Source: Virgisporangium aliadipatigenens
GTDB taxonomy: Bacteria; Actinomycetota; Actinomycetes; Mycobacteriales; Micromonosporaceae
Reading direction: 5' to 3'
Length of the DNA: 64,000 bases
Assembly (NCBI RefSeq): GCF_016863615.1
Contig: NZ_BOPF01000025.1
Location: 62,001 to 126,000, forward strand
Position 1 is the first letter of the stretch, and the number at the start of each line of letters is the position of its first letter. Shown piece by piece: positions 1 to 64,000 of the stretch. The translations under genes and the position numbers were made by a program. The notes under the pieces are model-generated. The model had not been told where the DNA came from and did no database searches. It saw only the letters and a program-made list of their open reading frames with translations.

Positions 1-211
1 TCGACTGCCGGGTCACGAAGACGGCCCGCGCCAGCTCGGAACCGGACAGCCCGGGCCGCTGCCGCAGAACCTCCAGGCAGGCGTACTGCGGAACGGTCAG
101 GTCGAGCGGCCGCAACGCGTGGTCCATCGCGGAGCGCAGAGCGCTGTGCGCCTTCTTCAGCAGGTATCCGACCGACTCGTCGACGGGGCCGGGAACCGGG
201 GCGTGACTCAT
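1..211 (-). CDS. MarR-family transcriptional regulator, partial (3' end beyond left edge)
   Basis: Starting at the ATG at 211-209, the 70 visible codons give the dimerisation helix and the start of a winged helix-turn-helix, with stretches such as LTVPQYACLEVL and LSGSELARAVFVTRQS. The second stretch is the recognition-helix region typical of MarR proteins. The ligand and C-terminal dimer helices lie outside the window. The gene is divergent from a VOC-fold protein, and the 88 bp between them hold several TGACACA half-sites. Autoregulation together with control of the neighbour is therefore likely (inference). The family assignment is confident; the inducer cannot be read. Confidence 0.85.
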   Translation of the reverse strand, partial: MSHAPVPGPVDESVGYLLKKAHSALRSAMDHALRPLDLTVPQYACLEVLRQRPGLSGSELARAVFVTRQS

Positions 212-220
212 GTCAGCAGT

Positions 221-284
221 TTGACACACGTCGGGTTGTGTCAACGTCCTGACACGGGTACGTTTGTGTCAACACACTGACACA
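221..284. promoter_or_regulatory. Operator array between marR-type gene and VOC gene
   Basis: Five related half-sites are visible: TTGACACA (221-228), TGTGTCAA (237-244), TGACAC (250-255), TGTGTCA (265-271) and TGACACA (278-284). The first pair is a perfect inverted repeat with an 8-bp spacer, and the last pair is a perfect inverted repeat with a 6-bp spacer. MarR dimers bind palindromes of this size, so this is the likely target of the adjacent regulator, covering both divergent promoters. Protein binding is inferred. Confidence 0.7.
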
Positions 285-299
285 GACCCGGGAGCAGTC

Positions 300-662
300 A
301 TGGCAGTTATTGGCCCGTCCTTCATCGCCCTGCAGGTGCGCGACCTCGAGAGGGCCGCGGAGTTCTACGAGACGCGGCTCGGGCTCGAGCGTGCCCCGGT
401 CGCCCCGCCGCATGCCGTCGTCTTCGCCACCGAGCCCGCGTTCGCCGTCCGGGAACCGCTGCCCGGCGTGGACCTCGACGCGATCATGCCCGCCCCCGGG
501 GCCGGCATGGTGCTGTGGCTGCGCGCCGACGACCCCCAGGCACTGCACGACAGCCTGGCGTCGAACGGCGTCGAGATCGCGGCGGCGCCGTTCGACGGGC
601 CGTTCGGCCGGACGTTCAGCTTCCGCGACCCCGACGGGTACGTCGTCACCGTGCACGGCTGA
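300..662 (+). CDS. VOC-fold (glyoxalase/bleomycin-resistance superfamily) protein
   Basis: A 120-residue single-module VOC protein. The first beta-alpha unit is visible (FIALQVRDLERAAEFYETRL), and the closing strand carries FSFRDPDGYVVTVHG. VOC proteins are cytosolic metal-dependent isomerases or dioxygenases, or simple ligand or drug binders; the sequence alone does not choose between these. The ATG at 300 is preferred over upstream in-frame codons because GGGAG lies just before it and the domain begins directly afterwards. It is divergent from a MarR regulator with shared operators, which suggests induction by a small molecule or electrophile (inference). Confidence 0.8.
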   Translation: MAVIGPSFIALQVRDLERAAEFYETRLGLERAPVAPPHAVVFATEPAFAVREPLPGVDLDAIMPAPGAGMVLWLRADDPQALHDSLASNGVEIAAAPFDGPFGRTFSFRDPDGYVVTVHG

Positions 663-707
663 GCCCCGCCCCGCAACGGTTTCAGCGCTCGCGGCCCGCG
701 GGAGCGA

Positions 708-1730
708 TCACGCGGCGCCGGCCGCCGCCGTGGACTTCGCCTCCCCGGAAGCCGACCCGGCCGGAGCGGCCGCGACGGTCTGCGCCGCCGGCGACAGCCG
801 CACCGACACCGGCGAGTCGACGTCCAGCCCGAGCGCCAGGAACTCGTTGCGGGTGAGCGTCACGACGACCGGTTGCCCGCCGGAGGCCGGGGCGACCTCC
901 ACCCGGATCTCGAACCCGATGCGCGTGATCCGCGCGACCCTCCCGTGCACGGACGCCGGATCGGCGGAGTCGGTGTGCAGCTGGAGGTCGTGCGGGCGCA
1001 CCAGGTCGTCGCCGAGCTGGGTGACCGGGCCGAGGAAGCGCATGACGAAGTCGTTCGCGGGCTTGTCGTAGAGGTCGTCCGGCGAGCCGATCTGCTCGAT
1101 GCGGCCCTCGTTGATGACCACGATCTCGTCGGCCACCTCCAGCGCCTCCTCCTGGTCGTGCGTGACGAACACGGTCGTCACGTGCACCTCGTCGTGGAGG
1201 CGGCGCAGCCAGTCGCGCAGTTCCTTGCGGACCTTGGCGTCCAGGGCGCCGAACGGCTCGTCGAGCAGGAGCACCGTGGGGCGTACCGCCAGCGCCCGGG
1301 CCAGGGCCATGCGCTGCCGCTGCCCGCCGGAGAGCTGCGCCGGCAGCCGGTCCCCGAACTGCGACAGGTGCACCAGGTCGAGGAGTTCGTCGACGCGCGC
1401 CTTGATCTCGTCCTTGGGCCGCTTGCGGATCTCCAGCCCGAAGGCGACGTTGCGCCGCACCGACATGTGCTTGAACGCCGCGTAGTGCTGGAACACGAAG
1501 CCGACGTTGCGCTTCTGCGGGGGGAGTCCGGTGGCGTCGATGCCCTCGATCTCGACCCGCCCGCTGTCGGCCGTCTCCAGGCCGGCGATGATGCGCAGCA
1601 GCGTGGACTTGCCGCCGCCGGAGGGGCCGAGCAGGGCGGTGAGCCGGCCGGAGGGGATGCTCAACGACACGTCGTCGAGGGCCACGAAGCTCCCGAACCG
1701 CTTCCCGACACCGGAGATCTCAATGCTCAT
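708..1730 (-). CDS. cysA: Sulfate/thiosulfate ABC transporter ATP-binding protein
   Basis: A 340-residue ATPase that powers sulfate import at the cytoplasmic membrane. The Walker A motif is GPSGGGKST (residues 35-43), followed by the signature [15 protein letters not shown], Walker [14 protein letters not shown] and the H-loop [11 protein letters not shown]-terminal TOBE-like regulatory domain follows from about residue 240. The ATG at 1730 overlaps the cysW stop (ATGA), and no coupled start exists further upstream. It is the last gene of the binding protein-cysT-cysW-cysA operon, which is the standard sulfate permease order. The C-terminus ends in an Ala-rich tail. Confidence 0.95.
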
Positions 1731-2530
1731 TTGACTTGTTCCTTCGGCCGGATGATCGACACGACGACGATGCAGGCGATGGCGATGAGGGCCAGCAGGA
1801 ACGCCGTGGCATAGGCGCCGCCCTTGTCGAAGTTCAGGTACTTCTCCTCGACCACGAGGGTCGCGGTGCGGGTCTCGCCGAGGACGTTCCCGGAGACCAC
1901 CTTGACCGCGCCGAACTCGCCCAGCGACCGGGCCAGGCTGAGCACGACGCCGTAGATGACGCCCCACTTGATCGCCGGCAGGGTGATCCGGCGGAACGTC
2001 TGCACCGGCCCGGCGCCGAGGCTGCGGGCGGCCTGCTCCTGCTCGTCGCCGACCTCCTCGAGCACCGGCACCACCTCGCGGATCACGAGCGGCAGCGCGA
2101 CGAACACCGTCGCCATCACCATGCCCGGCGTCGCGAAGATGACCTGGTAGCCGACGCTCTCCAGGGCCGGCCCGAACCAGCCGGTGCGCCCGTTGTAGAC
2201 CAGCACCAGCGCCAGCCCGACGACGATCGGCGACACCGACAGCGGCATGTCGAGCAGGGCGGACAGCAGCCGCTTGCCGGGGAAGTCGTAGCGCACGAGC
2301 AGCAGCGAGATGCCGACGCCGAAGATCGTGTTGATGATGACGGCCTGGACGCCGACGATCACCGTGAGGCGCAGCGCGTGCGCGGTGTCCGGATCGGTGA
2401 GGATGGCGCTGATGTCCGCGAAGCCGTCGGCGAAGGCGTTCTTGGCGACCAGGAAGACCGGCCACGCCACCAGCAGGAACATGTAGACCACGACGACGAC
2501 GCGGAAGGTCCACTTCAGAGGCTTACCCAC
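1727..2530 (-). CDS. cysW: Sulfate ABC transporter permease CysW
   Basis: A 267-residue inner-membrane permease with about six hydrophobic segments. The ATPase-coupling EAA loop reads [20 protein letters not shown], and the first segment follows a short basic N-terminus ([10 protein letters not shown]). It pairs with CysT to form the sulfate channel. It overlaps cysT by 8 bp and cysA by 4 bp, so the three are translationally coupled. Length and EAA loop match CysW of the SulT family; thiosulfate could also be carried. Confidence 0.93.
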
Positions 2531-3374
2531 GGCGCACCACCCAGCGCTGAAGGGCGTCGACGGTGACGATGACGATGAACGAGATCACGAGCAGGATCGC
2601 GGCGGTCGCGGCGGCGCTCTCCAGGTTGTCGTTCTCGATGCTGCTGAGGATGCGCACCGAGGTGACCTCGGTGCGCATGGGCAGGTTGCCGGAGAGCAGG
2701 ACGAGCGAGCCGTACTCGCTGACCCCCCGGGCGAAGGAGAGCGCGGCCCCCGCGGCGATCGCCGGGGTCAGGCTGGGCAGGATGATCCGGCGGAACGTCG
2801 TGAAGCGGCTGGCGCCCAGCGACGCGGCGGCCTCCTCGACCTCCCGGTCCAGCTCCGCGAGGACGGGCTGCACGGTGCGCACGACGAACGGCAGCGTCAC
2901 GAACAGGAACGCCAGGAAGACGGCCGGGCGGGTGTTCGCGATGTCGATGCCGAGCGGGCTGTCGCGCCCGTAGAGGGAGAGCAGGACCAGGCCGGCCACG
3001 ATCGTGGGGAGCGCGAACGGCACGTCGATGAGCACCTCGATCACCCGCTGGCCCCAGAAGCGGTCGCGCACCAGGACCCAGGCGATGAGCGTTCCCATGA
3101 AGACGTTGACGACGGTGACCAGGAGCGCGGTGCCGACGGTGAGGCGGATCGAGGCGGCGGTCTGGGCGTTGGTGACCGAGTCCCAGAACGCGCCCCAGCC
3201 GCCCTCGCCGGCGGTGACGATGACGGCGATGAGCGGGATGAGGACGAGCAGGCTGAACCAGAGCATGGCGACGCCGAGGCCCAGCCCGGAGGCGCGGTTC
3301 AGACGGCGGCCGCCCCGGGCCTTGCGGCGCGCGGGAGGCGCCGCAGGTCCCGGGGCGATGGTCGCGGTCGTCAC
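2523..3374 (-). CDS. cysT: Sulfate ABC transporter permease CysT
   Basis: A 283-residue permease with a basic N-terminal extension (about 30 residues rich in Ala, Pro and Arg) before the first transmembrane helix. It carries the EAA loop EVEEAAASLGASRFTTFRRI and the periplasmic stretch RGVSEYGSLVLLSGNLP, which is characteristic of sulfate permeases. It overlaps the upstream binding-protein gene by 4 bp (ATGA) and the downstream cysW by 8 bp. It forms the heteromeric channel with CysW. Confidence 0.93.
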   Translation of the reverse strand: MTTATIAPGPAAPPARRKARGGRRLNRASGLGLGVAMLWFSLLVLIPLIAVIVTAGEGGWGAFWDSVTNAQTAASIRLTVGTALLVTVVNVFMGTLIAWVLVRDRFWGQRVIEVLIDVPFALPTIVAGLVLLSLYGRDSPLGIDIANTRPAVFLAFLFVTLPFVVRTVQPVLAELDREVEEAAASLGASRFTTFRRIILPSLTPAIAAGAALSFARGVSEYGSLVLLSGNLPMRTEVTSVRILSSIENDNLESAAATAAILLVISFIVIVTVDALQRWVVRRG

Positions 3375-4393
3375 TTGGCTTTCCCGGACTCAGCGATGAT
3401 CTTGACGATGATGCCGTTCTTCTCGTCGAAGAACTTCTTCGACAGGGCCGACCAGCTGCCGAAGTCCTTCTCGACGGTGAGCAGCTTCTTCGGTGTCGGG
3501 AACGGGTTGTTCTTGTCCAGCGCGCCCTCGACGCCCTTGGTGTCTACGCCCTCGATCACCGGCCGGAAGCCCTTGAGCGCGAACTGCCGCTGGCCCTTGG
3601 GGCCGAGCACGAAGTCGAGCCACTTCTGGGCCTTCGGGTGGGAGTTCTTGAGGATGGCGCCCGGGTTCTCGATCTTGATCGTGGTGTCCGGGTAGACCCA
3701 GTCCAGCTTCTCGCCGCTCTGCGTGGCGAGGATGGCCTCGTTCTCGTAGGCGAGGAGCACGTCGCCGGTGCCGCCGATGAAGCTCGTGGTGGCGTCGCGG
3801 CCGCTGTTGGGCAGCGAGACGACGTTCGCGAAGAGCTTCTTCACGTACTCGGCGGCCTGCTCGTCGGTGCCGCCGTTGGCCGCGATGTGACCCCACGCCG
3901 CGAGAGCGTTCCAGCGGGCCGCCCCGGAGGAGGCCGGGTTGGGCGTGACGATCCCGATGCCGGGCTTGATCAGGTCGTCCCAGCCCTGGATGTTCTTCGG
4001 GTTGCCCTTGCGCACCGCGAGGACCACGACCGAGGTGGAGACGATGCCCTTGGTGGGGCCGGCGTTCCAGCCCGCGTCGACGAGTCCGGCGTCGACCAGG
4101 CGGGTCACGTCGCTGCTGACCGAGAAGTGCACGTAGTCGGCCTTGAGGCCGTTCTGCACCGCGCGGCTCTGGTCGCCGGAGGCGCCGTAGGAGGTCTTGA
4201 ACTTCACGCCCTTGCCGTCGGAGGTCTTGTTCCACTCCGCGGCGATCGCCTTGTTGGCCTGCTCGGGGACCGCGAAGCCGACGATCGAGATCTCGCCGGC
4301 GTCGCCGCTGCCGGACGCGCTGCCGCCGCCGCAGGCCGTGAGTGCCAGGCCGGCGACCAACGCTAACGCGACCGATGCTCTGGCTCGGTTCAT
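3371..4393 (-). CDS. Sulfate-binding lipoprotein (Sbp/CysP family)
   Basis: A 340-residue extracytoplasmic substrate-binding protein. The signal peptide ends in the lipobox LALTAC, with the lipidated cysteine at residue 21, followed by a Gly/Ser linker. The mature part has the family's sulfate-binding stretches, for example NPASSGAARWNALAAWG and FIGGTGDVLLAYENEA. Length matches the family. It is the first gene of the sulfate operon and is preceded by a 67-bp gap with repeated CCGATCGA boxes. It delivers sulfate or thiosulfate to CysT/CysW. Confidence 0.93.
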   Translation of the reverse strand: MNRARASVALALVAGLALTACGGGSASGSGDAGEISIVGFAVPEQANKAIAAEWNKTSDGKGVKFKTSYGASGDQSRAVQNGLKADYVHFSVSSDVTRLVDAGLVDAGWNAGPTKGIVSTSVVVLAVRKGNPKNIQGWDDLIKPGIGIVTPNPASSGAARWNALAAWGHIAANGGTDEQAAEYVKKLFANVVSLPNSGRDATTSFIGGTGDVLLAYENEAILATQSGEKLDWVYPDTTIKIENPGAILKNSHPKAQKWLDFVLGPKGQRQFALKGFRPVIEGVDTKGVEGALDKNNPFPTPKKLLTVEKDFGSWSALSKKFFDEKNGIIVKIIAESGKAK

Positions 4394-4416
4394 CTACGTC
4401 TCACATCCATACTGAA

Positions 4417-4451
4417 TCGATCGGATATAGCTAGAACGTAGAGTCGATCGG
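4417..4451 (-). promoter_or_regulatory. Promoter/operator region of the sulfate operon with CCGATCGA direct repeats
   Basis: Read on the minus strand, two CCGATCGA boxes (plus-strand TCGATCGG at 4417-4424 and 4444-4451) lie 27 bp apart. The A+T-rich stretch TAGCTATAT between them could serve as a -10 region. Direct repeats flanking a promoter next to an Rrf2 regulator gene suggest an operator (inference). No consensus for this regulator is known to me. Confidence 0.4.
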
Positions 4452-4460
4452 TTGGGTGCG

Positions 4461-4874
4461 TCAACCACCCGTTCGGCCGACCGCGACCAGATCCGCGAGG
4501 CGCACGCCGTCGACCACCCCGGAGACCGCCTCGTCGAGCGAGATCCACACCTCGCGCAGCCCCTGCGCGGTGCCGCCGTACGTGGCGGCCACGGTCGGGC
4601 GGCCGCGCACGGTGGTCAGTTCGCCGTCCATGACGCGCAGGATCTCGCCGAGGCTGATCGCCTCCGCGGCGCGGGCCAGTCCGTAGCCGCCGTCGTTGCC
4701 GCGGTAGCTGAGCACGAGCCCGCCCCGGCGCAGGTCGACCAGGATCGACGTGAGGAAGCCCGCCGGTATCTGTTGGGCCGTGGCGATCTCCGCCGCCCGC
4801 ACGAAGCGCGGGTGTGCCTCGGCGATGACGAGCATCGCCCGCACCGCATAGTCGGTACGCGCGGAAATGTGCAC
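4461..4874 (-). CDS. Rrf2-family transcriptional regulator, cysteine-free
   Basis: Starting at the GTG at 4874, the protein is 137 residues and opens with HISARTDYAVRAMLVIAE, the usual Rrf2 N-terminus. This start is chosen over the upstream ATG at about 4913 because Rrf2 proteins begin at this point and GGGGGC lies about 10 bp before the GTG. A winged helix follows, with the wing at YRGNDGGYGLARAAE. The [2Fe-2S]-binding cysteines of IscR/NsrR are absent, so this resembles the CymR-type branch. Its place directly upstream of the sulfate operon suggests control of sulfur assimilation (inference). Confidence 0.8.
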   Translation of the reverse strand: MHISARTDYAVRAMLVIAEAHPRFVRAAEIATAQQIPAGFLTSILVDLRRGGLVLSYRGNDGGYGLARAAEAISLGEILRVMDGELTTVRGRPTVAATYGGTAQGLREVWISLDEAVSGVVDGVRLADLVAVGRTGG

Positions 4875-4929
4875 AGCGTCGTGCCCCCGATCGCCCCGGG
4901 CCAGATAACACACTTACTAGGTAGGGATA

Positions 4930-6126
4930 CTATGTTCGATCGGGTTGGGCGGCAAGGTTGGCCGGGGACGCCCATCTTCCGAGCACGAACGCCGCGAGCA
5001 GGCCGGCGGCGGCCATGGTGACCGCGGCGGCCCCGAGCGACGCACCCGCCGCGACGGCGCCGATCAGCAGCGGCCCGCCGCCGTTGCCCACGTCGTTGAA
5101 GACCCGCCACACGCCGAGGAACTGCGCGCGTCCCACCGGCGGGGAGACGTCCGCGCCCAGCGTCATCACCAGGCCGGCGCTCAGCCCGTTGCCGATCCCC
5201 ATCAGCAGGCCCACCGCCGCCAGCCCCAGCACGCCGCCGGCCAACGGCACCAGCGCGTGCGCCGCCCCGAGCAACGACATCGCCGGAACGGCCGCGAAGC
5301 GCCGACCACGCCGGTCCATCAGCCTGCCGGCCGGGTAGAACAGCAGCATGTCCACCGCCCCGGACAGCCCGTAGAGCAGGCCGATCGTGGCGGGCGACAG
5401 GCCCAGGCCGGCGCCCCACAGCGGCATGATCGTCTGCCGCGAGGCACGCAGGGCGCCGACCAACAGGATTCCGAGACCCAGCGTGCCGAGCGTCCGGATG
5501 TTCGACCGGATGATGCTCAGCAGGCTCGGGTGCGCAACGCCCGGCGTAGCGGGAGTGTCCTCGGGCGCCTGGGGGAGGAACGCCATCAGCGCGGCGGCGC
5601 CGCCGATCCCGACCAGGGCGACCAGGTACGCGCCGGGCAGGCCCAGGAAGTGCATGGCCCCGGCGCCGAGGAACGGCCCGACGAAGACGCCGATCCGCGA
5701 CACCCCGCCCAGCGTCGACATCGCCCGCGCCCGCAGGTCCGGCCGCACCGCCTCGGTCAGGTAGGCGTGCCGCGCCACCCCCCACGCGGCGCCCGCCACG
5801 CCGAGCGCCACCACCGCCGCGCCGAAGATCCGCAGGTCACCGGCGACCATGCAGGCGACCAGCGCGGGCAGCATGAGGGCGGACGCGCCGATCATCGTGC
5901 GGCGCTCGCCGATGCGCGAGATGAGCACACCGGACGGCACGGCCCCGGCGATCTGGCCGAGGCCGAGCAGTCCCGCGACGACCGCGGCGGTGGCGGCGGA
6001 GGCGCCGAGGTCGATGGCGGACAGGACGATCACCGGGGCGACCGCGCCCATGCCGGTCGAGAAGATCGCGGCCGGCAGGTACACGCCGGGGCCGAGTTGG
6101 CGCAGGGTCAGTCCGTCGGTCGCCAC
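4930..6126 (-). CDS. Major facilitator superfamily transporter
   Basis: A 398-residue membrane protein with about 12 hydrophobic helices. The MFS loop 2-3 signature is degenerate (SGVLISRIGERRTM), and the second half has an equivalent GRLMDRRGRRF. This looks like a drug-efflux type carrier, but the substrate cannot be inferred. It is transcribed toward the Rrf2 gene with a 55-bp gap, so it may share a transcript with the sulfate genes. Its start is 40 bp from the divergent peptidase gene. Confidence 0.85.
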   Translation of the reverse strand: MATDGLTLRQLGPGVYLPAAIFSTGMGAVAPVIVLSAIDLGASAATAAVVAGLLGLGQIAGAVPSGVLISRIGERRTMIGASALMLPALVACMVAGDLRIFGAAVVALGVAGAAWGVARHAYLTEAVRPDLRARAMSTLGGVSRIGVFVGPFLGAGAMHFLGLPGAYLVALVGIGGAAALMAFLPQAPEDTPATPGVAHPSLLSIIRSNIRTLGTLGLGILLVGALRASRQTIMPLWGAGLGLSPATIGLLYGLSGAVDMLLFYPAGRLMDRRGRRFAAVPAMSLLGAAHALVPLAGGVLGLAAVGLLMGIGNGLSAGLVMTLGADVSPPVGRAQFLGVWRVFNDVGNGGGPLLIGAVAAGASLGAAAVTMAAAGLLAAFVLGRWASPANLAAQPDRT

Positions 6127-6154
6127 CCCCGAACCGTAGCGATCTCCCGGTGCC

Positions 6155-6160
6155 TACTGT
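6155..6160 (+). promoter_or_regulatory. -10 box of a probable leaderless transcript (S33 peptidase)
   Basis: TACTGT fits the actinobacterial TANNNT -10 consensus and is followed after exactly 6 bp by the ATG at 6167. No ribosome-binding site is present. This geometry is that of leaderless mRNAs in actinobacteria. Confidence 0.55.
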
Positions 6161-6166
6161 TGGCGG

Positions 6167-7429
6167 ATGATCGCGCATCCGGGGCTTCGCTTCACCGACC
6201 ACACCGTCGAGGTCCCGCTGGACCACCGGTCGCCGGACGCGGGCACCATCGAGATCTTCGCCCGCGAGGTGGTGGCCGCCGACCGGGTCGGCGAGGACCT
6301 GCCGTGGCTGCTGTTCCTGCAGGGCGGGCCGGGCGGCAAGGCGGGCCGGCCGCTGCGCGCCGACAGCTGGCTGGCCCGCGCGACGCGGACGCACCGCGTG
6401 CTGCTGCTGGACCAGCGCGGCACCGGGCGCAGCACCCCGGTCACGGCCCGCACGGTCCGCGGCCGGGACCCCCGCGACCTGGCCGCCTACCTGCGGTTGT
6501 TCCGCGCCGACAGCATCGTCGCCGACGCCGAGATCCTGCGCGAACGACTCAACGCCGGCCGGCCCTGGGACACCCTCGGGCAGAGCTACGGCGGATTCAT
6601 CACGATGACGTACCTGTCGTTCGCGCCGCAGGGGCTGCGCACCTGTTACATCACCGGTGGCCTGCCGGGGCTCACGGCGAGCGCGGACGACGTGTACGCG
6701 CGCACCTATCCCCGGGTCGCGGCGAAGAACGCCGAGTACTACCGGGCGTTCCCCGACGACGTGGCGGCGGTGCGGCGGATCGCCGACCACCTGCGGGACG
6801 AGGACGTGCGGCTGCCGGACGGCGACCGGTTGACCGTGCCGCGGTTGCGGGTGTTGGGCAGCGCGTTCGGGATGAGCTACGGGTACGCGCAGACGCACTG
6901 GCTGCTGGACGAGGCGTGGCACGGGGATTCGTTGTCGGACACCTTTCTGTACGAGGTGATGCGGCTGACCGGGTTCGTGGACCAGCCGCTGTTCGCCCTG
7001 CAGGAGTACTGCTACGGGGCGCCGGGCCTGCCGGCCACGCGCTGGGCCGCCGCGCGGGCGATCGGCACCTATCCGGCGTTCGGGGAGGACGCCACGCCGC
7101 TGCTGTTCACCGGCGAGATGATGTTCCCGTTCATGTTCCGCGAGATCGCCGCGCTGAAGCCGTTCGCCGGGGCGGCCGACATCCTCGCCGAGGTCGACGA
7201 CTGGAGCGCCCTGCTCGACCCCGAACGCCTCGCCGCCAACGACGTGCCGGTGCTCGCCGCCGTCTACGCCGACGACATGTACGTCGACGCGGGGCTCTCC
7301 CTGGAGACCGCCGCCGCCGTCGGCAACGTGCGCGCCTGGGTGACGAACGAGCACGAGCACGACGGGCTGCGCACGGCCGGCGACCAGGTGCTGTCCCATC
7401 TCATGGAGATGGCTTCCGGATTGCGGTAG
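6167..7429 (+). CDS. Proline iminopeptidase-like alpha/beta hydrolase (S33)
   Basis: A 420-residue cytosolic hydrolase that probably removes N-terminal proline from peptides. The oxyanion motif QGGPGGKAGRP (from about residue 48) and the nucleophile elbow GQSYGG are diagnostic of S33 prolyl aminopeptidases. The catalytic histidine lies near the C-terminus in TNEHEHDGLR. The length agrees with the larger bacterial form. It stands alone, divergent from the MFS gene, with a leaderless-type start. Confidence 0.85.
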   Translation: MIAHPGLRFTDHTVEVPLDHRSPDAGTIEIFAREVVAADRVGEDLPWLLFLQGGPGGKAGRPLRADSWLARATRTHRVLLLDQRGTGRSTPVTARTVRGRDPRDLAAYLRLFRADSIVADAEILRERLNAGRPWDTLGQSYGGFITMTYLSFAPQGLRTCYITGGLPGLTASADDVYARTYPRVAAKNAEYYRAFPDDVAAVRRIADHLRDEDVRLPDGDRLTVPRLRVLGSAFGMSYGYAQTHWLLDEAWHGDSLSDTFLYEVMRLTGFVDQPLFALQEYCYGAPGLPATRWAAARAIGTYPAFGEDATPLLFTGEMMFPFMFREIAALKPFAGAADILAEVDDWSALLDPERLAANDVPVLAAVYADDMYVDAGLSLETAAAVGNVRAWVTNEHEHDGLRTAGDQVLSHLMEMASGLR

Positions 7430-7510
7430 GCGCTTCTCGAACTCGTCGGAACTTCTCGGGCACGGCGGGCGACCAATGTCGCAACGCCCGCCGTCGTCCG
7501 AGGAGCCGCG

Positions 7511-8905
7511 ATGTCCGCACCCACCCGTTCCGTGGGTCCCCTGCTGTTGCGGCTGCACTTCTACGCCGGCGTGCTCGTGGCGCCGTTCCTGGTGGTGGCC
7601 GCGGTCACCGGGCTGCTGTTCGTGACGACGCCGCAGCTCGACCGGGCCGTCTACGCCGACGAACTCCGCACCGACGGCCACGGCCCGCGCAAGCCGCTGG
7701 CCGAGCAGGTCGCCGCCGCCGTGGCCGCCCACCCGGAGGGAACCGTCAGCGAGGTGATCCTCCCCGCGGGCGACGACCTCAACACCCGGGTCGTCTTCGC
7801 CGTGGAGTCCCTCGGCGAGAACAACGACACCGTCTACGTCGACCCGTACACCGCGCGGGTCAAGGGCAGCCTCGTCACCTACTACGGCGCCACACCGCTG
7901 AACACCTGGCTCGACGTCCTGCACCGCGACCTGCACCTGGGACCCGTCGGCAACCTCTACTCCGAACTGGCGGCCAGCTGGCTGTGGATCGTGGCGCTGG
8001 GCGGCGTCGTGCTGTGGCTGCGCCGCCAGCGCGGCCGGCTGCGCGCGGCGCTCGTGCCGGACCTGAAGGCGCGCAAGGGCGTGCGGCGTTCCCGCGGCTG
8101 GCACGCGTCGCTCGGCCTGTGGCTCGCGCTCGGCCTGTTCATCATCTCGGCGACCGGCCTGACCTGGTCCAACTACGCCGGCGAGAACTTCGGCGCGGTG
8201 CAGGACGCGCTGAACGGCAGCGCCCCGGCCGTGTCGACCGCGGCCGCCCCGGACAGCGGCGGCGGTGGGCACCACGGCTCGGCCGGCGCGGCGCGGCCGG
8301 CCGACCTGACGCTGCTCGATCCGGTGGTGGCGACCGCCCGGGCCGCCGGTCTGGACGGCACCGTCATCGTGACCCCGCCGGCGGAACCCGGCACGGCGTG
8401 GACCGTGGGCCAGGACAGCGCGCCGTTCGGCTTCGACGTCGTCGCGGTCGCCCCGGACGGGAAGACGGTCACCGACCGGGTGGACTTCGCCGACTGGCCG
8501 CTGCTGGCCAAGCTCACCAAGCTCGGCATCTACGCGCACATGGGCATCCTGTTCGGACTGCCGAACCAGCTCGTGCTGGGCGCGCTCGCCCTCGGCCTGC
8601 TGACCGTCATCTTCTGGGGCTACCGGATGTGGTGGCAGCGGCGCCCGACGCGGGCCGGCCGTTCGGCGCCGTTCGGGACGGCACCGGCGCGGGCGGCCTG
8701 GCGGCAGCTGCCCACCTGGGCGATCGTGGTCGGTGTGCCGCTGGTCGTGGCGCTCGGGTACGCGCTGCCGCTGTTCGGGCTCTCGCTGGTCGGGTTTCTC
8801 CTGACGGATCTGGTGATCGGTGCGCTCCAGGGGCGGCGCGTGGCGGCGATCGCGCCCGCTTCCCCGGTCCCCCTGGACAGCCCGTCGGAAGAGGCCAAGG
8901 TCTGA
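7511..8905 (+). CDS. PepSY-associated transmembrane protein
   Basis: A 464-residue membrane protein with four strong hydrophobic segments: near residues 10-37, about 157-175, about 195-220, and two close together in the C-terminal 120 residues. Large extracytoplasmic PepSY-type regions lie between them (YVDPYTARVKGSLVTYYG). The stretch DVLHRDLHLGPVGNLYSELAASWLWI is typical of PF03929 proteins, which are often metal- or siderophore-linked. A His-containing loop (GGGGHHGS) sits in the central domain. It precedes a YcnI-like gene by 70 bp, which suggests a role in copper or iron handling at the membrane (inference). Confidence 0.85.
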   Translation: MSAPTRSVGPLLLRLHFYAGVLVAPFLVVAAVTGLLFVTTPQLDRAVYADELRTDGHGPRKPLAEQVAAAVAAHPEGTVSEVILPAGDDLNTRVVFAVESLGENNDTVYVDPYTARVKGSLVTYYGATPLNTWLDVLHRDLHLGPVGNLYSELAASWLWIVALGGVVLWLRRQRGRLRAALVPDLKARKGVRRSRGWHASLGLWLALGLFIISATGLTWSNYAGENFGAVQDALNGSAPAVSTAAAPDSGGGGHHGSAGAARPADLTLLDPVVATARAAGLDGTVIVTPPAEPGTAWTVGQDSAPFGFDVVAVAPDGKTVTDRVDFADWPLLAKLTKLGIYAHMGILFGLPNQLVLGALALGLLTVIFWGYRMWWQRRPTRAGRSAPFGTAPARAAWRQLPTWAIVVGVPLVVALGYALPLFGLSLVGFLLTDLVIGALQGRRVAAIAPASPVPLDSPSEEAKV

Positions 8906-8975
8906 CGGAACCAAACGGCGGCCCGGAACGACTACTGGTCGAACCCCGCAGTCTCATTCGAGGACAATTGCCATT

Positions 8976-9710
8976 ATGCGAGTATTCTTCCGCGCGGCCG
9001 CGGCCGTTCTCACCGCTGCCGTGGCCGGCGTGATGATCGCGCCCGGTGTCGCCTCCGCACACGTGACGGTCAGCTCCGCCAGCGCCGTCCAGGGCGGCTA
9101 CGCGAAGATCACGTTCCGCGTCCCGAACGAGAAGGCCAACGCCGGCACCGCCAAGCTCGAGGTGGTGCTGCCGACCGACAAGCCCGTCGTCTCGGTCTCC
9201 ACGAAACCGGTCGGCGGCTGGACGGTCGCCACCGAGAAGACCAAGCTCGCCACGCCGGTCAAGACGGCCGACGGCGAGATCACCGAGGCCGTCTCGAAGA
9301 TCACCTGGACGGCCGCGCCGGACGCCGTCATCCAGCCGGGGCAGTTCCAGGAGTTCGACGTGTCGCTGGGGCCGCTGCCCGAGGCGGACCAGCTGGTGTT
9401 CAAGGCGCTGCAGACCTACTCCGACGGCGACGTGGTCCGCTGGATCGAGGAACCGGGCGGCGCCACCGAGCCGGAGCACCCGGCGCCCGTGCTCAAGCTG
9501 ACCAAGGCGAACGCCGCGCCGGACGCACCCGGCGGCGCGGGCTCCACCGACGCCCCGACCACCTCCTCGGCCTCCAGCCAGACCGAGGAAGCGGGTCGCG
9601 ACGGGCTCACGCTCAGCTTCGCCGTCGGCGGCCTGCTGATCGCCGTCGCGGGTCTCGTCGTGGCGCTGCTGGCCTATCGCAAGGCCGCCGCCGCGCCGCC
9701 CGCGGCGTAG
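8976..9710 (+). CDS. YcnI-like (DUF1775) copper-associated secreted membrane-anchored protein
   Basis: A 244-residue protein with a signal peptide ending ASAHVTVSS. After cleavage the histidine becomes the N-terminal residue, which is the proposed copper ligand of YcnI-type DUF1775 domains. The family tryptophan occurs in GGWTVATEK. A Ser/Thr/Pro-rich linker leads to a C-terminal transmembrane helix (about residues 212-235) and a short cytoplasmic tail. The ATG at 8976 follows GAGGAC and begins a proper signal peptide. It sits between a PepSY-TM gene and a SigC-like sigma factor. Confidence 0.88.
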   Translation: MRVFFRAAAAVLTAAVAGVMIAPGVASAHVTVSSASAVQGGYAKITFRVPNEKANAGTAKLEVVLPTDKPVVSVSTKPVGGWTVATEKTKLATPVKTADGEITEAVSKITWTAAPDAVIQPGQFQEFDVSLGPLPEADQLVFKALQTYSDGDVVRWIEEPGGATEPEHPAPVLKLTKANAAPDAPGGAGSTDAPTTSSASSQTEEAGRDGLTLSFAVGGLLIAVAGLVVALLAYRKAAAAPPAA

Positions 9711-9718
9711 GGAACGAC

Positions 9719-10288
9719 ATGGACGACGCGGTCACCGGCTGGGCGTACGCGGCAGCGGCCGGTGACCGGGTCGCCGCGGCCGCCTTCGTGCGCGCCACCC
9801 AGGTCGAGGTGACCCGCTTCCTGGCGCACCTGGTGGGCAACCGGGACGCGGAGGACCTCGCCCAGGAGACCTACCTGCGGGCGTTCCGCGGCCTGCCCGC
9901 GTTCGCCGGGCGTTCCTCGGCGCGCACGTGGCTGTACTCCATCGCCCGGCGGGTCGCCGCCGACCACGTCCGTGCGGTGCGCCGCCGGCCGCGCGTGGCC
10001 GAGGGACAGGACTGGCTCGCCGCGGCCGAACGCCGGCAGTCCGTCGACGGCGGCCGCATCGACGAACAGATCGTGCTCCGGCGGTTGCTGGACGCGCTGC
10101 CGGCCGACCAGCGGGAGGCGTTCGTGGCCACCCAGCTCGTGGGACTGTCCTATGAGGACGCCGCGCAGGTGTGCGGATGCCCGGTCGGCACCATCCGCTC
10201 GCGCGTGGCGCGTGCGCGCAGCCGACTCGTGCTGCTCCTGAACGACACATACGTACCCGGCGACGGAAAGGATTTCGCCAGCGCCTGA
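9719..10288 (+). CDS. ECF RNA polymerase sigma factor, SigC-like
   Basis: A 189-residue ECF sigma factor with region 2 (VTRFLAHLVGNRDAEDLAQ, RSSARTWLYSIARRVAADH) and region 4 (LSYEDAAQVCGCPVGTIRSR). The wording closely follows mycobacterial SigC, including RSSARTWL..IAR.V.ADH and the Cys-containing VCGCPVGTIRSRVARAR. SigC has been linked to copper acquisition in Mycobacterium tuberculosis, and this gene starts 8 bp after a YcnI-like copper gene. No anti-sigma factor gene follows, as is also the case for SigC. Confidence 0.85.
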   Translation: MDDAVTGWAYAAAAGDRVAAAAFVRATQVEVTRFLAHLVGNRDAEDLAQETYLRAFRGLPAFAGRSSARTWLYSIARRVAADHVRAVRRRPRVAEGQDWLAAAERRQSVDGGRIDEQIVLRRLLDALPADQREAFVATQLVGLSYEDAAQVCGCPVGTIRSRVARARSRLVLLLNDTYVPGDGKDFASA

Positions 10289-10344
10289 AAGTTCGCTCAG
10301 GAACGGCACTCGTCTCTCATATCGCGCTCACAGGAACGCATGGT

Positions 10345-10350
10345 TATGTT
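10345..10350 (+). promoter_or_regulatory. -10 box of a probable leaderless transcript (S1C protease)
   Basis: TATGTT, then 6 bp, then the ATG at 10357. There is no Shine-Dalgarno sequence upstream. It has the same geometry as the other leaderless starts in this window. Confidence 0.5.
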
Positions 10351-10356
10351 TGCCCC

Positions 10357-11166
10357 ATGACCGAGCCCGAGCCTGCTGGGCGGACGCCGTCGCCGACGCG
10401 GCGGCGCCTCGGGTTCGGCGCGGTCGCGGTGCTGTTACTGGCCGCCACCGCCTTCCTGGCCTTCCGATGGGGGTCCGGCTCCGCGGACTCCGCCGCACCG
10501 GTGCCGACCGCCTCGCCCTCCCCGTCCGCCACCGCGCTCAGCGCCGCCGAGGTCTACCAGGCGCTCAAGCCGTCCGTGGTGACCATCGAGGCGACGGCGC
10601 CCGGCGGTAGCGAGGTGCGTTCCACCGGCACCGGTGTGATCGCCAGCGCGGAGGGCGTGATCCTGACCGCCCGCCACGTGGTGGTGGGCGACGGGGCGAT
10701 CCGGGTGACGTTCGCGGACGGGACGCAGGCGCTGGCGACCGTGGCCGCCGAGGACGCCTCCATCGACATCGCGCTCCTCACCGTCGACGCCCTCCCCGGG
10801 GTGCTGGTGCCGGCGAAGCTGGGCAACTCCGGCCGGCTCGCGATCGGTCACGAGGTGGTGGCTATCGGCAACCCGTTCGGGCTGACCGGCAGCGCCACGT
10901 CCGGCGTCGTCTCCGGGCTCGACCGCGCCGCCGGTGGGACCGACGGGTCGCGGCTGTCCGGGCTGATCCAGTTCGACGCGGCCGTCAATCCGGGCAACTC
11001 CGGCGGGCCGCTGGTCAACATGCGTGGCGAGACGATCGGGATCGTGGTGGCGCTGGCCAATCCGACGGGGGCCGGCACCTTCATCGGCATCGGATTCGCC
11101 GTTCCCATCGGATCGGCTCTGGGCGCCGGGGGAGAAGGACCCGGCGGCCGCGGCCCGGAACAGTAA
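10357..11166 (+). CDS. Membrane-anchored S1C (HtrA/DegP-type) serine protease without PDZ domain
   Basis: A 269-residue protein with a short cytoplasmic N-terminus, one transmembrane helix (about residues 18-37), a Pro/Ser linker and a trypsin-like domain. The catalytic triad is visible: His107 (LTARHVVV), Asp137 (SIDIALL) and Ser215 (NPGNSGGP). HtrA proteases usually continue into a PDZ domain; here the protein stops about 25 residues after the last protease strand, so PDZ-mediated substrate recognition is missing. It acts outside the membrane, probably in protein quality control. It lies 12 bp before the moxR gene. Confidence 0.88.
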   Translation: MTEPEPAGRTPSPTRRRLGFGAVAVLLLAATAFLAFRWGSGSADSAAPVPTASPSPSATALSAAEVYQALKPSVVTIEATAPGGSEVRSTGTGVIASAEGVILTARHVVVGDGAIRVTFADGTQALATVAAEDASIDIALLTVDALPGVLVPAKLGNSGRLAIGHEVVAIGNPFGLTGSATSGVVSGLDRAAGGTDGSRLSGLIQFDAAVNPGNSGGPLVNMRGETIGIVVALANPTGAGTFIGIGFAVPIGSALGAGGEGPGGRGPEQ

Positions 11167-11178
11167 GGACAGAGAGCC

Positions 11179-12174
11179 TTGGAGAACAACGGCGGACCCG
11201 GCACGGATCCGGTCGAGCAGGTGCTGTACGAGGTCAAGAAGACCATCGTCGGGCAGGACGCCCTGCTCGAACGCCTCCTCGTGGCGCTGCTGTCCCGGGG
11301 GCACATCCTCGTCGAGGGCGTGCCCGGGCTGGCCAAGACCCTCGCGGTGAAGGCCCTGGCGGCCGCGATCGGCGGGCGGTTCAACCGGATCCAGTTCACG
11401 CCGGACCTGGTGCCGGCCGACATCGTCGGGACGCGCGTGTTCCATCAGCGCAGCGGCGAGTTCGAGGTGTCGCTCGGGCCGGTCTTCACCAACCTGCTGC
11501 TCGCCGACGAGATCAACCGGGCGCCGGCCAAGGTGCAGAGCGCACTGCTGGAGGTCATGCAGGAGCAGCAGGTCACCATCGGCCGCGAGACGCACCCGGT
11601 GCCGAAGCCGTTCCTGGTGATGGCGACGCAGAACCCGATCGAGTCCGAGGGCACCTATCCGCTGCCCGAGGCGCAGGTCGACCGCTTCATGATGAAGGTG
11701 CTCGTGGGCTACCCGAGCGCGACGGAGGAGTTCGTCATCGTCGAGCGGGCCATCTCGCCGACACCGCAGCCGCAGGCGATCCTCACGCCGGAACGCCTCG
11801 TCGAGATGCAGACGCAGGTCGAGCAGGTCTACGTCGACCCGGCGCTGATCGAGTACGCCGTCCGGCTGGCCAACGCCACCCGCGAACCGGCCCAGGTGGG
11901 GCTCGGCGACCTGGCCCGGTACGTGGAGTTCGGGGCGAGCCCGCGCGCCTCGATCAACCTGATCCTGGCCGCGCGAGCCCTCGCCTACGTGCGCGGCCGC
12001 GACTACGTGGTGCCCCGCGACGTCACCGAACTGGCGCACGACATCCTGCGGCACCGGCTCGTGCTCACCTACGAGGCGCTCTCCGACGACGTCACGCCGG
12101 ACGCCGTGCTGACCCGGGTGATGGACGCGCTACCGGTCCCGGACGCGCCGCCGCGCGGGGTGCTCAGAAAATGA
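11179..12174 (+). CDS. MoxR-family AAA+ ATPase
   Basis: A 331-residue AAA+ ATPase with Walker A GVPGLAKTL, Walker B LLLADEINRAPAK and sensor-1 MATQNPIESEGTYPLPEAQVD. MoxR proteins act as cytosolic chaperones for VWA-domain partners, and the next three genes are exactly such partners. The TTG start at 11179 is preceded by AAGGA with good spacing. The stop is followed by two copies of a tandem repeat that separates it from the DUF58 gene. Confidence 0.92.
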   Translation: MENNGGPGTDPVEQVLYEVKKTIVGQDALLERLLVALLSRGHILVEGVPGLAKTLAVKALAAAIGGRFNRIQFTPDLVPADIVGTRVFHQRSGEFEVSLGPVFTNLLLADEINRAPAKVQSALLEVMQEQQVTIGRETHPVPKPFLVMATQNPIESEGTYPLPEAQVDRFMMKVLVGYPSATEEFVIVERAISPTPQPQAILTPERLVEMQTQVEQVYVDPALIEYAVRLANATREPAQVGLGDLARYVEFGASPRASINLILAARALAYVRGRDYVVPRDVTELAHDILRHRLVLTYEALSDDVTPDAVLTRVMDALPVPDAPPRGVLRK

Positions 12175-12384
12175 GCGCGGGGCGGGGCGGCGCGGTGCCG
12201 TCTGGACTGAGGAGCGTAGCGACGAGGGAAGACGGTGCCTCGGGCGCCGGCCCGATGCTTGCGCGGGAAGCACTGTGAGCGCGGGGCGGGGCGGGGCGGC
12301 GCGGTGCCGTCTGGACTGAGGAGCGTAGCGACGAGGGAAGACGGTGCCTCGGGCGCCGGCCCGACGCTTGCGCGGGAAGCACTG
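12172..12384 (+). repeat. Two tandem copies of a 104/109-bp repeat between moxR and DUF58 gene
   Basis: Unit 1 is 12172-12275 and unit 2 is 12276-12384. They differ by one extra GGGGC and a single T/C change. Each begins with TGAGCGCG, and a third TGAGCGCG at 12385-12392 starts the downstream coding sequence. Inside each unit GGTGCCGTCT and AGACGGTGCC can pair as a 10-bp RNA stem with two G-U pairs. Each unit ends in GCGCGGGAAGCACTGTG, so the true GTG start and its GGGAAG site are duplicated; the upstream copy is a decoy that reaches a stop after 14 codons. Without the repeats moxR and the DUF58 gene would overlap as ATGA. Confidence 0.85.
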
Positions 12385-13274
12385 TGAGCGCGACGCCCGA
12401 TCGCCTGTTGCGGCGCCTGGAGTGGCAGGTCGTGCGGCGGCTCGACGGGCAGTTGCTGGGCTCCTACCGGACCGTGTTCCGGGGCACCGGCATCGACTTC
12501 GCCGACCTGCGCCTGTACACGCCCGAGGACGACGTGCGGCACATCGACTGGAACGTCACGGCCCGGCTCGACGAGCCCTACGTGCGCCAGTACACCGAGG
12601 ATCGGGACCTGACCGCCTGGCTCGTGCTGGACCGTTCCGCCTCGATGCGCTTCGGTCCCGACGGGCACGACAAGGACGTGGTGCTCACCGACCTCGCCGT
12701 GTGCCTGGCGCGGCTGTTCACGCAGGGCGGCAACCGGGTCGGGGCGGTCTGCTACGACAACGGCTTCCAGCGGGTGATCCCGGCGCGCACCGGCCGCAGG
12801 CACGTGCTGCACCTGACGAACGAACTGACGAAGCAGCGTTCCGGCGGCCCGCGCGACGGCCGCGTCACCGACCTGGACGCGATGCTGCGGCTGGCGGCCA
12901 ACACCGTTCGCCGGCGCAGTCTCGTCTTCGTCGTGTCGGACTTCATCGCCGACGTCGAGTGGGAACGCGCGCTGACCCGGCTGGCGCACCGGCACGAGGT
13001 GGTGGCGATCCGCGTCGTCGACCCGGTCGAACTGGAGCTGCCCGACCTCGGTCTCATCCTCATCGAGGACGCGGAGACGGGTGAGCAGCTGCTCGCCGAC
13101 ACCAGCGATCCGCTGTTCCGGCAACGGCTGCGGGCCGAGGTCGCCGCGCGCGAGGACGCCGTCACCGCCTCGATGAAGCGCGCCGGGGTCACCTACCACC
13201 GGCTCGGCACCGACGAGGATCTGGCGCGGGCGCTGGTGGAGATGGTGCGCCGGTCGAAGCGGAGGCGGCTGTGA
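12384..13274 (+). CDS. DUF58 domain protein (MoxR-associated)
   Basis: A 296-residue cytosolic protein. The DUF58 core is seen as FRGTGIDFADLRLYTPEDDVR followed by HIDWNVTARLDEPYVRQY, and then a VWA-like fold with a MIDAS-type motif DRSAS in VLDRSASMRFG. It works with the MoxR ATPase and the two following VWA proteins. The GTG at 12384 lies at the end of the tandem repeat with GGGAAG upstream. The 3' end overlaps the next GTG by 4 bp. Confidence 0.9.
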   Translation: MSATPDRLLRRLEWQVVRRLDGQLLGSYRTVFRGTGIDFADLRLYTPEDDVRHIDWNVTARLDEPYVRQYTEDRDLTAWLVLDRSASMRFGPDGHDKDVVLTDLAVCLARLFTQGGNRVGAVCYDNGFQRVIPARTGRRHVLHLTNELTKQRSGGPRDGRVTDLDAMLRLAANTVRRRSLVFVVSDFIADVEWERALTRLAHRHEVVAIRVVDPVELELPDLGLILIEDAETGEQLLADTSDPLFRQRLRAEVAAREDAVTASMKRAGVTYHRLGTDEDLARALVEMVRRSKRRRL

Positions 13275-14236
13275 GCGTCCAGTACCCGTTCATGGTCGCG
13301 GTGGCGCTGCTCGGCGGCGTGGGGCTGTTTCTCGCCTACCGGTGGCTGCATCGGCAACGGGTCGCGGCTCTGCAGAAGGCGGGCCTGCGCGCGCAGGGCG
13401 GTCGGCGGCGGCACGTTCCGCCGGCGCTGTTCCTGAGCGCGTTGGTGCTGCTGATGTTCGGGCTGGCGCGGCCGCAGGCGACCGTCGACGTGCCGCACCT
13501 GTCGGGGACCGTGGTGCTGGCGTTCGACGTGTCCAACAGCATGACCGCGAAGGACGTGTCGCCGTCGCGGCTGGAGGCGGCGAAGAACGCGGCGAAGTCC
13601 TTTGTGGAGGCTCAGCCGTCCACAGTGGACATCGGGCTGGTGGCGTTCGGGGGCGCGGGGGCGCTGACCACCCGGCAGCCCAGTGCGGACCACCAGGCGG
13701 CCCTGGCCGCGATCGACCGGCTCGCCACCGGCGGCGGCACCTCGCTCGGCAACGCGATCCTCGCCGCGCTGGGAGCGGTGGTCGGCAAGCCGGTGGTGCT
13801 TCCCGCCGAGGGCTCCAACGAGCCGGTGCCGGACCTGGGCTACCGCGGGGACGCGACGATCGTGCTGCTCTCCGACGGGGAGGACACGACGGGGCCGGAC
13901 GCCGTGGCCGCCGCCGAGCTGGCCGCCGCCGCGGGCGTTCACATAGAAACCATCGGGGTGGGGACGGTCGAGGGGGCGACGATCGAGGTCGACGGCTTCC
14001 AGCTCGCGACCTCCCTCGACGAGGAACTGCTGACCGAGGTGGCGGAGACCACCTCGGGCAAATACCACCGCGCCGAGGACGCCGAGGCCCTCGACAACGC
14101 CTACCGCTCGCTGGATCTGCGGATCACGACCGAGGAGCAGCCGCTCGAACTGACCGGTGTGCTCGTGGTCGCCGCCCTGGTGCTGCTCACGATCGGGGGC
14201 CTGCTGATGATCAACTGGTTCGGACGGATCGTCTGA
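13271..14236 (+). CDS. VWA-domain membrane protein (BatA-like)
   Basis: A 321-residue protein with two N-terminal hydrophobic helices, a von Willebrand A domain (MIDAS DVSNS in LAFDVSNSMTAKD; later VLLSDGEDTTG) and a C-terminal transmembrane helix (about residues 292-315). The domain faces outside or the membrane surface and binds a divalent metal. This is the Bat arrangement, translationally coupled to the DUF58 gene (GTGA overlap) and to the next VWA gene (TGATG). Confidence 0.9.
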   Translation: MSVQYPFMVAVALLGGVGLFLAYRWLHRQRVAALQKAGLRAQGGRRRHVPPALFLSALVLLMFGLARPQATVDVPHLSGTVVLAFDVSNSMTAKDVSPSRLEAAKNAAKSFVEAQPSTVDIGLVAFGGAGALTTRQPSADHQAALAAIDRLATGGGTSLGNAILAALGAVVGKPVVLPAEGSNEPVPDLGYRGDATIVLLSDGEDTTGPDAVAAAELAAAAGVHIETIGVGTVEGATIEVDGFQLATSLDEELLTEVAETTSGKYHRAEDAEALDNAYRSLDLRITTEEQPLELTGVLVVAALVLLTIGGLLMINWFGRIV

Positions 14237-15318
14237 TGTCGTTCTCCTGGCCGTGGGCCCTCGTCGCGCTGCTCGCCTTTCCCGCGCTGCTCGCCTTCCG
14301 CTGGTGGACCCGCCGCCGGCGCCGTCGCGAGGCGGTGCGGCTGTCCAGCCTCACCCTGATCCGGGCGGCACTGCCGGGGCGTTCGTCGTGGCGGCGCCGG
14401 ATCCCGATCTGGCTGTTCGCGATCGGTTTGATCGCTCTGGGAACGGGCGCCGCCCGGCCGCAGGCGTCGATGCGGGTGCCGAAGAACGCCGCCTCGATCC
14501 TGCTCGCGATCGACGTGTCCCAGTCGATGTGCTCCACCGACGTGCAGCCCAACCGGATCACCGCGGCGCAGGAGGCGGCGCGCACGTTCATCAAGGCGCA
14601 GGACGACGAGGCGCGCATCGGGCTGGTGGCGTTCGCCGGGATCGCCGGCCTCCTCGTCGAACCGACCAGTGACAAGCGGGAACTCCTCGCCGCGATCGAC
14701 GGGCTGAAGACGTCCCGCGGGACGGCCATCGGCATGGCGATCCTCGCTTCGGTGGACGCCATCGCCGAGGTCAACCCCGCGGTCCCGCCCACCGGCGTCT
14801 CGCTGCCCGCCGCGACGCCGGACGGCGAGTTCGAGCCCGACACCATCGTCGTCCTGACCGACGGGCGCAACACGCAGGGCGTCGACCCGGTGGCGGCGGC
14901 CCAGCAGGCGGCGGCCCGCAAACTGCGCGTGTACACGATCGGCTTCGGCACCACCAACCCGGCCGCGTCGGTCTGCACCGCCGACCAGCTCGGCGGCGAC
15001 GCCACGGCCGGCGACCGGCCCCGCTTCGGCGGCGGCGGGCCGGGCGCCGGGCGCAACTTCCGCCAGCTCGACGAGCAGACCCTGACGACCGTCGCCGACT
15101 CGACCGGCGGCGAGTACTTCAAGGCCGAGGACGCCGAGGAACTCGGTGAGGTGCTGCTCGACCTGCCGAAGGCGATGACGTTCCAGCGGCAGGACGTGGA
15201 ACTGACGGTGTGGTTCGCGCTCGTGGGCGCGCTGCTGGTGGCCGGCGCGGTCGGCCTGGCCCAGTGGTGGAACCGCACCACGGTCCCGTCGGTGGCACGC
15301 GCGGCACCGACCCCGTAG
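14236..15318 (+). CDS. VWA-domain membrane protein (BatA/BatB-like)
   Basis: A 360-residue paralogue of the preceding gene with two N-terminal helices, MIDAS DVSQS ([14 protein letters not shown]), the second metal-site loop [11 protein letters not shown] and a C-terminal helix near residues 330-350. It contains an insertion rich in Gly around residues 255-275 and two cysteines. It shares 1 bp with the upstream stop. It ends the MoxR-DUF58-VWA-VWA operon. The target of this chaperone complex is unknown here. Confidence 0.9.
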
Positions 15319-15327
15319 AACGTCGGG

Positions 15328-15720
15328 TCAGGCGGTCAGCTGCCGCCGCATCTCGGCGGAGTCGTGGAGGTTGGTCATCTGTGCGAACCGGCCGTCGCGC
15401 ACCTCGTAGATCGCGTACTCGACGATCTCGAACGAGGCGCCGGACGGCGGCACGCCGAGCCACTCCTTCGCCGGGGTGCCCGTGTTGACGGCACGAACGG
15501 CGATCCGGTCGCGGTCGAACAGCAGTTCCTGGAACTCCCAGTGGATGTCCGGGACGGCGTCGGCGATTCCCTTCAGGACGGTGACGACGTCGTCCCGGGT
15601 GCCGGGCTCGCCGTTGAGCAGCACCCGGTCGTTGATGAACTCGTCCATCCGGTCGAACTCGTGGGCGTTGAGCGCCGCCCCGTAGCGCAGGTACCAGTCG
15701 CGCAGGCCGTTGTCCGTCAT
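15328..15720 (-). CDS. SnoaL-like / ester-cyclase family protein (NTF2 fold)
   Basis: A 130-residue protein with the NTF2-like cone fold. The helix [24 protein letters not shown] is followed by strands including [19 protein letters not shown] and [19 protein letters not shown]. SnoaL-like proteins range from polyketide cyclases to general small-molecule hydrolases, so no reaction is assigned. It is convergent with the VWA gene (9-bp gap). Two TetR-type palindromes lie 41-100 bp upstream of its ATG. Confidence 0.8.
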
Positions 15721-15761
15721 GGGATCGCCTCCTCGTGCCGCGGTGTCGCGCGGCCGCAGAC

Positions 15762-15820
15762 TTCTGCACCGATCGGTGCAGAAATCGACCCTAGCACTTC
15801 GGTACCGATCGGTGCAGAAG
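15762..15820. promoter_or_regulatory. Two TetR-type palindromic operators upstream of the SnoaL-like gene
   Basis: The first site (15762-15783) is a perfect 22-bp palindrome, TTCTGCACCGA followed by its complement. The second (15797-15820) has the same core, ACCGATCGGT, and the same outer CTTC/GAAG but mismatched arms between. The centres are 36 bp apart. Size and symmetry fit a TetR-family operator, but no TetR gene is adjacent, so the regulator must be elsewhere or has been lost. Confidence 0.65.
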
Positions 15821-15857
15821 TGGCGGCGTGCTGTGACGGGGCAGACTACGGGCGCCG

Positions 15858-16973
15858 GTGGTAGACGTTGCGGCGTGGCCGCCTCTGCGGTGGGAGGAGT
15901 GCGCTGTGGGTGAGCCTGGCAGTGTGAAGCTGCCCGGTCAGGTCCGGGGCCTGGCGGCGGCGGATCCGGCGGGTCCGGTCTTCGTGACCGGTTTCGACGG
16001 CCGCGGCGCGCGAAGCACTGTGCTGGCCGCCGTGGACCTCGCGGGGACGACGATCTGGCGGAGTGAATTCGCCGGACGTCCCCTTCCGCCGCGCGCCGGC
16101 GTGGACGGCGGCATCTGGATCGCTCGTCGCGAGTCGGCCGGATACGGTCTGTCGCAGGTGGGGGCGGACGGTTCGACGTTGAGTTCGGTCACTCCGCAGC
16201 AGGCGGCGGATGAGCATCTTGATGCGTTCGTGGTGCTGCCGACGGGTTCTGTGCAACGTGGTTGCCGGCGCACCACGGCTATCCGGCTCCCCCCGGTCGC
16301 GCCGCCCGTCTGGCCCGATACGACAGGACGGGCCGTACCGTCTGGTCGACGCCGTTGAGGCTCGACGAGGTTTCGTTCCCCGGAGTGGTCGAGATGCGGG
16401 CGGACACCGGCTGGCGGGCACGACCGATGCGGCCCCGGTGGCTCGAAAGCGGTCCCCGCGCCCGGCCGTTTCCTGGTGGGCAGCCATGGCTACGGCGAGT
16501 TTTCCAGCACCCTGTACGACCGTGCCGGCCGAGCGGTACAAGACTGGTCGAGTCACGGCATGATGCTCGTGGACCGGTACGGGACGATCCGCGGCCCGGA
16601 ATTCGGCGATCCCAGACGGTCGGCGCCGATGTTCCGAGTCTTCGACAGTGCCGGATCGCTGCGTGCCGGACCGCGTCTGAGCGGCCACGACACCACGTAT
16701 CCGGCGTTGGACGGCGACGGCAACGCTGTTTTCTGGCGCGACGGTAAGTTGCTGGCCGTCGACACGGACCTGCGGGTCCGGGAACTCTTCGGCCGGGATG
16801 ACCGGTCCGTCGCGATGAGCAGGGTTCTGCTGCTCGACGGCGGCCGGCTGCTCTTCGCGTTGGGTGATGAGTTGCTCGTCTTCCGCGACACCGGACTCGC
16901 CGCACTGGACACCGTGCCCTGGCCCTGCGGAGACGGCAACATCCACGGCAATCCCGTGGTCGCCTTCGAGTGA
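15858..16973 (+). pseudogene. Frameshifted secreted/propeller-like protein gene (decayed)
   Basis: One protein appears to be spread over three frames. It starts in one frame (GTG at 15858; [20 protein letters not shown], ending near 16258 at VVLPTGSV), continues near 16270-16415 in a second (RYDRTGRTVWSTPLRLDE), shows a third-frame fragment near 16405-16445 (LAGTTDAAPVA), and returns to the first frame from about 16461 to 16973 (GRFLVGSHGYGEFSSTLYDR...). Repeated GY-G and VW/LYDRAGR units resemble beta-propeller blades of PQQ-like or WD40-like proteins, but I cannot name the family. Several independent frameshifts argue for a dead gene rather than programmed shifting. Confidence 0.6.
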
Positions 16974-17038
16974 AGTGAACCGACCGGGCGCCGGACCGGC
17001 GGCCGAGGCGAGAACAACGACGCTGCGAGGAGAGACGG

Positions 17039-17232
17039 GTGCACGGCGGGTTCGGGGCTTTGCTGGGCTTGGCGGTCGGCAAGGACGGTTATCACGCCGT
17101 CGGGCCGGCCCAGGACGGTAAGCGGCTGCACGACGCGGCGTTGCCGAACACGGAAGCCAAGCTGCGGACGCTGTTCGACAAGCTCGGCCGGCACGGCACA
17201 GGGCTGGTCGTCGTCGACCAGCCCGCGCCCTA
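17039..17232 (+). pseudogene. IS110-family transposase N-terminal remnant
   Basis: About 60 codons resemble the start of the IS110 DEDD transposase: LAVGKDGYHAVGPAQDGKRL, then ALPNTEAKLRTLFDKL and GLVVVDQPA. The catalytic DEDD and serine parts are gone. The similarity ends where the sequence would read DQPATIG, just before the next gene. Together with the adjacent frameshifted gene it marks an old insertion/deletion scar. Confidence 0.7.
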
Positions 17233-17271
17233 CCAGCAGCCGGCACCTGGCGGACCTGCAACGTGCGCAGC

Positions 17272-17745
17272 ATGAACAGGATCGTGATCCTCGGCCCCGG
17301 GGGTGCCGGCAAGTCCACACTCGCCGCCCATCTCGGCGCAGCCCTGGCCCTGCCGGTCATCGAACTGGACAAACACTTCTGGGCGCCCGACCTCACTCCC
17401 ATGCCCACCGAGCGGTGGGTCCAGATCCAACACGGGCTGATCAGCGGCAAGCGGTGGATCATCGATGGCGACCTCGGCCCGTACGACGTCCTCACCGCAC
17501 GGCTGCAAGCCGCAGACACCGTCATCGTGCTGGACTTCCCACTCTGGCTCTGCGCCTGGCGCGCGCTACGCCGCTCCCGCGAGAACCTGGCGTTCTGGCG
17601 ATGGCTCGTCACCTACCGACGCCGCAGCCTGCCCACCGTCATGACCGCCATCGCCACCCACGCTGATCACGCCGAACTCCACGTGCTCCACAACCCCCAC
17701 GCCGTCGAACAACTCCTAGGCCAAGCCACGACAACACCCCCATAG
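17272..17745 (+). CDS. P-loop kinase of the FlaR/adenylate-kinase-like (topology modulation) family
   Basis: A 157-residue cytosolic protein. It starts MNRIVILGPGGAGKST (P-loop at residues 8-16), then has ELDKHFWAPDLTPMPTERW and a central GKRWIIDGDLG. These match the small AAA proteins annotated as FlaR or adenylate-kinase-like. The phosphate acceptor is unknown. The ATG at 17272 is preferred over the GTG at 17263 because the P-loop strand begins there. The gene abuts the IS110 scar, so its native promoter may have been replaced. Confidence 0.75.
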   Translation: MNRIVILGPGGAGKSTLAAHLGAALALPVIELDKHFWAPDLTPMPTERWVQIQHGLISGKRWIIDGDLGPYDVLTARLQAADTVIVLDFPLWLCAWRALRRSRENLAFWRWLVTYRRRSLPTVMTAIATHADHAELHVLHNPHAVEQLLGQATTTPP

Positions 17746-17882
17746 GGACCCCCTCCGGCCAGCGTGGCGTTCTCGGCGACCGGATCCCGGCTCGGTCAAC
17801 TGGACCAACGAGTAGGCGCGCACGCACGGGACTACGTCGCGCCGCATGAGACAGGATCGTGTGGTTACCTGGGCGGGTGCGA

Positions 17883-18758
17883 ATGACCCGCGACGTTCTC
17901 CGTGAGGTGCTCGGGGCCGTCGCGGTGCCCGGTCCGCTCGCCGCCGAGGTGCACGAGGAGGTCGCCTGTGACGGCTACGTGCGCCGCCGGGTCTCCTACG
18001 ACGTTCCCTCGGGGAAGGCGTCGGCGTTCGTCTGCGTGCCGGACGCGCTGAGCGCACCGGCGCCGGTGGTGTTCTGCCACCATCAGCACGCCGGGCAGTT
18101 CGACCTCGGCAAGAGCGAGGTGTGCGGCCTGCGTGGCAACCCCGACCAGGCGTACGCGGCCGAGCTGGCGCGGCGCGGCTTTCTCACGATCGCTCCGGAC
18201 GCGATCGGGTTCGAGGACCGCAACTGGGCCGGTGCGAAGAACATCGGCTGGTTCGAACTCTCCTCGCGCCTGGTGCGCGGGCGCACGCTGCTGGCGGACT
18301 GCTTGCAGGAGATCTCCCTGGCCGTCGACTACGCCACGAGCCTGCCGGAGGCCGACCCGCGGCGGATCGGCTTCATCGGCCACTCCTACGGCGGCCGCGC
18401 CGCCATCTGGGCGCCGGCGTGGGACGAGCGCATCCGGGTGAGCGTCTCCAACGGCGGCTGCATCCCGTACCGGCACTCGTTCGCGCGCGACGCCGGCTTC
18501 CAGGCCGAGTTCGTGGTCCCGGGGTTTGCCGCCGGGTATGACGTCGAGGACGTGCTGGCCCTTGCCGGGCAGTGCGAGTTCCTGCTCATCGCCGCCGAGG
18601 ACGACCGGTGGAGCCGGGGTGCGCGGGAGATCGAGACCCGGCTCCGCGAGCGGCGCGCCGGCCACGTGCGGGTGCACGTGGTGCCCGGCGGGCACGAGTT
18701 CCGCCCTCCGGAGCGGGAGCTGGCGTACCGGTTCCTCGACCGGCTCCGGGCCGCGTGA
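17883..18758 (+). CDS. Alpha/beta hydrolase (acetyl-xylan-esterase/dienelactone-hydrolase-like)
   Basis: A 291-residue hydrolase with a substrate-facing VVFCHHQHAGQFDLGKSEV region, nucleophile elbow IGHSYGGR, an acidic residue in LLIAAEDDRWS and a terminal histidine in VVPGGHEFRP. This organisation is that of the AXE1/DLH-type esterases. No signal peptide is seen, so it acts in the cytosol. The ATG at 17883 follows GGGCGGG. It overlaps the next hydrolase (GTGA) and begins a four-gene operon that ends with an ABC permease. Confidence 0.8.
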   Translation: MTRDVLREVLGAVAVPGPLAAEVHEEVACDGYVRRRVSYDVPSGKASAFVCVPDALSAPAPVVFCHHQHAGQFDLGKSEVCGLRGNPDQAYAAELARRGFLTIAPDAIGFEDRNWAGAKNIGWFELSSRLVRGRTLLADCLQEISLAVDYATSLPEADPRRIGFIGHSYGGRAAIWAPAWDERIRVSVSNGGCIPYRHSFARDAGFQAEFVVPGFAAGYDVEDVLALAGQCEFLLIAAEDDRWSRGAREIETRLRERRAGHVRVHVVPGGHEFRPPERELAYRFLDRLRAA

Positions 18759-19462
18759 GCCCGATGCGGCTCTTTGCCGTGAGGTCCGGCGACCGGGTGG
18801 TGCCCGCCGCGCTGTGGCTGCCGGCCGAGACGAGCGGACCGGTGCCGCTGGTGCTGCTCGGGCACGGCGGTTCCCAGCACAAGACGTCGCCGGGTCCGAT
18901 GGAAGTGGTCCGCCGGGTGGTCGAGCACCACAGCTGCGCCGCGCTGGCCATTGACGGGCCGGTGCACGGCGCACGACGAGCCGACGGCGGGCGGGACGTC
19001 GACGCGGTGCGCCGGGATGCGGTGCGCGCGTTCGACGATCCGGGGACGGTGCCGAGCATGACGGCGGACTGGCGCGCCGTTCTCGCCGCCGTCGACGCCA
19101 TGGACGACGTGTCGCTCGGCCCGATCGGCTACCGGGGAGTCTCCATGGGAACGCTCTACGGCCTGCCGCTCATCGCCGAGGAGCCGAGGATCGTGGCGGC
19201 CGCGCTGGGCCTGTGGGGATTGGGCGGCGAGTTCTCGGCGATGGATGCGCCGGTGCGCGCGGCGTGTCCGGCGGTGCGCTGCCCTGTGCTGTTCCTGGCG
19301 CAGGAGAGCGACGAGTTCTTTCCGCTCGCCGGCGTGACGGAGCTGTTCGGCGCGTTGGGCACCGACGACCGGCGCCTGCACCTGAACGTCGGCGCGCACG
19401 GCGAGGTGCCCACACCGGAGTGGGAGGCGTCCGTCGACTTCGTGGTGAGCCGCCTTACCTGA
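18755..19462 (+). CDS. Alpha/beta hydrolase
   Basis: A 235-residue hydrolase with a GHGGSQHKTS oxyanion region, nucleophile elbow YRGVSMG, an acidic residue in LFLAQESDEFFPL and a catalytic histidine in LNVGAHGEVP. The GTG at 18755 overlaps the previous stop; an ATG at 18764 is an alternative. It pairs with the preceding esterase, so both may act on the same ester or amide brought in by the downstream transporter (inference). Confidence 0.8.
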   Translation: MSPMRLFAVRSGDRVVPAALWLPAETSGPVPLVLLGHGGSQHKTSPGPMEVVRRVVEHHSCAALAIDGPVHGARRADGGRDVDAVRRDAVRAFDDPGTVPSMTADWRAVLAAVDAMDDVSLGPIGYRGVSMGTLYGLPLIAEEPRIVAAALGLWGLGGEFSAMDAPVRAACPAVRCPVLFLAQESDEFFPLAGVTELFGALGTDDRRLHLNVGAHGEVPTPEWEASVDFVVSRLT

Positions 19463-19630
19463 ACGCGACGCCGCCGGGCGTAAATCTTCCACCCTTGCGC
19501 CTGTGCGAGAGGCGTGCCGCCGTGCGTCCGACATCTGTCGCCACCCGAGAAAGAAGGCGATCGATAGCGGAATCCGTCGATGGAGTCGATAACGTCGGCG
19601 ATTCGGGGCGCACGGGGGAGGGGCGGCGCA

Positions 19631-20656
19631 ATGGCAACGATCTCGCGTCGGACGTTCATGACCGCGACTACTCTGGCCGCCGTGGGCGGGACGCTCGGGG
19701 CCTGTTCGGACGGCTCGTCCGGCAGCAAGGCGGACCGGGTCACCTACCTCACCTCGTTCGGCAATCTCGGCCGGGACGCGTACATCCACGCCGCCGTGCA
19801 CAAGAAGTACTTCGACGAGGTCGGGATCGAGGTCGACGTCCAGTACGGCCAGGCCGGCGACTACAACCACAACCAGCTGCTCGCCGGGCGGGCCCAGTTC
19901 GCCTCGATCGACGCCTCCGGGGCGATCATCCGGGCGGGCAAGGCCGCCAAGCCGGAGGATCGGGACCTGCGGATCGTCGGCGTGGTGCACCAGCTCACCC
20001 TCAACGCCGTGGCCGCCTTCGCGGACAAGGGTTTCACCTCGCCGAAGGACCTTCAGGGTAGGACGTTGGGCGCGGTCGTCGGCGCCGCGCCGCGGGCGCT
20101 GTTCCCGGCGTTCGCCCGGTTGGCCGGCATCGACGCGAAGACGATCAAGTGGGTCGACGCGACCACCCAGAACAACGGGAGCCTGCTGGCGACCAATCAG
20201 GTGGAGGCGCTGGCGACCCAGCTACCCACCAAGCCCGGCCTGGAGAAGCTGGCGGGCGGTCGCCGGATCCAGATGTTCCCGTACAGCGATTTCCTCTCCG
20301 ACCTCTACGGCATCACGATCATGACCCACAAGAACATCATCGAGAAGAACCCGGACCTGGTGCGGCGCTTCAACCAGGCGATCATGCGGGGAGTCAGGTA
20401 CGGGGTCAACAATCCGGCGGAGATCGCGAAGGTCCTGCACGACGTCGACAACACGGTGGACGCCGACCAGGCGGCCCAGGAGTTGGAGATCCTCAAGCCG
20501 AACAGCCTGCCCGGCGGTGGCGCTCCGGTGGGCACCTTCGACGAGACCCGGATGTCGAAGAACATCGCCCTTCTCCAGGAGCTCGGCCTCATCCCGGCCG
20601 GGCTGACGCCGGCGGACATCGCCGACGCCAGGTTCCTCCCGAAGAGCGATACGTGA
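19631..20656 (+). CDS. ABC transporter substrate-binding lipoprotein, SsuA/NMT1-like (Tat-exported)
   Basis: A 341-residue binding protein. The N-terminus SRRTFMTATTLAAVGGTLGAC contains a twin-arginine motif and a lipobox, so it is exported folded and lipidated. The mature protein has the SsuA/NMT1 pattern: YLTSFGNLGRDAYIHAAVHK, FDEVGIEVDVQYG and the LQGRTLGAVVGAAPRALFPA loop. The ligand is not predictable; relatives bind sulfonates, nitrate, taurine or pyrimidine precursors. The ATG at 19631 follows GGGAGGGG. The 168 bp before it show no recognisable riboswitch. Confidence 0.82.
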   Translation: MATISRRTFMTATTLAAVGGTLGACSDGSSGSKADRVTYLTSFGNLGRDAYIHAAVHKKYFDEVGIEVDVQYGQAGDYNHNQLLAGRAQFASIDASGAIIRAGKAAKPEDRDLRIVGVVHQLTLNAVAAFADKGFTSPKDLQGRTLGAVVGAAPRALFPAFARLAGIDAKTIKWVDATTQNNGSLLATNQVEALATQLPTKPGLEKLAGGRRIQMFPYSDFLSDLYGITIMTHKNIIEKNPDLVRRFNQAIMRGVRYGVNNPAEIAKVLHDVDNTVDADQAAQELEILKPNSLPGGGAPVGTFDETRMSKNIALLQELGLIPAGLTPADIADARFLPKSDT

Positions 20657-21465
20657 TCGTCAGGTCGGCGGTCCGCCGGGGCGGCCGTGCGTGGTGGCGC
20701 CCGGCGTCGATCGTGCTGCCGCTGATCGGCGTCACGGCGACCCTCGGCCTGTGGTGGTCGGTCACCGCCGTGTTCGACATCAGCCCGCTCTTCCTGCCCG
20801 GGCCGCCCGACCTCGTCGATTCGCTCCGCGAGCCGGGGCGCGGACAGTACCTGCTGGACCGCTCGCTGGAAACCGCTCAGGTCACGCTGCTCGGCTTCGG
20901 GATCGCCATGTCGGGCGGGTTCGTGATCGCGCTGCTCCTGGCGACGTTCCGCAGCGTCGAGCGGGCGATCATGCCGGTGCTCGTGGGGCTCAACGCCGTC
21001 CCCAAGGTGGGGCTCGCCCCGCTGCTGGTCGTCTGGCTCGGGTTCGAGATCGAGCCGAAGGTCGTGCTCGTCGTCCTGATCTGCTTCTTCCCGATCGTGG
21101 TGGCGACCATGTCCGGGCTCGCCTCGACGCCGGCCGAGTTCGGGGAACTCACCGCGTCGCTGGCCGCCTCGCGCTGGCAGGCGTACCGCAAGGTGCGGGT
21201 GCCGTGGGCCCTGCCGCAGATCTTCGTGGGGCTCAAGCTCGCCGTCCCGCTCGCGGTCATCGGTGCCGTCGTCGCCGAGACCAACAACCCGAACTCCGGC
21301 CTCGGCAGCGCCATCGTCAAGGCGTCCGCGCAGTTCGAGACGGCGCTCGCCTTTGTCTGCCTGGTGTTGCTCGCCCTCCTCAGCTCCGCCCTGTTCTATC
21401 TGGTGGTGTGGTTGGAACGACGGATGCTGCCCTGGGCGCGGGCCATCTCGGCCCAGAAGTGGTGA
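20653..21465 (+). CDS. ABC transporter permease, SsuC-like
   Basis: A 270-residue permease with about six helices and the EAA-type loop ASLAASRWQAYRKVRVPWALP. It is coupled to the binding protein by a GTGA overlap. The ATPase (SsuB-like) that normally completes this type of importer is absent: the next gene is asnB on the opposite strand. It must share an ATPase encoded elsewhere, or the importer is incomplete. Confidence 0.85.
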   Translation: MIVRSAVRRGGRAWWRPASIVLPLIGVTATLGLWWSVTAVFDISPLFLPGPPDLVDSLREPGRGQYLLDRSLETAQVTLLGFGIAMSGGFVIALLLATFRSVERAIMPVLVGLNAVPKVGLAPLLVVWLGFEIEPKVVLVVLICFFPIVVATMSGLASTPAEFGELTASLAASRWQAYRKVRVPWALPQIFVGLKLAVPLAVIGAVVAETNNPNSGLGSAIVKASAQFETALAFVCLVLLALLSSALFYLVVWLERRMLPWARAISAQKW

Positions 21466-21478
21466 GGCGGCGCACCGG

Positions 21479-23341
21479 TCAGGCGAGCAGCAGCCGCACC
21501 GGATAGCGACGCAGCCAGTCGTCCAGGCCGACCACCAGTTCGGCCGAGCGCCGCCGAGGGCCGAAACCGCTGCTCTCCAGCGGCGATTCGAAGAGTTCCA
21601 GCAGCGGCTTGGCGTTGAGCAGCCCGGCACTGGGCGCCGCCGGGTCGGTGAGGATCTCCCGCGCCCGGGTCCGCAGCATGCGCTCGTAGCGAACGTCCTG
21701 AGTGGACGGATAGGGGCTCTTCCGCCGCCGCAGCACCGAACCGGGCAACAGGTCCGCGACGGCCGCGCGGAGCAGCCCCTTCTCCCGGCCGTCGAAGGAC
21801 TTCATCGACCACGGAACGTTGTAGACGTACTCCAGCAGCCGGTGGTCGGCGAACGGCACCCGCACCTCCAGGCCGTGCGCCATGCTCATCCGGTCCTTGC
21901 GGTGCAGGAGGAACGGCACCCACCAGATCTGTGCGAGGTAGCTGAGTTCGCGCATCCGCCGTTCCCCCGGATCCTGATCGGGCAGGTGCTCGACCTCGGC
22001 GAGCGCCTCGCGGTAGCGGTCGGCCTGATACCCGGGCAGGTCCAGCAGCGCGGCCAGGTCGGGGTCGAGCAACGCGACGATCGGGTTGCCGCCGCCGGCC
22101 GCGGGGTGGCGCGGATGGAGCCACGGGAACGTGTCGGCCGCCACCGCATCCCGATCGTGGAACCACCAGTACCCGCCGAAGACCTCGTCGGCGACCTCAC
22201 CGGAGAGGGCCACCGTGGAGTGCTCGCGCACCGCCCGGAAGAGCAGGTACAGCGACAGGAACATGTCGCCCATCGGCGTGGGCAGGTCATTGGCGTGCAG
22301 GACCGAGGTGCGGTGGAGCGGGTCCATCATCATGGCGGTGTCCAGCACGATGTCCCGGTGTGCGACGCGGGAGCCGCCGAGGTGCGCCACCACGTCGTGC
22401 ACGAACGGCGTGTCGGGCTGATCCCGCACGGCGTCGGGCCGGAAGTTCTCGGTCTGCCCGAGGAAGTCGACGGCGTAGGTGCGCACGCCCGCGCCGGCCG
22501 CACCGGAACCGGCGGCGAAGGCGGTGATCGCCGAGGAGTCCAGACCGCCCGAGAGCAACGTGCACAGCGGCACGTCGGCGACCAGTTGCTCGACGACGGC
22601 GTCCGCCAGCAGTTCCCGCACGGTGCGGACGGTGCGGTCGAGATCGTCGGGGTGCTCCCGGGTGCGCAGCGACCAGTAGCGCCGCTGCCGCGCGCCGGCC
22701 CGGTCCACGACCAGCAGGTGCCCCGGCCGCAGGTCGGACACGCCGCGGTAGAGGGTCCGGCCGGGCGTCGTGAAGTGGGTGAGCAGCTCGCGCAGCCCGT
22801 CGCTGTCGACCTCGGCGGTCACGCCGGGATGGGCGAGGATGCCCTTCGGCTCGGAGGCGAACAGCACCCCGTGCGCGGTCAGCCGGTAGTACAGCGGCTT
22901 GACGCCGATCCGGTCGCGGCCGAGGAGGAGCCGTTCGCGCGCGCAGTCCCAGAGGCCGAACGCGAAGATGCCGCGCAGCCGTTCGACGAACGCGTCGCCC
23001 CACTGCAGATAGGCGCGCAGGACCACCTCGGTGTCGCTGTCGGTCCGGAACGTGTGGCCGTAGCCGCGCAGTTCGGTGCGCAACTCGCGGAAGTTGTACA
23101 CCTCGCCGCTGTAGGTCAGCACGGCGGCCACGGAGCCGTCGCGCCGAACGGTCATCGGCTGGATGCCGCCGCTGATGTCGATGACCGCCAGCCGCCGGTG
23201 CCCGAGCGCGACCCGTTCGTCGAGCCAGACGCCCTCGTCATCGGGGCCGCGCGGGGCCATCGTCGCGGTCATCGCGCGGATGATCGCGTGCTCCGCGGCG
23301 AGGCTTCGGTCGAAGTCCGCCCAACCGACGATTCCGCACAT
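21479..23341 (-). CDS. asnB: Asparagine synthase (glutamine-hydrolysing)
   Basis: A 620-residue class II glutamine amidotransferase that makes asparagine from aspartate, ATP and glutamine. The ATG at 23341 is chosen because it gives MCGIVG: Cys2 is the catalytic nucleophile of the glutaminase domain and must become N-terminal. GAGGGGAA precedes it. The synthetase domain has the PP-loop LLSGGLDSSAI. It follows the cyclase gene by 57 bp on the same strand and may share its promoter, which is unexpected for a housekeeping gene. A substrate other than aspartate is possible. Confidence 0.9.
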   Translation of the reverse strand: MCGIVGWADFDRSLAAEHAIIRAMTATMAPRGPDDEGVWLDERVALGHRRLAVIDISGGIQPMTVRRDGSVAAVLTYSGEVYNFRELRTELRGYGHTFRTDSDTEVVLRAYLQWGDAFVERLRGIFAFGLWDCARERLLLGRDRIGVKPLYYRLTAHGVLFASEPKGILAHPGVTAEVDSDGLRELLTHFTTPGRTLYRGVSDLRPGHLLVVDRAGARQRRYWSLRTREHPDDLDRTVRTVRELLADAVVEQLVADVPLCTLLSGGLDSSAITAFAAGSGAAGAGVRTYAVDFLGQTENFRPDAVRDQPDTPFVHDVVAHLGGSRVAHRDIVLDTAMMMDPLHRTSVLHANDLPTPMGDMFLSLYLLFRAVREHSTVALSGEVADEVFGGYWWFHDRDAVAADTFPWLHPRHPAAGGGNPIVALLDPDLAALLDLPGYQADRYREALAEVEHLPDQDPGERRMRELSYLAQIWWVPFLLHRKDRMSMAHGLEVRVPFADHRLLEYVYNVPWSMKSFDGREKGLLRAAVADLLPGSVLRRRKSPYPSTQDVRYERMLRTRAREILTDPAAPSAGLLNAKPLLELFESPLESSGFGPRRRSAELVVGLDDWLRRYPVRLLLA

Positions 23342-23398
23342 GGCTTCCCCTCGCGCACCGGCCGGGACATTCATGCCCGTCCAAATGTAGTGCGCGCC

Positions 23399-24376
23399 CT
23401 ACTTGAAGGCGATGGCGTTCGGTGGGGAGCCGACGCCACCCGGCACGTTGAGCGGCTTGGCGGTCAGGAAGAACTCGTAGCGCCCGTCCCGCGCGCAGTC
23501 GGCGGCCAGCTCGTCGAGCTTCCACAGTTCGCCCATCGCCATGCCGAGCAGGGCGATGAGGGGCCGGTGGAGCATGCCGTCGTGATCGACACCGCGGGGC
23601 GGGGGCGCCTGTCCGGGGAGCCGGAAGTCGGAGTCGATGACCGGATCGGCCTCCACCGCGGGAGTGTCGCTGGCGACGAGCGCGATCTCGTGGTCCCACA
23701 GCCAACGCAGCGTCTCCTCGCGCTGCGCCAATCCGGGGGAACGGTTGCGGCGGTTGAACTCCGCCCGTTCGGCGGTCGACTTGGCGGTGTAGTTGGCGGC
23801 CCAGCCGGTGTGCAACAGCAGCAGGTCGCCGCCGACCCACGAGACGCCCTGGTATCGCGCGACGGCGTCCACTGTGGACATGTCCAGCACGACGGTCGTC
23901 TCGCAGTCGTACTCCCGGCCGTGCGCGGCGAAGAAGCGCGGCACGTCGAGCAGCACGCCGCGGCCGGCTATCCCGGTCTCGGCCCAGTGCTGGATGCCCA
24001 GGCGGGTCGACCCGGGCGAGTTGTCCTCGGTGGAGAGGCCGTTGTAGAAGCCGTACGACGGGTGCCCGATGTGGCGCAGCGCGTCGAGCTGTGACGTCGA
24101 CTGCAGGTGGAACGAGTCCAGCCGGTCGTCGCGGTGGTAGTCGTTGTTGCCCCACACGTGGTGCTGCGTCGCCGGCCGGGTGCCCGTCGGGTAGGGCTCG
24201 AACGCGTTGATCGGGTAGTCGAGCCCGAACTGCCGCCCCGCGACGATCAGGCGCGCGGCGTCGCGGACCCGGGCCGGCGTCAGGAAGTTGATCGTGCCGC
24301 GCTGGTCCTGCCGGCCGAAGAACTCCCACGCCGAGTGCGGCGGATCAGCGTGGGCCAACTCGTCATACGTCGGCAC
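23399..24376 (-). CDS. Cyclase-family hydrolase (PF04199, kynurenine formamidase-like fold)
   Basis: A 325-residue metal-dependent hydrolase of the large cyclase subfamily. The metal-site block appears as HLQSTSQLDALRHIGHPSYG; the H-x-G-T-H-x-D-x-P-x-H consensus is replaced by a TSQLDALRH form that larger relatives also use. Other landmarks are FLTPARVRDAARLI and a C-terminal DHDGMLHRPLIALLGMAMGE. Such enzymes open amide, lactone or oxindole rings. The GTG at 24376 overlaps the iclR stop by 14 bp, so the two are coupled. Confidence 0.82.
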   Translation of the reverse strand: MPTYDELAHADPPHSAWEFFGRQDQRGTINFLTPARVRDAARLIVAGRQFGLDYPINAFEPYPTGTRPATQHHVWGNNDYHRDDRLDSFHLQSTSQLDALRHIGHPSYGFYNGLSTEDNSPGSTRLGIQHWAETGIAGRGVLLDVPRFFAAHGREYDCETTVVLDMSTVDAVARYQGVSWVGGDLLLLHTGWAANYTAKSTAERAEFNRRNRSPGLAQREETLRWLWDHEIALVASDTPAVEADPVIDSDFRLPGQAPPPRGVDHDGMLHRPLIALLGMAMGELWKLDELAADCARDGRYEFFLTAKPLNVPGGVGSPPNAIAFK

Positions 24377-25121
24377 GGGCCGGTCCCGGGGTGCGCAGCT
24401 CCTCGCTGAGCGCGGCGGCGGTCGCCATGACCTGTTCGTGCGCGGGCGACAGGTCGGGCAGGTCGCCGGCGCCGAGAACGGCCACCGTGGCACACATTCC
24501 GTCCTCGTCGAAAACCGGTGCGGCGACGGCGAACGAACCGCCGCTGTGCCGCGTGAAGCTGAACCCGCGCTGCTTCGCCGTGTACACCTCGGACTCCAGC
24601 TTCGCCCGCTCCGCGGCCGTCATCCCCTCGGCCACCCGGTCCAATGTGGACGGATCCGAGTGGGCCAGGAACACGTAGGTCTGCGCCGCGTTCGCCTCCA
24701 GCCGCGTGCCGGCGTGCACGGTCACCACCACCATGCGGCTGGTGTCCTCCTCGACCAGTGCCACCACGGGGGTCTGCGCCCCGCGGACGCTGAGCACCGC
24801 CGTCATCCGTACGGCGGCGCTCAGCTTCCTCAGGTGCGGGCCGGCGATCTCGACGACCCGTTCGCGGCCCAGGGCCAGGGTGCCCAGCTCGAGCATGAGC
24901 GGCCCGAGCGCGAACGTCCCGCGGCGGGTGCCGCGGCCCAGGATTCCGGCGGCGAGCATCGATGCGCAGTAGCGGTAGGCCGTGGTGCGGTTCAGCCCCG
25001 TGCGTTCGGCCACGTCGGCGGCCGACAGCTCGGGCACGCGGGGGCCGAAGAGGGCACAGATCTGGCCGACGCGCGCGACCGCCCGGATGTCGGAGGTCGA
25101 ACCTTCATCAATGTTCGCCAT
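24363..25121 (-). CDS. IclR-family transcriptional regulator
   Basis: A 252-residue regulator with an N-terminal winged helix (VADVAERTGLNRTTAYRYCASM, residues about 35-57) and a C-terminal GAF-like effector domain (SGGSFAVAAPVFDEDGM). IclR proteins respond to small acids of catabolic pathways. It lies between the ABC importer and the cyclase, all on one strand, so it is the likely controller of the 21.5-36.2 kb catabolic regulon (inference). Confidence 0.92.
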   Translation of the reverse strand: MANIDEGSTSDIRAVARVGQICALFGPRVPELSAADVAERTGLNRTTAYRYCASMLAAGILGRGTRRGTFALGPLMLELGTLALGRERVVEIAGPHLRKLSAAVRMTAVLSVRGAQTPVVALVEEDTSRMVVVTVHAGTRLEANAAQTYVFLAHSDPSTLDRVAEGMTAAERAKLESEVYTAKQRGFSFTRHSGGSFAVAAPVFDEDGMCATVAVLGAGDLPDLSPAHEQVMATAAALSEELRTPGPARADV

Positions 25122-25151
25122 GGGTCGGATCCTAATTTCTCGGGGAGATCG

Positions 25152-26222
25152 TCAGCCGACGAGCCAGTTGTTGAGCTTCGTGGTGGCGCTGTCGAAGTTC
25201 TTGGCGTACCACCCGACGTCCTGCGCGACGGTCTGGCCGGTGTTCACCGGCCCGAAGACCTCGACCTTCTTCGCGTTCTCCGAGAGGTTGGGCTTGGACG
25301 CCTTGTTGACCGGCGCCACGCCGAGGGCCTCGGAGATGCCGGCCATCGCGGTCGGGGTCACCAGCGACTCCACGAACTTCTTGGCGGCGGCCCGGTTCGG
25401 CGAGCCCTTCGGGACGGCGAAGCCGTTGAGCGCCGTCACCGTCACGTCCCACACGACGGTCAGCTTGGTGCCGTCGTTCATCAACGGGACGAGTCGCGAG
25501 TCGGGCAGGATGAACATGTCGACCTGGCCGGCGGCCGCCGCCTGCTGGAGCGCGCCGACGGTGGGCGCGAACGTGGTCTGCGCCCGGATCGTGTCGAGCT
25601 TCTTCAGCGCCCGGTCGACGTCGAGCGGGTAGATGCTGCCCGGCGCCACGCCGTCGGCGAGCAGCGGGTACTCGAGGATGCCGTTCTGCAGGTTGGTGAG
25701 GACGCCCCGCTTGCCGGGGAACTTCTGCAGATCGAAGAAGTCCTTCACGGTCTTCGGCGCCTTCGCCGGGTCCGGGAAGGCGTCGGTGCGGTAGGCGATC
25801 GGGCTGGCGTTGATCCAGTTGCCGACGTAGCACTTGCCGAGCGTTCCCTCGACGAGGTTCGACTTGTCCACATTGGACAGATCCAGCTCCTCGAACAGCT
25901 CGCCGCAGTGCTGGGTGGCGACACCCGGCGCCAGGGAGATGACGTCCCACTTCACGGACTTGGACAGCACCTGCGCCTTGACCTGGGAGATGTCGGGCGG
26001 CGACGTGTTGGTGAACGTGATGTTCGGGTGGGCGGCGGTGTAGGGCTTCTGGTAGACGTCGATCATCGCCTGCTGGCCGGCGCCGCCGTAGGCGACGAAG
26101 GTCAGGGTGGCTTTGGCGTTGGGGTCGTCCGAGGCCGCGTCGCCGCCACCGCCGCAGCCGGCCAGTAACGCGACGATGGCGGTGGCGCTGACGGCGGTCA
26201 GCGCGCGTTTGGTGGAACGCAT
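25152..26222 (-). CDS. ABC transporter substrate-binding lipoprotein (PotD/thiamine/Fe-type)
   Basis: A 356-residue binding protein with signal peptide and lipobox VALLAGC followed by a Gly-rich linker. The mature domain begins ATLTFVAYGGAGQQAMIDVY and contains GILEYPLLADGVAP and PTAMAGISEALGVAPVN. The fold group covers spermidine/putrescine, thiamine, iron and opine-like ligands. It is the last gene of an importer operon (permease, permease, ATPase, binding protein). The ligand is unknown. Confidence 0.85.
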   Translation of the reverse strand: MRSTKRALTAVSATAIVALLAGCGGGGDAASDDPNAKATLTFVAYGGAGQQAMIDVYQKPYTAAHPNITFTNTSPPDISQVKAQVLSKSVKWDVISLAPGVATQHCGELFEELDLSNVDKSNLVEGTLGKCYVGNWINASPIAYRTDAFPDPAKAPKTVKDFFDLQKFPGKRGVLTNLQNGILEYPLLADGVAPGSIYPLDVDRALKKLDTIRAQTTFAPTVGALQQAAAAGQVDMFILPDSRLVPLMNDGTKLTVVWDVTVTALNGFAVPKGSPNRAAAKKFVESLVTPTAMAGISEALGVAPVNKASKPNLSENAKKVEVFGPVNTGQTVAQDVGWYAKNFDSATTKLNNWLVG

Positions 26223-26246
26223 GACTCTCCTTGGGGGTGGGGGGTG

Positions 26247-27368
26247 TCAGACCGCGACGACGCGCTGGCGCTCGACGGGCCACCACGCGACGACGGGACG
26301 GTCGATGAGGGGCCCGGTCTCGACGGCGTCGATGCGGGCGCGTCCGACGACGCCGCCGCGGCCGAGCGAGAGCACGGCGGTGCGGTAGGCGCCCAGGTAG
26401 TCGAGGCCGCGCACGGTCGCGGCCACACAGTTCGCATTCGGGGGAACGGCGTCGGCGCCGGCGGCGATGCGCACGTCCTCGGGCCGCACGACGAGTGCGG
26501 ACGGCCCGCCCTCGGCCGCCCGCGCGGAGATGGTGTGCGGGTCGACGGCCCAGGTGCTGTCCTCCCACACGGCCTTGCCGCCGGCCGGTTCGGTGAGCGG
26601 GAAGACGTTCGAGTCGCCGAGGAAGCGTGCCGTGAAGAGCGTCTCCGGGGTCCGGTAGAGGGCCTCCGGGGTGCCGATCTGTTCGATGCGGCCGTTGTTG
26701 AACAGGGCGATGCGGTCGGAGAGGGTCATCGCCTCCTCCTGGTCGTGCGTGACGAAGACGAACGTCGTGCCGACCTCGCGGTGGATGCGCTGGATCTCCG
26801 CCTGGAGGGTGGCGCGCAGGTTGCGGTCCAGGGCGCCGAGCGGCTCGTCGAGCAGCAGGGCGTTGGGGCCGAACACGATCGCGCGGGCCAGCGCGACCCG
26901 CTGCTGCTGGCCACCGGAGAGCTGGGCCGGATAGGTGTCGTCCCGGCCGGTCAGCTGCACGAGCTTCAACACGTCCGCGACCTTGCGGGCGATCTCGGCC
27001 TTCGGCAGCCTGCGTTCGCGCAGGGGGTAGGCGACGTTCTGCGCGACGGTCATGTGCGGGAAGAGCGCGTAGTTCTGGAACAGCATGCCGAGGTTGCGCT
27101 TGTGCGGCGGAAGGGTGCTGACGTCGGTGCCGTTGAACGCGATCGCGCCGGCCGTCAGCGTCTCGAACCCGGCGATGAGGTTGAGCGTGGTCGTCTTGCC
27201 CGATCCGCTGGGCCCGAGCAGCGTCATGAACTCGCCGGGCTCGATGTCCAGGGAGACGCCGTCGACGGCCGGGGTGGCGAGGCCGTAGTCCTTGACGACG
27301 TTCGACAGAAGGATCCTCGTGCCGGTCGTCGTCGCAACGGACGCGGGAACCGTGGTGGTGGCGGACAT
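26247..27368 (-). CDS. ABC transporter ATP-binding protein, PotA-like
   Basis: A 373-residue importer ATPase with Walker A GPSGSGKTT, signature LSGGQQQRVALARAI, Walker B LLLDEPLGALDRN and H-loop [11 protein letters not shown]-terminal TOBE domain is recognisable in ALVVRPEDVRIAAG. The ATG at 27368 is 8 bp after the permease stop; longer upstream readings cross the permease gene in another frame. It energises the two neighbouring permeases. Confidence 0.92.
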   Translation of the reverse strand: MSATTTVPASVATTTGTRILLSNVVKDYGLATPAVDGVSLDIEPGEFMTLLGPSGSGKTTTLNLIAGFETLTAGAIAFNGTDVSTLPPHKRNLGMLFQNYALFPHMTVAQNVAYPLRERRLPKAEIARKVADVLKLVQLTGRDDTYPAQLSGGQQQRVALARAIVFGPNALLLDEPLGALDRNLRATLQAEIQRIHREVGTTFVFVTHDQEEAMTLSDRIALFNNGRIEQIGTPEALYRTPETLFTARFLGDSNVFPLTEPAGGKAVWEDSTWAVDPHTISARAAEGGPSALVVRPEDVRIAAGADAVPPNANCVAATVRGLDYLGAYRTAVLSLGRGGVVGRARIDAVETGPLIDRPVVAWWPVERQRVVAV

Positions 27369-27376
27369 GCGGGCTC

Positions 27377-28237
27377 CTAACGGGACTTCCTGCGGCCGCC
27401 GACGAACTGCACGAGGAGGCAGACGGCGGTGACGGCGGTGACCACGACGCTCGACGAGGCGGCGATCGTGGGGTCGATCTCGACGGTGACGCTGTTGTAC
27501 ATCTGCACCGGCAGCGTCTGAACGTCCGGCGAGCGCAGGAACAGCGCGATGACGACCTCGTCGAACGAGGTCACGAAGGCGAAGACGGCGCCCGTGACGA
27601 TGCCCCGCCCGATTAGCGGCATGGTGACGAACCAGAACGTCCGCAGCGGCGGCGCGCCGAGGGAGGCGGAGGCGCGCAGCAGTTTCGGGTCGAAGCCGCC
27701 CAGCGCGCCGGTCACCGACACCAGGACGAACGGCACCCCGATGGCGGCGTGCGCGAGCACGTAGCCGGCGAACGTTCCCACGAGTTGCCACTCGAGGAAG
27801 GAGATGTACACGGCGACGGCGATGACGACGGCCGGCGTGACCATCGAGATCATCAACATCGTCCGGGCGAACCGCGCCAGGCGGCCCCGGAGGTTGTGCA
27901 GCCCGAGCGCGGCGGCCGTGCCGACGACGGTGGCGAGCAGCGCCGCGAGGAACGCCACGACCACCGAGTTGCGCAGCGCGGAGAGCCAGACCGGGTTGGT
28001 GAAGAAGTTCTCGTAGAGGCGCAGCGAGAAGTCCTTCGGCGGGAACTGGAACGTCGACGCCGAGCTGAAGCTCATCGGGATGACGATCAGCGTGGGCAGG
28101 ATGAGGTACAGCGCGACGACGGTGCCGATGAGCTTGAGCCACCACGGGATCGCGTCGATCGCCCGGTCGCGGCGCCGCGTCGCGGGTGCGGCCGCCGGCG
28201 GGGTCGCGTCGGCGGGGCGGGTCACGGTCGCGGTCAT
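27377..28237 (-). CDS. ABC transporter permease, PotC-like
   Basis: A 286-residue permease with about six helices after an Ala/Pro/Arg-rich N-terminal tail. The EAA-type loop is ASASLGAPPLRTFWFVTMPLI. It begins with ATGA overlapping the PotB-like gene and forms the heterodimeric channel with it. The C-terminus is basic (VGGRRKSR). Confidence 0.9.
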   Translation of the reverse strand: MTATVTRPADATPPAAAPATRRRDRAIDAIPWWLKLIGTVVALYLILPTLIVIPMSFSSASTFQFPPKDFSLRLYENFFTNPVWLSALRNSVVVAFLAALLATVVGTAAALGLHNLRGRLARFARTMLMISMVTPAVVIAVAVYISFLEWQLVGTFAGYVLAHAAIGVPFVLVSVTGALGGFDPKLLRASASLGAPPLRTFWFVTMPLIGRGIVTGAVFAFVTSFDEVVIALFLRSPDVQTLPVQMYNSVTVEIDPTIAASSSVVVTAVTAVCLLVQFVGGRRKSR

Positions 28238-29109
28238 GAGCGGCCCTTCGTGGCGCTCGGTGCGTTGGTGGCCACGACGCCGATGGCGGAGATGGTGCCG
28301 CCGATGCGATTCGCCCAGGCGACCAGGATCAGGCTCACGACGAGCACGACGAACCCGAGCGCGCTGGCGCCCTCGAAGTCGAGCAGCTGGGTGGTGCGCT
28401 GGCCGAGCAGCTGCGCGACGAGCGACTGCTGCGGCGAGCCGACGAGCGCCGGCGTGACGTAGAACCCGAGGCTGAGCGTGAACACCAGGATCAGCCCGGA
28501 GACGACGCCCCCGCGCGACAGCGGCCAGTACACCCGCCAGAACGCCGCCACCGGGTGCGAGCCGAGCCCGCGGGCCGCCAGCAGCAGCCGCCGGTCGATG
28601 GCGCCCAGCGCGCTGAACAGCGGCAGCACCATGAACGGCAGCAGCACCTGGCTCATCGCGACGGCCACGCCGGCGACCGACTCGTACAGGACGAGGTCGA
28701 GGCCGAAGAGCTTGAACAAGACGTTCACCGGGCCGTGGCGCTCCAGGATGATTATCCACGCGAAGTTGCGCGCCATCACCGAGGTCCAGAACGGGATCAG
28801 CACGACGACCATCAGGATTCCGCGCACCCGCGGGCCGACCCGGGTCATCAGGTACGCATACGGATATCCGAGCACGAACGTGATGACCGTGACGACCGCC
28901 GCCGTGAGCGCGGTGCGGATGAGCACGGTGAGCGTGACGCCGTCGGTGAACAGCGCCTCGTAGTGCGCGAACGTGAAGGACGGGGTTCCGACGCTTCGGC
29001 TGACGCTGCGGCCGAGCGGCACGAGCAGGATGGCGGTGAGCAGTACGAGCGCGGGCGCCACGAGCAGCCATTGTGGGCTCGGGGCGCGGCGCCGCACGGT
29101 TCCTGGCAT
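28234..29109 (-). CDS. ABC transporter permease, PotB-like
   Basis: A 291-residue permease. The coupling loop reads LLLAARGLGSHPVAAFWRVYWPLS, and the central segments include MTRVGPRVRGILMVVVLIPFWTS, typical of spermidine/putrescine-type PotB proteins. The ATG at 29109 is chosen because a proper basic N-terminus and first helix follow and GGAG lies about 12 bp before; further upstream reading runs into the divergent control region. It is the first gene of the minus arm of the catabolic regulon. Confidence 0.88.
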   Translation of the reverse strand: MPGTVRRRAPSPQWLLVAPALVLLTAILLVPLGRSVSRSVGTPSFTFAHYEALFTDGVTLTVLIRTALTAAVVTVITFVLGYPYAYLMTRVGPRVRGILMVVVLIPFWTSVMARNFAWIIILERHGPVNVLFKLFGLDLVLYESVAGVAVAMSQVLLPFMVLPLFSALGAIDRRLLLAARGLGSHPVAAFWRVYWPLSRGGVVSGLILVFTLSLGFYVTPALVGSPQQSLVAQLLGQRTTQLLDFEGASALGFVVLVVSLILVAWANRIGGTISAIGVVATNAPSATKGRS

Positions 29110-29312
29110 GGGATGTCCGTCTCCGCCCGCTGGGGGCGGGCTGACCGGGTGTGGCTGGGCTGCCAGTAGAGCAGCCGGATGTTCATCATGCAACCACTGC
29201 GATCGCATCCCGAACAAACTTTTCGCAATCCAGCTCGGGGCTATGGACATCCGCGAGAACGCGTCCGTATGTTGAACTTCCGTTACGCCATACGAACATC
29301 TGGAGCGCGCTG
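29110..29312. promoter_or_regulatory. Divergent control region of the catabolic regulon
   Basis: These 203 bp separate the minus arm (importer, IclR, cyclase) from the plus arm (seven enzymes). They are noticeably richer in A+T than their surroundings, with AACAAACTTTTCGCAATCC near 29215. An inverted repeat CGTATG...CATACG sits near 29268-29296, about 20-45 bp before the plus-strand ATG. IclR regulators bind short palindromes in such gaps, so this is the likely operator (inference). Confidence 0.5.
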
Positions 29313-30209
29313 ATGGTGACCCCCGCACTGCTGAAGGTCCTGGAGGGAACGGTCGACCTCCACTGCCACTCCGGGCCCAGCCCGTTCCCGCGCCGGTTCG
29401 ACCACGTCGAGGCCTCGCACGACGGCGCCCGCATCGGCATGCGCGCCATCCTCTGCAAGTCCCACCATCACAACACCGTCATGGACCTGCTCGCGATGCG
29501 AACGCCGTTGAAGGACGCGCCCACGCCGATGTTCGGCGGCGTCGCGCTCAACTCCGAGGTCGGCGGCATCAACCCGTCCGCCGCGGCGGTCGCGATCAAC
29601 ATGGGCGGAAAGTGCATCTTCTTCCCGACCGTCTCGGCCGGCCAGCACATCGCGGCGCACAGCCACGACGACGGGTTCCCGCACGCGACCGGTGAGCTCT
29701 ACGAGAAGGAGGTCTCCGTCTTCGACGCCACCGGCGAGATCTCCGAAGAGACCGATCTCGTCACCCGGCTGGTCGCCGACGCCGACATCCTGATGACCGG
29801 TGGGCATCTGGACGCCGAGTCGATGAAGGCGCTGTTCCGCACGGCGAGCGGCAACGGCGTGCGCCGCCTGCTCATCCACCACCCGGACTTCATCGTCAAC
29901 GCGGGTCCCGCCGACATCGAGGAGATGGTGGGACTCGGCGCGTTCGTCGAGCACGAGCTGTCCATGTACCACCCCGAGGTCAAGGGCCCGCAGTGGCCGA
30001 TCACGCGCCTCGTGGAGTGGATCGAACGGGTCGGCCCCGAGCACACCGTCATCGACTCCGACCTCGGCCAGGTGGGCAATCCGCTGCCCGTCGACGCCTA
30101 CATCCTGCTCATCGGGCAGCTCCTCGACCACGGGGTGAAGGAGGCCGACGTGCGCCAGATGATCTGCCGCAACACGGCGTTCCTGCTCGGCCTGGAAGAA
30201 ACGAACTGA
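29313..30209 (+). CDS. DUF6282 family protein (amidohydrolase-like metal-dependent enzyme)
   Basis: A 298-residue cytosolic protein. The start TVDLHCHSGPSPFPRRFDH places an HxH metal motif at about residues 17-19. Later histidines occur in CKSHHHNTVMD, LIHHPDF and FVEHELSMYHPE, and an aspartate in TVIDSDLGQVGNP, which is the ligand order of an amidohydrolase/PTE-like barrel. The reaction is unknown. It opens a seven-gene operon and overlaps the next gene (TGATG). Confidence 0.75.
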   Translation: MVTPALLKVLEGTVDLHCHSGPSPFPRRFDHVEASHDGARIGMRAILCKSHHHNTVMDLLAMRTPLKDAPTPMFGGVALNSEVGGINPSAAAVAINMGGKCIFFPTVSAGQHIAAHSHDDGFPHATGELYEKEVSVFDATGEISEETDLVTRLVADADILMTGGHLDAESMKALFRTASGNGVRRLLIHHPDFIVNAGPADIEEMVGLGAFVEHELSMYHPEVKGPQWPITRLVEWIERVGPEHTVIDSDLGQVGNPLPVDAYILLIGQLLDHGVKEADVRQMICRNTAFLLGLEETN

Positions 30210-31150
30210 TGCGCCGCGCCGAGAGAATCATCATCACCACGGCGGTCACCGGCTCGGTCAACGTGCCCTCGCAGAGCCCGTACCTGCCGGTGACCCCCGA
30301 CGAGGTGGTGGCGGCCGCGCTCGGCGCGATCGAAGCCGGTTCGGCCGTGGTGCACCTGCACGCGCGGCACCCGGACGGCCGGCCGGCCTGGGAGCCGGAG
30401 GTCTTCGAGGAGATCGTTCCGCGCATCACCGCGGCGACCGACGCCGTCATCAACATCACCACCGGCGGCTCGTCGCAGATGACGATGGAGCAGCGCCTCG
30501 CCGGCGCGATGCGGTTCGAGCCCGAACTGGCCTCGATGAACATGGGCACGATGAACTTCGTCTACTCCGGCATCGCCGACCGGGTGACGCAGTGGAAGCA
30601 CGACTGGGAGAAGCCGTACGTGCGCAACACGTACAGCCACCCGTTCGTCAACACGTTCGACCGCATCGAGCACACGCTGCGCACGCTCGGCGCGCGCGGC
30701 ACCCGCTTCGAGTACGAGTGCTACGACATCGGGCACCTGTACTCGCTCGCGCACTTCGTCGACAAGGGCCTCGCGCGGCCGCCGCTGCTGATCCAGGGAG
30801 TGTTCGGGATCCTCGGCGGCATCGGGGCCGACCACGAGAACCTCGAACACATGGTGCGCATCGCGGACAAGCTGTTCGGGGACGACTACTCGTTCTCGGC
30901 CTTCGCCGCCGGGCGGGACCAGATGGCGTTCGCGACGCACAGCGCCTGGCTCGGCGGGCATGTGCGGGTGGGTCTGGAGGACAGCCTCTGGATCGGCAAG
31001 GGGCGCCTCGCCGAGAGCAACGCCCAGCAGGTCCACAAGATCCGCGCCGTGCTCGAGGACCTCGGCAAGGAGATCGCCACCCCCGCCGACGCGCGTGCCG
31101 CCCTGGCGCTGCGCGGCGCGGGCATTCCCGAAGGGAGCACCCCCGCATGA
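30209..31150 (+). CDS. 3-keto-5-aminohexanoate-cleavage-type lyase (BKACE family)
   Basis: A 313-residue beta-keto acid cleavage enzyme. The zinc motif HLHAR lies at residues 49-53, with ITTAVTGSV at the N-terminus, TTGGSSQM for carboxylate binding and FEYECYDIGHL carrying a further ligand-side glutamate. BKACE enzymes exchange a beta-keto acid with acetyl-CoA to give acetoacetate and a new acyl-CoA. The length and motifs are normal. It is overlapped by 4 bp by the cupin gene, so it is part of a committed pathway. Confidence 0.9.
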   Translation: MRRAERIIITTAVTGSVNVPSQSPYLPVTPDEVVAAALGAIEAGSAVVHLHARHPDGRPAWEPEVFEEIVPRITAATDAVINITTGGSSQMTMEQRLAGAMRFEPELASMNMGTMNFVYSGIADRVTQWKHDWEKPYVRNTYSHPFVNTFDRIEHTLRTLGARGTRFEYECYDIGHLYSLAHFVDKGLARPPLLIQGVFGILGGIGADHENLEHMVRIADKLFGDDYSFSAFAAGRDQMAFATHSAWLGGHVRVGLEDSLWIGKGRLAESNAQQVHKIRAVLEDLGKEIATPADARAALALRGAGIPEGSTPA

Positions 31151-32049
31151 CCACGTACGCGGCGGACGACATCCGTTCGCAGCTCGCCACCGCACGTCCC
31201 GCCGTGAGCGCCACGACCCCGATCCGGCCCGCGCAGTGGATCGAGTTCCTGACGCACGAGCCCACCGAGGTCGCCCCGAACGGCAGCCGCACCTGGATCG
31301 CCCGCGCCGCCAACCTGGTCATCGCCTACACCGAGGCCAAGGCGGGCGACGTGTTCGCGCGCGAGGACCAGCCCGACGAGTACGCCGTCCTGATGTACTC
31401 GCAGAGCGCTTCCGTGACGGTGAAGGCCGACGACGAGGTCGCCGTCGCGGAGGAGGCCTTCGTCGTCGTGCCGCCGGGGGACAGCGCGGTCCGGGCCGAC
31501 ACCGACGGCATCCTCATCCGGCTCTTCTCCGCCGAGGCGCCGGACCTGCGCGCGAAGGCGCTCAACGCGAAGGCCTACGAGGAGCCGGACCAGCGCGCCG
31601 CGCCGCTGGTCCCGTGGCCCGACCCGGTCGGTGGCTTCCGGCTGCGCGTCTACCGCCTCAAGGACTTTCCCGTCGTCGAGGGCCGCTTCGGGCGCATCTT
31701 CCGCACCACCAACCTGATGGTGAACTTCCTCGCCGAGGAGCCGAAGCCGCGCGACGAGCGGAAGCTGTCGCCGCACCACCACGACGACTTCGAGCAGATC
31801 TCGCTGGCCGTCAAGGGCCGGTTCGTGCACCACATCCGCTATCCGTGGGGCCCGGACTCGACCCGCTGGCGCCCGGACGAGCACCGCGAGATCGCCACGC
31901 CGTCGATCTGCGTCATCCCGCCGCCGACCGTGCACACCACCCAGGGCGTCGGGGCGCACCAGCAGCTGATCGACATCTTCGGGCCGCCGCGGGTGGACTT
32001 CTCCGACGCCGGCTGGGTCGTCAACGCCGCAGACTACCCCGCCCGATGA
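31147..32049 (+). CDS. Bicupin protein of unknown reaction
   Basis: A 300-residue double cupin. The first barrel (DQPDEYAVLMYSQSASVTVK, FVVVPPGDSAVRA) has lost the metal histidines. The second has a metal site HHHDDFEQISLAVKGRFVHH and a late PPTVHTTQG. A metal-dependent isomerase, dioxygenase or lyase role is possible, and nothing in the sequence chooses between these. It is translationally coupled on both sides (ATGA). Confidence 0.75.
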   Translation: MTTYAADDIRSQLATARPAVSATTPIRPAQWIEFLTHEPTEVAPNGSRTWIARAANLVIAYTEAKAGDVFAREDQPDEYAVLMYSQSASVTVKADDEVAVAEEAFVVVPPGDSAVRADTDGILIRLFSAEAPDLRAKALNAKAYEEPDQRAAPLVPWPDPVGGFRLRVYRLKDFPVVEGRFGRIFRTTNLMVNFLAEEPKPRDERKLSPHHHDDFEQISLAVKGRFVHHIRYPWGPDSTRWRPDEHREIATPSICVIPPPTVHTTQGVGAHQQLIDIFGPPRVDFSDAGWVVNAADYPAR

Positions 32050-32831
32050 CGTCGCTGTCCGGGGGGCTCTTTCGGGCCGCGCTGGATCGCGGGATCGCCC
32101 TGGGGACCTGGATCAAGATTCCCGCTGTCGAGATCGTGGAACTGGTCGCCCTGGCCGGGTTCGACTTCGTCGTCATCGACCTCGAACACTCGCCGATCGG
32201 CGTGGAGACGGCGTACCGCCTCATCGGCACGGCGCGGCTCTCCGGCGTCGCCCCGATCGTGCGAGTGCCCACTGTGGACGGTGGCCTCGTCGGCCGGATC
32301 CTCGACGCCGGCGCGGAGGGCATCATGGTGCCGCACGTCGACACCGTCGCCGACGCGAAGGCGGCCGTGTCCGCCGTGCGCTTCCCGCCGCTCGGCGCGC
32401 GCGGCGTCGGTTCGACCAGCCGCGCGGGCCTGTGGGGCGCCATGCCGCGCGCGGAATACCTGCGCCGGGGCCAGGAGGAGGTGGTGCTCATCGCGCAGTT
32501 GGAGAGCGCCGCGGCCTGTCGCGACGCCGGTGCGATCGGATCGGTCGAGGGCGTGGACGCACTGCTCGTCGGCGCCGCCGACCTCGCGGTCAGCGAGGGC
32601 GGGGTGGAGTCCGACCCCGAGATCGTCGCCCTGATCGCGCTCGCCGTGTCGCAGTCTCTTTCCGTGGGAACGCCCATCGGCAACGCGGGCGGACCCGGCA
32701 GCGCCGCCGTGCGGGCGTCCGTCGACGCCGGCTTCACCTTCACCATGCTCAGCAACGACGCGAGCCTGTTCGGAGCGGCGGCCCGCGCCGCCGTCGAAGC
32801 GGCCAGAACCGTTACAGCGAAAGGCAACTGA
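32046..32831 (+). CDS. HpcH/HpaI-family aldolase
   Basis: A 261-residue class II aldolase. LGTWIKIPAVEIVELVALAGFD and VVIDLEHSP hold the first conserved residues; IVRVP, AEGIMVPHVDT, VLIAQLESA and GVDALLVGAADLAVSEG complete the barrel. Such enzymes split 2-keto-4-hydroxy acids into pyruvate or glyoxylate plus an aldehyde. The typical metal-site glutamate (QLES) and aspartate (AADLA) are present. The aldehyde product could feed the downstream dehydrogenases. Confidence 0.87.
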   Translation: MTSLSGGLFRAALDRGIALGTWIKIPAVEIVELVALAGFDFVVIDLEHSPIGVETAYRLIGTARLSGVAPIVRVPTVDGGLVGRILDAGAEGIMVPHVDTVADAKAAVSAVRFPPLGARGVGSTSRAGLWGAMPRAEYLRRGQEEVVLIAQLESAAACRDAGAIGSVEGVDALLVGAADLAVSEGGVESDPEIVALIALAVSQSLSVGTPIGNAGGPGSAAVRASVDAGFTFTMLSNDASLFGAAARAAVEAARTVTAKGN

Positions 32832-32833
32832 TC

Positions 32834-33595
32834 ATGTCCGCAACACCGCCGCTGGCCGGCAAGGTCGTGCTCCTCGTCGGGGCGAGCGTGGGGATCGGCG
32901 CCGACGCCGCGCGGGTGCTCGCCGGGGACGGCGCGTCGCTGATGCTCGTGGCGCGCCGCGAGGGACCCCTCGCCGAGGTGGCCGCCGCCCTGGAGAAGGA
33001 GGGCCACGAGGTCGCCTACACCACCGGAGACGTGTCGAACGCCGCCGACGTCGCGCGCTTCGTGCAGTCCACAGTGGAGCGTTTCGGGCGGCTCGACGGC
33101 GCGTTCAACAACGCCGCCATGACCCAGGCGGGGCACCTCGACGCGGTGTCCGAGGAGGACTTCGACCGCATCGTGGCCGTCAACGTCAAGGGCACCTGGC
33201 TGTGCATCCGCGAACAGGCCCGGGTGATGCGGGCCCAGGGCTCCGGCGCGATCGTCAACGTCAGCAGCATCGGCGGGCTGCGCGGCAGTTCCGGGATGGG
33301 CGCGTACCAGGCGACCAAGCACGCCGTCATCGGGCTGACCCGCACGGCCGCGCACGATCTCGGGCCCGCCGGCATCCGCGTGAACGTCATCGCCCCCGGC
33401 CCGACCGAGTCCCCGATGCTGGAGCAGACCCGCATCAACATTCCCGGCGGCGTCGAGACCCGCATCGCCGCGACGCCGCTGCGCAAGGCGGGCACCGGGG
33501 CCGAGGTGGGCAACGTCGTGTCGTTCCTGCTGAGCGACCGGGCGAGCCACCTCAGCGGCGTGATCCTGCCGGTGGACGGTGGTTTCCTTGCCTGA
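32834..33595 (+). CDS. Short-chain dehydrogenase/reductase
   Basis: A 253-residue classical SDR. The cofactor motif GASVGIGADA, NNAAM, catalytic serine in VNVSSIGGL and YQATK (Tyr-x3-Lys) are visible, and ARR after the second strand suggests NADP(H). It oxidises or reduces a hydroxyl/keto group of the pathway intermediate. It lies 2 bp after the aldolase stop and overlaps the alcohol dehydrogenase gene by 17 bp. Confidence 0.9.
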   Translation: MSATPPLAGKVVLLVGASVGIGADAARVLAGDGASLMLVARREGPLAEVAAALEKEGHEVAYTTGDVSNAADVARFVQSTVERFGRLDGAFNNAAMTQAGHLDAVSEEDFDRIVAVNVKGTWLCIREQARVMRAQGSGAIVNVSSIGGLRGSSGMGAYQATKHAVIGLTRTAAHDLGPAGIRVNVIAPGPTESPMLEQTRINIPGGVETRIAATPLRKAGTGAEVGNVVSFLLSDRASHLSGVILPVDGGFLA

Positions 33596-34784
33596 GTCGG
33601 GCACGCTCCGGCTCCCGCCACGGGTGCACTTCGGCTACGGAAGCCGCCTCCTGCTGCCGGAGATCGTGGCGCCGCACGGCAAGCGGGTCCTGGCGATCGT
33701 GGACCCCTTCCTGTTGAGCACGCCCTTCCACGACGAACTGCTCGACGGGCTCCGGGGCCTCGACGTGCGGGTGCACTCCGACATCACACCGGAGCTGCCC
33801 GTCGACACGCTCGACGCGGCCGGCGCGATCGCCCGCGAACACGGCACCGACGTCATCGTCGCCGTCGGCGGCGGGAGCGCGCTGGACGCCGCCAAGCTCG
33901 TGGCGCTGCTCGCCGCGCACGGCGGTCCGCTGCGCCGCTACTACGGCGAGAACCTCGTCCCCGGGCCGGTCCTGCCCGTCGTGGCCCTCCCGACGACGGC
34001 CGGCACCGGTTCGGAGGTGACGCCCGTGGCCGTCGTCTCGGATCCCGAACGGGAGCTGAAGGTCGGCATCTCCAGCCCGTTCCTGGTACCGGCGGCGGCA
34101 CTCGTCGACCCGGAGCTGACCCTCGGCGGCCCGCCCCGGGTCACCGCCTACTCCGGCATCGACGCGCTCGTGCACGCCGTCGAGTCCTACACCGCCCGCG
34201 CGTTCGACCACGACCCGGCGGCGCCGCTGCCCGTGTTCACCGGCCGCAACGCGCTGACCGGACCGGTGTCGCTGCTGGCCGCCCGGCACCTGGGCCCGTG
34301 GCTGCCGGTCGCCGTCGCCTCGCCCGGTGACCGGCAGGCCCGCGCGGAGGTGGCGAAGGGCGCGCTGCTGGCCGGGATCGCGTTCGGCTCGACGGGAACG
34401 CACCTGTGCCACGCCCTGCAGTACCCGATCGGCGCGCTCACCGGCACCCCGCACGGCCTCGGCACCGGTCTGCTGCTGCCGTACGTCCTGGACGCCGTCC
34501 GCGCCGACGGGGAGACGGCCGCGCGCATCGCCGAACTCGGCGCCGCGCTCCAGGGCACCGCGGTGTCCACAGTGGACGACACCATCGCGCGGGTCGTCGA
34601 CATCAACCGGGCGATCGGGGTCCCCGCGTCGCTGGCGGACATCGGCGTGCGGCGCGAGGACCTGCCGCGCGTCGCCGATCTCGCGCTCGGCGTGCGGCGG
34701 CTGGTCGGGATCGCCCCGATCGAGGCGTCCCGGGACGCGTTGCTGCACATCCTCGAATCCGCGTATCAAGGGGTGGTTCGATGA
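33579..34784 (+). CDS. Iron-containing (group III) alcohol dehydrogenase
   Basis: A 401-residue dehydrogenase. NAD-binding GGGSALDAAK and LPTTAGTGSEVTP are clear, and the metal ligands fit an Asp before PELT (VDPELT), GIDALVHAVES and the later histidines in LCHALQYPIG and TGTPHGLGTG. Substrates are simple alcohols, hydroxy acids or maleylacetate; none can be chosen. The GTG at 33579 overlaps the SDR gene; a TTG at 33588 is an alternative. It is coupled to the aldehyde dehydrogenase (ATGA). Confidence 0.88.
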   Translation: MVSLPESGTLRLPPRVHFGYGSRLLLPEIVAPHGKRVLAIVDPFLLSTPFHDELLDGLRGLDVRVHSDITPELPVDTLDAAGAIAREHGTDVIVAVGGGSALDAAKLVALLAAHGGPLRRYYGENLVPGPVLPVVALPTTAGTGSEVTPVAVVSDPERELKVGISSPFLVPAAALVDPELTLGGPPRVTAYSGIDALVHAVESYTARAFDHDPAAPLPVFTGRNALTGPVSLLAARHLGPWLPVAVASPGDRQARAEVAKGALLAGIAFGSTGTHLCHALQYPIGALTGTPHGLGTGLLLPYVLDAVRADGETAARIAELGAALQGTAVSTVDDTIARVVDINRAIGVPASLADIGVRREDLPRVADLALGVRRLVGIAPIEASRDALLHILESAYQGVVR

Positions 34785-36202
34785 ACACCGACCTGTTCAT
34801 AGCCGGGGAGTGGCGGCCGGGCTCCGACGGCCGGCGCTTCGCGGTCACCGACCCGTCCGACCTGTCGACGATCGCGCACTTCGCCGTGGCGACCGAGGCG
34901 GACTGCATGGCCGCCGTGGACGCGGCGAGCGCCGCCCAGCCCGGCTGGGCCGCCACCGCGCCGCGTGAACGCAGCGAGATCCTGCGCCGGGCGTTCGACA
35001 TCCTGACCGCGGAGGCCGAGCACTTCACCACGCTGATGGTCCGCGAGAACGGCAAGTCCTGGCCCGACGCCGCCGCCGAGGCGAACTACGCCAAGGAGTT
35101 CTTCCGCTGGTTCGCCGAGGAGGCCGTGCGGATCCCGGGGGACTACCGGCTCTCGCCGGCCGGCGACAAGCGCATCATCGTCGACCGCCAGCCGATCGGC
35201 GTATCCCTGCTCATCACCCCGTGGAACTTCCCGGCCGCGATGGCCACCCGCAAACTGGCCCCGGCGCTGGCGGCCGGCTGCACGACGATTCTCAAGCCGG
35301 CCCGCGAGACCCCGCTGACGGCGGCGTACGTGGTGGACGTGCTGCGCCGTGCCGGGGTGCCGAGCGGCGTCGTCAACCTGGTCACGCCGGTGCCGACCGG
35401 CCCGCTGGTGAAGGCGATGCTGGACCGGCCGGAGGTGCGCAAGCTGTCGTTCACCGGTTCGACCGAGGTGGGGCGGGACCTGCTGCACGCCTGCGCCGAC
35501 ACGGTGGTCAGCCCGTCGATGGAACTGGGCGGCAACGCGCCGGTGATCGTGCTGCCCGGTGCCGACCTGGACGAGACGGTCGCCGGCGCCCTGCTCGCCA
35601 AGATGCGCAACGGCGGCTCCGCGTGCACCGCCGCGAACCGGTTCTACGTGCACAGCGCCGTGCACGACGAGTTCGTGGCGCGGATGGACGCGGCGTTGGC
35701 CAAGGTCTCGGTCGGCCCCGGCCTCGACCGCGCGAACGACCTCGGCGCACTCGTCTCCGTGGCGGAACGCGACAAGGTGGCATCCCTGGTGGACGGCGCG
35801 CTCGCGGACGGGGCCACCCTCGTCCGGGGTGGACAGTCCTCAGTGGAGGGTGCCTTCTACGACGCGACCCTCCTGACGAACGTGCGCCACGGCTCCACCG
35901 TCACGATCACCGAGATCTTCGGCCCGGTGACCACGGTGGTGCGCTTCGACGACGTCGACGAGGCGGTCCGCATGGCGAACGACACGATCTACGGCCTCAT
36001 GGCGTACGTGTTCGGCGCGGAACGGGAGGCGATCGCGGTTGCCCGGCGGCTGGAGGCCGGCATGGTGGCCGTGAACCGGGGCGTGGTCAGCGATCCGGCC
36101 GCGCCGTTCGGGGGAGTGAAGCAGAGCGGGCTCGGCCGCGAGGGCGGCTCCGAGGGGATCCTCGAGTTCCTGGAGGAGAAGTACATCGCACTGACCGCAT
36201 AG
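34781..36202 (+). CDS. Aldehyde dehydrogenase (succinate-semialdehyde-dehydrogenase-like)
   Basis: A 473-residue NAD(P)-dependent enzyme. ITPWNFPAAMATRKLAPALAAGC, FTGSTEVGRDLL, the general base in SMELGGNAPVIVLPGADL and the catalytic Cys in NGGSACTAANRFYVH are all present, as is the C-terminal NRGVVSDPAAPFGGVKQSG. This wording places it with the SSADH group. It is the last gene of the plus-arm operon and probably oxidises the aldehyde released by the aldolase (inference). Confidence 0.92.
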   Translation: MNTDLFIAGEWRPGSDGRRFAVTDPSDLSTIAHFAVATEADCMAAVDAASAAQPGWAATAPRERSEILRRAFDILTAEAEHFTTLMVRENGKSWPDAAAEANYAKEFFRWFAEEAVRIPGDYRLSPAGDKRIIVDRQPIGVSLLITPWNFPAAMATRKLAPALAAGCTTILKPARETPLTAAYVVDVLRRAGVPSGVVNLVTPVPTGPLVKAMLDRPEVRKLSFTGSTEVGRDLLHACADTVVSPSMELGGNAPVIVLPGADLDETVAGALLAKMRNGGSACTAANRFYVHSAVHDEFVARMDAALAKVSVGPGLDRANDLGALVSVAERDKVASLVDGALADGATLVRGGQSSVEGAFYDATLLTNVRHGSTVTITEIFGPVTTVVRFDDVDEAVRMANDTIYGLMAYVFGAEREAIAVARRLEAGMVAVNRGVVSDPAAPFGGVKQSGLGREGGSEGILEFLEEKYIALTA

Positions 36203-36209
36203 CCCACGG

Positions 36210-36215
36210 CATGCT
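36210..36215 (+). promoter_or_regulatory. -10 box of a probable leaderless transcript (small gene at 36222)
   Basis: CATGCT, one mismatch from TANNNT, is followed after 6 bp by the ATG at 36222. There is no ribosome-binding site between the aldehyde dehydrogenase stop and this start. Confidence 0.35.
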
Positions 36216-36221
36216 GGGCCG

Positions 36222-36557
36222 ATGGAGACCTATGCCCACAGACACCTGGCCGCCTGGAACGAGGCCGTCGCGACGCTGAACGCCGAGGGTTGGCAGGCCG
36301 AGCTGTACACCATGGCCGCGCCCGTTCAGGTCGAGGGCAGGCTCCCGACCGGTGAACCGTTCTACTTCCGGTCCCGCAACCACGAGGCCCGCCTGGCCAT
36401 CGGCGGCGACGACCCGGTCGAGTTCCCCGACTGGGAGCGGTGCGTGGAGCAAGCCGACGCGTCCTGGCTCCCCGCGGAGGACGGGCTCGCCATCCTGCGC
36501 GGTTTGGCGGCGCGGTACCGCGCCGAAACCAAGCCCGGTGAGGGCTCTCACAACTGA
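36222..36557 (+). CDS. Small hypothetical protein
   Basis: A 111-residue soluble protein (METYAHRHLAAWNEAVATLN...). It has an N-terminal helix, several short strands (FYFRSRNHEARLAIGG) and a C-terminal helix, without signal peptide or cysteines. I do not recognise the family; proteins of this size and feel are common in actinobacteria. Its 3' end overlaps the convergent PLP-lyase gene by 10 bp. Coding is supported by strong third-position GC. Confidence 0.6.
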   Translation: METYAHRHLAAWNEAVATLNAEGWQAELYTMAAPVQVEGRLPTGEPFYFRSRNHEARLAIGGDDPVEFPDWERCVEQADASWLPAEDGLAILRGLAARYRAETKPGEGSHN

Positions 36558-37981
36558 GGTGACGGCCGCTGGAGCAGGTCCAGGACCGCCGTCAGCAGCT
36601 TCTCCCGCACGGCGACGGGTGCCGCGTCCAGCACCGCGTTGATGCCGGCCATGCCCTGCGTGGGGTGGCCGGCCGCGAGGTCGAGCCCGAGCGCGGCGGC
36701 CATCCGCGCCACCGTGTCCGGCGTCAGCGCCGCCGGGTCCAGCGGCGGGAGTTCCGCGATCGCCGGCCCGGCCGCGCGGGCGGCCGCGACGGCCGCGTCC
36801 AGCGCCCCGGCGAAGGACGCCACGTGCGGTGCGACGGCGGCCGTCACGGTCAGGTGGGCGGTTCTCGGGATGCCGTCGAACGCCATCTGCGGCTGGATGT
36901 GCCAGCCCTGCGCGGCCAGCGCGTCGGCGACCACGAAGACGTCCACTGTGGAGCCTCCCGTGAAGGCGACCACGCTCGACTCCGGTTCGGGGAGCAGGGT
37001 CCGCAGGTCCGGGACGGCGCGCACCGCCTCGTGCAGCCCGCGCGTCGCCTCCAGGGTGCGCGCGGCGAGCGTGCGGTAGCCGTCGTGGCCGATGCGTTGC
37101 AGGGTCGCCCACGCCGCCGCGATCGGCCCACCCGGGCGGGTCGACGCGACGGTGGCGTTCACCAGACCGTAGCCGGGCCAGCCGGCGTAGCCGAAGTACT
37201 GCGGCGCGCGCAGTTGCGCCGTGCGGTGCAGCAGCACGGAGACGCCCTTGGGGCAGTAGGCGTACTTGTGCAGGTCCACCGAGATCGAGGTGACCCCCGG
37301 GACGGTCAGGTCGAACGCCTCGCCGGCCACGCCGAGTTCGCGCCAGAACGGCAGGAGCCAGCCGCCGAAGCAGGCGTCGACGTGGCAGCGCACCCCGTGG
37401 CGGGCGGCCGCCGCCGCGATCGCCGGCACGGGATCGAGCACGCCGTGCGGATAGGCCGGCGCCGAGGCGACCACGAGCACGGTGTCCGGGCCGATGGCGT
37501 TCTCTATGTCCACAGTGGACACGCGCAGCGTCTGCGGGTCGACGGGCACGACGTCGAGCGCCACGCGCAGGTACGCGCCGGCCTTCGCGAACGCCGGATG
37601 CGCCGACGACGGGAGCACGATCCGCGGGGCCGTCACGTCGGGCCGGGCGTCCCGGGCGGCCTTCACGGCGAGCAGCACCGACTCCGTGCCGCCGGAGGTG
37701 ACGTTGCCGACCGTGGCGCGATCGCCGCCGAGCAGGCCGGCCGCGGCGGCCACGATGTCGTTCTCCATGCGCAGCAGTGAGGGGAACGCCGTCGGGTCGA
37801 GCCCGTTGGTGGCGGCGGACAGGCCGTGCGCGCGCAGGGTCAGCTCGTCCAGGTCGGCGAGGCCGGGGTCGTAGACGTACGCGAAGAGCTTCCCACCGTG
37901 CGTGGGGAGGTCTTCTTCGCGCAGGGCCCGGAGGGCGTCGAGGATCTCCTCGGCCGGCCGCCCGTGTGCGGGAAGACTCAT
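36548..37981 (-). CDS. PLP-dependent decarboxylase/lyase, sphingosine-1-phosphate-lyase-like
   Basis: A 477-residue fold-type I PLP enzyme of the group II decarboxylase / S1P lyase branch. SGGTESVLLAVKAARDA binds the cofactor, HVDACFGG holds the aspartate and histidine, and SVDLHKYAYCPKG gives the Schiff-base lysine (Lys239). The C-terminal 90 residues hold an extra helical tail ending near PSPQL. The substrate is unknown: amino acids, hydroxy-amino acids or phosphorylated sphingoid-like amines are possible. It overlaps the symporter gene by 4 bp, so the symporter probably supplies its substrate. Confidence 0.85.
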   Translation of the reverse strand: MSLPAHGRPAEEILDALRALREEDLPTHGGKLFAYVYDPGLADLDELTLRAHGLSAATNGLDPTAFPSLLRMENDIVAAAAGLLGGDRATVGNVTSGGTESVLLAVKAARDARPDVTAPRIVLPSSAHPAFAKAGAYLRVALDVVPVDPQTLRVSTVDIENAIGPDTVLVVASAPAYPHGVLDPVPAIAAAAARHGVRCHVDACFGGWLLPFWRELGVAGEAFDLTVPGVTSISVDLHKYAYCPKGVSVLLHRTAQLRAPQYFGYAGWPGYGLVNATVASTRPGGPIAAAWATLQRIGHDGYRTLAARTLEATRGLHEAVRAVPDLRTLLPEPESSVVAFTGGSTVDVFVVADALAAQGWHIQPQMAFDGIPRTAHLTVTAAVAPHVASFAGALDAAVAAARAAGPAIAELPPLDPAALTPDTVARMAAALGLDLAAGHPTQGMAGINAVLDAAPVAVREKLLTAVLDLLQRPSPQL

Positions 37982-39309
37982 ACCGCCGCCTCCTTCGTCG
38001 CCCCGGCCAGCCGGGTAGGGGTCAGGTCGTAGCCGCGCAGGAACCACAGCGCGCCGCCCACCAGCACCGCCGGCAGCACGGTGAAGCCGAGCAGCACACC
38101 CGTGCGGGCGGTCGCCGACTGCGCGAGCGTGCCGGTGGTGCTCGACACGTAGCCGAACGCCGCGAGCACCACCGCGTACAGCCCCGGGCCGAGCGCCAGC
38201 CCGAGGGTCTCCCCGGCGGTCCACAGCCCGGTGAAGACACCGGCCTGGCGGCGGCCCGTGCGGGCGGCGTCGTACGCGATGCAGTCCGGCAGCATCGCCA
38301 TCCCGAACACCTGCTGCCCGGCGTAGCCGACGCCGTTCAGCGCGGCCAGCGCGTACACCAGTGCCGGCGGGACGACCGGGGCCGTCACCATCGCCGCCCC
38401 GCTCGCCGCGAACAGCACCGACGCCAGCACCATCCCGCGCGGCTTGCCGGCCCGCTGCCCGACCCGGCGCCACAGCGGCATCACCAGCAGCGCCGGGGCG
38501 ACGAAGCACGCGAAGAGCACGGTCGGGCCGATCTTCTCCTCGTTCAGCACGTGCGTCGCGAAGTACTGCACGCCGGCCAGCATCGTGCCGATCCCGGCCG
38601 CCTGCACGACGAAGCACAGCAGCAGCCCCCGGAACGCCGTGTTCGCCGACGCGACGCGCAGCTGGGCGCGCAGCGACGGTTCGCTCTCGCCGGCCATGCG
38701 CACCGGCGCGCCGGCGGTGCCGAGATACACCCCGAGCACACCCGCGACGATGATCGCCGCCACGAACAGGCCCATCCAGCGGTGCCCCGCCATGCCGCCA
38801 CCGGCCGCGTCGACCACGAGTGGCGCCACCGCGCCGGAGATCAGGATGGCGATCGCGAGTACGGCGATCCGCCAGGTCATCAGGCGCGTTCGCTCCAGAT
38901 AGTCATCGGTGAGCTCGGCGGCCATGGCGACGTACGGGACCTGGAAGAACGCGAACGCCGTGGCGGTGGCGAGGAACGACAGCGCCACCCAGGTCGCGGC
39001 CGGCACCCCCGACCGGAACGGCCCGGCGAAGATCGCCGCGAAGAGCACGGCCAGCGCGAGGCCACCCCCGAGCAGGAACGGCCGCCGCACCCCGGCCCGG
39101 TCGGAGATCCGGCCCGCCACGGGGTTGAGCAGCACGTCCCACGCCTTGGGAGCGAGCACGAGGAACCCGGCGACGGCGGCGGCCACGCCGAGGGTGTCCG
39201 TGAGGTACGGCAGCAGCAGGAGCCCCGGCACGGTGCCGAACGCGCCGGTGGCGAGGGACCCGAGCGAGTACCCCACCGGAATGCGCGCGGGGAGGGGAGG
39301 TGCGGTCAT
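37978..39309 (-). CDS. GPH/MelB-type cation symporter (MFS)
   Basis: A 443-residue transporter with about 12 helices. The N-terminus VGYSLGSLATGAFGTVPGLLLLPYLTDTLG and AWDVLLNPVAGRISDRAG are hallmarks of the glycoside-pentoside-hexuronide:cation symporter family, and VPYVAMAAELTDDYLERTRL is the conserved loop after helix 4. Members carry sugars and, in some branches, other organic substrates. The ATG at 39309 precedes the first helix; it is coupled to the downstream PLP lyase. Confidence 0.85.
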   Translation of the reverse strand: MTAPPLPARIPVGYSLGSLATGAFGTVPGLLLLPYLTDTLGVAAAVAGFLVLAPKAWDVLLNPVAGRISDRAGVRRPFLLGGGLALAVLFAAIFAGPFRSGVPAATWVALSFLATATAFAFFQVPYVAMAAELTDDYLERTRLMTWRIAVLAIAILISGAVAPLVVDAAGGGMAGHRWMGLFVAAIIVAGVLGVYLGTAGAPVRMAGESEPSLRAQLRVASANTAFRGLLLCFVVQAAGIGTMLAGVQYFATHVLNEEKIGPTVLFACFVAPALLVMPLWRRVGQRAGKPRGMVLASVLFAASGAAMVTAPVVPPALVYALAALNGVGYAGQQVFGMAMLPDCIAYDAARTGRRQAGVFTGLWTAGETLGLALGPGLYAVVLAAFGYVSSTTGTLAQSATARTGVLLGFTVLPAVLVGGALWFLRGYDLTPTRLAGATKEAAV

Positions 39310-39399
39310 GGTGAGCCGGATGCTAGTGCCGCACGGGCGCGCCCACCCTCGGCCACCCGGCCGATGCCCCACCGGACCGTGGGGAAACGCGAAACCGCG

Positions 39400-39405
39400 T
39401 ATGCT
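39400..39405 (+). promoter_or_regulatory. -10 box of a probable leaderless transcript (gene at 39413)
   Basis: TATGCT is followed after 7 bp by the GTG at 39413. This favours the GTG over the in-frame ATG at 39401, which would lie inside the -10 box itself. Confidence 0.5.
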
Positions 39406-39412
39406 GCCCGCC

Positions 39413-40351
39413 GTGCCGAGTGATCATCAGGGGTTGGTGCGCCGAGTGGCCGACCACCATCCCGAGCTGCAACCCCTCGAGACGGCTGCCGCCATGGGCA
39501 ACTGGGCGGGCGTCGAGGAGTTCTTCGCGGGACTGACCGACCCCTCCGACCGGCTCCACGCGGGGTGGCTGGTCGGCCGCGTCGACGGGGTCGAACGGCT
39601 CCTCGCCCCCGCGGCCATGGCCGAGACCGGCGACACCACCCTCGCGCGCACCCTCTACGGCATCCGGCTCGTCGTCATGGGCTGGAACATCCGCACCGCC
39701 GCCCGCGCCGAGCACGTCAGCCGCGAGCAGTTCGCCGCGTTCCGCGAGCACTGCATCCGCGCCGAGCAGATGCTCATCGACGCGACGGCCGTGCAGCCGG
39801 ACAACACCACCGCATGGATCGAACGCATCGTGACGGCCCGAGCGCTCCAGGTTGGCCAGTCCGAGGCGCGCCGCCGCTACGACCGGGTCGCCCAGCACGC
39901 GCCGCACGTGCTGCCCGCACAGCAGCAACTGCTCCAGAAGCTGCTGCCGAAGTGGAGCGGCTCGTTCGAGGCGGCCGAGGCGTTCGTGCGGGAACGGGTG
40001 GCCGCCGCCCCGCCCGGCTCACCCGTGCCGGCACTCCTGCTGGACTACCACGTCGAACGCTGGCTCGACCTGGACGACAACGAGGTCGCCCCCTACCTGG
40101 CCCGCATCCACGACGATCTGCGCACCGCCGAGGCGATGACGCTCGACCCCGCGTGGCGGCCCGGGTTCGACCGGTACAAGGTGCACCACAATTTGGCGTT
40201 CCTGTTCAGCCTCGCGGGGCTGGACTTCCAGGCGGCCAAGCAGTTCCGGGCGATCGGCCGCAACTTCACCGAGTCGCCGTGGAACTACCTGAACGGCGAG
40301 GCCGTCGACAACTTCACGAAGCGGCGCGCCACCGCGCTGGCAAAGGGCTGA
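39413..40351 (+). CDS. Helical-repeat (TPR-like) hypothetical protein
   Basis: A 312-residue soluble protein made of alpha-helical pairs (for example AAAMGNWAGVEEFFAGLTD, SREQFAAFREHCIRAEQMLIDA and QLLQKLLPKWSGSFEAAEAFV). The pattern of about 34-residue helix pairs resembles TPR-like scaffolds. The family is probably the actinobacterial DUF4034-type group, but I am not certain. The GTG start is chosen from promoter position (an ATG at 39401 would add four residues). It ends 3 bp before a membrane-anchored M16 peptidase, so the two likely work together. Confidence 0.65.
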   Translation: MPSDHQGLVRRVADHHPELQPLETAAAMGNWAGVEEFFAGLTDPSDRLHAGWLVGRVDGVERLLAPAAMAETGDTTLARTLYGIRLVVMGWNIRTAARAEHVSREQFAAFREHCIRAEQMLIDATAVQPDNTTAWIERIVTARALQVGQSEARRRYDRVAQHAPHVLPAQQQLLQKLLPKWSGSFEAAEAFVRERVAAAPPGSPVPALLLDYHVERWLDLDDNEVAPYLARIHDDLRTAEAMTLDPAWRPGFDRYKVHHNLAFLFSLAGLDFQAAKQFRAIGRNFTESPWNYLNGEAVDNFTKRRATALAKG

Positions 40352-40354
40352 GGA

Positions 40355-42088
40355 ATGCTGCGCGAGACCGAGGTCGACGGGATCCGGACCGTCCTGGCGC
40401 CGATCGACGGGCCGCTGCACGCCGGGCTGACGTTCCGGGTGGGGCAGGCCGACGAGACGCTGGCCCGCTACGGGATCACGCACCTGCTGGAGCACCTGGT
40501 GCTGCACCGGCACGGCGTGAGCGACTACCACTACAACGGGGCCACCGGCCTGGTGACGACGCATTTCCACATGTCGGGGTCGCCCGAGGAGGTGGTGTCG
40601 TTCCTGACGTCGGTGTGCGCGTCGCTGGCGGACCCGCCGTTCGACCGGCTGGAGACCGAGAAGTCGATCCTGCGCACGGAGGCCGCCGGGCGCGGCACCT
40701 CGCCGCTCACGCAGCTGTCGCTGTGGCGCTACGGCGCCCGCGGCTACGGCCTGCCGAGCTACGACGAGCTGGGACTTCCCGCGATCACCGCGCAGGAGCT
40801 CACCGAGTGGGCGCGCGCCTTCTTCACCCGGCAGAACGCCGTGCTGTGGATCGGCGCCGAGGAGATCCCGCCCGGCCTGACGCTGACCCTGCCGGACGGT
40901 GCGCGCCGGCCGGTGCCGCCCTCGACGCAGGTGCTGCCCCGCACCCCGGCGTACTTCACCGGCCACGGCAGCATGACCGGGTTCGACACGGTGGTGAAGC
41001 GGCGCTCGGCGGCCATGCTCTACTCCGCGATGCTCGAACGCGACCTGTACCGGGCGCTGCGCCAGGAGGGCGGCTACTCCTACGCGGCGAACACCTCCTA
41101 CGACCCGCGCGGCGACGGCTTCGCCACGATCACGGCCGCCGCCGACGCGCTGCCGGACAAGCAGGACGCGGTGCTCGGCGGCTTCATCGACGTGCTGGCC
41201 AAGTTCCGCCTCGGCCGGATCGCGCAGGCCGACCTGGACAGCGTGCGCGGCAAGGGACTGGAGGCGCTGCGGCACAGCGAACGCGACGTCGGGCGGCTGC
41301 CGAACGCGGCGTTCAACCTGCTGACCGGCTCGCCGAACCGCAGCACCGAGGAGATCCGGGCGGACATCGAGGCGGTGACCCTCGACGACGTTCGCGAGGT
41401 GGCCGCCGAGGCGCACGCGAACGCCCTCCTGATGGCCCCGCAGGGCTGCGTCGCCGACTGGGGCGGCTACGTCGCGGCGCCGCTCTTCTCCGACCACGTC
41501 GTCGACGGCCCACGCGTCCCGGTGCTGAACGAACCCGACTCGAGCCTCATCGTCGGCCCGGCCGGGGTGAGCGCGGTGTCGCCGCACGGTTCGGCCACGG
41601 TGCGCTACGACGCGTGCGTGGCGATGGTGACGTGGCCGGACGGCGGCCGCCAGCTCTTCGGCGCCGACGGGATCAACGTGCGGATCGAGCCGACGCTGGT
41701 GGCCCTGCCGCCCGGCACGATCGAACGCCTCGACGCGGCCGTTCCGCGGGCGGTGCAGGTGCCGCTGCCGGCCCGCCATCCCGACCGGATCCCGTCGCCG
41801 TCGCCGGCCGCCGCGGCTCCCATGCCGCCGTTGCCGCCGCAGCACCCGGCCGCGCCGCCGACCGGCCGCAAGGCGAGCGCGGGTGACATCGCGCTGATGG
41901 TGCTCGGCGGGGTGCTGACGGCGTTCTTCTGCTGTTGCAGCGGCATCGTGGGGTTCGGGTCGATGGTGGCCGATCCGGGGGAGGACATGGGCGATCCGTG
42001 GCTGGTGCTCGGGCCGGGCATCGTGTTGACGGTGGTCTTCACGGTGTTCACCTACGCGGTGTGGAACAGGCGCGGCCGTAAGGGCTGA
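40355..42088 (+). CDS. M16-type metallopeptidase domain protein with C-terminal membrane anchor
   Basis: A 577-residue protein. The inverted zinc motif HLLEH is at residues 43-47, and a downstream E109 (ILRTEAAG) fits the third ligand; an R-Y substrate loop appears in ALRQEGGYSYAANTSY. The peptidase part runs to about residue 390. A linker with Pro/Ala repeats (SPSPAAAAPMPPLPPQHP) follows, then two transmembrane helices (about 505-530 and 548-570) and a basic tail. M16 enzymes are normally soluble and this one is anchored, with the enzyme on the cytosolic side unless topology is reversed. It is coupled to the helical-repeat gene. Confidence 0.8.
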   Translation: MLRETEVDGIRTVLAPIDGPLHAGLTFRVGQADETLARYGITHLLEHLVLHRHGVSDYHYNGATGLVTTHFHMSGSPEEVVSFLTSVCASLADPPFDRLETEKSILRTEAAGRGTSPLTQLSLWRYGARGYGLPSYDELGLPAITAQELTEWARAFFTRQNAVLWIGAEEIPPGLTLTLPDGARRPVPPSTQVLPRTPAYFTGHGSMTGFDTVVKRRSAAMLYSAMLERDLYRALRQEGGYSYAANTSYDPRGDGFATITAAADALPDKQDAVLGGFIDVLAKFRLGRIAQADLDSVRGKGLEALRHSERDVGRLPNAAFNLLTGSPNRSTEEIRADIEAVTLDDVREVAAEAHANALLMAPQGCVADWGGYVAAPLFSDHVVDGPRVPVLNEPDSSLIVGPAGVSAVSPHGSATVRYDACVAMVTWPDGGRQLFGADGINVRIEPTLVALPPGTIERLDAAVPRAVQVPLPARHPDRIPSPSPAAAAPMPPLPPQHPAAPPTGRKASAGDIALMVLGGVLTAFFCCCSGIVGFGSMVADPGEDMGDPWLVLGPGIVLTVVFTVFTYAVWNRRGRKG

Positions 42089-42093
42089 GCGGC

Positions 42094-42399
42094 TCAGGAG
42101 TCCGCGGGGTCGGAGACGTGCCGGGCCGCCTGGCGCAGGTCGATGTCCTTGATGAGTTTGCGCAGGTTCGTCATGAACAGCGACACCGACACGCCACGGG
42201 TGGCCGAGTACAGCAGCGGCGGGATCACCACGGCCAGCATGAGGTGGCTGTCGAGTTCGAGGCGCTGCACGCCCGGGACGAACGACGCCGCGGCCGCCAG
42301 CACCACGATGATCCAGCCGGGCTCGATGCGACGGCGGCGGGCGACGGAGGTGACGGCTGTGCCGATGCCGACGATGAGCAGGAGCTGAACGCCGTTCAC
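42094..42399 (-). pseudogene. N-terminal fragment of a Na+/H+ (NhaP/CPA1-type) antiporter
   Basis: A 101-residue reading with the first three helices of a cation/proton antiporter: QLLLIVGIGTAVTSVARRRR, WIIVVLAAAASFVPG and HLMLAVVIPPLLYSAT followed by SLFMTNLRKLI. The phrase PPLLY-A...F..NLR is conserved in NhaP-type proteins, which are normally about 500 residues. The reading stops after about 20 non-homologous residues, so the ion-binding part is gone. It may persist as a stable small membrane protein, but a truncated relic is more likely. Confidence 0.6.
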
Positions 42400-42404
42400 C
42401 CGGA

Positions 42405-43313
42405 TCAGCCCAGATCGTCCTTGCCCAACAGATCGCGCAAGGCCGGGACCAGCTCGGGATGGGCGAACGTGAATCCGGCCGCCGTCAGGCGTGCCGGCAC
42501 GCACCGGCGTCCGGTCAGCGCGAGCGCGGGATCGGTCCGCAGCGCCACCGCCCCGACCCGCACCAGGAACGCCGGCGTCGGCGGCGTCGGCGGCCGGCGC
42601 AGCACCTGACGCAGGCCGGCCATCAGTTCGGCGTTGCGCACCGGTCGCGGACTCGTGGCGTGCACGACGCCGGAGAGCGCCGGGTCGTCGATGCAACGCC
42701 GCACGATCGCGAGGAAGTCGTCGATGTGCAGCCAGCTGATCCACTGCCGGCCGGAGGCGATCCGCCCGCCGAGGAACCAGCGGGTCAGCCCGGCGAGCCG
42801 GTCCAGCGCGGGCGTGTCGCGGTCGAACACGACACCGGTGCGCAGCAGCACCTGCCGGTCGACCGGCGCGCCGGCGGCCGCTTCCTCCCAGGCCCGCGCG
42901 ACGCCGGCCATCTGCGGCGGCCCGTCCGCGACCGGCGACTCCTCGGTCAGCACGGCCTCCCCGCCGTCGCCGTAGATGGCGAGCGTGCCGGCCTGCAGCC
43001 ACAGCGCGGGCCGGTGGCGCGCGGCCGCTTCCTTCAACGCGCCGGTCGGCTGCACCCGCGAACGGGTGAGCAGCGCGATGTTGGCGGGTGTCGGCGGCCG
43101 GTCGACCAGTTCGCCGGCGAGGTTGATCACGGTGGCGCCGGCCAGCTCCGCCGCCCACGGCCCGACGGTCGCCCCGTCCCACGCCACCTGCCGGAACGGC
43201 CGCCCCTCGCGCGGCTTCCTGGTCAGCACGACGACCTCGTCGCCGCGTGCCGTCAGGTCGGCCGTGATGCGCCTGCCCAGGGCGCCTGAGCCGCCCGCGA
43301 TGACCACCTTCAT
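42405..43313 (-). CDS. TIGR01777-family NAD-dependent epimerase/dehydratase-like protein
   Basis: A 302-residue extended-SDR-like protein. The cofactor motif GGSGALGRRI is at residues 7-16, followed by VINLAGE, the active-site-like LAIYGDG, RTGVVFDRDTPALDRL and FLGGRIASGRQWISWLHIDD, a signature of this family. A short C-terminal DUF1731-type segment closes it (GFTFAHPELVPALRDLL). Its physiological reaction is not established. Its ATG lies 92 bp from the divergent Zur box. Confidence 0.88.
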   Translation of the reverse strand: MKVVIAGGSGALGRRITADLTARGDEVVVLTRKPREGRPFRQVAWDGATVGPWAAELAGATVINLAGELVDRPPTPANIALLTRSRVQPTGALKEAAARHRPALWLQAGTLAIYGDGGEAVLTEESPVADGPPQMAGVARAWEEAAAGAPVDRQVLLRTGVVFDRDTPALDRLAGLTRWFLGGRIASGRQWISWLHIDDFLAIVRRCIDDPALSGVVHATSPRPVRNAELMAGLRQVLRRPPTPPTPAFLVRVGAVALRTDPALALTGRRCVPARLTAAGFTFAHPELVPALRDLLGKDDLG

Positions 43314-43405
43314 GCGAAAGATCGTGACAGACGCCCGCCTCCCGGAGGGTCGCGCGTCGATGCGCGGTGTCGACGTGTGGCGATCCCGACTCCCGCTTGA
43401 CGCGT

Positions 43406-43426
43406 TAATGAAAACGATTATCGTTA
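43406..43426. promoter_or_regulatory. Zur box upstream of the zinc-uptake locus
   Basis: The imperfect palindrome TGAAAACGATTATCGTTA with a flanking TAA (21 bp in total) matches the actinobacterial Zur operator (TGA-AA-nnATT-TCA type); 14 of 21 positions agree with their own reverse complement. It lies 25 bp before the first repeat-protein gene, where it would cover the promoter. Zur represses in zinc excess, so this locus should be induced in zinc starvation. Confidence 0.75.
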
Positions 43427-43450
43427 GCGCCACACGGAAGGAGTTGTCCC

Positions 43451-44092
43451 ATGCGGGTAGGAGTACCGCTGGTCGCCGCGGTGACGGCGACGGCGTTGGC
43501 GTTCGGAGGGCCGGCCCAGGCGGCCGGAGTCGTGCTGTCCCGGGGCCATGTCGACGCCGTCGACGTGGCGTTCGAGGAGGGCGCGTTCGGGATCTCGGTG
43601 CACGACGAGACCGTCGACCCCGACGTCGAACGCGACCCGGCGTCGGTGACGTTCAAGGTGCTGCCGCAGGCGGCGGTGACGGTGCCGGACGACCCGGCGT
43701 ACGCGTTCCTCGGGGCGGCCGGTGCGACCGTGCACGTGCTGCCCGAGGCGGAGAACCCCGACCTGCTCTGGGCCGGCCTCGCCACCGAGGAACTGGAACC
43801 GGGCGTCTTCGTCGACGACAGCGTCGCGCTGCGCTTCCGGCAGGTTCGCGGGCCGGACGGGTTCAGCCTGTTCGCCACGGATCCGGTGGGCGCACCGGTC
43901 GTCGCCGTCGACAGCGAGGACGGGCTGCCGGACGTGGTGACCCTGCCGGTCGCCACGCACGGGCACTACAACTGGGCGTTCGAGCGGCCGGGCACGTACC
44001 GGATCAAGGTCGACGTGCAGGGCCGGCTCGCGGCGACCGGCGCCACGGTCACCTCCGCGGCGGTCTGGCTGACGTTCGAGGTGTGCCGGTGA
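43451..44092 (+). CDS. Secreted anchored-repeat protein (choice-of-anchor M / TIGR03769-type), first in Zur operon
   Basis: A 213-residue secreted protein. The signal peptide ends GGPAQAAGVV; one repeat module follows, with the first half GHVDAVDVAFEEG...YAFLGAAGATVHVLP and the second half GPDGFSLFATDPVGAP...THGHYNWAFERPGTYRI. The H-x-H-x-N-W motif (His170, His172) is shared by all repeat proteins here and may bind zinc (inference). There is no membrane anchor, so it is released or held by partners. GGAAGGAG precedes the ATG. Confidence 0.8.
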   Translation: MRVGVPLVAAVTATALAFGGPAQAAGVVLSRGHVDAVDVAFEEGAFGISVHDETVDPDVERDPASVTFKVLPQAAVTVPDDPAYAFLGAAGATVHVLPEAENPDLLWAGLATEELEPGVFVDDSVALRFRQVRGPDGFSLFATDPVGAPVVAVDSEDGLPDVVTLPVATHGHYNWAFERPGTYRIKVDVQGRLAATGATVTSAAVWLTFEVCR

Positions 44093-44718
44093 TGCGCCGC
44101 CTGGTCACCGCCGTGGCCGCTTTCGCGTTCATCCTGTCGAACGCCGTGCCGGCATCGGCCGCCACCATCCACAGTGGACACGTCGACGGGTTCGACATCG
44201 ACTACGTGAACGGCGTGCTGACGCTGGACATCAAGACGTACGCACCCGTGGACGACGACGTGTCGCCGAGCGGCACCACGCTCGCGCTGTCCGCGGCGTC
44301 GGCCACGACGGTGCCCTCCGGCGCGGCGTGGTCCTGCCTCGGCGCGGCCGGCTCGACCGTGTACGTGGCGCCCCAGTCGCAGAACGCGAACCTCCTCTAC
44401 GCCGGGTGGAACACGCAGGACGTGCCCGCCGCGCAGGGACCCGTGGCGCTGGAACTGGTGAGCGCGACCGCGCCCGCCGGCGGCTGGTTCGCCCTCTACA
44501 CCACGGGCGGTTTCCCGGCGGCGCCGACGTTCCGCCTGAGCGGCAACCCCGCCGCCGGATGCGGCGTCGCCTCCTGGCCCGGCGGCATCGCGGCCGGCAC
44601 GCACGCCCACGGCAACTGGGCGTTCTCCGCGGCCGGCACGTACGCGCTGACGTTCCGCGCCACCGCCGCGAACGGCGTCACCTCCGGCGCCGTCACCTAC
44701 ACCTTCCAGGTCGGCTGA
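44092..44718 (+). CDS. Secreted anchored-repeat protein
   Basis: A 208-residue secreted protein with a signal peptide ending VPASAAT and a single module of the same repeat (HSGHVDGFDIDYVNGVLTLD ... GWNTQDVP ... THAHGNWAFSAAGTYALTF). His171 and His173 form the H-x-H-x-N-W motif. Two cysteines (SCLGAAG and GCGVASW) could form a disulfide not present in the neighbours. It shares 1 bp with the preceding stop and the following ATG, so it is fully coupled. Confidence 0.8.
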   Translation: MRRLVTAVAAFAFILSNAVPASAATIHSGHVDGFDIDYVNGVLTLDIKTYAPVDDDVSPSGTTLALSAASATTVPSGAAWSCLGAAGSTVYVAPQSQNANLLYAGWNTQDVPAAQGPVALELVSATAPAGGWFALYTTGGFPAAPTFRLSGNPAAGCGVASWPGGIAAGTHAHGNWAFSAAGTYALTFRATAANGVTSGAVTYTFQVG

Positions 44719-46634
44719 TGGGAACCGCCGGCCGTCGCCTGCTTCCGCTGTGGCTGCCCGTCCTGCTGCTCGCGTTCGTCGTGGTGCCCGCCGGTGCCGA
44801 CCCCGCGCCGCCGAGCACACCGCGCACCGTGCTGAACGACGTGCACACCGACGTTCTGCACGTGGCTTACGCCGACGGGCGGCTCGACGTGCGCACCCGT
44901 GTCGGTGACGGGCAGCTCGTCGACACCGGCACCGTGCTGGTGCAGGTCTTCGACACCGAGGCGGCGCGGCCGGCGGTGCCCGACGTTCCCGAGTACGCGT
45001 TCCTGGGGGAGGCGGGTGCGCCGATCTGGGTCGCGCCCGAGGTCCAGGAACCGTCGCTGGTCTGGCCGGGGTTCTCCACCGAGGGCGTGCCGGCGGGTGT
45101 GCTCGCCGGGGACGAGGTGCGCGTCAACCTCCGCGGCGTGCGGGGCCCCGGGCGGGTGGAGGTGTTCGCCTCCGGGCCGGTCGGGGAGCCGTTGCGCTAC
45201 CTCAGTTCCACCGATGCCGAGTACGCCTCGCACGCTTGGCCGGTGCACAGCCACGCGCACGCGAACTGGGTCTTCACCGCGCTCGGGCGGTACGTGTTGA
45301 CGTTCGAGCTGACCGCCACGCGCGCCGACGGCACGCCGGTCAGCAGCGGGCCGGTCGACGTCACCTGGTACGTGGGCGGCACGTCGGCGGCCGACATCCC
45401 GGTGGCACCGACGACCACCACGCTGAGCGTGCCCGCCTCGTCCGCGCACGGCTCACCGGTCACGCTCGCCGCGAACGTGTCGCCGGCCGACGCGGACGGG
45501 TGGATCGAGTTCCTCGACGGCACCGCCGTCCTGGGGCACGCCGCCGCACCCGCCGGGAGCCTCACCGTGTCGGAACTCCCGTCCGGGCAGCATCAGTTGT
45601 CGGCGCGGTTCGTTCCCCGGTTCACCACGGACTTCGCCGCCTCCTCGGCCGCCACCGTCCCGCACACGGTCACCGGCGGAACCGTCGCCCCCACACCCTC
45701 CTACCCCACCCCCACACCCTCCTCCGTCACGCCCTCGCCGACGCCGCCGGGCAGCACTGCGCCGGCAACGGCCGGACCGTCGCCGCGCGCCTCCTCGCCG
45801 GCGTGCGTACCGAGCACCGGAACGAGCGGAGTGGTGCTCTCCTCCGGACACGTCGACCTCGCGGTGCGGCTGGAGAGCGGGCGGCTCGCGACGCGCGTCA
45901 AGGACGGCACGGGTTCCGGCGCTGCACAGTGGAGGATGCCGTCGGAGGTGGTGCTCCACCTCGGCGACGCCGCGCGGACGACCGTGCCGGCCGGGCCGTT
46001 CGACTTCCTGGGCGGCCAGGGCGCGACGGTGTGGCAGGTGCCGCAGACGCAGAAGGCGGGCGTGCCGTGGCTCGGCTGGAACACCGAGGAGCTGACCGCC
46101 GCACAGGTCACCGGGCCGGTCACCTGGAAGCTCACCGGCGTCGACGGGCCGGGTACGGCGGCGGTGTTCGAGTACGACTCGTTCGGGCAGCCGAAGGTGA
46201 TCTTCAACAGCGGCGACGGGCTGCCGGACGTTCGCGACGTCGCGGTCGGCACGCACGCCCACGGCAACTGGGCGTTCACGAAGGCGGGGGCGTACCGGCT
46301 GACGTTCAGCCACACGGCGACGCTGGCGTCCGGCGCGGCCTCGACGTCGACCGGCGTGGTCACCGTCGCGGTCGGGAACACCGATCCGAGGACGCTGCTC
46401 ACGCGGACGAGCACGGGCTGCGGTGCGGGCGGGGCCGGCGGGAACGGGAAGCTGCCGAAGACCGGCGCGGCGCTGTCCGGGGTCATCGGCGGGGGTGCGG
46501 CGCTCGTGCTGGCCGGCGCGGCGCTGGTCGCGCTCTCCTCCCGACACCGCCTCTCCTCCCGACACCGCCTCCCGTCGTGGCTCCGCCATGCGGCCGGGCG
46601 CCTGTCGGCTCGGCGGCGCAGGAGCGCGGCGTGA
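44718..46634 (+). CDS. Sortase-anchored repeat protein with LPKTG motif
   Basis: A 638-residue surface protein: signal peptide (to about residue 31), repeat module 1 (HSHAHANWVF, His177/179/181), an Ig-like/big-repeat domain (VPASSAHGSPVTLAANVSPADAD), a Thr/Pro/Ser-rich spacer (PTPSYPTPTPSSVTPSPTPP), repeat module 2 (THAHGNWAF, His513/515) and a cell-wall sorting signal LPKTGAALSGVIGGG with hydrophobic segment and basic tail. Module 2 would sit near the peptidoglycan surface. It is the wall-fixed member of the zinc system; TIGR03773-type proteins of ABC-associated loci have this build. Confidence 0.85.
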   Translation: MGTAGRRLLPLWLPVLLLAFVVVPAGADPAPPSTPRTVLNDVHTDVLHVAYADGRLDVRTRVGDGQLVDTGTVLVQVFDTEAARPAVPDVPEYAFLGEAGAPIWVAPEVQEPSLVWPGFSTEGVPAGVLAGDEVRVNLRGVRGPGRVEVFASGPVGEPLRYLSSTDAEYASHAWPVHSHAHANWVFTALGRYVLTFELTATRADGTPVSSGPVDVTWYVGGTSAADIPVAPTTTTLSVPASSAHGSPVTLAANVSPADADGWIEFLDGTAVLGHAAAPAGSLTVSELPSGQHQLSARFVPRFTTDFAASSAATVPHTVTGGTVAPTPSYPTPTPSSVTPSPTPPGSTAPATAGPSPRASSPACVPSTGTSGVVLSSGHVDLAVRLESGRLATRVKDGTGSGAAQWRMPSEVVLHLGDAARTTVPAGPFDFLGGQGATVWQVPQTQKAGVPWLGWNTEELTAAQVTGPVTWKLTGVDGPGTAAVFEYDSFGQPKVIFNSGDGLPDVRDVAVGTHAHGNWAFTKAGAYRLTFSHTATLASGAASTSTGVVTVAVGNTDPRTLLTRTSTGCGAGGAGGNGKLPKTGAALSGVIGGGAALVLAGAALVALSSRHRLSSRHRLPSWLRHAAGRLSARRRRSAA

Positions 46635-48184
46635 GGCGGCCGCGGCCGGGCGGTCGGTTCCGCCTTCGGTGGCGGCGGGTCGTGGCGGCCGTGGGTGTCG
46701 CGGCGGTGGCCGGCGGGTGCGGGGCGGTGGCCGCCGACGACGGAGCCGTGCGGGTCGTGGCCACCACGGAGATCCTCGCCGACCTCGTGCGCGCCGTCGG
46801 CGGCGGACGGGTGCACGTCGACTCGATCGTGCCGCCCGGCGGCGACCCGCACTCCTACGAGCCCACGCCGAGCGACGCCAAGAAGATCGCGCGGGCGGAC
46901 GTGACGTTCACCAATCATCTGCTGCTGGAGGAGCATGCGCTCATCAAGGCGATCGACGCCAACGCCCCGGACGACGCCCCGAACGTGTCACTGGCCGAGT
47001 CGGCCGAGACGTACGGCGCCCAGGTCATCCCGCTCGTGGAGAACATCGCGCTGGACGTGCCGTGGCTCGGCCTGGCGGTGCGGGGCAGCGGCGCCGGCCG
47101 GGGCGCGACGCGGGCGTCGGAGGTCCGGCTGAGCGCCACCGCACTGGAGGGGCCGGGCCGGCTCGCGGTCTACCTGACGCACGCGCTCGGCGAGCCCCAG
47201 GTGTACGTCGACTCCGCCGACGGGCTGTCCACAGTGGACTCGGCGGTGCTGCCGCCGGACGCGCACACGCACGTCAACTGGGCGTTCAGCGCGCCGGGGG
47301 TGTACCGGGTGACGCTTTCGGCCGCGCTGTCCACTCCGGACGGTGCGTGGACGCCGGTCGGCGCGGGGACGTTCACGTTCGCCGTCGGCGTCGACCCGCA
47401 CACCGTCCACAGTGGACAAAGCGGCGTCGTCGTCGACCGCGGGCACACCGACGTCGCCGTGGACCTCGACCGGGGCGAACTGTACGCGTGGACCGACGCC
47501 GGCACCGGTGCGCAGCGGGCCGTTGCGGCGGCCGACGTCGTCATCGACGTGCCCAACCGCGCGTTGGACACGGTGCCGGCCGATCCGCGCTTCGGCTTCC
47601 TCGGGCCGGCCGGCAGCAGCGTTCACCAGCTGCCGCAGGCCGTGCTCGGCAAGCACGTGCACGGCGAGATCGACCCGCACCTGTGGCAGAACGTCGCCAA
47701 CGCCAAGGCCTACGCGCAGCTGATCCGTGACACGCTCGTCGCCTCGGATCCCGCGGACCGGGCCGGATACGCGCGGCGCACCGCCGAGTACCTCGCCGAG
47801 CTGGACCGCCTCGACGCGCACGTGCGCACCCGGGTCGCCACGATCCCGGCGCACCGGCGGCAGCTCGTCACCACGCACGACGGGTTCGGCTATCTGGCCA
47901 AGGCGTACGGGCTGACCGTGGCCGGGTTCGTCGTGCCCAACCCCGCACAGGAGCCGAGTGCGGCCCAGGTGCGCAAGCTCACCGAGACCGTCACGAACCT
48001 GCGCGTGCCGGCCGTGTTCCTGGAGCCGAACCTCTCCGGGCGCGCCGGCGTGCTGACCCAGATCGCGAAGGACCAGGGAATCCGGATATGCAAGCTGTAC
48101 GGCGACGCGTTCGACGAGCGGGCGCGCTCCTATGTGGACATGATGCGGCACAACGCCGGGGAGCTGGCCGCGTGCCTGGGGTGA
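46631..48184 (+). CDS. ZnuA-like zinc-binding lipoprotein with inserted permuted repeat domain (anchored-repeat ABC transporter substrate-binding protein)
   Basis: A 517-residue binding protein. After lipobox VAGGC the ZnuA N-lobe is visible with His74 (GDPHSYEPTPSD). At about residue 135 the fold is interrupted by repeat sequence: first the second half of a repeat (PWLGLAVRG ... AHTHVNWAF, His212/214), then a first half (RGHTDVAVDLDRGELYAW ... FGFLGPAGSSVHQLPQ). ZnuA resumes near residue 340 with HVHGEIDPHLW (His342/344/350) and TTHDGFGYLAKAYGL (His416). The three expected zinc histidines are therefore kept. It delivers zinc or manganese to the downstream permease. The GTGA start overlap couples it to the LPKTG gene. 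Confidence 0.88.
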   Translation: MRRPRPGGRFRLRWRRVVAAVGVAAVAGGCGAVAADDGAVRVVATTEILADLVRAVGGGRVHVDSIVPPGGDPHSYEPTPSDAKKIARADVTFTNHLLLEEHALIKAIDANAPDDAPNVSLAESAETYGAQVIPLVENIALDVPWLGLAVRGSGAGRGATRASEVRLSATALEGPGRLAVYLTHALGEPQVYVDSADGLSTVDSAVLPPDAHTHVNWAFSAPGVYRVTLSAALSTPDGAWTPVGAGTFTFAVGVDPHTVHSGQSGVVVDRGHTDVAVDLDRGELYAWTDAGTGAQRAVAAADVVIDVPNRALDTVPADPRFGFLGPAGSSVHQLPQAVLGKHVHGEIDPHLWQNVANAKAYAQLIRDTLVASDPADRAGYARRTAEYLAELDRLDAHVRTRVATIPAHRRQLVTTHDGFGYLAKAYGLTVAGFVVPNPAQEPSAAQVRKLTETVTNLRVPAVFLEPNLSGRAGVLTQIAKDQGIRICKLYGDAFDERARSYVDMMRHNAGELAACLG

Positions 48185-49014
48185 GGCCACTGCTCGCGGC
48201 GCTGGCGGCGGTGGCGGCCGTCGCGGTGCCGGGCCCGGCGCACGCCGCACCGGTCGTGCTCGCCGCCGGGCACGCCGACCTGGGCCCGCGGCTCGCCGAC
48301 GGCGCGTGGCGGATCGGGCTGCGCGACGACGCCGTGCGCCCGCCGGTGTGGCGCGCGCTGGAGGAGGTGACCGTGCACGCGGTCGAGGCCACCCGCACCA
48401 CCGTCCCGGACGCCACGGAGTTCGGCTTCCTCGGCCCGGCCGGCGGGCCGGTGTGGGTGCTGCCGCAGACGCAGCGGGCCGACGCCGTGTGGCTCGGCTG
48501 GAACACCCAGGACCCGAGCGTCGCCACCGCCGTCCGCCGCGAACTGACCTGGCGCGTGCACGGGGTCAGCGGGCCCGGACGCTTCGTGCTCTTCCTGACC
48601 GGCAACTTCGGCGCGCCGGACGTGGTCTTCGACAGCGGCCGGGCGATGCCGCAGGACAGCGGCGTCGAGGTCGGCACGCACGTGCACGGGAACTGGGCCT
48701 TCACAGCCGCCGGCACGTACCTGCTCGACATCGAGATGGCCGCCACGGACACGGCCGGCGCGCCGCTGGGCGCACGGGGCACGCTGCGCTTCTTCGTCGG
48801 CGCCGGCGACCCGACCACGGCCGCACCCGCTGCGGACCGGACCACGACGCCGGCCGCCGGGAACGCCGCCCCGGCACCCGCCGGAGGAGCGTCGCGCGCG
48901 GATGCGGCGCCGTGGGCCCGGGCGGGTGCCGCGGCCGTCGCGGTGTTGCTGCTGGCGGCCGTCGGCGCGGCACTCGTCCGCCGCTCCCGCCGCGCCACCG
49001 GAGCGACGCCATGA
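48181..49014 (+). CDS. Membrane-anchored repeat protein
   Basis: A 277-residue protein with signal peptide (ending PAHAAP), one repeat module (GHADLGPRLADGAWRIG, FGFLGPAGGPVWVLPQTQ, THVHGNWAFTAAGTYLLDI; His167/169), an Ala/Pro/Thr spacer and a C-terminal transmembrane helix with the basic tail RRSRRATGATP. There is no LPXTG, so unlike the 44718 protein it is held in the membrane. It overlaps both neighbours, placing it between the binding protein and the ATPase. Confidence 0.82.
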   Translation: MRPLLAALAAVAAVAVPGPAHAAPVVLAAGHADLGPRLADGAWRIGLRDDAVRPPVWRALEEVTVHAVEATRTTVPDATEFGFLGPAGGPVWVLPQTQRADAVWLGWNTQDPSVATAVRRELTWRVHGVSGPGRFVLFLTGNFGAPDVVFDSGRAMPQDSGVEVGTHVHGNWAFTAAGTYLLDIEMAATDTAGAPLGARGTLRFFVGAGDPTTAAPAADRTTTPAAGNAAPAPAGGASRADAAPWARAGAAAVAVLLLAAVGAALVRRSRRATGATP

Positions 49015-49778
49015 ACCCGACCGACGCCACCCAGCCCTCGCACGCGGCGGACCCCGGCGCGGGCCACGCGGCTCGGGAAGGTGTGGGAGTGCTTGTGGTG
49101 CAACGGCTTTCGGCGCGCCTGGCCGGGCGCGAGGTGCTGGTCGACGTCGACCTCCGCGTCCGTTCCGGCGAGATCGTCGGCCTGATCGGCCCCAACGGCG
49201 CCGGCAAGACCACCCTGCTGCGCACGATCCTGGGACTGGTGCCGCGCCACGCCGGCACGGTCGAGGTCGGCGGCACGATCGGCTACGTGCCGCAGCGGCA
49301 CGAGTTCGCGTGGGACTTCCCGATCACGGTGGAACACGCCGTCCGCACCGGCCTCACCCACCGGACCCGATGGCACGGCCGCCCGCCGAGGGAGCACACC
49401 GCCGAGGCCGTCGCCGCGCTGGACCGGGTGGGCATGGCCGCCCTGCGACACCGCCCCGTGGGCGAACTCTCCGGCGGCCAGCGCCAGCGGGTCCTCGTCG
49501 CGCGGGCCCTCGTGCTGCGGCCGGCGCTGCTGCTGCTCGACGAGCCGTTCACCGGGTTGGACCGGCCGACGCGGGACGTGCTGAACGGGCTGCTCAGGAG
49601 GCTTGCGGACGGGGGGACGGCGGTGCTCGTCACGACCCACGACCACACCGCCGCGAACACCCTCTGCGACCGTATCGTCCTGCTCAACCGCACGGTCGTC
49701 GCCGACGCCCCGCCCGGGGAACTGACCGATCCGGCCGTGTGGCTGCGGGCGTTCGGGGTGGCCGATGTCGGTCGTTGA
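49011..49778 (+). CDS. Zinc/manganese-type ABC transporter ATP-binding protein (anchored-repeat type)
   Basis: A 255-residue ATPase with Walker A GPNGAGKTT, signature [15 protein letters not shown], Walker B LLLLDEPFTGLD and H-loop VTTHDHTAA. It has the YVPQRHEFAWDFPITVEHAV Q-loop region of the ZnuC/MntB group. The first about 27 residues are a non-conserved tail; a later start is possible. It ends 14 bp inside the permease gene. Confidence 0.92.
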   Translation: MNPTDATQPSHAADPGAGHAAREGVGVLVVQRLSARLAGREVLVDVDLRVRSGEIVGLIGPNGAGKTTLLRTILGLVPRHAGTVEVGGTIGYVPQRHEFAWDFPITVEHAVRTGLTHRTRWHGRPPREHTAEAVAALDRVGMAALRHRPVGELSGGQRQRVLVARALVLRPALLLLDEPFTGLDRPTRDVLNGLLRRLADGGTAVLVTTHDHTAANTLCDRIVLLNRTVVADAPPGELTDPAVWLRAFGVADVGR

Positions 49779-50607
49779 TCTGGTCGTGGCGCCGTGGGAT
49801 CACGAGTTCATGCGCCGGGCGATCCTCGTGGCGGCGATGTCGGGTCTGGTGTGCGGGGTGATCGGCAGCCACGTGGTGCTACGCGGGATGGCGTTCATCG
49901 GCGACGCCGTGTCGCACTCGGTGTTTCCCGGGGTCGCGATCGCGTTCGTGCTCAAGGCGGATCTGGTGCTGGGTGGCGCGGTCGCCGGGCTCGCCACCGC
50001 GCTGAGCGTCGCGGTCGTGTCGCAGAACCGCAGGCTCAAGGAGGACACCGTCATCGGGGTCTTCTTCGCGGCGGCGTTCGGCCTGGGGATCGTGATCCTC
50101 AGCAGCGCGCCCGGCTACAGCGGTTCCCTGGAATCGTTTCTCTTCGGGCAGATCCTGGGGATCGACGACCGGGACGTGATCACCGTGGCCGGAACGGGCA
50201 CCGCCCTGCTCGTCGCGGCGGCGCTGCTGCACGGGCGGCTGGTCACGGTCAGTCTCGACCGCGAGACGGCCCGTGCCAACGGCCTCGCGGTGCCGGCGCT
50301 CGACGCGGCGCTGTACGCGATGGTCACGCTCGCCATCGTCATCTCGTTGCAGGCCGTCGGGAACATCCTGGTGCTCGCGCTGCTCGTCACCCCGGCCGCG
50401 TGCGCCCGGCTGCTCACCGACCGGCTGGGCACGATGATGATCGTCGCGCCCGTGATCGGTTCCCTCGGATCGGTCCTGGGTCTGTATCTCTCGTACCACC
50501 TGGACCTGGCTGCGGGCGGCCTGATCGTCCTGGTCCTCACCGGTGTCTTCGTGGCGTGCTGGCTGCTGGCCCCGCGGCACGGGATGCTGCGCCGCCGCGC
50601 CGCCTGA
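49765..50607 (+). CDS. Zinc/manganese-type ABC transporter permease (ZnuB/MntC family)
   Basis: A 280-residue permease with about eight helices. VVLRGMAFIGDAVSHSVFPGVAIAF is the signature of the ABC-3 family, and an AILVAAMSGLVCGVIGSHVV helix precedes it. The C-terminus ends shortly after a last helix with a basic tail. It forms the homodimeric metal channel with the preceding ATPase. It overlaps the ATPase gene by 14 bp. Confidence 0.93.
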   Translation: MSVVDLVVAPWDHEFMRRAILVAAMSGLVCGVIGSHVVLRGMAFIGDAVSHSVFPGVAIAFVLKADLVLGGAVAGLATALSVAVVSQNRRLKEDTVIGVFFAAAFGLGIVILSSAPGYSGSLESFLFGQILGIDDRDVITVAGTGTALLVAAALLHGRLVTVSLDRETARANGLAVPALDAALYAMVTLAIVISLQAVGNILVLALLVTPAACARLLTDRLGTMMIVAPVIGSLGSVLGLYLSYHLDLAAGGLIVLVLTGVFVACWLLAPRHGMLRRRAA

Positions 50608-50666
50608 CGAAAGCGGGCTACCCTGGGCCGCCGGCCTGCGTATTCCCCCGGGAGGTGGCCCCACGC

Positions 50667-51662
50667 ATGGAGACCGTGAAGGCGGCGGAGAGCCGAGCCG
50701 GTGAGCGGGAGGCGCGGTTCCGGGATCCGCGGCTGATCCTGACCGCGCTGCTCGCGCTCGCCGTCGCGGCGCAGGAGCCGATCCGCGGGCTGCTCGGCGG
50801 TGCCGTGATCCAGGCGTGGCTGACCGTGTTCGTGGCGGTGGTGATCCAGGCGTTGCCGTTCCTCGTGATGGGTGTGCTGCTCTCCGCGATCATCGCGGTC
50901 TTCGTGCCGCCGTCGTTCTTCGCGCGGGCGTTGCCGAAGCGGCCGGCGCTGGCCGTTCCGGTGGCGGGGGCGGCCGGGGCGGTGCTGCCGGGCTGCGAGT
51001 GCGCGTCGGTGCCGGTCGCCGGTGCGCTCGTGCGGCGCGGGGTCACCCCGGCGGCGGCGCTGGCGTTCCTGCTGTCGGCGCCGGCCATCAACCCGATCGT
51101 GCTGACCGCGACGGCGGTCGCGTTCCCGCGCAACCCGGAGATGGTGGCGGCGCGGTTCGTGGCGAGCCTGTTCGTGGCGTGTGCGATGGGCTGGCTGTGG
51201 CAGCGGTGGGGGCGCGCGGACTGGCTGCGCCCGCCGGGCCGGCCGCACACCGACGGGCTCACGAAGGGCGCCGTCCTGTGGGGTTCGGTCCGCCACGATG
51301 TCATGCACGCCGGCGGTTTCCTGGTCGTCGGCGCCGCGGCCGCGGCCACGCTGAAGGCGTTCGTGCCGGCGCAGTGGCTCGACGCGGTGGCCGGCAATCC
51401 CGTGGTGTCGGTGCTGGCGCTGGCCGCCCTGGCCGTCGCGCTGTCGATCTGTTCCGAGGCGGACGCGTTCGTGGCGGCGGCGCTGTCCCAGTTCTCGTTG
51501 ACGGCGCGGCTGGCGTTCCTGGTGGTGGGGCCGATGGTGGACCTGAAGCTGTTCGCCATGCAGGCGGCCACGTTCGGGCGGGGGTTCGCGGTGCGGTTCG
51601 CACCGGCGACGTTCGCCGTGGCGGTGCTGGTGTCGACGGCGGTCGGGGCGGTGCTGCTGTGA
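50667..51662 (+). CDS. DUF318-type (ArsP_1-like) permease
   Basis: A 331-residue membrane protein with about eight helices. LPGCECASVPVAGALVRRGVTPAAALAFLLSAPAINP (CxC with conserved Pro) and a second ICSEADAFVAAAL motif mark the SO_0444/DUF318 permease family. It is coupled to the TIGR03943 gene that follows, which is the usual partner. In several bacteria such pairs lie with metal-uptake or Zur-controlled genes. Its TACCCT sequence near 50620 could be a -10 for a separate promoter; GGGAGG lies 10-15 bp before the ATG. Confidence 0.85.
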   Translation: METVKAAESRAGEREARFRDPRLILTALLALAVAAQEPIRGLLGGAVIQAWLTVFVAVVIQALPFLVMGVLLSAIIAVFVPPSFFARALPKRPALAVPVAGAAGAVLPGCECASVPVAGALVRRGVTPAAALAFLLSAPAINPIVLTATAVAFPRNPEMVAARFVASLFVACAMGWLWQRWGRADWLRPPGRPHTDGLTKGAVLWGSVRHDVMHAGGFLVVGAAAAATLKAFVPAQWLDAVAGNPVVSVLALAALAVALSICSEADAFVAAALSQFSLTARLAFLVVGPMVDLKLFAMQAATFGRGFAVRFAPATFAVAVLVSTAVGAVLL

Positions 51663-52369
51663 TCCGGCAGGCGCACGCGATCCTCATGCTGCTGCTCGGT
51701 GTGACGGTGCTGCGGACGGCGTTCACGGACGTGTACCTGCGCTACGTCAAGGAGGGGCTGCGGCCGCTGCTCATCGGCGTCGGCGTGGTCCTGATCGTGG
51801 CGGCCGCGGCGACGTTCTGGTACGAGTGGCGCCGACCCGCTCCCGAAAACCAGCCTCCCCCGCAAGAAGGGCATCGCGAGCCGCGCGTCTCGTGGCTGCT
51901 GGCGGTCCCCGTGCTGGCGCTGATCCTGGTGGCCCCGCCGGCGCTCGGCGCGTACACGGTCGACCGGGCCGGGAGCGCCATCCAGCAGCCCGCGGGCTTC
52001 CCGGCGCTGGCGGCCGGCGACCCGGTGCCGCTGACCGTGGGGGACTACGCGGCGCGGGCGGTCTACGACCACGGGCGTTCGCTTGCCGGGCGGACCGTCA
52101 AGGTGACCGGTTTCGTGACGCTGGGCAAGGGCGGCGAGCCGATGCTGGCCCGCCTGACGTTGAGCTGCTGCGCCGGTGACGCCCAGCCGATCAAGGTGGG
52201 GCTGGAGGGGAAGGTGCCGGCGGGGCTGCGCCCCAACGCGTGGCTGGAGGTCACCGGCGCGTTCAGCGCGCGCCGGACGGCGGATCCGATCAACCGGGCG
52301 CCGATCCCGTACCTCGCCGTGACCGAGGCGAAGCCGGTGCCTGAACCAAGGAATCCCTACGAAAGTTGA
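51659..52369 (+). CDS. TIGR03943-family membrane/exported protein
   Basis: A 236-residue protein with two N-terminal helices (AHAILMLLLGVTVL, LLIGVGVVLIVAAAATF), a third at LLAVPVLALILVAPPALG, and an external domain with VTGFVTLGKGGEPMLARLTLSCCAGDAQPI. The CC pair and the V.LARL.I.CC pattern are family hallmarks, and the cysteines are candidate metal ligands. It partners the DUF318 permease (GTGA overlap) and closes the zinc locus. Confidence 0.85.
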   Translation: MIRQAHAILMLLLGVTVLRTAFTDVYLRYVKEGLRPLLIGVGVVLIVAAAATFWYEWRRPAPENQPPPQEGHREPRVSWLLAVPVLALILVAPPALGAYTVDRAGSAIQQPAGFPALAAGDPVPLTVGDYAARAVYDHGRSLAGRTVKVTGFVTLGKGGEPMLARLTLSCCAGDAQPIKVGLEGKVPAGLRPNAWLEVTGAFSARRTADPINRAPIPYLAVTEAKPVPEPRNPYES

Positions 52370-52399
52370 GCGATGCGGTGCGCCTCAGTTAACGGCTGT

Positions 52400-52405
52400 T
52401 AACAT
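52400..52405 (+). promoter_or_regulatory. -10 box of a probable leaderless transcript (P450)
   Basis: TAACAT is followed after 8 bp by the ATG at 52414, and no Shine-Dalgarno sequence is present. GTTAACGGCTGTTAAC just upstream (52389-52404) forms an inverted repeat GTTAAC-n4-GTTAAC overlapping the -10, a possible operator. Confidence 0.5.
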
Positions 52406-52413
52406 CGCTTGCC

Positions 52414-53760
52414 ATGGAGATCTCCGAGCTTCCGGGGCCGCGGCGGCTGCCCCTGGTGGGAAACCTGCCGGCGCTGTTCGCCCGCGGTACGCCGCACCGC
52501 GTCTTCCAGGAGTGGGGCGCGCGGTACGGGACGACGTACCGGATGCGGATGCCGGGCCGCGACGCGGTCGTCACGTCCGAGCCCGAGATGATCGAGACGA
52601 TTCTGCGCGAACGCCCGGACTCCTTCCGCCGCTTCTCCCTCGTCAGCGACCTGATCCGGGAACTCGGCGCGCACGGCCTCTTCGACGCCGAGGGCGAGGA
52701 CTGGCGCCGGCTGCGCCGCGTGGCGACCCGTGGCCTCAGCGCCCGCTACATCCGGGCCTCCTTCGGCACGATCACGCGTGCGGCCGACCGGCTGCGCGAC
52801 CGGTGGCGCACGCAGACGAGCGTCGACGTCGTCGAGGAGATGCTGAGCTACACGCTCGAGGTGTCGGTGGGCCTCACGATGGGCCACGAGCTGCGGGACG
52901 ACGACCGGCTGCGGGGCCACCTGAAGGAGGTGTTCAACACGTTGGGGCGCCGCATCGCCAGCCCGGTCCCGTACTGGCGCTGGGTGCGCCTGCCCGCCGA
53001 CCGGCGCGCCGACGAGGCGATCGCGGCAGCCCGTTCCCTCATCACCGAGAAGTACGTCGACGCGCGGCGACGGATGCTCGACGGCGAGGAACCCGCGGAC
53101 TTCCTGACCGCCCTGGCCAAGGCGGACGTCGACGGCGAGGACCCGCTCAACCTGGACGACGTCGTCGGCAACGTCCTGACGTTGGTCGTCGCCGGCGAGG
53201 ACACCACCGCCGGCATGATCTCGTGGGTGCTGCACTGTCTCGCGGCCCATCCACAGGCGCAGGAACGCATCCGCGCCGAGGCGACCGCGCCGATCACCGC
53301 ACCGTCGGCCCTGGCCGCCCTGCGCTACACCGAGGCGGTCGTGCACGAGACGATGCGGCTGTACCCGCCGACGCCCTACTTCCCGTTCGAACCCGTCGCC
53401 GACACCACGATCGCCGGCCTGCGCATCCCGCGCGGCACCCCGCTCTGGATCATGATGACGCACGGCGCCGACAAGGATCGCGAGTTCCGCCCCGAACGGT
53501 GGCTCGACGGCAACCCGATGGAGGGCAGGCAGCCGTACCTGCCGTTCGGGAGCGGGCCGCGGTTCTGCCCGGGGCGCAGCCTCGCGCTCATGGAGGCGAC
53601 CCTGATGGCCGCGACGCTGTGCCGGGCGTTCGTCGTCGAACCGGATCCGTCCGCCGGCCCGGTCGGCGAGAAGGTCACCTTCGCGGTGTTCCCGACGAAC
53701 CTGCGCCTGCGGCTGTCACCGGTCAAGCGCGCGGTCGAGGATCCCGCGCTCCGGGCGTGA
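52414..53760 (+). CDS. Cytochrome P450
   Basis: A 448-residue P450. The I-helix reads VVAGEDTTAG, the K-helix ExxR is ETMR in VVHETMRLYPPTPYFPF, and the heme loop PFGSGPRFCPGRSLAL places the axial cysteine at residue 385. The presence of ELPGPRRLPLVGN at the start and the class-E-like AGEDTT/FGSGPRFCPG resemble CYP102/CYP4-like long-chain hydroxylases rather than macrolide P450s. No redox partner is nearby. It is a single-gene unit behind a leaderless promoter, with the palindrome overlapping its -10. Confidence 0.92.
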   Translation: MEISELPGPRRLPLVGNLPALFARGTPHRVFQEWGARYGTTYRMRMPGRDAVVTSEPEMIETILRERPDSFRRFSLVSDLIRELGAHGLFDAEGEDWRRLRRVATRGLSARYIRASFGTITRAADRLRDRWRTQTSVDVVEEMLSYTLEVSVGLTMGHELRDDDRLRGHLKEVFNTLGRRIASPVPYWRWVRLPADRRADEAIAAARSLITEKYVDARRRMLDGEEPADFLTALAKADVDGEDPLNLDDVVGNVLTLVVAGEDTTAGMISWVLHCLAAHPQAQERIRAEATAPITAPSALAALRYTEAVVHETMRLYPPTPYFPFEPVADTTIAGLRIPRGTPLWIMMTHGADKDREFRPERWLDGNPMEGRQPYLPFGSGPRFCPGRSLALMEATLMAATLCRAFVVEPDPSAGPVGEKVTFAVFPTNLRLRLSPVKRAVEDPALRA

Positions 53761-53772
53761 GGTCGCGTCCGG

Positions 53773-54318
53773 TCAGCCCTTGCCGAAAGCCTTGTCCTGG
53801 CATTCATCCACCTTTTTCATCTCGTTCTCCGGCGGGAGGCTTTTGAACGCCAGGAAGCCGTCGTTCTCCCACGCGTCGATGCCCTGCGCGCGGATGCAGG
53901 TGACCCAGGCGTGCAGCTTGTCGGCGTACTGCGGGTCGGTGCGCTTCGCGCGTTCCCAGACCTGTTCGGGCTTCTTGCTGCCGCAGGCCGCCTCGGCCGC
54001 CGCCGACAGTTCCTCGTCGCGCGGGTCGGGCAGCGCCGGCCGGGGCGCCGCGCCGCTGCTGCCGCCGCCGTTGGCCGCGTCGCCGCCCGCCTTCGTGTAG
54101 CCGTGGTCGGCGAGGCACTTCAGGTACACGTCCCAGAGGCGTTCCTCCTCCTCGGGCGAGGTGTCGGTGCGGATCAGCGGGCGTTCGGCGGCCGCCGGCG
54201 AGGGGCTCGCCGCCGTCGCCGGGTCGCTCGCCAGCGTCGCCACCTCGGGCTTCTCGGGGGCCTTTTCGCAGCCCGCGAGCAGCCCCAGGGCGAGGATCAG
54301 GGTCGCCGTCCGTCTCAT
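53773..54318 (-). CDS. Cysteine-patterned lipoprotein, family unrecognised
   Basis: A 181-residue lipoprotein with lipobox LLAGC (Cys17) and a Pro/Ala spacer. Four further cysteines are evenly placed: Cys68 (YLKCLADHGY), Cys112 (AACGSKK), Cys141 (VTCIRAQGI) and Cys173 (DECQDKAFG). Disulfide pairs 68-112 and 141-173 are plausible. It is the last gene of the ABC efflux operon, 22 bp after the permease. The CxxxxG wording recurs in the sensor domain of the neighbouring histidine kinase. Confidence 0.8.
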   Translation of the reverse strand: MRRTATLILALGLLAGCEKAPEKPEVATLASDPATAASPSPAAAERPLIRTDTSPEEEERLWDVYLKCLADHGYTKAGGDAANGGGSSGAAPRPALPDPRDEELSAAAEAACGSKKPEQVWERAKRTDPQYADKLHAWVTCIRAQGIDAWENDGFLAFKSLPPENEMKKVDECQDKAFGKG

Positions 54319-54340
54319 GTCATCTCTCCTCGGTCGAACG

Positions 54341-55546
54341 TTACGAGCCGGCCAGCGCGGCCGTCGGGGTCATGCGGGCGGCGCGCACCGACGGGTACAC
54401 CCCGGCGATCACGCCCACGAGTACGGCTCCGCCGAGCGCGGCCGGGATCGCGCCGCCCGGCACCACCACCGGCCACCCGTGCGCGATCGCGTAGCCGGCC
54501 GTCCCGAGCAGCCCGAGGACGGTTCCGGCCAGGCCGCCGAGCAGCGACAGCAGCACCGACTCGGTGAGGAACTGGCCGCGGATCTGCCCCCGGTTGGCGC
54601 CCAGTGCCCGGCGCAGCCCGATCTCGGAACGCCGTTCGAGCACGGAGATCACCATCGTGTTGGCGACGCCGATGCCGCCCACGAGCAGGGCCACGAGCGC
54701 CAGCCCCACGAAGAGCGCCGCGAACGTGTTCTGGGTGGCGCGCTTGGCGGCCAACGCGTCGGACGGGCGGGTCACCAGCACCTGGCTCGGCTGCCCGGGG
54801 TGGACGGTGGCCGGCAGCACCGCCCGCACGGCCTCGATCGCCGGTTCGTGCGCGCGCACGTAGATGGTGGTCGGGTGGCCGTCGAAGCCGAGTTCGGCCC
54901 GCGCGGAGTCCCAACCGACCAGCACCGCCCGGTCCACGTCGGGGGAGAGCGGCGTGGGCGAAAGGATCCCGATGACGCTGAACCAGGCGTTCGCGATCAG
55001 CACCTGCGGCGGCGGACCGTCGGCCGGCACGGTGGGGAAGCCGAGCCGCGTGGCGGCCACCGCGCCGAGCACCACGGTCGGGAAGGACGCACCCGCCCGG
55101 TCCAGGAACCGCCCCGAGCGCACCCGGGCGTCGAGCACGTCGAGCAGGTCCAGTTCGCTCGCCAGCACGCTCAGCCCGGAGCCGTCCTTCGGATCCAACA
55201 GGTCGGAACGGCGGACCACCGTGTGCGTGTTCGCCACGGCCGTCGCGGCGGTCACCGGCCCGATGCGGCGCACCATCGCCACGGCCTCCCGCGGGAAACG
55301 CGGCGTCTCGTCGCGCTCCGGTGCGGGCACGGCCTGCAGCAGGTTGGTGCCCAGGGCGGACAGTTCGTCCATGAGGGCCCGCTCGCTGGAGGCGGGGATG
55401 CCGGTCACCATGATCATTGTCGCGATGCCGATCGAGATGCCGAGCGCGGAGAGCGCGGCGCGCACGCGGCGGGTGCGCAGGCCGATCGTGCCCAGCGACA
55501 GCAGGTCGAACGGCCGCAGCCGGACCGGCCGGATGTCGGGTCTCAT
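54341..55546 (-). CDS. MacB/FtsX-type ABC transporter permease
   Basis: A 401-residue permease with one N-terminal helix, a large extracytoplasmic MacB-like domain ([22 protein letters not shown]) and three C-terminal helices in the FtsX arrangement ([34 protein letters not shown]). Such permeases drive mechanotransmission across the envelope rather than carrying substrate through a channel. It overlaps the ATPase gene by 4 bp. Confidence 0.9.
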
Positions 55547-56238
55547 AGCGCGTTCATCACCACCGTGTCGGCGGTGCTGTCGGCGACCACGCGGCCGTCG
55601 CGCATCTCCACGCGGCGGGGCAGCGCGGCGGCGATGTCGCGGTCGTGGGTGATCACGGCGATCGTGGTGCCCTCCCGGTTCAGCCGCACGAGCAGGTCCA
55701 GGACGGCGCGGCCGTTCGCCGTGTCGAGCGCGCCGGTGGGCTCGTCGGCGAGGACCAGCGCCGGTTCGTTGACCAGGGCGCGCGCGATGGCGACCCGCTG
55801 TCGTTCGCCGCCGGACAGTTCGTGCGGCCGGTGGGTGATGCGGTGGGCCAGGCCGACGCGGTCCAGTGCGGCCGCCGCCATCGGGGCACGACGCCGTCTC
55901 GGGACACCGGCGTACAGCAGGCCGGTGGCCACGTTCTCCAGGGCGCTCAGCCCGTCGGTCAGGTGGAAGCGCTGGAAGACGAAGCCGAGCCAGCGGCCGC
56001 GCAGCGCCGAGAGCCGGCGGTCCGACAGCGCCGCGACGTCGTGGCCGGCGATCTCGACCGTGCCGGACGTCGGGCGGTCCAGGGTGCCCATGACGTTCAA
56101 CAGCGTGCTCTTGCCGGAGCCGGACGGGCCGACGATCGCGATCAGCTCGCCCTCGGCGATGGCCAGGGAGACGCCGTCGAGGGCGGTGACGCCACCCGGG
56201 TAGACCATGCTGGCCCCACGCACCGACACCACTGTCAT
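55543..56238 (-). CDS. MacB/LolD-type ABC transporter ATP-binding protein
   Basis: A 231-residue ATPase with Walker [10 protein letters not shown], signature [15 protein letters not shown], Walker [14 protein letters not shown] and H-loop ITHDRDIA. The [10 protein letters not shown] wording is that of the LolD/MacB group. The ATG at 56238 overlaps the adaptor stop by 4 bp. It works with the FtsX-type permease. Confidence 0.93.
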
Positions 56239-57404
56239 GAGGTCGTCACCACCTTCAGGCCCGCGACGACGCCGGTGCCCTCGATCTCGACCAGGCCCCG
56301 GGAGAAGAGGCCGGTCCGCACGCCGATCAGGCGGCCGTCCTCCAGTTGCACGGCGTAGCCGCCCTCGCTGAGCGCCAGCAACGCGTTGACCGGCACCGCC
56401 AGAACGCCCTTGCGCGTCTCGCCCGCCACCTCGACCGTCACGTCGGCGCCGTCGAGGTGCCCGGCCGCACCGGGGTCGTCCAGCGCGACCGTCACAGCGA
56501 CCGTCTGCGGCCCGGTGCCCCCGGCCTCGTTCTGCTGGGCGACGGTCGCGATCGCGCTCACCTTGCCCGCCGCGGTGGCCCCGTCCGGCAGCCGGACGCT
56601 CGTCGCGTCGCCCTCGCGCAGCGCGTCGACCTCGGCCGGCGGCGCCTGCACGGTCACCACCTTCGTCGTCGAGGTGACCGACATGAGCGTGCCCGTCGCG
56701 GCGTCCCCGACGAGCGCGCTCACGCTGTCGACGCGCACCGGGCCGGGCAGCACCGCCAGGTCGCCGACGTCGAGGCGGCCGTCGTCCGGGAGGCCGCGGT
56801 CGCGCTGCCACTTCTTGACGGCGTTGATCAGGGCGGCGGTGTAGGCGCCCTCGCCGGCCTTGACGGTGACGCTCGTCGCGCCGGGCGGGGTGGCCGGTGC
56901 ACCGCTCGCGCCGGGGTTCGGCGGCGGCGCCTCCTGGGTGACCCGCTCGCCGGCCTTCGGCTGGGTGCCGATCGGGTAGCCGAGCGCCTTCAGGTTCTCG
57001 GCGACCATCGCCACGTCGCGGCCGACCGTGCCGCGGGCCGCCAGCGGGCGATAGAGCGGTGGGCTGCCGGTGAACAGCGGGACGGCCTCGTCGTTCAGAC
57101 GGTAGAGCACCTCGCCGCGGGCCACGGAGGTGCCGGGCTGCGGAAGCCAGGTGACGACGCCCTCGCGGCCGCTCTTCACCGGCCGGGGCGTGCCGAAGCC
57201 GAGCGACCCCCGCAGTGTGCGGCTGGTCGACAGGTCCTGCCGGGTCACCGCGACCGTCTTGACGTTCTGCTGCGGGCGGGCGGTGCCGTCGTCGGCGTCC
57301 ACGTCGCGCGCCCACACCGTCGCGCCGACCGCGGCCGCGGCGACCCCGACGACGACCGCGGAGGCGATCAGGACACGCCTGTGCTTCAAGGGCATGGCGG
57401 ACAT
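56235..57404 (-). CDS. Efflux adaptor (HlyD-like) with peptidoglycan-binding insertion
   Basis: A 389-residue single-pass protein with an N-terminal transmembrane helix, a barrel-sandwich region ([28 protein letters not shown]), a peptidoglycan-binding-like unit ([12 protein letters not shown] ... [27 protein letters not shown]) replacing the coiled coil, and a C-terminal beta domain. Actinobacterial MacB-like systems use this adaptor to reach through the cell wall. The ATG at 57404 is preferred; in-frame starts at 57416 and 57395 exist. It is the first gene of the efflux operon and divergent from the two-component pair. Confidence 0.85.
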
Positions 57405-57481
57405 GGTCGACGCCAACTTTCAGGAACTTGTCAGGTTCGGCCGTGGTCTTCTCCATACGGCTGTGAGCAGCGACAACGCCC

Positions 57482-57487
57482 TATAGT
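57482..57487 (+). promoter_or_regulatory. -10 box of a probable leaderless transcript (response regulator)
   Basis: TATAGT is followed after 6 bp by the GTG at 57494. It lies in the 89-bp divergent gap between efflux adaptor and response regulator, so the same regulator probably acts on both promoters. Confidence 0.6.
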
Positions 57488-57493
57488 CGACCG

Positions 57494-58186
57494 GTGCCCG
57501 CACACGTGCTCGTCGCCGAGGACGACCGCAAGCACGCCGAGATCCTGCGCCGCTACCTGGAGGCCGACGGCTACCGCGCCACGGTGGCCCACGACGGGCC
57601 CACCGCGCTCGACCGGGCCCGGCGGCTGCGGCCGGACCTGGTGCTGCTCGACGTCATGATGCCCGGCCTTGACGGGCTCGACCTGTGCCGCATCCTGCGC
57701 GCCGAGTCGAACGTGCCGGTGCTCATGCTCACCGCGCGCTCCGGCGAGGAGGACCTGCTGCTCGGGCTCGACCGCGGCGCCGACGACTACGTCACCAAGC
57801 CGTACAGCCCGCGGGAACTGCTCGCCCGCATCCGCACACTGCTGCGCCGGGCCTCTCCCGCCGCCCCCGCGGCCGATGTGCTCCTGCGCGTCGGGGCCGT
57901 CGTCGTCGACCCGGAACGGCACACCGTCACCGTGTCGGGGCGGTTGATCGAGTGCACGCCGGCCGAGTTCGCCATCCTGGCGGCGATGGCCGGCCAGCCC
58001 GACCGGGTGTTCACCCGCGCGCAGCTGCTGCAGCAGACCAGCGGCTACGACCGGGACTCCACCGACCGCACCGTCGACACCCACGTGATGAACCTGCGCC
58101 GCAAGATCGAGCCGAACCCGCGCCGCCCCGCGCACCTGCTCACCGTCTACGGCATGGGCTACAAGCTGGTCGACGGGACGCGCTGA
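57494..58186 (+). CDS. OmpR/PhoB-family response regulator
   Basis: A 230-residue regulator. The receiver has the acidic pair in VAEDDRKH, phosphorylation site Asp53 (LLLDVMMPG) and DDYVTKPYSPREL, followed by a winged-helix domain (VFTRAQLLQQTSGYDRDSTDRTVDTHVMNLRRKI). It is encoded together with a sensor kinase and divergent from the MacB-like system, which it probably controls. Confidence 0.95.
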   Translation: MPAHVLVAEDDRKHAEILRRYLEADGYRATVAHDGPTALDRARRLRPDLVLLDVMMPGLDGLDLCRILRAESNVPVLMLTARSGEEDLLLGLDRGADDYVTKPYSPRELLARIRTLLRRASPAAPAADVLLRVGAVVVDPERHTVTVSGRLIECTPAEFAILAAMAGQPDRVFTRAQLLQQTSGYDRDSTDRTVDTHVMNLRRKIEPNPRRPAHLLTVYGMGYKLVDGTR

Positions 58187-60027
58187 TGGGCAGGGTCCCG
58201 CTGCGCCGCAGCCTGCTGACGCGACTGCTCGCCACGTCGATGCTCATCGCGGTGTGCGCGATCGCCGCGACGGCCTGGCTGACCGTGCAGCTCACCACGC
58301 GCGCCGTGACCCGGGAGCAGAGCCGCAACCTCTCCGCCGACACCGACGTGTACGACGCCCTCATCGGCTACGCCGCCACCCACCGCACCTGGGACGGCGT
58401 GGACGTCACCGTGCGGCGGCTCGCCGAGCTGACCGGACGCCGGATCGTGCTCACCACCCCGGAACGCCGTCCGCTCACCGGGGCGTCGGACGGGGCGCCG
58501 GGGGCTTCCGCCGTTCCCACGGCGAACGTGGATCCGCTCTACCTGGACGCGGGACTCTCCCGTGACCTCGGCGGACGCATCGATCCGCGGGCCGTCGGAC
58601 CGTACCTGCTGCCCGCGGCGGAACGCGCCACGCTCCGCGCGACCGCCGACGCGCAGGTCGCCTGCCTGCGCCTGCAGGGCGCACAGGCCAAGGTCGAGGA
58701 GACGCCCAGCGGCCGGCCGGTGGTGCGCATGCTCAGCGCCGACGTGGACGGCGCCGCCTACGCGCGCTGCCCCGCGAAGCTGCTCACCCCCACCGCCACG
58801 GAACGGCCGGCGCTCGAGGCGCTCACCGCCGTCGTGCGCGACTGCCTCGGCGAACGCGGCGCCGGGATCACCGTGACGCCCGTCTTCACCCTGGACTACG
58901 GCGCCGCCGCGCCCTCCCCGCCGGAGCCGGCCGCCCCGGACGGCGCGGTGCGGGCCCAACCGTCGGCGGCCGTCGACGACCGCCCCCGGCCCGCGCCCGA
59001 CGAGGAGTTCGCACGCTTCGCCCGGCAGTGCCTGGAGGACGGCCGGCGCGAGCAGCTGCGGCCGTTCGTGGCGCCGCCGGCGCTGATCTTCGTCACCGGG
59101 CCGGCCGCCGCCGCGCAGCCGGCCGTCACGCTCTCGCCGGCCAACACGCTGCGCATCGCCGGCACCACCGGCGTCATTCTCGTGCTGGCGTTCCTCGCGA
59201 CGGTGCTGGTCGGCGTGCGCCTGGTCCGGCCGCTGCGCCTGCTCACCGACGCGGCGAGCCTGCCCCTCGACCGGCAGGAACCGGTCCCCGTCACCACCCG
59301 CGACGAGATCGGTCGGCTGGCGGCGGCGTTCAACGACCTCTCCGCGCGCCGCCGCGACTCCGAGCGCCAGCGCACCGCCATGGTCAGCGACATCGCGCAC
59401 GAGCTGCGCACCCCGCTCACGAACATCCGCAGCTGGCTGGAGGCCGCGCGGGACGGCGTCACCGCGGTCGACCCGCAGGTGCTCGACCTGCTCGTGGAGG
59501 AGTCGGTGCTGCTCCACCACGTCGTCGACGACCTGCGCGACCTCGCCGCCGCCGACGCGGGAAAGCTGCGGGTGCACCCCGAACCGACGTTCGTGCGGGA
59601 CGCGGTGACGCAGGTGCTCGACGCCCATCGCGGCGCCGCCGAGGCCGCCGGCGTGGCCCTGCTGGTGGACCCCGAGGCCGCCGACCCGGAGGCGATCGTC
59701 GACCCGGTGCGGCTGCGTCAGCTCGTCGGCAACCTCGTGTCGAACGCCGTCCGGCACACGCCCGCCGGCGGTTCCGTCACGGTGCGCATCGCCCTGCGCG
59801 ACGGCCGGCTGATCATCGACGTGTGCGACACCGGCGGCGGCATCGCTGCCGAGGACCTGCCGAGGGTGTTCGAACGCTTCTGGCGCGCCGACACCTCGCG
59901 CAGCCGGGAGACGGGCGGAAGCGGCCTGGGCCTGTCGATCGCCCGCCAGATCGCGAGAGCCCACGCCGGCGACCTGACGGTGACGAGCGAGCCGGGTGTC
60001 GGCACCGTGTTCACCGTCGACATCGCT

Positions 60028-60036
<9 letters not shown>
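58186..60036 (+). CDS. Sensor histidine kinase with large cysteine-containing extracytoplasmic domain
   Basis: A 616-residue kinase: transmembrane helix 1 (about 13-36), an extracytoplasmic domain (about 37-320), transmembrane helix 2 (about 323-345), HAMP, HisKA with phosphorylated His405 (SDIAHELRTPLTNIRSW) and a HATPase domain (NLVSNAVRHTPAGG). The sensor region contains Cys160 (ACLRLQG), Cys195 (ARCPAK), Cys220 (RDCLGERG) and Cys282 (RQCLEDG). The sensor is much longer than in simple kinases. It is coupled to the regulator (TGATG). Its stop lies in a terminator stem. Confidence 0.93.
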
Positions 60037-61588
<1,552 letters not shown>

Positions 61589-61592
61589 TCAC

Positions 61593-61598
61593 TAGCCT
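61593..61598 (+). promoter_or_regulatory. -10 box of a probable leaderless transcript (lasso cyclase)
   Basis: TAGCCT is followed after 7 bp by the GTG at 61606. The 98-bp gap to the monooxygenase also contains one near-copy of the recurrent palindrome (GTCCATTGTGGAC at 61523-61535). Confidence 0.5.
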
Positions 61599-61605
61599 TA
61601 CCGCA

Positions 61606-63324
61606 GTGACGTTCTGTGGTGAGGTGCGGCTCGACGGGCGGCCCGCGTCGGCGGAACTGGCGGCCGCCATGCTCGCCGCCTCGGTGGTGCCTGCCGCCGA
61701 CCGGGCGGTGCACCGGGACGGCCCCGTCGCGATCGCCGGCGGGAATCCGGCGGTCGACGGCTGGATGCCCGCGCGTGCGACGCTTCGCGCCGAGGGGGCG
61801 GCCTGCCTCGACGGGCTGCTCGGCGACTGGGTCACCGCCGTGTGGGACCCGGTCGACGGGTGCCTCACGCTGGCCCGCGCGCCGCTGGGCACGCACCGGA
61901 TCCTCGTGCACCGCACGCCGGAGCGGATCCTGTTCGGCACCGAGATGGGGCAGCTGCGCGCCGCCGGCGTGCCCATGCACGTCGACGAGGTGGTGCTCGC
62001 GGAGGCGCTCGCGCGGGCGCCGACAACGATCGACGAGACGCTCGTGCGCGGCGTGCGCCGGCTGCCGGCCGGCGAGCTGCTGGAGATCCGGCCCGGCCCC
62101 GGAACGGTCGCGCAGCGGGCGTTCTCGTCGCTGCGCGGCATCGTGCCGCCGCTGCACGGCCCCGATCTCGACGCCGCCGCGCGCGCCGTGCGGGCCGCGC
62201 TGACGGCGGCGGTCGACGCGGCCGTTCCGGACGAGGGGGTCGGGGTGCAGCTCTCCGGCGGGGTCGACTCCAGCGCGGTGCTCGGCGTGGCCTGCCGGAT
62301 GCCGCACCGCTCGGTCCGGGTGCAGCCGATCAGCATGGTCTTTCCGGGGCGCGCGTGCGACGAGACGCCGTTCATCGAGGCGGTCGAACGCCACCTCGGC
62401 GTGCGTTCCCTGCGCCTGACACCCGAGCCGTACGACTGGGACCACTGGCGCGCATGGGCCGCCCGGGCGGTCGAGCTGCCGGTGCGCCCGAACGCCGCCA
62501 TGACGCACACGCTCCTGCGCACCGCCCGCGCCGAGGGGCTGCCGGTCATGCTCACCGGCGAGGGCGGCGACGACTGGTTCCACGGCAAGCGGTACCACTT
62601 CGCCGACCTGGCGCGCACCGGACGGTGGGCGACGCTGTGGCGGCAGAGCGGGACCGCCCGCACGCCGCGCGGGATGCGCACGCGGCTCGCCCTGATGTGG
62701 CACCACGGCGTGCGGCCCCGCCCCGGCGGCGCGCGGCCGACCGTCCCGTGGCTGCGCCGCGACCGCCTCGCCGGGTTGGGCCTCGACGAACGGTGGGCGC
62801 GCAGCGCGGCCGCCGACGCGTCGCGCTTCTGCTCCGCCGATCACCACGGGCGGTGGCGGCCGTCGATCCTGCGGGCGAGTGGGCCGCTGTTCGACGCGTT
62901 CCGCCTCTCCGTCGCCGCCACCGGCACCGGCTGGCGGCATCCGTTGCACGACCAGCGGGTGGTGCGCGCCGTGCTGGGCATCGCCGGCAGCACCCTGCAC
63001 GCGCCGGACCTCACCAAGCGGGTGCTGCGCGCGGCCGTCGCGGAGGTGCTGCCGCCGCCGGTGCGGGCCCGGCGGGACAAGGCCTTCTTCGACCTGGAGG
63101 TCGTGCTGGCGGTCGAGGCCGCGGGCGGTCCCGCGGTGCTGCGCGACGGGCCGCTGGTGCGCGACGGCTGGATCGACCCGGACGCGGTCGAACGCGCCTG
63201 GGGCCCGGTGTCCGCCGCCGCGCACGCCGGGCGCCGGCCGGCACCCGCCGACGATCACATCGTGCACCTGTGGGAACTGTTCGGCCTGCACACCTTCCTC
63301 GTATCCGGCGGAATCACCGGCTAG
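61606..63324 (+). CDS. Lasso-peptide macrolactam synthetase (asparagine-synthetase-like cyclase)
   Basis: A 572-residue asparagine-synthetase homologue. The synthetase domain has the PP-loop SGGVDSS (residues 217-223) and GEGGDDWFHGK. The N-terminal glutaminase domain is present as a fold but starts VTFCGEV, without Cys2, so it cannot hydrolyse glutamine like AsnB. Such proteins adenylate the ring Asp/Glu of lasso precursors and close the isopeptide bond. The next gene encodes a matching precursor. The GTG at 61606 is preferred over the upstream start at 61528 because of the promoter position and homology. Confidence 0.88.
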   Translation: MTFCGEVRLDGRPASAELAAAMLAASVVPAADRAVHRDGPVAIAGGNPAVDGWMPARATLRAEGAACLDGLLGDWVTAVWDPVDGCLTLARAPLGTHRILVHRTPERILFGTEMGQLRAAGVPMHVDEVVLAEALARAPTTIDETLVRGVRRLPAGELLEIRPGPGTVAQRAFSSLRGIVPPLHGPDLDAAARAVRAALTAAVDAAVPDEGVGVQLSGGVDSSAVLGVACRMPHRSVRVQPISMVFPGRACDETPFIEAVERHLGVRSLRLTPEPYDWDHWRAWAARAVELPVRPNAAMTHTLLRTARAEGLPVMLTGEGGDDWFHGKRYHFADLARTGRWATLWRQSGTARTPRGMRTRLALMWHHGVRPRPGGARPTVPWLRRDRLAGLGLDERWARSAAADASRFCSADHHGRWRPSILRASGPLFDAFRLSVAATGTGWRHPLHDQRVVRAVLGIAGSTLHAPDLTKRVLRAAVAEVLPPPVRARRDKAFFDLEVVLAVEAAGGPAVLRDGPLVRDGWIDPDAVERAWGPVSAAAHAGRRPAPADDHIVHLWELFGLHTFLVSGGITG

Positions 63325-63383
63325 GAACGCGGCGCCGTTATACGTTGAGATCATCTGATTCGTCGCTCTGGAGGAGATGGCCT

Positions 63384-63530
63384 GTGGGTGCCCGTTCGAC
63401 CGAGAAGAAGCCGAAGGACCGCAAGCCCTACACGCCGCCGCGCCTGGAGCGGTACGGCAATGTCGGGGTTCTCACGGCGGGCGGCGGCGCAGCCGGCACG
63501 GACTTCGGCTCCGAGATCTCCGCGCCGTAG
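63384..63530 (+). CDS. Lasso peptide precursor
   Basis: A 48-residue peptide from the GTG at 63384, behind GGAGGAGA. The leader (1-32) carries the lasso signature: Tyr16, Pro19, Leu21 and Gly25 in YTPPRLERYG, then Leu30-Thr31. Thr31 lies at position -2, the usual recognition residue. The core is GGGAAGTDFGSEISAP (33-48): Gly1 and Asp8 are right for an eight-residue macrolactam ring, leaving an eight-residue tail FGSEISAP. Glu12 could not form a standard ring. No homologue of the core is known to me. Confidence 0.85.
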   Translation: MGARSTEKKPKDRKPYTPPRLERYGNVGVLTAGGGAAGTDFGSEISAP

Positions 63531-63532
63531 GG

Positions 63533-64000
63533 GTGCCGCGGTACCGCTTCGGTGCCGTCACCGTCAGCGCCGACCTGCCGCTGCCCGGATACGCGGGCTA
63601 CCGCACGGCGGCGTCCGGTCGGTGCGAGGTGACGGTGCGCCGCGCCGGCCGGACCCCACCCGCCGCGACGCCGCTGTGCGACGTCCGCGCCCGGCGCGGC
63701 ACGCTGCGCGTCGGCGTCACGGCGGAGGGCCACCGGGTCGTCACGGTCGACGGGCTCGCCGCCTGCACGGTCGGCCCACGCTCCACAGTGGACTGGCACG
63801 TCGGCGACGGGCCGAACGCCGACGACACCGACCACCTGGTCTCCCTGATCGTGCCGTGGACCCTCGGCACGGCCCCGGACCTCGCCGTGCTGCACGCCGC
63901 TACGGTCGTCGGCCCGCGCGGCGCGGTGCTGCTCGCCGGCACCTCCGGCGCGGGCAAGTCGACGCTCGCGACCGCCCTGCACCGCCGGCTCGGCTGGCGG
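63533..64000 (+). CDS. HPr-kinase-like protein of the lasso cluster, partial (runs off right edge)
   Basis: The visible 156 residues begin 2 bp after the precursor stop. After a divergent N-terminal domain comes LHAATVVGPRGAVLLAGTSGAGKST, the P-loop of HPr kinase/phosphorylase. In lasso clusters such kinases modify the precursor; the best known phosphorylate a C-terminal serine. This precursor ends ISAP, so the target would be Ser14 of the core or an unexpected site, or the protein has another role. The acceptor-side residues lie beyond the window. Confidence 0.8.
   Translation, partial: MPRYRFGAVTVSADLPLPGYAGYRTAASGRCEVTVRRAGRTPPAATPLCDVRARRGTLRVGVTAEGHRVVTVDGLAACTVGPRSTVDWHVGDGPNADDTDHLVSLIVPWTLGTAPDLAVLHAATVVGPRGAVLLAGTSGAGKSTLATALHRRLGWR

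Follow-up and report, generated by a model that had tools for sequence, protein, structure and literature searches.

A lasso-type cyclase, precursor, and HPrK-like kinase module without adjoining B1 and B2 genes in Virgisporangium aliadipatigenens

The cyclase, precursor, and kinase genes

The window considered here, a stretch of 64,000 nucleotides from Virgisporangium aliadipatigenens, covers bases 62001-126000 of contig C25 (164,778 bases) in a 10.3-Mb genome of 112 contigs. Three genes lie head to tail at its right end (Table 1), encoding a lasso-type macrolactam cyclase (C), a precursor peptide (A), and an HPrK-like peptide kinase (K). The original prediction placed the three within 60 bp of each other, in agreement with gaps of 59 bp between cyclase and precursor and 2 bp between precursor and kinase, and its reading of a lasso-type cyclase, a Gly1/Asp8 precursor, and an HPr-kinase-like neighbor is supported both by profile matches and by counterparts in the Frankiaceae.

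Table 1. Features of the three-gene module, in window positions
Feature	Position	Strand	Details
Lasso-type macrolactam cyclase (C)	61606..63324	+	GTG start, stop 63324, 572 aa
Likely ribosome-binding site of precursor, GGAGGAG	63370..63376	+	7 bases 5' of GTG; predicted, read from sequence
Lasso precursor peptide (A)	63384..63530	+	GTG start, 48 aa; NF033521 and Frankiaceae counterparts
Precursor leader	63384-63479	+	32 aa
RRE-binding part of leader, YTPPRLERYG (YxxPxLxxxG)	63429..63458	+	Motif, predicted
Precursor core GGGAAGTDFGSEISAP	63480..63527	+	16 aa; Gly1, Asp8, Ser11, Ser14, C-terminal Pro
HPrK-like peptide kinase (K)	63533..64000, continuing to L002:4511 (510 bases beyond window)	+	325 aa

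One hallmark of lasso biosynthesis is an Asn-synthetase-like cyclase with an intact ATP-binding motif, and the C25 cyclase matches PF00733 (Asn_synthase) at 2.7e-32 with both its SGGVDSS and GEGGDD motifs kept. Its best NCBIfam model is that of the lasso cyclase, NF033535 (1.8e-35), where its 122.6 bits fall below the cut-off of 525; the cyclase of a complete lasso cluster in the same genome, on contig C12, is likewise under this cut-off, at 204.3 bits.

A second hallmark is a precursor that combines a YxxPxL leader and Thr at -2 with Gly1 and an Asp or Glu at positions 7-9 of the core. All of these are found in the C25 precursor if the leader is cut after Thr-Ala, as the Thr(-2) rule suggests, and Gly1 and Asp8 are predicted to form an eight-residue ring. 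Against the lasso leader model NF033521 (cut-off 19) the precursor scored 18.6 bits in one search and 18.5 bits in a search of the whole genome, or 19.1 with its neighbors (E 0.04). In 160 kb of contig C25, a loose regular expression for the leader has a single match, and 20 two-base-block shuffles average 0.3, so that the motif by itself is weak proof; the precursor is taken as real because its position between cyclase and kinase recurs in six other genomes.

The kinase matches TIGR04352 at 4.1e-12. A true HPr kinase/phosphorylase (HprK) was rejected as its identity because the curated cut-offs are not reached, either for Hpr_kinase_C (5.9e-5, 23.1 bits, cut-off 33.3) or for TIGR00679 (21.6 bits, cut-off 240). 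A structure model with a pLDDT of 87.6 has a fold that matches PEPCK (E 1e-7) and HprK/P (E 1e-5). The residues kept are His121, Gly136/139/141, Lys142, Ser143, and Asp160/161, which include those required in the peptide kinase BsfK (PMC10368454), and the catalytic residues H121, K142, D160, and D161 are invariant in 7/7 sequences, those of C25 and six Frankiaceae. The His-Lys-Asp-Asp motif that marks the HPrK-like kinases of the paeninodin type is thus present; the C-terminal Ser that serves as phosphosite in that type is absent from the core, which ends in SAP, as the original prediction had read it. Judged from these sequence features, the three genes appear to constitute a genuine lasso-type module that is incomplete in its locus, ordinary in its chemistry and unusual in its layout.

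Counterparts in the Frankiaceae and in known systems

The module belongs to a family of loci whose other members were mostly encountered in the Frankiaceae. A search for the C25 kinase in 394 genomes of the class scored 5 candidates per genome, a depth at which divergent copies could escape notice, and gave matches at E <= 0.001 in 40 of them. Strong matches besides the window's genome number six, all at E 7e-42 or better and all from the Frankiaceae (6/35 genomes of that family), the next match being at 4e-9. Among 397 genomes of the window's own taxonomic order, searched by profile at the same depth, the window's own is the only one in which the kinase was found. A database scan with the kinase alignment returned three named Frankiaceae records, and one with the C25 cyclase as single query gave no match. 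A search for the cyclase in 101 relatives gave matches at E <= 0.001 in 89. Leaving out the window's own, the top one among the matches listed reached 2.1e-19 with 34% identity over 267 residues, and no leader motif was seen beside those cyclases in the loci fetched.

The six Frankiaceae genomes (G195, G440, G206, G327, G153, and G292; they include Frankia sp. QA3, Frankia sp. AgB1.9, and Pseudofrankia asymbiotica) carry a homologous cyclase (46-53% identity to that of C25), a homologous kinase (47-52%), and a precursor. Loss of the precursor frame in relatives that keep the cyclase had been named as a sign against the lasso reading; a counterpart lies behind the cyclase in 6/6. The order cyclase-precursor-kinase, originally regarded as a departure from the usual arrangement, proves to be the family's own, present in 5/5 loci with all three genes on one contig and also in the C12 cluster. 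The Frankiaceae loci differ from C25 in that four of the six (G327, G153, G206, and G292) have B1 and B2 5' of the cyclase, and the remaining two are split over two loci. An ABC gene is directly upstream in G153, G206, G292, and G195 and farther away in G327; Pfam confirms an NTP_transf_5 gene in G206, and the remaining loci with B1 have one recognized by similarity.

If Thr is placed at -2, Gly1 and Asp8 are common to the cores of the window, G195, G440, and G206. Those of G327, G153, and G292 have Asp, Asp, and Asn as first residue, with Asp9, and match the standard lasso start less well. Five of the six Frankiaceae precursors end in Ser; that of G206 ends in Ser-Gly and that of the window in Ser-Ala-Pro. 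In the precursors of L086, L088, and L091 the start is Asp, Asp, or Asn, with Asp9, if the leader ends in Thr plus one residue. By eye, a TGCTACTCTC-type stretch, perhaps a promoter or a processing site, is visible between cyclase and precursor in L088, L089, L090, L091, and L161, and was not seen in the window's copy.

Two of the genomes provide possible examples of a divided pathway. In G195 (one contig, 8.8 Mb), a first locus at 5.62 Mb has the order ABC-C-A-K, with a spacing of 82 bp between ABC and C that leaves no space for B1 or B2, and a second locus at 6.14 Mb has the order NTase-B1-B2-C', where neither a kinase (by tblastn) nor a precursor (by leader motif) was found. A hisH-like gene (PF00117) lies 25 bp from the end of C', the second cyclase gene, and also adjoins the intact cluster of G206, so that the second locus looks like the ancestral site after loss of A and K. 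Both loci recur in G440, where C and A lie on contig C107, NTase-B1-B2-C' lies on C122, and K opens contig C23, the A-K junction coinciding with a contig break. Gene content in the two suggests reciprocal gene loss between the loci, a precedent that consists of two closely related genomes, one of them a draft. Between G195 and G440, 4 non-synonymous and 7 synonymous differences separate the B1 genes of the second locus (dN/dS 0.21), and 11 and 13 the B2 genes (0.34); the ratios for C and K of the first locus and for the NTase are 0.22, 0.30, and 0.44, values that, for these small numbers, are consistent with genes in use. Compared with G195, C' of G440 (L130:8488-10558) is interrupted by a 61-nt insertion that includes a long run of G, a sign of either decay or an assembly error. 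The B1/B2 pair of the second locus is not the sole possible partner of the first, because all of these Frankiaceae genomes carry another B1/B2 pair, in a lasso cluster of a different kind (three of them inspected).

Comparison with known systems yields partial likenesses. Paeninodin-type systems (PadeK, ThcoK, SyanK) and pseudomycoidin (PsmK, PsmN) combine a precursor, an Asn-synthetase-like cyclase, and an HPrK-like kinase as C25 does, and the Frankiaceae loci resemble them further in the presence of NTP_transf_5 and in the terminal Ser of most precursors. Unlike them, C25 has no B1, B2, or exporter, no C-terminal Ser, a YxxP rather than a WxxP leader, and the C-A-K order. In BsfA/BsfK of Bradymonas sediminis (PMC10368454), an HPrK-like kinase with the same His-Gly-Gly-Gly-Lys-Ser-Asp-Asp set phosphorylates away from the C-terminus; that cluster, however, includes B1/B2, its phosphorylated residue is Ser3, and its leader has Ile at -2, whereas in C25 the -2 residue is Thr and position 3 of the core is not Ser. 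The linear polyphosphorylated peptides (LPP; PMC13381572) share an HPrK kinase and a YxxP leader with C25 but lack a cyclase and rely on a signal-peptidase-like protease; C25 falls outside that class in that its locus has a macrolactam cyclase and no RRE.

Known relatives of the kinase act on the linear precursor, which makes phosphorylation ahead of cyclization likely for C25 also. Its core does not end in the customary Ser, and Ser14 or Ser11 is therefore proposed as the site. Phosphorylation at an internal serine, one of the possibilities put forward in the original prediction, would not be new, as it is already published for BsfK (PMC10368454) and LppK (PMC13381572), both of which act on Ser3.

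Surroundings of the module and other precursor systems of the genome

To the right of the kinase is an old yellow enzyme gene (PF00724), followed, on reading by eye, by short ORFs of envelope type and genes resembling katG, glyA, and aceA; to the left of the cyclase, on the opposite strand, is a flavin monooxygenase gene (PF01494). The B1, B2, and ABC exporter genes that had been expected past the right edge were not found there, and no B1, B2, or exporter/ABC gene adjoins the module on either side. Profiles made from Frankiaceae B1 and B2 proteins gave nothing convincing in C25 bases 2,000-161,999. A B1 (RRE) and a B2 (peptidase) in the cluster are a third hallmark of lasso loci, one that C25 does not have, but their absence past the edge does not refute the lasso reading, as four homologous loci carry both and the precursor frame is conserved. 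The whole genome has one B2 (PF13471), which is on C12 and belongs to the separate lasso cluster there, and two PqqD/B1 proteins, on C12 and C72. A frame at window positions 50705-52366 reached E 0.0078 (13.7 bits) when the C12 sequence was part of the B2 profile; with the family-only profile it gave E 0.46, it is not among the PF13471 matches, and it was dismissed as a chance match. An ORF in L133 that matches a PqqD regular expression was likewise set aside as chance, PF05402 having given no match.

The C12 cluster (L003:4146-10476) is complete, with two HPrK-like genes, a WxxP leader, and a precursor that has a C-terminal Ser; the same Thr-Ala as in C25 stands ahead of its likely core. A sulfotransferase gene in this cluster has an internal stop. 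The set on C72 (L036:11772-16001) consists of an ABC gene, an RRE (PqqD), an HPrK-like gene (so labeled from tblastn likeness, with no Pfam match), a precursor, and an NTP_transf_5 gene, and neither a cyclase nor a B2 was found in it. The C72 precursor has the leader YTQPALETLGSLQALTKG and a core without Asp or Glu near positions 7-9, and the set as a whole is reminiscent of the LPP peptides known from Bacillota. The C12 B1 scores 49.7 bits against the family B1 profile and the C72 B1 26.8.

Horizontal arrival is the simplest account of the C25 module. In one tree, its cyclase branches together with the G327 and G153 sequences (95/94), within the Frankiaceae set, on a long branch (0.57) and with distant outgroups. 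No close relative carrying the C25 genes and no plasmids were found. An empty insertion site could not be shown, because the flavin monooxygenase neighbor has many paralogues and the old yellow enzyme neighbor has an E <= 1e-80 match in neither congener.

Proposed maturation in trans and competing explanations

The account favored here, at close to an even chance, is that C25 carries a Frankiaceae-type HPrK-bearing lasso module, gained by horizontal transfer and pared down to its cyclase, precursor, and kinase genes, whose peptide is matured in trans by the B1 and B2 of C12. Observed directly in C25 are three intact frames, a conserved precursor, a common gene order, and no adjacent B1, B2, or ABC gene. 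In the proposed scheme, the kinase would phosphorylate Ser14 or Ser11 on the linear precursor; the YxxPxL motif of the leader would bind an RRE from another locus, with the C12 B1 as the likeliest candidate; the C12 B2, the sole B2 found in the genome, would cut after Thr-Ala; and the local cyclase would link Gly1 to Asp8, closing a (phospho)lasso. The calculated MH+ of the core less one water is 1375.61, or 1455.58 with a phosphate added. C12 is favored as partner because its B1 is nearer to the family B1 than is that of C72 and because the only B2 lies beside it. The two Frankiaceae genomes with A and C apart from B1/B2 may be a natural precedent for the split, and trans maturation of the C25 precursor is plausible from the sequences at hand. 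A point against the C12 partnership is the difference between its WxxP leader and the YxxP leader of C25, a difference that blocks cross-binding in Bacillota RREs; FusB1, an RRE of actinobacterial origin, binds foreign leaders and accepts both motifs (PMC13381572). Also counting against maturation in trans are the lack of an adjacent exporter and the loss of the C-terminal Ser, which decay would explain as well.

Decay is indeed the main rival, a doubtful but serious one, in which a module that arrived, or persisted, with no B1, B2, or exporter makes no product, its frames merely still open. Besides the missing genes and the lost last Ser, it draws on the confinement of the kinase to a single genome among 397 of the order and on the evidence that members of the group do decay, as in the disrupted C' of G440. 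Nevertheless, the three frames are full length and their catalytic residues conserved despite the long cyclase branch, which suggests long residence under selection, and the precursor retains its leader motif, Thr-Ala, Gly1, and Asp8. If the peptide is made, its leader might instead be bound by the RRE of C72, whose own YxxP leader is closer in motif to that of C25, but the lower B1 score of C72 and the lack of a B2 or cyclase in its cluster make this partner unlikely. More improbable still is a route that needs neither B1 nor B2, in which a host protease removes the leader, or nothing does, and the cyclase uses a trimmed peptide: pseudomycoidin is reported to be produced without leader and leader peptidase, yet an RRE-binding motif and Thr(-2) kept in the C25 leader would then be idle, and four of the six homologous loci keep B1/B2. 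Very little probability is given to a non-lasso RiPP that employs an Asn-synthetase homologue. The C25 cyclase is far under the curated lasso-cyclase cut-off, as this would predict, but so is that of the complete C12 cluster, homologous loci have B1 and B2, and the core fits the Gly1/Asp8 pattern.

Genome mining for lasso peptides usually requires B1 and B2 adjoining the cyclase, and modules like C25 would be discarded by such mining or labeled broken. The broader proposition, that lasso pathways can be split into a mobile C-A-K module without its own RRE or peptidase and a B1/B2 pair that matures its product in trans from another locus, is rated somewhat short of an even chance. If trans maturation is true, lasso pathways are undercounted, and the promiscuity of actinobacterial RREs described for FusB1 (PMC13381572) acquires a natural role. 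A literature search in which subscription journals were sparsely covered found no lasso peptide work on Pseudofrankia and no split lasso pathway as the subject of a title.

The C25 leader is an orphan third YxxP leader in a cell with two RREs, that of C12 with a WxxP partner and that of C72 with a YxxP partner, and so offers a clean test of RRE choice. A second precursor of the same kind as that of C72, YRPPMIEALGSLRKLTKGAGPGGMPIVMQTGGIPGM, lies on C7 (L092:9548-11374), where it adjoins an MbnB/TglH/ChrH-type oxidase gene (PF05114), placing a lasso-like leader beside a different modifying enzyme.
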